Shown piece by piece: positions 1 to 22,484 of a stretch of DNA of 22,484 bases. The number at the start of each line of letters is the position of its first letter. Position 1 is the stretch's first letter. The notes beneath the pieces are model-generated. The model worked only from the letters and a program-made list of their open reading frames with translations. It ran no database searches and had not been told where the DNA came from. Both the position numbers and the translations under genes were made by a program. The stretch is from a virus. The DNA lies in the IMG/VR virus record IMGVR_UViG_3300036832_000206, positions 1 to 22,484 of that record. One strand, given 5' to 3'.

Positions 1-1
1 A

Positions 2-2692
2 AATATGCAAGACGATGCGAATGACAGCCAGCAAGATGAGTTCATGACTGAGCTCATTCAGGCTGGTATGGCTGCGATCCAGGATGAGGGAAGTGCGAGC
101 GCGATCTTCCCCATTTTGGTGCGTGGGCCAAAGGATGAATTGGCTGCTGTCCGGCAAGTGATGATCTCACGGCCTGAAGGCCAACGCTCGCAGGATCGTT
201 CCGAATTGATCGGGCGCATGGCCACGACGCTTGACCTACCCGCAGAGGTGCTCACAGGCAAAGGTGATCTAAACCACTGGACCGCATGGGCAGTCAGCGA
301 TGACACATTCAGCGACCATATTGAGCCATTAGTGATGGTAATTGATGATGCCCTCACTGCCGGCTACATGCGATTGGCGTTGAAGGAAACGTCTGGTCTA
401 GATGCTGATTGGGTATCGCGCGTCATCATCTGGCATGACCCAACGCGGCTTGTGCGCCACCCAGACCGTAGTCAAGATGCGCTTCAAGCGTATGACCGTC
501 TGGCGTTGAGCGACGCTGCGTTGCGGGATACCATGGGCTTCAGTGATACTGATGCACCAGACGCTGATGAACTTCTCATTCGTCTGCTTGTGCGGCAAAA
601 CAGACTTGACCCGACAATTACCGCTCAAATCATCAAACGGCTTGACAGTTCGCTGGACATTAGCGGCGTCACGCCTGAGAAGAAGACCGCTGAGCCGGGC
701 CAGCAGGACGAACAACCAGGCGGCCCAGGCCTGAATGGTGGACCTAATTCGGTGGCGCCATCTCCCACGCCGCCAGCCCAAGGACCGCCACAAGGTGGCC
801 AGCCCAGCCAGGAGAACCCAATGGCCCCGACTCCTGCTGGGGTGGCCGCCTCGTTGACTGCGTTGACTGCGACTGCTTCCCATGTTACCAAAGGGAATCG
901 CGCACTAAGTAAAATTGAAAGTCAATTGTTTGACAATTTGCTAACGGCATCCAACGCTAGCATGAGCAGAGCGCTTGAGAAGGCAGGCGCACGCATTCGT
1001 ACCACCGTTGGTCGGACAGCGTCTGGTCGCGCTTGGTGCGCATCACATTCAAATTTGCGGCTTTGCTTCCTCATCAGCAATGCGATGATCTCTGCCGCAG
1101 GCTTGGATGAACAGATTTTACTCAACAACGCATGGGAATCGCTCAAGGATGAGTACATGCAGTACGTTGAGTATGCGGACCAACGCGCACTCGACACCGT
1201 CGCGAGCATGCTCAAGACCGATCCTGATCAAATGCGGCAATTGGCTGGGCAATTGGCCCAATACAAGCACAATGGCTGGAATTACCTGTACCATCAATTG
1301 CAGCGAACAGGCATGGGCTACTTGAGTGACGCAAGCAATACGCTTGATGTTGGCGAGGCTGGCGAGATTACCACTACACGGCTTGTTGAGCCGCAAATCG
1401 TCAAAAACGCAATTGCGCGTGCTGGTGGTGCGCTTGAGCACGCAGCAGACTCAGCCAAATTTGATCCAACTGTTAGCGTTGCGATTCCGACACCAGGTCT
1501 TACGACAGGCCCCGCAGTCAGCAGTGCTCTCCAAGACGGTGGACTTGGAATTGAGAGTTACACTTGGGTGCATGGCTTCACGCCTAGTCCATTTGAGCCT
1601 CATTTGGCATTAGATGGCGTTGAGTTCTCATCGTGGACCGATGAGGTTTTGCTCAATGACGATGAATTCCCAGATCGTGACTACTTCATGCCTGGGGATC
1701 ATGATGGTTGCTCGTGCGATTTTCACGTCAATTGGTCGGACGCAATTGCTGCGGCAGGCCGCCCAAAAGGTCCAGCCTTAGCGCAGTTCTATGAAGACCA
1801 ACCACGTGCTGAAGGTGGCAAGTTCGGTGAGGGCAAAGAAAATGGCGACTCAGCCACGCCAGCAGATCGCGCTGCAGCCATTGAGGATGCCAAGCAAAAT
1901 GCTGGTATGGCCAGACAAACGGCAGCCAGATTGTACGACGCAGGCAAATTGGACGACGCCGCTGCTCTTGCCCAGACCCAGCAGGATGACGCGGTCATTA
2001 GTAGTGCTCAAGATACTGCTGATGAGAAGTACGATTCATATGCCGCAACGATTACAGATGAGGATAGACAAGCTGCTGAGGAACGTCACGCAGCATCGTA
2101 TGGTCGCGCTGGTGGCGATGATCGTCCAGGCCCGACTGTTCGTGCGCGATACCAGCAACAAATGATGACGGAATTTGGAGATGGAGAGCATGCACCGTGC
2201 ATCTACTGCGGACGCACGCTTGAGCCGGACACTGCTACGCTTGAGCGTTTAGTGCCTGGCAGAGAGGGTGGATTGTACGTAATGCCCAATTTGGCGCCAG
2301 CTTGTTACGATTGTAACAATTGGCGTGGAAACGCTGACTACCATGAGACTATGGCGGCATCAAAGGAATGGTTGAGTAGCTCTGTGACAGTGGCAGCAGC
2401 AGCCGTGCCGCCACAGCCATCCATCTTGCCGCTTGGTACTTGGGTGACGGCGAAATGCGTTGGCTACACTGATGATCCCAGCAACACAGAAGTCACGCCA
2501 ATTGCCGTGCCGCTTGAAGAGGTAAGCGGCAAATTGGATGGATATTGGGTCGGCACGTTTGGCTACTTCAAGTACATCGTTGCGGGATATGACGTTGAAG
2601 AAGACAGCATCAAGCCTGCACCAGAAGCTGAAGCAGAAACTGCTGAAGGAGACCAAAATGGGAGCGATCAGAGCTCACAGCACAGCGACTGA
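2..2692 (+). CDS. Portal protein C-terminal part fused to MuF-like and HNH-like zinc domains (5' truncated)
   Basis: The reading frame is open at the left edge and the first visible ATG (position 5) lies inside the portal fold, so the true start is upstream. Residue numbers below count from that ATG. Residues ~1-215 resemble the end of a siphovirus portal, the dodecameric DNA gate of the head, with the hallmark LDLPAEVLTGKGDLNHWTAW. A Pro/Gly/Gln-rich linker (~225-285) follows. A MuF-like helical segment (~300-600) ends in the cysteine motif GDHDGCSCDF (564-573). After QPRAEGGKFGEG and an Ala-rich helical stretch comes a CxxC...CxxC zinc-knuckle domain (C732, C735, C767, C770) with an HNH-like layout. 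The expected catalytic DH pair reads ER (LERLVPG), so nuclease activity is doubtful. A short acidic tail closes the protein. Portal identity is strong, MuF moderate; the role of the HNH-like part is unknown. Confidence 0.88.
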   Translation, partial: NMQDDANDSQQDEFMTELIQAGMAAIQDEGSASAIFPILVRGPKDELAAVRQVMISRPEGQRSQDRSELIGRMATTLDLPAEVLTGKGDLNHWTAWAVSDDTFSDHIEPLVMVIDDALTAGYMRLALKETSGLDADWVSRVIIWHDPTRLVRHPDRSQDALQAYDRLALSDAALRDTMGFSDTDAPDADELLIRLLVRQNRLDPTITAQIIKRLDSSLDISGVTPEKKTAEPGQQDEQPGGPGLNGGPNSVAPSPTPPAQGPPQGGQPSQENPMAPTPAGVAASLTALTATASHVTKGNRALSKIESQLFDNLLTASNASMSRALEKAGARIRTTVGRTASGRAWCASHSNLRLCFLISNAMISAAGLDEQILLNNAWESLKDEYMQYVEYADQRALDTVASMLKTDPDQMRQLAGQLAQYKHNGWNYLYHQLQRTGMGYLSDASNTLDVGEAGEITTTRLVEPQIVKNAIARAGGALEHAADSAKFDPTVSVAIPTPGLTTGPAVSSALQDGGLGIESYTWVHGFTPSPFEPHLALDGVEFSSWTDEVLLNDDEFPDRDYFMPGDHDGCSCDFHVNWSDAIAAAGRPKGPALAQFYEDQPRAEGGKFGEGKENGDSATPADRAAAIEDAKQNAGMARQTAARLYDAGKLDDAAALAQTQQDDAVISSAQDTADEKYDSYAATITDEDRQAAEERHAASYGRAGGDDRPGPTVRARYQQQMMTEFGDGEHAPCIYCGRTLEPDTATLERLVPGREGGLYVMPNLAPACYDCNNWRGNADYHETMAASKEWLSSSVTVAAAAVPPQPSILPLGTWVTAKCVGYTDDPSNTEVTPIAVPLEEVSGKLDGYWVGTFGYFKYIVAGYDVEEDSIKPAPEAEAETAEGDQNGSDQSSQHSD

Positions 2693-4457
2693 TGACGAAA
2701 GCTCATGGGACGCAGCGGCTGCGACATCAGCGGTCAATCCCACTGCGCCAAATCTCAAGGCCATGCATGCGCATCAGGACCCAGAGGGTGATCCTGAAGC
2801 CAAATCGACATACAGCTTTCCACATCACAATGTGAATGCGGATGGCTCAGTCGGCGCAGCAAATACATCTGCTGCGAGTGCCGGAATCGCTGCCCTCAAT
2901 GGTGGTCGTGGAGGTCACAGTATGAGCACTGAGGACAAGGTTGGCGTACATGCTCATTTGAGCAAGCATCTGGAGGATGCCGGCAAAGAGGCACCGCCAC
3001 TCAAGGGTGCTGGTGCTGGTGAGGCAAATGCGTCAATTACGACAATTGCCGCTGATGCCGAGCCTGTACTTGGGCCTGTGGATGCCGAGGACAATTCGTT
3101 CAACATGCCGGTCATGGTTGTCGAGGGCAGATGGACTGGCGATGCACGGTACGTTGTCCCAGGTGCCCTGACCTGGCGTAATCTTCCACTCCCCGCAATG
3201 GCACTCAAAACGACAACGATGGACCACACTGGTGCTGAGCTTGTTGGCAAGATCGACACCATTGACCGCAGTGATGGCGGCGATGATGGTACAAATGTGC
3301 TAATTGGTAATGGCCAATTCGACACAGCGGCCAATGCTGCTGAGATCAAGCGTCTGATCGGTGGCGGATATCTGCGCGGTGTGTCTGTTGACATTGGTGA
3401 TGCCATGTCTGAGTTCGTCTGGCTCGACAGCAATGGCGAAGAATGCCCTGAGAGCGATGATGACGACGACTGGGATTTGTTCGATTTGCTGTTTGGCTTC
3501 AGCGCGGCCACAGAGCCGCAGCCAGGCGAGCCATACATGATGGGCGAGAAGATCTTCAAAGGCAAGATCATGGGCGCAACAATTTGCCCATTCCCTGCCT
3601 TTGAGGGCGCATTTGTACAAATTGGCGATGTCGCCATGGCGGCCAGTGGTGAACAGCCACCGTTCGATGATCAGCTCAAGATGTGGATGCCGAGTATCAA
3701 CATCGTCGACAGGCAGGGTGAGCGCAAGATGAATGGTCTGACTGCTGGCGCTGCGCCGATGGTGCCTCCGGCAAATTGGTTCCACAACCCGAATCTCAAT
3801 GCTCCCACGGCAATCACGGTTGAGCAGTCCGGCGAGATATTCGGCCATCTTGCTCTGTGGACAGAGTGCCACATGAGCTATCAAAGCCAATGCATCAAGG
3901 CACCACACAGCATGGCCGACTACGCATACATGCACACAGGCGTGGTGCTCTGCGAGAATGACGAATTGGTGCCGACTGGTGTTATCACAATCAACACCGG
4001 CCATGCCGAATTGTGGCAGAATCCCAGTGACGCCAAGGCCCATTATGACAATACGGGTGCTGTCATTGCTGATGCCGCATTTGGTGAGGACAGCCTTGGA
4101 ATTTGGTTCCACGGCTCATTGCGTCCTGATGCTGACGATCTCAGCGTCAGGCGATTGAGAGGTGCGGCGCTCAGCGGTGACTGGCGGATGATCGGCGGCA
4201 ACTTGGAATTGGTGGCTGCGTTAGCAGTCAATGTCCCAGGATTCCCCGTCAAACGACCTGCGGCACGAGTGGCTGCGGGCGCGCCACTTGCATTGGTGGC
4301 GGCTGGGCGCCTCACCCAAAAAGACGCAATTCGTTGGCAAAATCGCAGCGTGCCGGTTCAGGCATCGACTGCGGAAATGTCCAGCCGGGACATGGATGTT
4401 CTGGTTGGCTATGTGAGGCGTGACCTGCGTGCGCAGGTCCATAAAGATGGGAGGTGA
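2658..4457 (+). CDS. Capsid maturation protease (S78/prohead-protease-like, multidomain)
   Basis: This 599-aa protein probably cleaves the capsid scaffold region during head maturation. The start at 2658 is chosen because AAGGAG lies six bases upstream; an in-frame ATG at 2538 would lie deep inside the portal gene. The coding region overlaps the portal gene by 35 bases. Residues ~30-110 form a domain with a STYSFPHH motif and a SAGIAALNGGRGG motif that I recall from other actinophage proteases. Residues ~140-350 are protease-like, with candidate catalytic His190 (MDHTGAELVGKI) and Ser243 (LRGVSVDIGD). Residues ~355-560 form a second conserved domain carrying IFGHLALWTECH, a GEDSLGIWFHGSLRP motif and GGNLELVAALAVNVPGFP. 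The position between portal and capsid genes agrees with the role. The catalytic residues are inferred by motif only. Confidence 0.87.
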   Translation: MGAIRAHSTATDDESSWDAAAATSAVNPTAPNLKAMHAHQDPEGDPEAKSTYSFPHHNVNADGSVGAANTSAASAGIAALNGGRGGHSMSTEDKVGVHAHLSKHLEDAGKEAPPLKGAGAGEANASITTIAADAEPVLGPVDAEDNSFNMPVMVVEGRWTGDARYVVPGALTWRNLPLPAMALKTTTMDHTGAELVGKIDTIDRSDGGDDGTNVLIGNGQFDTAANAAEIKRLIGGGYLRGVSVDIGDAMSEFVWLDSNGEECPESDDDDDWDLFDLLFGFSAATEPQPGEPYMMGEKIFKGKIMGATICPFPAFEGAFVQIGDVAMAASGEQPPFDDQLKMWMPSINIVDRQGERKMNGLTAGAAPMVPPANWFHNPNLNAPTAITVEQSGEIFGHLALWTECHMSYQSQCIKAPHSMADYAYMHTGVVLCENDELVPTGVITINTGHAELWQNPSDAKAHYDNTGAVIADAAFGEDSLGIWFHGSLRPDADDLSVRRLRGAALSGDWRMIGGNLELVAALAVNVPGFPVKRPAARVAAGAPLALVAAGRLTQKDAIRWQNRSVPVQASTAEMSSRDMDVLVGYVRRDLRAQVHKDGR

Positions 4458-4558
4458 ATTGGCCGATTGGCCGGCAAACAAGACTGAGCTCTCACATAGC
4501 TTTGAGCATGGTCCCCATTGCCTAACGTCACTGGTAACGTTGGGAAAGTGAGGAGCAA
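4458..4558 (+). promoter_or_regulatory. Leader region of the major capsid gene, with a hairpin
   Basis: This is the only clear gap (101 bases) in an otherwise packed operon, and it sits just before the most highly expressed head gene. It starts with a tandem repeat of ATTGGCCG (4458-4465 and 4466-4473). It also contains an 8-bp stem: arm CCTAACGT at 4521-4528, arm ACGTTGGG at 4537-4544, loop of eight bases, one G-T wobble. No run of T follows, so it is not a typical terminator. No convincing -35/-10 promoter pair was seen. The ribosome site AGGAG (4551-4555) lies outside the stem. A role in RNA processing or mRNA stability for capsid expression is a guess. Confidence 0.4.
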
Positions 4559-6205
4559 ATGTCCTGGCGTGAAAAGTATGAAGACAGGCTGGCAAATCTG
4601 GTGAATTTGTCACCAGACCAGCTTGCCGAATTGGAGCAAGATCTGGTCGGTGAGTTTGACGCCATTGACGGTGAGAACGGGTCATTGGCGGATCTCAGCG
4701 AGATCAGTGCGGCCATCTCCCAGATCAGGGAACAGGCTGCTACGTCTGAGACTTCGCTTGCTGAAATGCGGGCGAATGTTCATCCTCCTGAGGGCGAGCC
4801 AGATGACGACAACGACCCTGGTGAGGACGACACTGGCGAGGATGAGGAAACTCCTCAGGACGAGGCTGAATCTGAGCCTGAGCCTGAGGCAGAACTCGTG
4901 CCTGCCGTCGCCGCATCGGTCAAGCGTCCATCGATGGGCCAACTCGCACGAGCAACAGTCGTGCCGAATCGCAAGCCGGGCAAGCCTGTTGTACAGCATG
5001 TGACCACACGCATGGTCGCTGCCGGCGATGTGCCTGGCTTTGGAGTCGGCCAAGAGCTCAAGTCGCACAGCCAACTCAGCTATGCGATCTTGCGCAAGCT
5101 TGAGGCGCTTGGTCGTGGCGGCACGCCGGACGATGTTCTCGTGGCGTCCATGATCAAGGACTACCCGGAATCACGTCAACTCGGCACAGACCCTTGGGTC
5201 AACAGCGCCAAGATCGATGCGGTTGTCCAGCCGGAAGCACTTGTCGCGTATGGTGGAATCTGTGAGCCACTCACGGTGGACTACAGCATCCCCACCATCG
5301 GATCAACAGCGCGGCCAGTGCAAGCGTCGTTGCCGTCGTTCGGTGCATCACGTGGCGGCGTGACGTTCTTCACCCCACCGGTGTTGAGCTCGATCACACC
5401 GCCAACGCCGTGGACGTTGGCAGACGATACTGGCGGCACGGCAACCAAGGCGTGCATGACTGTCGACTGCTCTCCGAGCCAGACGGCATACGTGTACGGC
5501 ATTCCGGTCTGCCTCCAAATCGGCAACATGATGGGCAGGTTCAGTCCAGAGCACGTTGCTGCTCAGACTGCCTTGCTTGACGTTGCGACGGCACGCATGG
5601 CAGAGCTCACTCTGCTCAACATCATCGACACTGGCTCGACCGCTGTTACATATGCTGGTCCGGTCAGCGCCACGCGTGACTTCCTCACGATGCTGGACGA
5701 GGCCATCAGCGCGTATGAGACGCGGTACAGGCTGGGCGACGCCACATTGCGGATGATCGCTCCTGACTGGGTCACGGACATGTTCCGTGCGGATCTCACG
5801 CGTGAGATTGCGCATGACCGTGACGGCCAGAACAACCTTGCTACCACTGATGCTCAGCTCAACTCGCTGATCTCGGCGCGCAACGTCAATCCGACATGGG
5901 CGCTCGAAGATCTGGCCAACAGCATGGGCGGTGCGCAGGCTGCCGGCGCGCTCAACAAGTTCCCTGCCTCGTTTGTCGTGTACCTGTTCGCTGAGGGTAC
6001 ATGGCAATACTTGGATGGCGGACGCATCGATGTGGGTGTCGTGCGTGACTCCACTCTCAACTCCACCAACGATTACCAGATCTGGCGTGAGGATTTTGAA
6101 GGTCTGGCCAAGCGTGGAACTGAGTCGCTGAAGATCACAGTCACCACCAAGCCCACTGGTGCTACCGTCGGCACGCTTGACCCAGCAACATTCGTGCCAG
6201 CGTGA
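4559..6205 (+). CDS. Major capsid protein with fused N-terminal scaffold-like (delta) domain
   Basis: This 548-aa protein is predicted to be the HK97-fold shell protein. Residues ~1-75 are helical and charged, and residues ~77-115 are an extremely acidic Glu/Asp/Pro linker. Together they look like the delta (scaffold) domain that the upstream protease removes; no separate scaffold gene is present. Shell-like sequence starts near residue 150, including a VQPEALVAYGGICEPL stretch and a late FVVYLFAEGTWQYLDGG region typical of the axial domain and C-terminal strand. The start is an ATG with GTGAGGAG just upstream. The gene is richer in GC (37/60 and 39/60 in two sampled lines) than its neighbours, as expected for a gene tuned to a GC-rich host. 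The identity rests on position, size and fold-level resemblance. Confidence 0.88.
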   Translation: MSWREKYEDRLANLVNLSPDQLAELEQDLVGEFDAIDGENGSLADLSEISAAISQIREQAATSETSLAEMRANVHPPEGEPDDDNDPGEDDTGEDEETPQDEAESEPEPEAELVPAVAASVKRPSMGQLARATVVPNRKPGKPVVQHVTTRMVAAGDVPGFGVGQELKSHSQLSYAILRKLEALGRGGTPDDVLVASMIKDYPESRQLGTDPWVNSAKIDAVVQPEALVAYGGICEPLTVDYSIPTIGSTARPVQASLPSFGASRGGVTFFTPPVLSSITPPTPWTLADDTGGTATKACMTVDCSPSQTAYVYGIPVCLQIGNMMGRFSPEHVAAQTALLDVATARMAELTLLNIIDTGSTAVTYAGPVSATRDFLTMLDEAISAYETRYRLGDATLRMIAPDWVTDMFRADLTREIAHDRDGQNNLATTDAQLNSLISARNVNPTWALEDLANSMGGAQAAGALNKFPASFVVYLFAEGTWQYLDGGRIDVGVVRDSTLNSTNDYQIWREDFEGLAKRGTESLKITVTTKPTGATVGTLDPATFVPA

Positions 6206-6213
6206 GGTAGACG

Positions 6214-7113
6214 ATGGACATCACTGACCTGAAATTCGCAGTAACGGCAGGCGGAACTCCTGAAGAGCTTGCCGTCAACCAAGGTCTTGGTGTGCCTGTC
6301 GACTCTCCACCATTGGTGCAGCAACCTGTAAATCTCGTGCGGTCATCACGCAACCCAGCTGATGGCAATACGCGATGGACTAACGGGTTCACGTATTTGC
6401 CAAATGCAATTGGCGACATGTCGATTGTGTCAGATTGTTCGCCTGACGTCATTGAGGTTCCGGTACGAGAAGATTATGGAACCGTGGCTTGGCGGCCATA
6501 CATACTGTCTGTGAGTTTCACATGCTCTGCTTTTGGGTGGAGTGAGAACGATTACGCAGACAGGGCCAAGGCTTTGCTCGATGCGGCAACACCAAAGCTG
6601 CTTGAGTATGAGTTCTGGAATGGTGCGCTGTCGATCGCTGCTGGGTATGGGAATCTGTACCTCACTACAGCGGCGGCCATCGCGGACAAATACGCAGCGA
6701 CGTCAATTCAGGAGGCAATTGGTATTTGTGAGCAATACATCAGCCAGATGAACTATGGTGGTCGTGGGATGATCCACTTGCCGCCAGTGCTGTCGCCATA
6801 CCTCCAGTTGGTGGCTAGGCGTGAGGGAAATCTGCTGCTGACAAACAGAGACACAATTGTGGTTCCAGGCGCTGGATATGGCAAATATCCAACGGCTGTT
6901 GGTTCGCCACCACCATTGCCGGCAGGCCCATTCGTGGTTGTCGGCACGAGTCTCTGCGACGTGCGACTCACGGATATCGTTACGTGGCCTGAAGATCCCA
7001 ATCAGGCACTCGACAAAAAGACCAACACAGTCGAAGTGAAAGCAGAGCGATATGCCTGCGCTTCATGGGATGGCGTCACGTTCTGCCATGTCGACTTGAC
7101 CATGACACTCTGA
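6214..7113 (+). CDS. Conserved actinophage head-region protein, function uncertain
   Basis: This 299-aa protein follows the capsid gene by eight bases, with GAGGT five bases before its ATG. I recognise the general pattern from actinophages, where it is usually left unnamed: WTNGFTYLP near residue 55, then a TCSAFGWSENDYADRAKALL helix region, EFWNGAL, GGRGMIHLPPVL (from G182), REGNLLLT (from R203) and DTIVVPGAGYGK, ending with TNTVEVKAERYACASWDG. The order (helix, EFWNGAL segment, GG.GMIH strand, a turn followed by VVP and then the late AERY strand) is reminiscent of HK97-fold capsid or encapsulin proteins. It could therefore be a second capsid-like or minor head protein. A tail role cannot be excluded. 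No signal peptide or membrane segment is seen. Confidence 0.6.
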   Translation: MDITDLKFAVTAGGTPEELAVNQGLGVPVDSPPLVQQPVNLVRSSRNPADGNTRWTNGFTYLPNAIGDMSIVSDCSPDVIEVPVREDYGTVAWRPYILSVSFTCSAFGWSENDYADRAKALLDAATPKLLEYEFWNGALSIAAGYGNLYLTTAAAIADKYAATSIQEAIGICEQYISQMNYGGRGMIHLPPVLSPYLQLVARREGNLLLTNRDTIVVPGAGYGKYPTAVGSPPPLPAGPFVVVGTSLCDVRLTDIVTWPEDPNQALDKKTNTVEVKAERYACASWDGVTFCHVDLTMTL

Positions 7114-7125
7114 AGGGAGGTCAGG

Positions 7126-7974
7126 ATGGCGAATGAAGGTGGAGCGTCGCTGCAATGCGTGGCTATTAGAGTTGCTGCGCTCAATGCGGACGGCACTCCC
7201 GCACCAGGCAATGACATGTACGTGTCAGATCAATTGGTCAAGATCGACTTCAACCCGGATATGGAAGCTGGACAAGAGATCAGCAACCGTGGTGCGTCAG
7301 GCAACCTGTGCGTTGTCTACCGCACACCGGATCTCATGAAGCGCTTGACGATCGAAGTGGAATTGTGCGTCCCTGACCCTGAGCTTGAAGTACTGCTCAG
7401 TGGCGGTGATGTGTTCTACGATTCAGTCGATCAAACGGATGTGCTGGGGTTCAAATACCCAGCACTGATGAAAGACCCAACTCCCAACGGTATCAGTATT
7501 GAAGCCTGGACACGGTACGTCGTGGATGGGTATCAATCACCAGATCAGCCATACATGTGGTGGGCATTCCCACGCATGTATCTTCGCAAAGGCAACCGCA
7601 CAATCGACGTCAACGCGATGGCGAATGTGTATGACGGCTTTGCGGGTGAGAACCCGTCATGGGATGGCGGACCGATGGGTGACTGGACGCAGGACAGCGA
7701 TGCTGTTGTCCAAGCTGTGTTCACAGACACAGTTCCCACTGCGTCGCTTGGGATTCAGCAAATCCCAGGTAGCGTAGCGGCAACAGGTGCTAATGCGGGT
7801 ACGCCAGGCAGCTTCACGCCGTCTGGTGCACAGACGCCGGCAAACATGGCCGCCATGTCTGGTATCACTGCGAGTCCGACATCTGCGTGGACGACGGGCC
7901 AATATGTGGCGCTGGGTGATGCCAGTGACGCGTATTGGAACGGCACCGCATGGACCGTCGGACAAGCACCGTAA
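7126..7974 (+). CDS. Probable major tail (tube) protein with C-terminal Trp-hairpin module
   Basis: This 282-aa protein probably forms the stacked rings of the tail tube. Residues ~1-215 carry QLVKIDFNPDMEAGQEI, a LCVVYRTPDLMKRL stretch and CVPDPELEVLLSGG, which resemble tube proteins of actinophages. After a Gly/Ala/Thr/Pro linker, residues ~233-282 form a small surface module ending YWNGTAWTVG, of the kind often appended to tube proteins. AGGGAGG lies five bases before the ATG, a strong ribosome site. GC is raised (for example 36/60 at 7621-7680), like the capsid gene and unlike the tape measure, which suits an abundant virion protein. The location before the connector genes is unusual, so a different structural role is possible. 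Confidence 0.68.
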   Translation: MANEGGASLQCVAIRVAALNADGTPAPGNDMYVSDQLVKIDFNPDMEAGQEISNRGASGNLCVVYRTPDLMKRLTIEVELCVPDPELEVLLSGGDVFYDSVDQTDVLGFKYPALMKDPTPNGISIEAWTRYVVDGYQSPDQPYMWWAFPRMYLRKGNRTIDVNAMANVYDGFAGENPSWDGGPMGDWTQDSDAVVQAVFTDTVPTASLGIQQIPGSVAATGANAGTPGSFTPSGAQTPANMAAMSGITASPTSAWTTGQYVALGDASDAYWNGTAWTVGQAP

Positions 7975-7990
7975 TCGCAAGGGAGGCATG

Positions 7991-8809
7991 ATGACTGCCG
8001 CATTGCCCTCAGACGCGTGGATCACGCTTGGTGATGTCAAGACCATCCTTGGCCCTGACGCACCAACAACGCCTGAGGGCGATGCGGCATTACAACTCAA
8101 CATCGACTCTGCGGTCGAATTGCTGTACTCATTGAGCGGCAGGCAATTCCCAGGCACAATGAGCTCAACTGTTCGACCGACTTCAAAACCATCGTATATG
8201 CCTGTTGATACTTGGGCCTCCCAAATGAGAGTAGGTCTGTGGTCGTCTGGCTGGAACGCAAGCTGGCTATGGGGAATCTGCTCTGGATGCCATTACGCAG
8301 GTTGCTGCAATCCTGATACAATTGGTCTGGGTCGCAGTCCGGTCATCAGCGTTGAGCAAGTACAAATTGACGCTAACATCCTTGATCCGTCTGAGTATCA
8401 GGTATATGAACAAAAGTGGCTCACGCGGATGACGTGCTGCGATGGATGGCCGACATGCCAGAGATTGTCATGCCCCGTTGGCGATCCGTGTACATTCGAG
8501 GTTCAATTTACATGGGGACAAGACCCACCTCAAATTGGCAAGACTGCCGCAGGCAAGCTCTCATCTGAGCTGTACAAGGCCGATCAACCAGGACTAGCAT
8601 GTACATTGCCGCAACGGATCACCAGCATTACCAGGCAGGGCGTGTCAATTGCGATCTTGGATCCGCAGACGTTCCTGGACAAAGGTCTGACCGGCAATTA
8701 CCAAATTGACATATTCATCAAAGCCTATAACCCAGGAGGACAAGTCAGACGCCCCACGGTGTTCAGCCCAGACGTCATCAACACAGCACGCAAGCAGACT
8801 TATCCATGA
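7991..8809 (+). CDS. Head-to-tail adaptor (connector), cysteine-rich
   Basis: This 272-aa neck protein is expected to bind under the portal ring and link it to the tail (functional analogue of HK97 gp6 or SPP1 gp15). The start at 7991 is preferred over the ATG at 7988 because AAGGGAGG ends four bases before it. The N-terminal helix region AVELLYSLSGRQFPGTM is typical. Two cysteine clusters follow: C97, C100, C105, C106 and C149, C150, C156, C161, C167. The C-terminal half shows the family pattern GKTAAGKLSSELYKA, then CTLPQRITSITRQGVSI, ending GLTGNYQIDIFIKAYNPGG. The stop overlaps the next start (ATGA). I am confident of the family by pattern; zinc or disulfide binding by the cysteines is a guess. 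Confidence 0.8.
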   Translation: MTAALPSDAWITLGDVKTILGPDAPTTPEGDAALQLNIDSAVELLYSLSGRQFPGTMSSTVRPTSKPSYMPVDTWASQMRVGLWSSGWNASWLWGICSGCHYAGCCNPDTIGLGRSPVISVEQVQIDANILDPSEYQVYEQKWLTRMTCCDGWPTCQRLSCPVGDPCTFEVQFTWGQDPPQIGKTAAGKLSSELYKADQPGLACTLPQRITSITRQGVSIAILDPQTFLDKGLTGNYQIDIFIKAYNPGGQVRRPTVFSPDVINTARKQTYP

Positions 8810-9087
8810 GCTACAGATATGATCCATTCAGGGCACATCCACCACAAGAGCCAGAGTTCTGTGCCGAGATCATATTCAGCAAATATGATCGTTCTCGGGT
8901 CAAGGTCAAGATCAACGATGCTGATACAGCATGGTCTGTTAGCTGGGGCGATACTGCTGATGGTGATGTCGTTGAGTCTGGCGTGACTGAGGTCATCCAT
9001 CAGTATGGTGATACCCAGCAAGGTACGGCATATGAGATCAAAGTCATCAAAGGTACCAAGGATTTCACGCAAAGGATCACATACTGA
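8806..9087 (+). CDS. Small neck-region protein with PKD/Ig-like beta pattern
   Basis: This 93-aa protein overlaps the adaptor by four bases (ATGA) and the next gene by one base. Residues ~28-90 read as alternating strands with WSVSWGDTADGDVV, then VIHQYGDTQQGTAYEIKVIKG. The W-G-D turn, the later H-x-Y and the final Y-E-I-K-V strand resemble a PKD-type immunoglobulin-like fold. Such folds are frequent decorations of virion proteins. The first ~20 residues are Pro/His-rich and probably extended. It is likely to be a structural or decorating protein of the neck or head, but no exact family was recognised. Confidence 0.6.
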   Translation: MSYRYDPFRAHPPQEPEFCAEIIFSKYDRSRVKVKINDADTAWSVSWGDTADGDVVESGVTEVIHQYGDTQQGTAYEIKVIKGTKDFTQRITY

Positions 9088-9587
9088 TGATCTATGACCT
9101 TGCAACCAAATTGCTTGGTTTGGTTGCCGATGGCCTTGCTAATCAAGGGGTCACGGTGCCTGACCGGCAGTATGTGGCGCCTGGTAGCGATCTTGTGTTT
9201 GACTGCGAGCAACTCACCGTTCGGCTCACCCGCATTATCCCAGGTATGCAAGGTTCAGATACACCATTCCCTGTCGTTACACACAGCAAATTGCGCAAAT
9301 CCTGCGAATTGTTCGTTACCATGGTACGTTGCGTTCCAACGTTCCATAGCGATGGTTCGCCACCGACTGCTGACGAATATGAACCGCAGACGCAGATCCT
9401 GTTTGATGATGCGATGGCGTTGCGGATCGTTGTGGAGGATATTGAGCACAAGCATCTGCTTTTGCCGCCTAACATCCCTGCTACGGTTGGTGAACTGCAC
9501 ACAGTCGGTCCACTTGGCGGCTTTGCAGCCAATGAGATGATGTACAGCGCTGAGATCGTCAGCAATAAGACTGGGTGGGTGGGCTGA
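9087..9587 (+). CDS. Probable tail terminator / head-tail joining protein
   Basis: This 166-aa protein begins within the stop of the previous gene (TGATG). It carries YVAPGSDLVFDCEQLTVRL near residues 29-47, SCELFVTMVRCVPTF in the middle, and a late GPLGGFAANEMMYSAEIV strand. This arrangement of a helical N-terminus, a central antiparallel sheet and a final strand resembles the gpU/tail-terminator type proteins that cap the tube. I recall the DCEQLTV pattern from actinophage neck genes. Its position directly before an HK97 gp10-like gene and the tail assembly chaperones agrees with this. No membrane segment is seen. The exact role within the neck remains inferred. Confidence 0.65.
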   Translation: MIYDLATKLLGLVADGLANQGVTVPDRQYVAPGSDLVFDCEQLTVRLTRIIPGMQGSDTPFPVVTHSKLRKSCELFVTMVRCVPTFHSDGSPPTADEYEPQTQILFDDAMALRIVVEDIEHKHLLLPPNIPATVGELHTVGPLGGFAANEMMYSAEIVSNKTGWVG

Positions 9588-10048
9588 TGGCAGTTCAAAT
9601 TGCCCAAGGCAAGATCAATGACGGTCCTGGCTACAAGATCGTTATTGATTCGAAGGCACTGGACGACATGCTGAAAGGTCCACATGGCGTTGTCGTCAAA
9701 TTCATGATCCAGCAAGCTGAGAAAGTCCAAGCTGCCGCCAAGCGTCAATGTGGATACAGCAGCGAGACGACAAGCAGTGGCCACGGCCATTTGCGGGATA
9801 GCATCGTCAAGCGCATAATGGCGAACGGTTCAGCAGAGCCGATCGTCATGGTAGGCAGTAGTCATCCAATTGCACTTATTCACCATAACGGCACGCGGCC
9901 GCATGTGATTTATCCACGCACTGCTAGTGTTCTGGCCTTCCCATCAGATTCTGCGCCGACTGGCACGGCGTTCGCTATGTATGTGAATCATCCTGGTACG
10001 CAACCGAATCGCTACTTGACCGACAATCTCAGACTTATCGCTACCTGA
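9587..10048 (+). CDS. HK97 gp10-like tail completion / neck protein
   Basis: This 153-aa protein is predicted to help finish the tail end that docks to the head. The start at 9587 gives the same TGATG junction as the gene before it; the in-frame GTG at 9575 is less likely. The features that place it are a long helix (~26-50, with MIQQAEKVQAAAKRQCG), the LRDSIVKRI segment, and the C-terminal block IHHNGTRPHVIYPR followed by VNHPGTQPNRYLTDNL. The RPHVIxP...HPGTxP pattern is the signature I associate with gp10-like minor tail proteins. Its place between the terminator-like gene and the chaperones is the usual one. Confidence 0.75.
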   Translation: MAVQIAQGKINDGPGYKIVIDSKALDDMLKGPHGVVVKFMIQQAEKVQAAAKRQCGYSSETTSSGHGHLRDSIVKRIMANGSAEPIVMVGSSHPIALIHHNGTRPHVIYPRTASVLAFPSDSAPTGTAFAMYVNHPGTQPNRYLTDNLRLIAT

Positions 10049-10057
10049 GGAGTGAGC

Positions 10058-10408
10058 ATGACCAAGCAGTTCAAGGCACCACGAAACACCAAGGCGCCAT
10101 TGGACTTTGAGCTCACTTATGAGCGGCTCATTGATGGCGAATGGGAAGAGCAAACGGACAAGTTCAAGGCACGCGGTCAAATCGCTGGACATCTCATGAT
10201 GCGCATTGCTGGCGTTATGGATTCAGGCGTATCCATCCAAGCTGCTGAAATGGTCACGCTACTCAATAGCGCGGTCTTGTCTGAGTACAGGCCGGCATTT
10301 ATGAAACTCATTGACGACAATGATGTCGCCATCCCCATCGAGACACTTGGCGAGATTCTTGAGTGGCTGGCTGAGGAGTACACAGAACGCCCTACGCAAT
10401 CGGCCTAG
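10058..10408 (+). CDS. Tail assembly chaperone, short form (gpG-like)
   Basis: This 116-aa protein is predicted to bind the tape measure protein during tail assembly. GAGGAG lies five bases before the ATG at 10058; the in-frame GTG at 10052 overlaps that site and is rejected. The protein is helical and charged, with YERLIDGEWEEQTDKFKARG near the start and ending ILEWLAEEYTERPTQSA. Size, position directly before a second small frame and the tape measure, and the lack of an independent ribosome site for the next frame all support the G/GT chaperone arrangement. It is the normal product when the ribosome does not shift frame. Confidence 0.8.
   Translation: MTKQFKAPRNTKAPLDFELTYERLIDGEWEEQTDKFKARGQIAGHLMMRIAGVMDSGVSIQAAEMVTLLNSAVLSEYRPAFMKLIDDNDVAIPIETLGEILEWLAEEYTERPTQSA
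10390..10393 (+). promoter_or_regulatory. Candidate -1 frameshift site (CCCT) in the chaperone gene
   Basis: The second chaperone frame is -1 relative to the first and is open only from 10375, because TGA at 10372-10374 closes it upstream. The shift must therefore fall between 10375 and the TAG at 10406-10408. Within that stretch no classic X-XXY-YYZ heptamer is visible. The best pairing is the Pro codon CCT (10391-10393) slipping back to CCC (10390-10392), followed by TAC. This gives ERP then YAIGLALFGW. A small stem TTTGG/CCAAA (10414-10418 with 10424-10428) lies downstream. The exact base is a proposal. Confidence 0.45.
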
Positions 10409-10722
10409 CCTTATTTGGTTGGGCCAAAGAGACATGGGCGGACTTCAATGGTCGATTGCTCATGCAAAATGTAAATTGGGAGGATTTGGACGCTGCTGAA
10501 TTGTGTAACGTCATCTATAGCATGGTGATCGATGACGTCTGCGAGCAAGGAGTAGCGCGCGTTGAAGCACGTGAGGCTATCGACAAGCGATTGGCGGATC
10601 ATTTGATGCGATTCAATGCCCAGCAAGGCATAAAGCAGGAGCCTGAGCCATTCAAGCTTGATCCTGCTTTTGCTGCCAAACTCGGCATTAGATTGCCTGC
10701 GCCAGCTGGGAAGCAGCCATGA
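10393..10722 (+). CDS. Tail assembly chaperone, frameshifted extension (gpT-like part of the G-T fusion)
   Basis: This is the downstream half of the chaperone pair, read in the -1 frame. Continuous sense sequence runs through YAIGLALFGWAKETWADF, then LLMQNVNWEDLDAAEL, and ends RLPAPAGKQP. The internal ATG at 10456 has no ribosome site before it, and translation upstream of it is clearly protein-like, so independent start is unlikely. Joined at the proposed slip site, the fusion would be about 221 aa (112 plus 109). The stop overlaps the tape measure start (ATGA), coupling the two. In lambda-like phages the fused form recruits tube subunits to the tape measure; that role is carried over by analogy. 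Confidence 0.75.
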   Translation, partial: YAIGLALFGWAKETWADFNGRLLMQNVNWEDLDAAELCNVIYSMVIDDVCEQGVARVEAREAIDKRLADHLMRFNAQQGIKQEPEPFKLDPAFAAKLGIRLPAPAGKQP

Positions 10723-13274
10723 CAGTCATTGGTGAAGCTTACATCAAAATCAAGGGTGTCACCGAAGCTGACATGGGCAAATCCCTGACGGGTGTTGAGA
10801 ATCAAATTGAAGGCGTCGGTACATCAGCAGAGAAGTCAAGTGGACGCGCCAAGGCTGCCTTCAGGCAGATGGGTAGCGCACTTGGCAATGCATTTGGTCC
10901 AGCATTTGGCCCAATTGGCGAAATCATGGAGAAATTTGGTGAGATCGACAAAGCGGCAGGCGGACTCAAAAAGAACATAGGCGTGTACGCATTGGGCATC
11001 GGCGGTGCGATGACCACTGCAGGCACGATGATCACAACTTGGTCGGACAAGGACAAAACATCAACGGCGCAACTTGAGACGGCAGTCAAGAATGCCGGCG
11101 GCTCATGGGAAAAGTACAAGGACCAAACTGAAGAGGCAGTAAAACATCAAGAGGGATTTGGCCATACTGCTGTTGAGACCCAAGATGCCTTGACAGATTT
11201 GGTGACTAGGACGCATGACATTCACAAGTCATATGAGAATATGAATCTGGTTGCGGACATAGCTGCTCAAAAGCACACCTCATTAGCAAGCGCTGCCAGC
11301 ATTGTTTCACGTGTAATGAATGGTCAGACGCGTACATTGAAGTTGTACGGTATCAGCCAAGATTCACTCAACACCGCCATGGACAAAGGTGTGTATCATA
11401 CCAAGAACATGGCAATGCAGGAGGCACTTACCAAGCAACAGACAGACAAGAATGCTATTGCTAATCTGGCGTTGAAAGATGCACAAATTCGCAATCAACT
11501 AGCAACAACCAAAAACAAAGATGAACAAGCCAAGCTAACCAAGATACTGCATGATGATGCGCTCAAGCATGCTGAGCTGTCAGCAAGTATGAGCAAAAGC
11601 AGTGCTAAAGCTAGCACTTTGAAGACAGACTTGGCCAACATGGCCAAGGGCGCACAAGGTGGTGCCGCAGGCATTGAGTTGTTGAAGGAGAAACTCAAAG
11701 GCCAAGCTGCTATCGCTGCTGATACATTCTCCGGCAAGATGAAAGCCATAAAGGCCAGGATTGAAGACTTTGTCGGTGAGGTCGGGCAAAAAGTTGGTCC
11801 TGTTCTGCAAGCGGCAGGCCCCGCACTCATGGGCTTTGGCGCCATCATAGAGACTGGCGTTGTCCAGAAAATGGGCAAAGGTATCAAATTGCTTGCCGCA
11901 TGGGACAAGGAAAGCAAGATTGTTCAAGCGGTCACCAAGATCGGCACGGGTATCAACTACGCATTTGGTTTGTCTGAAGATGCGGCACTTGGCCCAATGG
12001 TTCTGGTTGTTGCTGCTATTGCCGCTTTGGCTGCTGGCGTCGTCATTGCTTACTTGAAGTTCAAGCCATTTCACGATCTTGTCAATGCGGTCGCTCGTGA
12101 CCTCAAGAAATGGTTCCTGGATGCTTTCGATGCGGTCAAGAAAGGCTTTGAAGACTTTGTTCATGGCTTTGAGGCCGTTTGGTCTACCGTAGTTGGTATT
12201 GTCAAGAAATATGGCTTGCTAATCCTTGCTGCTGTAGCACCATTCATCGGCATTCCGTTGCTGATCATTACGCACTGGAAGACGATTGTTGGATTCTTTA
12301 CCAAGTTGCCAGGTGAAGTCGTCAATGCCGTAGGCAACATTGGACGTACCATATGGTCTGCTGTCTCTGCCGGCATTACGTGGATCAAAGGCAAGTTCAA
12401 GGATGCTATTGATCTATGGGTTGACATCTACATCAAATTCCCATTGCGGGTGTTGAAGGCTATCGGCAATTTGGGCAGCAAGATCTGGACTGCAATCACA
12501 GATGGCCTAGCAACCATGAAGTCCAAGGTAATGGACTTCATTGGCGGCGTGGTAACATTCTTCGCTACGTTCCCCGCAAAGGTTATGCGAGCAATTGGTA
12601 ACTTGGGCTCCCAAATCTGGGGCGGCATTCAATCAGGCCTGGCCGCCATGAAGGATCACGTCACTACATGGGTGGGCAACGTTGCGGGATGGTTTGCCGG
12701 CTTGACTGGTAGGGCTGTACGTGCGATTGGCAACTTGGGCGGCGCAATTTGGAATGGCATTAGTAGTGGGCTCGGCACGGTCAAAACCAAGATCGGCAAC
12801 GCATTGAGCGGTGTCAAGACTGCGGTCACCAATGCCTTCACGGGTGCTGCCCAATGGCTGGTGAGTGCTGGCGGACAAATCATTGGCGGCTTGGTATCCG
12901 GCATCATCAGCTCAGTAGCAAGCAAGCTCAAGAGTGCTGTTAGCGGCATTGGCGGATTCATCAAGAGCCACAAAGGTCCAGAGGATTACGACCGTAGATT
13001 GCTTACGCCGCATGGTCATTGGATCATGGAAGGCCTCATCAAAGGCATTGAGGGGCACTTGCCTAATCTCCACGCTACATTACGTGGCGTAGGTGACAGC
13101 ATCAAATTGCCCATGCATCCCAATGCTGCCGGCGTAGTTGGCGGTGCTGGTGGCGGGTTTGGCGCCACACGAGTGATCAATTTGTTCCCAAATGCACAAA
13201 TTGACTTTGGGCGTGAGGACCCAGCATTCATAGTCCAGCGGCTGCAAACAGCATTGAGGGCAAGCAGGTTCTGA
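10719..13274 (+). CDS. Tail tape measure protein
   Basis: This 851-aa protein is the longest complete gene in the window and follows the chaperones, as tape measures do. Residues ~1-130 are Gly/Ala-rich with amphipathic helices. Residues ~130-400 are a helical rod rich in Lys, Gln and Ala. Hydrophobic stretches at ~427-447 and ~498-518 are likely membrane segments used when DNA crosses the host envelope. Four repeats of 44 residues (529-704) follow. Near the end is SHKGPEDYDRRLLTPHGHW followed by MEGLIKGI, a motif common near the C-terminus of tape measures. At about 0.15 nm per helical residue the protein predicts a tail near 125-130 nm. GC is low here (23/60 in one sampled line). Confidence 0.93.
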   Translation: MTVIGEAYIKIKGVTEADMGKSLTGVENQIEGVGTSAEKSSGRAKAAFRQMGSALGNAFGPAFGPIGEIMEKFGEIDKAAGGLKKNIGVYALGIGGAMTTAGTMITTWSDKDKTSTAQLETAVKNAGGSWEKYKDQTEEAVKHQEGFGHTAVETQDALTDLVTRTHDIHKSYENMNLVADIAAQKHTSLASAASIVSRVMNGQTRTLKLYGISQDSLNTAMDKGVYHTKNMAMQEALTKQQTDKNAIANLALKDAQIRNQLATTKNKDEQAKLTKILHDDALKHAELSASMSKSSAKASTLKTDLANMAKGAQGGAAGIELLKEKLKGQAAIAADTFSGKMKAIKARIEDFVGEVGQKVGPVLQAAGPALMGFGAIIETGVVQKMGKGIKLLAAWDKESKIVQAVTKIGTGINYAFGLSEDAALGPMVLVVAAIAALAAGVVIAYLKFKPFHDLVNAVARDLKKWFLDAFDAVKKGFEDFVHGFEAVWSTVVGIVKKYGLLILAAVAPFIGIPLLIITHWKTIVGFFTKLPGEVVNAVGNIGRTIWSAVSAGITWIKGKFKDAIDLWVDIYIKFPLRVLKAIGNLGSKIWTAITDGLATMKSKVMDFIGGVVTFFATFPAKVMRAIGNLGSQIWGGIQSGLAAMKDHVTTWVGNVAGWFAGLTGRAVRAIGNLGGAIWNGISSGLGTVKTKIGNALSGVKTAVTNAFTGAAQWLVSAGGQIIGGLVSGIISSVASKLKSAVSGIGGFIKSHKGPEDYDRRLLTPHGHWIMEGLIKGIEGHLPNLHATLRGVGDSIKLPMHPNAAGVVGGAGGGFGATRVINLFPNAQIDFGREDPAFIVQRLQTALRASRF
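12303..12830 (+). repeat. Four tandem 44-residue repeats in the tape measure
   Basis: The motif A-(I/V)-G-N-(L/I)-G-x-x-I-W recurs with its Asn at residues 540, 584, 628 and 672, an exact spacing of 44 residues (132 bases). Each unit also carries a Gly-rich turn and a Lys after the motif, and most start with (F/L)-P. The DNA copies have diverged, so this is an old protein-level duplication, not a recent DNA repeat. Confidence 0.85.
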
Positions 13275-13275
13275 T

Positions 13276-14175
13276 ATGCCAACGACTGCGCGGCTTGTTG
13301 ACGAGCTCACTGGCGAGAGCATTTGGATTGAGCTTGACGACGGTGATCCTGCCTGGTGTGATTCCCCATATTTCACAAGCAGTATCGACTTGGGCTTTGC
13401 CGCTCCACGTGCCGTGCAGAATAACATCCCAGACGCTAATGGCACAACTGATTTGACTGAATTCCACGCAGACAAAGTTGTGACGTGGAATGGTTACATC
13501 AGGCCAACGCTTGATGCCCCATTCCCAGCCGTATCATGGGATAAGGTGCGTCGTTTATGCGCACCAAATCGACGTCCATGGTTGTTTGTTCAAGAGAATG
13601 GCTGGGATGAAGAACGTCGCATGATATTGCGGTGCGACTCCCTCACATCACCACTTGACCGGCAATATGGACCGATGATCGTCGCCGCCATCACATGGAA
13701 GGTCCCAAGTGGTGTGATGGAGTCGAGCACGCTCAACATACAGACGTGCTCGATCGCAGGCGGTACAGGCGGAATGTGCATCGACAAGAATGGCTATTGC
13801 TTCCAAAAGGTAACTTGCAACAATTTCAGCGCAGGCAGCTTTGGCGGCGCAAGCATAATCACCAATGACGGCAGTGTGGTTACATACCCCATTATCGTCT
13901 TTGTCGGTCCAGCCAAGAATCCACGCGTGTACGATCCAGAGACCAATTTGGGCATTTACCTCAATGTGACGTTAGCAGCCGGACAACAGGTCGCCATCGA
14001 CACGTTGTACAAGACTGTGCAAGAGCCAGCAACGCCACCGATCAACAGGCTTGCTTGGTGGGATTACACAAAGTCGTCATGGGTAACGCTTGAGGGTGGC
14101 GACAATGAATTTGTCTATACCTCAGACGACAAAAAAGGATCTTGTACGTTCTACTGGCGAGATAGGTGGTCATAA
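13276..14175 (+). CDS. Minor tail protein, probable distal tail (Dit-like) protein
   Basis: This 299-aa protein starts one base after the tape measure stop, the usual place for the Dit protein that forms the ring at the tail tip. The N-terminal ~150 residues include ELTGESIWIELDDGD, then DKVVTWNGYIRPTLDAPFPA, RRPWLFVQENGWDEERRMI and PSGVMES. These fit the first half of siphovirus distal tail proteins (a strand-rich ring domain). The C-terminal half has a cysteine cluster (CSIAGGTGGMCIDKNGYCF, then VTCNNF) and a jelly-roll-like strand series ending TFYWRDRWS. The ribosome site is weak, so translation is probably coupled to the tape measure. Confidence 0.72.
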   Translation: MPTTARLVDELTGESIWIELDDGDPAWCDSPYFTSSIDLGFAAPRAVQNNIPDANGTTDLTEFHADKVVTWNGYIRPTLDAPFPAVSWDKVRRLCAPNRRPWLFVQENGWDEERRMILRCDSLTSPLDRQYGPMIVAAITWKVPSGVMESSTLNIQTCSIAGGTGGMCIDKNGYCFQKVTCNNFSAGSFGGASIITNDGSVVTYPIIVFVGPAKNPRVYDPETNLGIYLNVTLAAGQQVAIDTLYKTVQEPATPPINRLAWWDYTKSSWVTLEGGDNEFVYTSDDKKGSCTFYWRDRWS

Positions 14176-15131
14176 TGACTGCTCCTGTTGTGCATGGTGA
14201 TATCACGCCGCTGTACATGCAGCCTACGTCTGACCCTGCTGATCCTGCGCAGATTTGCTATGGCGCGTCTGACTATCGCTTGCTGGCGTCAGCCATCTTC
14301 CCTGGTGCTGGCATAGTGTCTGCTGCTGATTGGCAAATTACCAGTAGCAGCTCAGCCATATTGAATATCGCAACTGGAACCGCATGCGTAACAGGCACAT
14401 CAGCGGCAGAACAGCATAGCTACATTTGTCGCAATGCGGTCGTCAAGACCATTCAGCCGCCTGGACCGCCAGCAACCAATAACCGATATGACTTGATTTG
14501 CCTTACGGCGCATGATGGTCAAGTTGTTGGCGACCATGTTTATGAATGGCAAGTCCAATGCTTGAGCGGCGCTGAGGCAGCCTCGCCATCTGTCCCCGCA
14601 CTCCCCAAGGATAGCATCGCATTGGCGGCATGCTTGCGACGGCCAGCACAGGCCAATATCTTGGCTGCTGATATCACGGATTTGCGGACGCTAGCGGCAC
14701 TTCCATCACAAGCTGGAAGTACCAAGTACCAAAAGGTGGAATCAACCACAAGTTCAAGCAACTTCAGCACAACTGAAGCACGCGACACAACTATGCCGTA
14801 CATGACGTTAGTCGTTCAAGACGCTTCAAAGGTTTACAGACTCAGGTTCATTGGCGTTGCGCAAAACAGCGTTGCTGGTCGCATTATTGCCAGGATCAGG
14901 GATGGCGGCTCTGGGAATCCGACAATATCTTCAGCAGTACTTGCTGCGGGGCAAGCGTATGTGGGAGCAGGTGCTAACAACAACTCAAGCATCGTAGTTG
15001 AGCAAGATATGACTTTGCCAGTCGGCACGCATACACTTGGTATTTTTGGTCAGGCTTCCCAAGCCGGCAATGGTGTTTTGGTTGGCAGCGCAACGTCACG
15101 TAAGCAATTGACTGCTTCGATTGTGGGCTAA
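14175..15131 (+). CDS. Minor tail / baseplate protein
   Basis: This 318-aa protein overlaps the previous stop (TAATG), and AGGTGG lies five bases before its ATG; the GTG at 14166 sits inside that site. Residues ~1-180 contain a pattern I recall from baseplate proteins of many phages: NRYDLICLTAHDGQVVGDHV, then EAASPSVPALPKDSIALAAC, ending ILAADITDLR. Residues ~190-318 form a separate Ser/Gly/Ala-rich beta domain, with YRLRFIGVAQNS and a GTHTLGIFGQASQ segment. That domain could be a jelly-roll head for attachment. Neighbours are the Dit-like and hub-like genes, so it probably sits at the tail tip. Confidence 0.68.
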   Translation: MTAPVVHGDITPLYMQPTSDPADPAQICYGASDYRLLASAIFPGAGIVSAADWQITSSSSAILNIATGTACVTGTSAAEQHSYICRNAVVKTIQPPGPPATNNRYDLICLTAHDGQVVGDHVYEWQVQCLSGAEAASPSVPALPKDSIALAACLRRPAQANILAADITDLRTLAALPSQAGSTKYQKVESTTSSSNFSTTEARDTTMPYMTLVVQDASKVYRLRFIGVAQNSVAGRIIARIRDGGSGNPTISSAVLAAGQAYVGAGANNNSSIVVEQDMTLPVGTHTLGIFGQASQAGNGVLVGSATSRKQLTASIVG

Positions 15132-16270
15132 TGACAGATCTTGCGATTTTGGGCGCGCTTGGTATTGACCCATTTGCTGTGGTCAGGCCATCGCCTATCA
15201 TCACTTTGCCCAAGACGCACTGGCAGATCGTCATTGGTAACAACAACATCGGTCCGCAGTATGAGCTGACGACTGCTAGGCAACGCAATTTGAACTACCA
15301 TGTGGTTGATTCTGACTTGCTGTCGTTCACCATGGACGGCAACGATCCCAACCTTCAATTCATCACTGAGCTGGTAACTGATGCTTGGGTGTTCCGTAAT
15401 GGTGCTTTATTGTTCCGTGGACGCATCGGCAGCTCACAAGATATCTTGGATGGCGAGGCTGATACGTATGAGATTCAGTTCAATGCATTTGGTTACCGTG
15501 AATGGTTAGCCAGGCAAATTCTCCAGCCTAGCCACAAATGGACTTGGAAGCAGGTTACGCAAGCGCAGATTATCAACGACATGTTCACATATTGTATCAG
15601 AGGCCAGTCGGGCATTCATCCGACGTTCACCATTGATACCAGTATGATGCCGACCAGTAAGACCAATTACGATTTTGTGGTTGGCACATCAGTCAAGGAA
15701 GCACTTGGCGTGATGACTGGCTTTGGATGGCAAGTATATCCCAACAGTACCATGGGTTTGACACTCAAAGCCATTCCATCGTTCTACTACAATATGAATC
15801 ACAATTACGTGCTTGAGTATGGTAGCACGGTACGCAAGGTTACAAGGTCATACGATACCAGCGGGTATGCTAACTCAATCGTGTACAATGGCGATGTCAA
15901 GTTGGCGCCTGTTCAGGCTGACGCGTCTGGGATCGCCAGCAAGCCTGAGGGTCGCATGGGCTTGGCCTTGTCAAATTCAGCCATTGTTGATAAGACCCAT
16001 CTCAGCAATGTAGCTGCCAACGCTGCTGTATCTGCGCAATCTGTCGTGCCGATCTATGAGTGCGAGATACAGTCTGGCGCATGGCAGAGCAATGTCGATG
16101 CGTGGATTGGTGACATATGCAAATTTGTGGTGAAGAAAGGTCGCATCAACATCAACGACCAATATCGCATCACAGATATGAGCATTGCTATCAATGATGA
16201 TTCGACACGAGCAGACACTGTCGTGATGACGGTCGTCAAGCCACCGTTCATTCCAGGTGGGGTGATCTAA
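15131..16270 (+). CDS. Minor tail protein, ReqiPepy6 Gp37-like / hub-like
   Basis: This 379-aa protein starts in the previous stop (TAATG). Its N-terminal half has RQRNLNYHVVDSDLLSFTMD, then ITELVTDAWVFRNGALLFRG, then a FNAFGYREWLARQIL stretch. This is the pattern of tail hub proteins related to T4 gp27 and of the family named after Gp37 of phage ReqiPepy6. The middle has LEYGSTVRKVTRSYDTSGYA followed by a NSIVYNGD segment, where such proteins insert their second barrel. The C-terminus closes with DQYRITDMSIAINDDSTRAD. It probably forms the central plug-like hub through which the tape measure and DNA leave. No peptidase motif is seen. Confidence 0.75.
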   Translation: MTDLAILGALGIDPFAVVRPSPIITLPKTHWQIVIGNNNIGPQYELTTARQRNLNYHVVDSDLLSFTMDGNDPNLQFITELVTDAWVFRNGALLFRGRIGSSQDILDGEADTYEIQFNAFGYREWLARQILQPSHKWTWKQVTQAQIINDMFTYCIRGQSGIHPTFTIDTSMMPTSKTNYDFVVGTSVKEALGVMTGFGWQVYPNSTMGLTLKAIPSFYYNMNHNYVLEYGSTVRKVTRSYDTSGYANSIVYNGDVKLAPVQADASGIASKPEGRMGLALSNSAIVDKTHLSNVAANAAVSAQSVVPIYECEIQSGAWQSNVDAWIGDICKFVVKKGRININDQYRITDMSIAINDDSTRADTVVMTVVKPPFIPGGVI

Positions 16271-18234
16271 TGAGCGCTCCCAGTTACTTGGACAAATTCC
16301 CAAGTAACCCAGTCGATACGCTCAAGGCATTTGATCGACGCATTGGCACGCTTGAGCGCACATCAGGCAATGCGATCAGTGCTGATCCAAATGACCCATC
16401 CCAAAAGCCAACATATGTGTACAACGCAACCATGTCTCCCATGCCTACATCGACTTGGAGCGAAATCACAAGCTGGGATACGGTTGATATTGGTCAAGTG
16501 CCAATGTCGTCTGATGGCAAATACTTTCAGCCTGATGCTGATGGCTATTACCATATTGCCGTCAAAGTCAGATGGCCTGGCAACAATACAGGTCAACGTC
16601 GCGCCATGCTTTCAGAGCATGGGGCTTCAGCCGGCATGAACTTCTCATTCTATGATGCTCACGCTGCTGTGGCAATTACAGATTCAAGATCGTTAGTACC
16701 GCAATATTTGTACGGTGGTCGGCTTTATGCCGTAATGGTGTACCAAACATCTGGCGTTAGTTTGACGCCATTGGATGTTACTGCTGCGGTTTGGCCGCAT
16801 GGCGGTGCGACTGGTGCGCCTGGTCCGGCTGGTCCAACTGGTACTACTGGGAGTCAAGGCCCAGCAGGCGTGACTGGTCCGCCTGGCTCGACTGGCCCTG
16901 CCGGTCCACAAGGTGGCGCAGGTCCACCTGGCGCACAAGGTCCAATTGGACCAGCTGGTATCAATGGTGATCCTGGACCTGCTGGACCACAAGGCGCAGA
17001 TGGCGTCGGCGTTCCCGCAGGCGGCACTGCTGGTGAGAGTCTCGTCAAGACATCGGATAATGATTATGACACTGAATGGACGATGGTTTCTGGTGGTGGT
17101 CAAATTGGACCACAGGGCCCTGCTGGTCCGGCTGGTCCGCAAGGTCCGCCAGGCACCGATGGAGCAACTGGTCCTCAAGGTGTACCTGGCCCCACTGGCC
17201 CTCAAGGCTCAACAGGCTCCACAGGTCCGACAGGCGCAACAGGGCCAGCTGGTTCCCAAGGCGCCCAGGGTGATCCGGGACAAACTGGTGCTGCGGGGCC
17301 ACCTGGAGCAGAGGGACCGATAGGGCCGCAAGGTGTTGATGGGCCAGTTGGTCCGCCAATCAACATTAGCGGTACGGTCCCAAGCGCCCCAGGCGATTTG
17401 CCGACTGGGCTTGGTCCAGCAGATGCTGGCAAAGGCTGGATCTCAGACGACACAGGACATTTGTGGACCTGGGATGGAGATTCTTGGGTTGATGCCGGTC
17501 CAGTTCAAGGTCCGACAGGTCCAATTGGACCGACTGGCCCGGCTGGTGATCCTGGTCCTGTAGGTCCGGCTGGACCTGAAGGTCCAACAGGTCCGCCAGG
17601 CGCTGGTGTCACCATTGACGGCACTGTGCCTTCATTTGGCCAATTACCGCCATTAGGGCCAGCGGATGCCGGCCAAAGCTGGATGACGCAGGATAATGGC
17701 CATCTGTTCTATTGGGATGGCACGCAGTGGTTCGATCTTGGTCCAATTCAAGGCCCACAAGGTCCACCTGGTGATACTGGCGCTCCTGGTGCTGCCGGAT
17801 CATCATACGTACAAAGGCTGATAGCGCCAAGTGCTGGTCTCATCTACACAGTCACGCATGACCTCAATACATCGCATCCATTAGTTCAATTATGGGATGC
17901 GGTCACAAATGGACTCATTCAAGGTGAAGTTGCTGCGGTCGATCCCAACTATATTTGGGTTTCATTCAACGTCAAGCCGCCGAATGATGTGAATGTTGTT
18001 ATTGGCGCTGGTGTTCCGCCAACTGCTGCCTCTGCTGCTGGTTATTACAGGCATTACCAGACCGCTGCGGCAACGACATGGAGTGTACCGCATAACCTTG
18101 GCTTCAGACCAAACGTCACAGTCGTTGACTCTGCGTACGATGCGATTTTCCCTGGAAATGTTCATTATCCAGATGACAATAATGTGACGTTGACATTCTC
18201 TGCTTCAGTTGGTGGGGAAGCATACTTGAGCTGA
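16270..18234 (+). CDS. Collagen-like tail fibre protein with duplicated Trp-hairpin modules
   Basis: This 654-aa fibre overlaps the previous stop (TAATG), with AGGTGGGG upstream. Residues ~1-30 have a helical [19 protein letters not shown] segment, likely the tail-attachment end. Residues ~45-175 form a beta domain like those starting other fibres. Collagen-type Gly-X-Y runs follow at 179-247 (23 triplets), 280-363 (28), 414-446 (11) and 495-509 (5). Two homologous modules lie between runs: 364-413 with [15 protein letters not shown] and 447-494 with [15 protein letters not shown]. The C-terminus holds two related small domains (513-581 with [12 protein letters not shown], 592-654 with [17 protein letters not shown]). 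The Gly-X-Y runs imply a trimeric stalk. The tip domains may bind the host surface. Confidence 0.85.
16804..17796 (+). repeat. Interrupted collagen-like Gly-X-Y tracts and duplicated module
   Basis: Four Gly-X-Y runs (about 23, 28, 11 and 5 triplets) are separated by one unrelated linker and by two copies of a ~50-residue module at 17359-17508 and 17608-17751. The two module copies share the order GTVPS...LP...LGPADAG...W...GHL...WDG..W...GP. Many runs reuse GGTCC and CCAACTGG-like words, so the DNA itself is repetitive and prone to slippage or recombination. Confidence 0.85.
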
Positions 18235-18244
18235 AGGGACTGCT

Positions 18245-19558
18245 ATGCCTGTGATCTATGGCGCAGTCGATCTTGCTAGGAATGAATTGCGCAATGCGGT
18301 TGTCCAGAACTTGGGTGCTGCGCCATCCAGTCCTACCAAGGGTTTGCTTTGGTATGACTCGACCAACAATATCCTCAAATGGTATGACGGCACGACATGG
18401 CAGAGCGCCATAGGTGGAGCCGTACCACCAGCGACGGCAACTGTTCTAGGTACAATTCAGCTTGCTGGCGATCTTACAGGCACGGCGACTGCGCCAGCAA
18501 TCGCACCTAATGCGGTAACGTCAGCAAAGATTGCTGATGGAACAATCCAAGCAATCGACATAGCTGCTGGTGTGATCCCAACTAATTTGCCACCAAGTGG
18601 TGCTGCTGGTGGTGGGTTGGCCGGCACATACCCTAATCCAACGATAGCAAGCAATTCTGTGAGCAGCGCGCAGATTGTTGATGCCACCATTCAAATTGGT
18701 GATACCATCACAGGCTTTGACTTGGGTGCGTTGTCCACAGTTCACCCAACTGCCGCTGATGTTTCGCTGAATGGCAAGAAGATCGTCAGCTTGGCTGATC
18801 CAGTCAATGCGCAAGATGCAGCCAGCAAAAACTATGTTGATACTACTGCTCAAGGATTGGATGCCAAGCAATCAGTCAAAGCGGCAAGCACGATCAACGT
18901 CAATGTCGGTGCCCAAATCTCATCTATGGATGGCGTATCACTTGCTGTTGCTGACCGATTCTTGCTGAAGAATCAGACCAATGCTGCTGAGAATGGTATC
19001 TGGGATTCCACTGGGGCATCTGGGTTTCCCAGACGCTGTTTTGATATGGATAATTGGTCTGAAGTCCCATCTGCATATGTGTGGGTAGAGCAAGGCAGTA
19101 CAAATGCGGACACAGGTTGGGTTTGTACTGCTGATCAAGGCGGCACTATCGGCACCACTGCTATGCCTTGGGCACAATTCTCAGGCGCGGCAATGATAAA
19201 TGCCGGTGCTGGCTTGACCAAGACCGGCAATACCATCGATGCTGTCGCTACTGATACAACGCTGACGGTTGCGGCCGATTCTATTGCGGTCAACACTGCG
19301 GTCATTGCGACTCAGGCATACGTCAATAATGCCGTTACTGGTGTGACCAAGAAATTTGCGGCGGCATTGACTGGTACGGCCAGCCCTGAGGTGGTCACCC
19401 ATAACCTCAATACACGAGACATTCAGCTCACAGTGCTCAATGGCGCATCGCCATATACCGCAGTGGAAGTTGACTGGGATGCGACGTCGCTCACCCAAGC
19501 AACAATTCGGTACAACCCAGCGCTTGGTGCTGGATATCGCGTTGTGATTGTGGGCTGA
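18245..19558 (+). CDS. Modular tail fibre protein
   Basis: This 437-aa protein has AAGGGA five bases before the ATG. The N-terminus carries GLLWYDSTNNILKWYDGTTW, a Trp-hairpin module like those of the collagen-like fibre and the next fibre. The stretch GGGLAGTYPNPTIA (residues ~121-134) is nearly repeated in the gene at 20264. Residues ~175-200 have the linker ADPVNAQDAASKNYVD, common in phage fibres. Residues ~205-320 contain AVADRFLLKNQTNAAENGIW, then VEQGSTNADTGWVCTADQGG, a widespread fibre domain. The last ~65 residues (VVTHNLNTRDIQLTVLNG to the end) match the tip domain of the collagen-like fibre. It is probably a side or tip fibre; the binding target is unknown. Confidence 0.8.
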   Translation: MPVIYGAVDLARNELRNAVVQNLGAAPSSPTKGLLWYDSTNNILKWYDGTTWQSAIGGAVPPATATVLGTIQLAGDLTGTATAPAIAPNAVTSAKIADGTIQAIDIAAGVIPTNLPPSGAAGGGLAGTYPNPTIASNSVSSAQIVDATIQIGDTITGFDLGALSTVHPTAADVSLNGKKIVSLADPVNAQDAASKNYVDTTAQGLDAKQSVKAASTINVNVGAQISSMDGVSLAVADRFLLKNQTNAAENGIWDSTGASGFPRRCFDMDNWSEVPSAYVWVEQGSTNADTGWVCTADQGGTIGTTAMPWAQFSGAAMINAGAGLTKTGNTIDAVATDTTLTVAADSIAVNTAVIATQAYVNNAVTGVTKKFAAALTGTASPEVVTHNLNTRDIQLTVLNGASPYTAVEVDWDATSLTQATIRYNPALGAGYRVVIVG

Positions 19559-19563
19559 TCACC

Positions 19564-20262
19564 ATGCCTAGTTTGCTTATCGCCATTATGCTCTTTTGGG
19601 CCAACGTTGAAGGTGCTAGCCATACCACGGCGAATGGTAATGACCCAGGGAGGGCAAGTGGGATTACACGTATGGGTATCATGGCTAGCATCATCGAACA
19701 GCAGCGAGCGAATTTGGGCGTACTTGTCGAGTTGGAGCCTGTCCAAGCCAGGGCGTTCCTTGTCGACACGCATGGGGCCTATGCCATCGTCCATCCTATT
19801 GGAGACACGCGCAATTCCATATTCTACAGACGTGCCGCGTTCAAATTGATGTGGCAATCGCATTTGACTGTGCCTTACTTCAATGGACATCCATGGCGGA
19901 TTCCCATTGCTCGTCTGTGTAATCGCATCAGCCATCACTGCTTGCGGGTGATCGGAGTACATAACACGGCCAGCACACATCGCTTTCCACATCAAGGCAA
20001 ATGGCGAGCGCAGGATGTCGATCTTGAAGTTAGATACATCAATCGACACCCAAAGGCACATATCGTAATTGCTGGTGATTGGAATGAGCTTCATCCTGGG
20101 ATCGCCATGCGTACCAACTTGATCCGCGCAGGACATATTGCTCGAATTGATGCTGCATTCGCACGACGACAACACTGGTCAAATTATCAACGCATCACAG
20201 GGCCAAGGGTGACACGTGCGACTGATCACCAGGCCGTCTATGCGGCTCAATTGAGAGGTTAG
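19564..20262 (+). CDS. Endonuclease/exonuclease/phosphatase (EEP) superfamily enzyme in the fibre cassette
   Basis: This 232-aa protein has the motifs of the DNase I-like EEP superfamily in the right order: Asn14 (FWANVEG), Glu56 (VLVELEPVQ), SIFYRR near 105, His133 (VIGVHNTAST), Asp172 and Asn174 (VIAGDWNE), Asp196 (RIDAAF), and Asp221/His222 (TDHQAV). All metal-binding and catalytic positions appear present, so a Mg-dependent phosphodiesterase or phosphatase is likely. The first ~12 residues are hydrophobic but match the first strand of the fold, so a signal peptide is not assumed. The ribosome site is weak, and the gene starts six bases after a fibre stop, suggesting coupling. The substrate could be DNA, a phospholipid or a wall phosphodiester; the sequence does not decide. 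Confidence 0.8.
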   Translation: MPSLLIAIMLFWANVEGASHTTANGNDPGRASGITRMGIMASIIEQQRANLGVLVELEPVQARAFLVDTHGAYAIVHPIGDTRNSIFYRRAAFKLMWQSHLTVPYFNGHPWRIPIARLCNRISHHCLRVIGVHNTASTHRFPHQGKWRAQDVDLEVRYINRHPKAHIVIAGDWNELHPGIAMRTNLIRAGHIARIDAAFARRQHWSNYQRITGPRVTRATDHQAVYAAQLRG

Positions 20263-20263
20263 C

Positions 20264-21037
20264 ATGCCTCGCACCTTTGGGATCAGCAACGTAGCACCCT
20301 ACGCGGCAGCACCCGCAGTCGGCAATGCTGGCGACACATATTGGAATACAACAAACAAGACGCTGTATGTGTCTGATGGTTCTGCCTGGAACCCATGGCC
20401 GACAGGCACAGGAGGACCACCATCTGGCGCGGCTGGTGGTGATCTATCTGGTACATATCCCAATCCGACTGTTGCGGCTGGTGTGCCTGCGGCTACTGCG
20501 AGTGCGTTGATGCGGCGTGACGCCAGTGGACGTTCTCAAGTTACTGATCCGAGTGTTGCGGCAGACATAGCTACCAAGGGATACGTTGACGGTTTATTCG
20601 CGGTGCAGGCAATGCAGAGCCAAGCGACCACCAACATTGGCAACGCCGCATGGTCGTCTCCGATCACTGGCTGGTTGCAGATGCAGTCGCCGGTCAACAC
20701 TATCGGTGGAATATCCGGTGGACAGGTCGTGGTGAAAACCGCGCTGGCCGGGGCATACCTACTGCTCACCGCGACAGTCACATTTGCGGCAGCAACGACG
20801 GGTGGGCAGCGGCGCTCAATTCGATTTGAGGTCAACGGCGCTTCGATTGGGAGCAATGAGGGCGCTGCCTCACTGACCAACATACCGTTCAGCGTGTCGC
20901 TGACCACCGTCTATGGGCCTTGCGTTGGCGGCGAGACCATCGATGTGTCCGTCTACCACAACCAGGGTGGCACTGTTGCGTTGCAGCCTATGTATGCGAG
21001 CTACGGGCACCTGTTCCATCTAATAAGAGTCGCATAA
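20264..21037 (+). CDS. Tail fibre / putative receptor-binding protein with C1q-like end
   Basis: This 257-aa protein has a modular N-terminus: GDTYWNTTNKTLYVSDGSAW (a Trp-hairpin module), then GGDLSGTYPNPTVA, nearly the same as in the fibre at 18245. ADIATKGYVDGL (~100-112) is a linker helix typical before fibre heads. Residues ~120-257 are a beta-rich head with RRSIRFEVNGASIGS and IDVSVYHNQGGTVAL. This resembles the C1q/TNF-like jelly roll used by many phages as a trimeric receptor-binding tip. From about 20580 the DNA becomes clearly GC-richer, so the head domain may have come from another phage by recombination onto an old stalk. The start lies one base after the EEP stop. Confidence 0.72.
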   Translation: MPRTFGISNVAPYAAAPAVGNAGDTYWNTTNKTLYVSDGSAWNPWPTGTGGPPSGAAGGDLSGTYPNPTVAAGVPAATASALMRRDASGRSQVTDPSVAADIATKGYVDGLFAVQAMQSQATTNIGNAAWSSPITGWLQMQSPVNTIGGISGGQVVVKTALAGAYLLLTATVTFAAATTGGQRRSIRFEVNGASIGSNEGAASLTNIPFSVSLTTVYGPCVGGETIDVSVYHNQGGTVALQPMYASYGHLFHLIRVA

Positions 21038-21240
21038 GGTTCATAAGACCTGAGGAGGTCAAATTGAGTTACAACTCTGCGGCTGATATGCATGATGATC
21101 ACTACCTGAACCAACGTCTGATCGCTTGTGCTAGTGAGCAGGGCAAGGTCGAACCAGGCGGTGACGCCGACCAGGCCGCCAACTGGGTGACGGCCCACAA
21201 GTGGGCGATTGTGAACGCGCCTGGCTGGGCTGCGAAATGG
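20580..21240 (+). other. GC-rich patch across the fibre head and the next small gene
   Basis: Hand counts of 60-base lines give 37/60 (20641), 38/60 (20761), 37/60 (20881) and 40/60 (21121) G+C, against 30/60 (18241) and 29/60 (19861) nearby. The rise begins close to the stalk-head boundary of the fibre gene, where domain swaps usually occur, and fades by about 21240. Confidence 0.6.
21047..21060 (+). promoter_or_regulatory. Hairpin holding the ribosome site of the TTG-start gene
   Basis: GACCT (21047-21051) can pair with AGGTC (21056-21060) around a GAGG loop, giving a 5-bp stem. The Shine-Dalgarno core GAGGAGG (21052-21058) lies in the loop and the 3' arm. Folding would partly mask it. This may lower or regulate translation of the gene starting at 21064. 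Confidence 0.45.
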
Positions 21241-21336
21241 GATACGGCCAGAGTCAACGGCAATCTCTCGCCAGGCAATGACTCAAGTGTGATTACCGAT
21301 GAGGACATCCTTGCGGTCATTCAGCCAATGACATAG
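21064..21336 (+). CDS. Small conserved actinophage protein next to tail fibre genes
   Basis: This is a 90-aa protein if started at TTG 21064. That start is preferred because GAGGAGG ends five bases upstream; the next in-frame ATG (21088) has no such site and would remove a conserved-looking N-terminus. The sequence contains HDDHYLNQRLIACASEQG, then ANWVTAHKWAIVNAPGWAAK, and ends GNDSSVITDEDILAVIQPM. The pattern W-V-x-x-H-x-W-x-I-...-P-G-W ... G-x-D-x-x-V-I-T-D-x-x-I-L is one I recall from small genes near the tail/lysis boundary of actinophages, with no known function. It is soluble, and no membrane segment is seen. Confidence 0.7.
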   Translation: MSYNSAADMHDDHYLNQRLIACASEQGKVEPGGDADQAANWVTAHKWAIVNAPGWAAKWDTARVNGNLSPGNDSSVITDEDILAVIQPMT

Positions 21337-21351
21337 TTGGGAGACATGGGA

Positions 21352-21501
21352 ATGACAGAGCAAGAGTCTGAGCGGGAACCAGAGCAACGCGATTCTGGCG
21401 ACTCGTCACGATTAGCATATGCGCCAGAATGGTGGCTTGAAGAGCACCAAAAAGAGGGTCAAGAAGATATTGACCGTGAGGGACGTCACCGCGATGACTG
21501 A
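21352..21501 (+). CDS. Small charged protein upstream of the lysin
   Basis: This is a 49-aa reading frame that fills the gap between two genes. It is very rich in Glu, Asp, Gln and Arg, with LAYAPEWWLEEHQKEGQEDI in the middle. TTGGGAG lies about eight bases before the ATG at 21352; another in-frame ATG at 21346 would be too close to that site. Its stop overlaps the lysin start (ATGACTGA). Small acidic proteins with a WWLEE-like motif often sit at this place in actinophages, but no function is known. The tight fit between neighbours is the main support. Confidence 0.55.
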   Translation: MTEQESEREPEQRDSGDSSRLAYAPEWWLEEHQKEGQEDIDREGRHRDD

Positions 21502-22426
21502 GTATGCGCCGCAAGCGATCACAGATTTGTTCAACACGGTCAAGGCAGGCATCCCTGCGGCGCTCATGGGTGGGATCATTGGGGATAAGGCCCATACATA
21601 TGGCTACCATCGCGGTCGCAATTACGTTGGTGGGAATGACTATTCAGTCCAAAAACCACCAGACAAAAAGGGCAATGGCGAGGCTGCGAGTGCGCTGGAT
21701 ATCTCATGGTCCACAGCACAACCGCAATATGACGTGAGCAAGCGATTGTTGAACGCCAAGAACGACAGCCGAATGAATTGCGTGCGTGAGTTCTACGGCT
21801 CAACAGATGGACGCACGGTATGCGGTTGGGATTACTATGGCAACTATGCGGTTACCAGCGACGACAGTCATCTTTGGCACATTCACTTGTCGATCTTGCG
21901 TGAATACGCAGACAATCACAATGCGCTCCAAGGTGTGGCAGATGTCATAACAGGAAAGTCCAGTGGTAGCAGTGGAACAGGAGGCGATGACGTGCCGCAA
22001 CGACTGAACGTCACCAGGACTGAGGATGTTGGCTTGAACGCCAATGAGGTCATCGAATTGAGATTCAACAATGAGGCCACCGACACCGGCAACATCTTCT
22101 ACGGCAGCGGTGAGCCGACAGGTGATGAGAAAGGCTCACTCATCAAGACCGACAACTCACCTTACGTGTCCACATTCACATGCGTAGTCAGCGGAGTAGC
22201 CAGTGGGCAATCTGTGTGGACTGGCCTGTCTTGGGTGGACATCGCCAGCGGTGAAACCACTGGGTCTGGCGCGTGGATGGAGCATGTCGCCAATGGCGGT
22301 GACGTCAACGTAGTAGACACCAGAGTTGGGCATTCTGGCAAGGGCAAAGGTCTGAAGGTCAGGATCAAGGCAAGTGAGGGCGCAACCATCAAATCTGGTG
22401 CGAATTGGTTCGTTCTCTACTGGTAG
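21494..22426 (+). CDS. Endolysin-like protein: M15-type metallopeptidase domain plus beta-rich C-terminal domain
   Basis: The preferred start is ATG 21494 (310 aa), with GAGGGA about nine bases upstream; GTG 21476 and ATG 21419 are alternatives. Residues ~1-155 contain YGYHRGRNYVGGNDYSV (H39, D49), ASALDIS (D69) and SHLWHIHLSILREYAD (H126, H129, H131). The order H...D...HxH fits the M15/LAS zinc peptidases that cut peptide cross-links of cell walls, and I recall this version from Streptomyces phages. A Gly/Ser linker (~158-170) leads to a ~135-residue beta-rich domain ending SGANWFVLYW, probably for wall or surface binding. It could be the endolysin or a virion-associated lysin; the location just after the tail genes allows both. 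Confidence 0.72.
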   Translation: MTEYAPQAITDLFNTVKAGIPAALMGGIIGDKAHTYGYHRGRNYVGGNDYSVQKPPDKKGNGEAASALDISWSTAQPQYDVSKRLLNAKNDSRMNCVREFYGSTDGRTVCGWDYYGNYAVTSDDSHLWHIHLSILREYADNHNALQGVADVITGKSSGSSGTGGDDVPQRLNVTRTEDVGLNANEVIELRFNNEATDTGNIFYGSGEPTGDEKGSLIKTDNSPYVSTFTCVVSGVASGQSVWTGLSWVDIASGETTGSGAWMEHVANGGDVNVVDTRVGHSGKGKGLKVRIKASEGATIKSGANWFVLYW

Positions 22427-22450
22427 CAATGAGGATGTGGAGGGGCAAGT

Positions 22451-22484
22451 GTGCAAATTGCGGCCATTTTCACGGCATTGGCCG
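22451..22484 (+). CDS. Start of a possible holin or small membrane protein (3' truncated)
   Basis: GGAGGGG (22439-22445) is followed five bases later by GTG at 22451. The visible residues would be MQIAAIFTALA, a hydrophobic start as in holins, which commonly follow lysin genes. Only 34 bases are available. Another frame from ATG 22429 (with CANCGHFHG) is also open to the window end but lacks a ribosome site. Confidence 0.4.
   Translation, partial: MQIAAIFTALA

Follow-up and report, generated by a model that had tools for sequence, protein, structure and literature searches.

Gene organization of the tail fibre cassette

The window analysed here, meaning the whole stretch of 22,484 nucleotides (positions 1 to 22,484 of the IMG/VR virus record IMGVR_UViG_3300036832_000206), contains a cassette in which a tape measure, a Dit-like protein and further tail proteins are followed by a collagen-like fibre, fibre 1, an EEP gene, fibre 2, a small ORF and a putative endolysin. 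The features that are relevant in this context are listed below.

16270..18234, plus strand: collagen-like tail fibre, upstream in the same cassette
18245..19558, plus strand: fibre gene 1 (437 aa), the upstream neighbour, assigned to PHROG structural families and containing a DUF5907 repeat
19559..20263, plus strand: inserted interval between the fibre genes, which in 33 of 36 relatives meet at this point (-7 to +5 nt)
19564..20262, plus strand: EEP (Exo_endo_phos, PF03372) phosphohydrolase gene, assigned by ORF, Pfam and fold match
20264..21037, plus strand: fibre gene 2 (257 aa), the downstream neighbour, with a conserved N-terminal MPRxFGI...AGDxYWNT module and a variable C-terminus
21419..22426, plus strand: putative endolysin, downstream, with His motifs that by eye resemble those of M15 peptidases

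According to the ORF list of the window, the EEP gene starts with ATG and encodes 232 amino acids. Only 5 nt separate it from the end of fibre gene 1 and a single nucleotide from fibre gene 2. Moreover, both fibres possess a common GTYPNPT / GYVD module (29% identity, E 1e-4), which bears out the original prediction of a gene lodged between two fibre genes that share modules. The EEP protein itself is devoid of a fibre anchor domain and of a separate N-terminal extension ahead of the first EEP strand. The putative endolysin yielded no PHROG match and merely a sub-threshold Pfam match. At the other end of the window, a portal-like ORF as judged by eye (895 aa, positions 5-2692, plus strand) includes an HNH endonuclease-like stretch at residues 732-775, which scores below the Pfam cut-off.

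A longer antisense ORF (19423-20175, 250 aa) overlaps the EEP gene. Substitutions between the orthologues are distributed over the three codon positions of the plus frame as 7/7/21 and 61/64/134. Since they concentrate in the third positions, the plus frame is the coding one, and the antisense ORF is ruled out as a true gene. The EEP gene has a GC content of 51.4% and a codon use inside the range of its neighbours; hence, its base composition gives no sign of recent transfer. Because the capsid and the tape measure are similar to those of actinobacteriophages, the host of the phage is probably an actinobacterium.

Family membership and active site

The Pfam model PF03372 matches residues 38-222 of the window protein (E 5.4e-7, 30.0 bits, as compared to a curated cut-off of 24.5 bits) and exceeds the cut-off in all three orthologues, namely the window protein and those of the records L003 and L004. 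The characteristic residue set of EEP enzymes (N, E, H, DxN, D and [S/T]DH) is complete and in order, at the following positions.

19603..19605, plus strand: codon of N14, first metal-site Asn (FWANVEG), invariant
19735..19737, plus strand: codon of E58, probable metal-binding Glu (LVELE), two codons downstream of E56, placed by alignment and profile comparison
19960..19962, plus strand: codon of H133 (VHNTAST), invariant
20074..20085, plus strand: G171-D172-W173-N174 motif, invariant
20149..20151, plus strand: codon of D196 (RIDAAFA), invariant
20221..20229, plus strand: T220-D221-H222, the terminal [S/T]DH motif, of which D-H is invariant

Among the orthologues, N14, E56, E58, H133, D172, N174, D196, D221 and H222 are invariant. 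In a set of eight phage EEPs, comprising the window protein (P0001), its two orthologues and five proteins of about 20% identity to P0001, the invariant residues are N14, E58, H133, G171-D172-W173-N174, D196, D221 and H222. Profile comparison likewise places the QE glutamate of other phage EEPs opposite E58 and not opposite E56, and E58 is thus more likely than E56 to be the catalytic or metal-binding glutamate. The residues named in the original prediction are all present and invariant in the orthologues, E56 included, although E58 is the likelier active-site residue. From this residue set, the protein would be expected to act as a metal-dependent phosphodiesterase.

Assignment to a particular subfamily is a different matter. 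The window protein has no match in NCBIfam; no PHROG family matches the EEP at E 0.01, and P0001 obtains none even at E 10. Searches of PDB sequences with P0001 or with a profile of the orthologous trio returned no match either. The proposed tie to DNase I, CdtB or sphingomyelinase found no support, as neither NCBIfam nor PDB sequences revealed specific similarity, while the best matches of fold and wide profile are TDP2 and ExoIII. In addition, no PADLOC defence family matches the protein, so that a defence gene finds no support.

AlphaFold produced a useless model from the three orthologues alone (pLDDT 32), while the alignment of eight sequences gave a model with pLDDT 53 and pTM 0.55 in which the elements follow an EEP-like order. 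A Foldseek search of the PDB related this model to TDP2 with a probability of 1.00 and an E value of 5e-8, at a TM score of about 0.57. The viral EEP matches include proteins of Streptomyces phage Yosif and Citrobacter phage CrRp3 as well as the tail fibre of Citrobacter phage CR8. For the window protein, the EEP fold, a four-layer alpha-beta sandwich, has support from a model of modest confidence that is weak at both ends. The window model and the wide profile match the EEP fold of TDP2, ExoIII and the Bacteroides EEP 3mpr; nevertheless, these are cellular enzymes with only 12-16% identity to the window protein, and TDP2 and ExoIII serve in DNA repair.

Orthologues, insertion site and selection

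With the patterns tried, two orthologues were found in IMG/VR, in L003 (95%) and L004 (56%), where the gene occupies the site that it has in the window. With fibre 1 as query, 47 loci were retrieved, in 36 of which both fibre genes were readable. The fibre genes abut (-7 to +5 nt) in 33 of these 36 loci, equivalent to 23 of 26 lineages when loci are collapsed at 97% identity of the C-terminal part of fibre 1, and an insert of 705-708 nt occurs only in the window, L003 and L004. No PF03372 match was obtained anywhere in 40 further related records, many of which are fragments. In the tree, the three carriers form one clade (support 1.0), whose sister comprises the empty-site loci L006 and L027. 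Because the carriers constitute a single clade and 33 of 36 loci are empty, the EEP gene appears to have been gained once by a clean insertion, with loss in all other lineages being less likely. After the gain, it diverged to 56% identity.

Between the window and L003, dN/dS is about 0.16; the more distant L004 is saturated at synonymous sites and displays the third-position excess. The EEP gene is retained under purifying selection. The original prediction had set against itself the case of a random single insertion with decayed motifs: a single insertion confined to one clade is indeed what was found, but its motifs are intact. Accordingly, the claim of a complete EEP enzyme, above the PF03372 cut-off, with intact residues and kept by selection, holds.

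Several observations concern the surroundings of the insertion site. In L003 (14005-14502) and L004 (9746-10246), fibre 2 is followed by a tail collar gene (PF07484 in L004), which the window does not have at 21038-21418. Near the fibre region, L004 (11877-12407), L005 (12481-13104) and L006 (11346-11858) encode small proteins that combine a single hydrophobic segment with a collagen-like repeat, and L005 carries a single collagen-like fibre gene of 1227 aa (8309-11992) where other members possess several fibre genes.

Signal peptides and site of action

Signal peptides were called from residues and hydropathy. The N-terminus of the L004 orthologue (ATG at 8153), MRRCWALTLTWMLLVPPANADA, represents a Sec-type signal with an AxA-like site, and the phage EEP of L086 likewise carries a signal peptide. 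The proteins of the window, L003, L109, L071 and L075 feature a short hydrophobic N-terminus that leads straight into the first strand and in which no cleavable signal is clear; cleavage at an N-terminus of the window type would remove the first strand and nearly the catalytic Asn. Pfam recognizes only PF03372 in the window protein, which has no fused Phage_T7_tail or Tail_spike_N anchor. Owing to the signal peptide of L004 and this lack of an anchor, export or release would fit better than a part in the virion. With respect to the proposed virion- or infection-linked phosphodiesterase, the enzyme is fixed in the fibre operon, but the Sec signal of L004 points to export and not to virion assembly.

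The L004 signal peptide also bears on the notion that the gene is cargo for the host, for instance a secreted phosphodiesterase by which a cell harbouring the persisting phage would obtain phosphate from DNA or from polymers of the teichoic type. Bacteria commonly secrete EEP enzymes, and a clean single-gene insertion, dispensable in most relatives, would suit such a role. On the other hand, gaps of 5 and 1 nt exclude a promoter or terminator of its own and tie the gene to fibre expression; moreover, a PF00589 integrase match is absent from either carrier contig tested, these contigs being fragments. Host cargo is hence a most improbable explanation.

EEP domains in other phages

Two degenerate motif scans of IMG/VR added about 15 phage EEP records, with support from PF03372. 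In the first GDWN pattern scan, the inspected loci were due to chance, the two known carriers excepted, and the matches of the wider GDWN/GDFN patterns, again mostly chance, were kept only where PF03372 or the complete motif set supported them. PF03372 scores fall below the cut-off in L129, L142, L157, L200 and L094. Ten of the about 15 records place the EEP in or beside tail or lysis genes: it is fused to Amidase_2 in L073 and L113 (the amidase match of L113 being below its cut-off), forms part of an M23-carrying tape measure in L135, has M23 genes as neighbours in L109 and L071, follows tape measure or minor tail genes in L086, L150 and L094, adjoins a holin in L129 and comes after an amidase in L157. 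L149, L165 and L200 display no such setting, and L075 and L142 were counted neither way. As the sample was selected by motif and has no control rate, this association is suggestive only.

The proteins of L073 (261-1724, minus strand) and L113 (2199-3638, plus strand) are endolysin-like, with an N-terminal amidase and a C-terminal EEP domain, an architecture of which we found no description. L135 (1951-8553, plus strand) encodes a tape measure of 2200 aa with an M23 peptidase and a C-terminal EEP domain. These three proteins bring EEP into an envelope-attack set, as is proposed for the window, but unlike the window protein they are fused to peptidoglycan-cutting domains. By profile, the window trio is most closely approached by the stand-alone EEPs of L109, L071 and L086 (169 aligned columns, 24% identity), which adjoin an M23 endolysin or follow tape measure and minor tail genes. 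In contrast to the window gene they are not situated between fibre genes, and they are about 20% identical to it with an hhalign probability of 33%, obtained from thin profiles.

The vicinity of endolysins and holins is also in line with an extracellular DNase which, released or exported late, would degrade spilled chromosomal DNA of the host or matrix DNA and thereby free virions. EEP domains that are fused to or adjoin endolysins and holins suggest an activity at lysis, the L004 signal peptide agrees with export, and the fold is best matched to DNA phosphodiesterases. Furthermore, secreted phage-encoded DNases of another fold occur in streptococcal prophages. The match to DNA enzymes is nonetheless weak evidence for DNA as substrate, since a large share of the solved EEP structures is from TDP2 and ExoIII. 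In fibres with a Tail_spike_N adaptor, the C-terminal EEP occupies the site of a receptor-cleaving domain, where the use of a DNase is not obvious. On balance we regard a DNase as somewhat unlikely.

A search of isolated phages with the EEP domain of CR8 gp17 retrieved 17 records. In CR8, Cronobacter B1, BEK2 and Se-J, the EEP is located C-terminal to Phage_T7_tail and/or Tail_spike_N modules. CR8 gp17 and the proteins of CR44b, Cronobacter B1, Escherichia BEK2 and BEK3 and Salmonella Se-J resemble the window protein in that PF03372 with intact motifs resides in a tail fibre cassette. However, the domain is fused behind these modules in CR8 and its like, while the window protein is free-standing, and profile similarity between the CR8 type and the window is limited to the GDWN region. 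Closer in arrangement are cds10 of Citrobacter phage CrRp3 and gp49 of Proteus phage PM 116, where, as in the window, the EEP is a separate gene (about 290 aa) adjoining spike- or fibre-like genes. Both start with a short MxQRLGSxLVKH segment, absent from the window protein, which we take to resemble the SP6-like tailspike anchor. In enterobacterial phages that are unrelated to one another (L217:9729-10544, L218:5719-6552, L220:5725-6531 and L221:4642-5454), the EEP fibre gene is succeeded by the gene of a conserved protein of about 270 aa; this protein is noted as a virion protein in CR8, and the pair may travel together.

These fibres bear on the possibility of a virion-borne enzyme, held non-covalently at the fibre tip and acting on the cell surface during adsorption. 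All three carriers have the gene flanked by two fibre genes, EEP is an integral part of enterobacterial phage fibres, and gp17 is noted in the record of CR8 as matched by mass spectrometry. Opposed to this, P0001 has no fibre anchor, unlike CR8, BEK2, Se-J and B1, and the Sec-type signal of L004 would take the protein out of the cytoplasm, where tails assemble. A virion-borne enzyme is thus quite unlikely.

The genome paper of CR8 contains no discussion of the EEP domain of gp17 (PMC4038870), and the open-access literature yielded no paper that says what EEP domains do in phage tails. The original prediction, which knew of no described role at this place, nevertheless calls for qualification, since public records do place EEP in tail fibres such as CR8 gp17, in endolysins and in a tape measure. 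Searches of isolated phages by tblastn with the EEPs of the window, L004, L073, L109 and L094 gave no match; neither did a plasmid search with P0003. Two pattern scans of bacterial genomes, able to find close relatives only, detected no relative.

A counter-example to the tail or lysis setting is gp5 of Streptomyces phage Yosif (L224:1675-2373), hypothetical in its record, which adjoins terminase and HNH genes. Pfam finds no match in gp5, although EEP motifs can be discerned by eye, and the EEP protein of Yosif was matched by fold. This case lends some weight to a cytoplasmic nuclease or phosphatase whose target would be nucleic acid, either incoming or of the host (as in TDP2-like removal of protein from DNA ends), or a defence nucleotide signal; TDP2 and ExoIII are the nearest solved folds, and neither the window protein nor that of L003 has a clear signal peptide. 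Conversely, L004 and L086 possess signal peptides, the window gene is found among fibre and not replication genes, EEP is fused to endolysin and tape measure in other phages, and PADLOC provided no match. A cytoplasmic role is hence very unlikely.

A candidate function in envelope attack

Our tentative preference, which falls short of being probable, is a late extracytoplasmic EEP phosphodiesterase that belongs to an envelope-attack set and cuts a phosphodiester-linked polymer of the host surface. This reading is favoured because of the full active site, selection, the position in the fibre operon, one signal peptide and the domain company in other phages, where EEP recurs in envelope-attack proteins (fibres, endolysins, tape measure). 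For the EEP protein we infer catalysis, late expression, site of action and substrate alike. The enzyme would be made late, together with the fibre proteins, and would act after leaving the host cytoplasm, through Sec export in the lineage of L004 and, in that of the window, through lysis or by means of the uncleaved hydrophobic N-terminus. Its substrate would most likely be a teichoic-type wall polymer or a phosphorylated glycan, the cleavage of which could aid escape and spread of virions after lysis or access to the wall.

Several points speak against the envelope-attack reading. The sequence indicates no substrate, and the structural neighbours with known substrates (TDP2, ExoIII) are DNA-end enzymes. 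No signal peptide that is clearly cleavable is seen in the window protein, export being suggested for the L004 orthologue only. Yosif gp5 adjoins a terminase gene, so that the setting is not universal. Finally, the evidence on the host is limited to the actinobacteriophage similarity of capsid and tape measure and does not indicate wall polymer content. A precedent for tail-associated phosphodiesterases exists in enterococcal phages, whose tail modules are reported to contain a GDPD phosphodiesterase proposed to cut wall teichoic acid (PMC10194240). These enzymes share with the window gene the combination of phosphodiesterase and tail module but differ in fold and family; hence, the precedent makes the wall-polymer reading reasonable without being a test of it.

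Implications for phage biology

The EEP enzyme family and, from public records, EEP domains in tail fibres are already known. New are a free-standing EEP at an exactly defined insertion site with empty-site relatives, an orthologue with a signal peptide, and the EEP pattern across endolysins, tape measures and fibres. Taken together, phage EEPs might constitute an unrecognised class of envelope-attack phosphodiesterases, captured independently as fibre tips, as domains of endolysins and tape measures and as free exported enzymes, which cut phosphodiester-linked surface polymers beyond the reach of glycosidase-type depolymerases; we consider this generalization possible yet rather doubtful. If the enzyme is a DNase instead, it would represent a rare nuclease tied to fibre expression. 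The present yield is a catalogue of candidates, including the isolated phage CR8, and, thanks to the empty-site relatives, it can be tested how a single added gene affects adsorption or release. If phage EEPs do act on surface polymers, an enzyme class would be added to the known depolymerases and tail lysins, which would explain how some phages pass through phosphate-rich envelopes.
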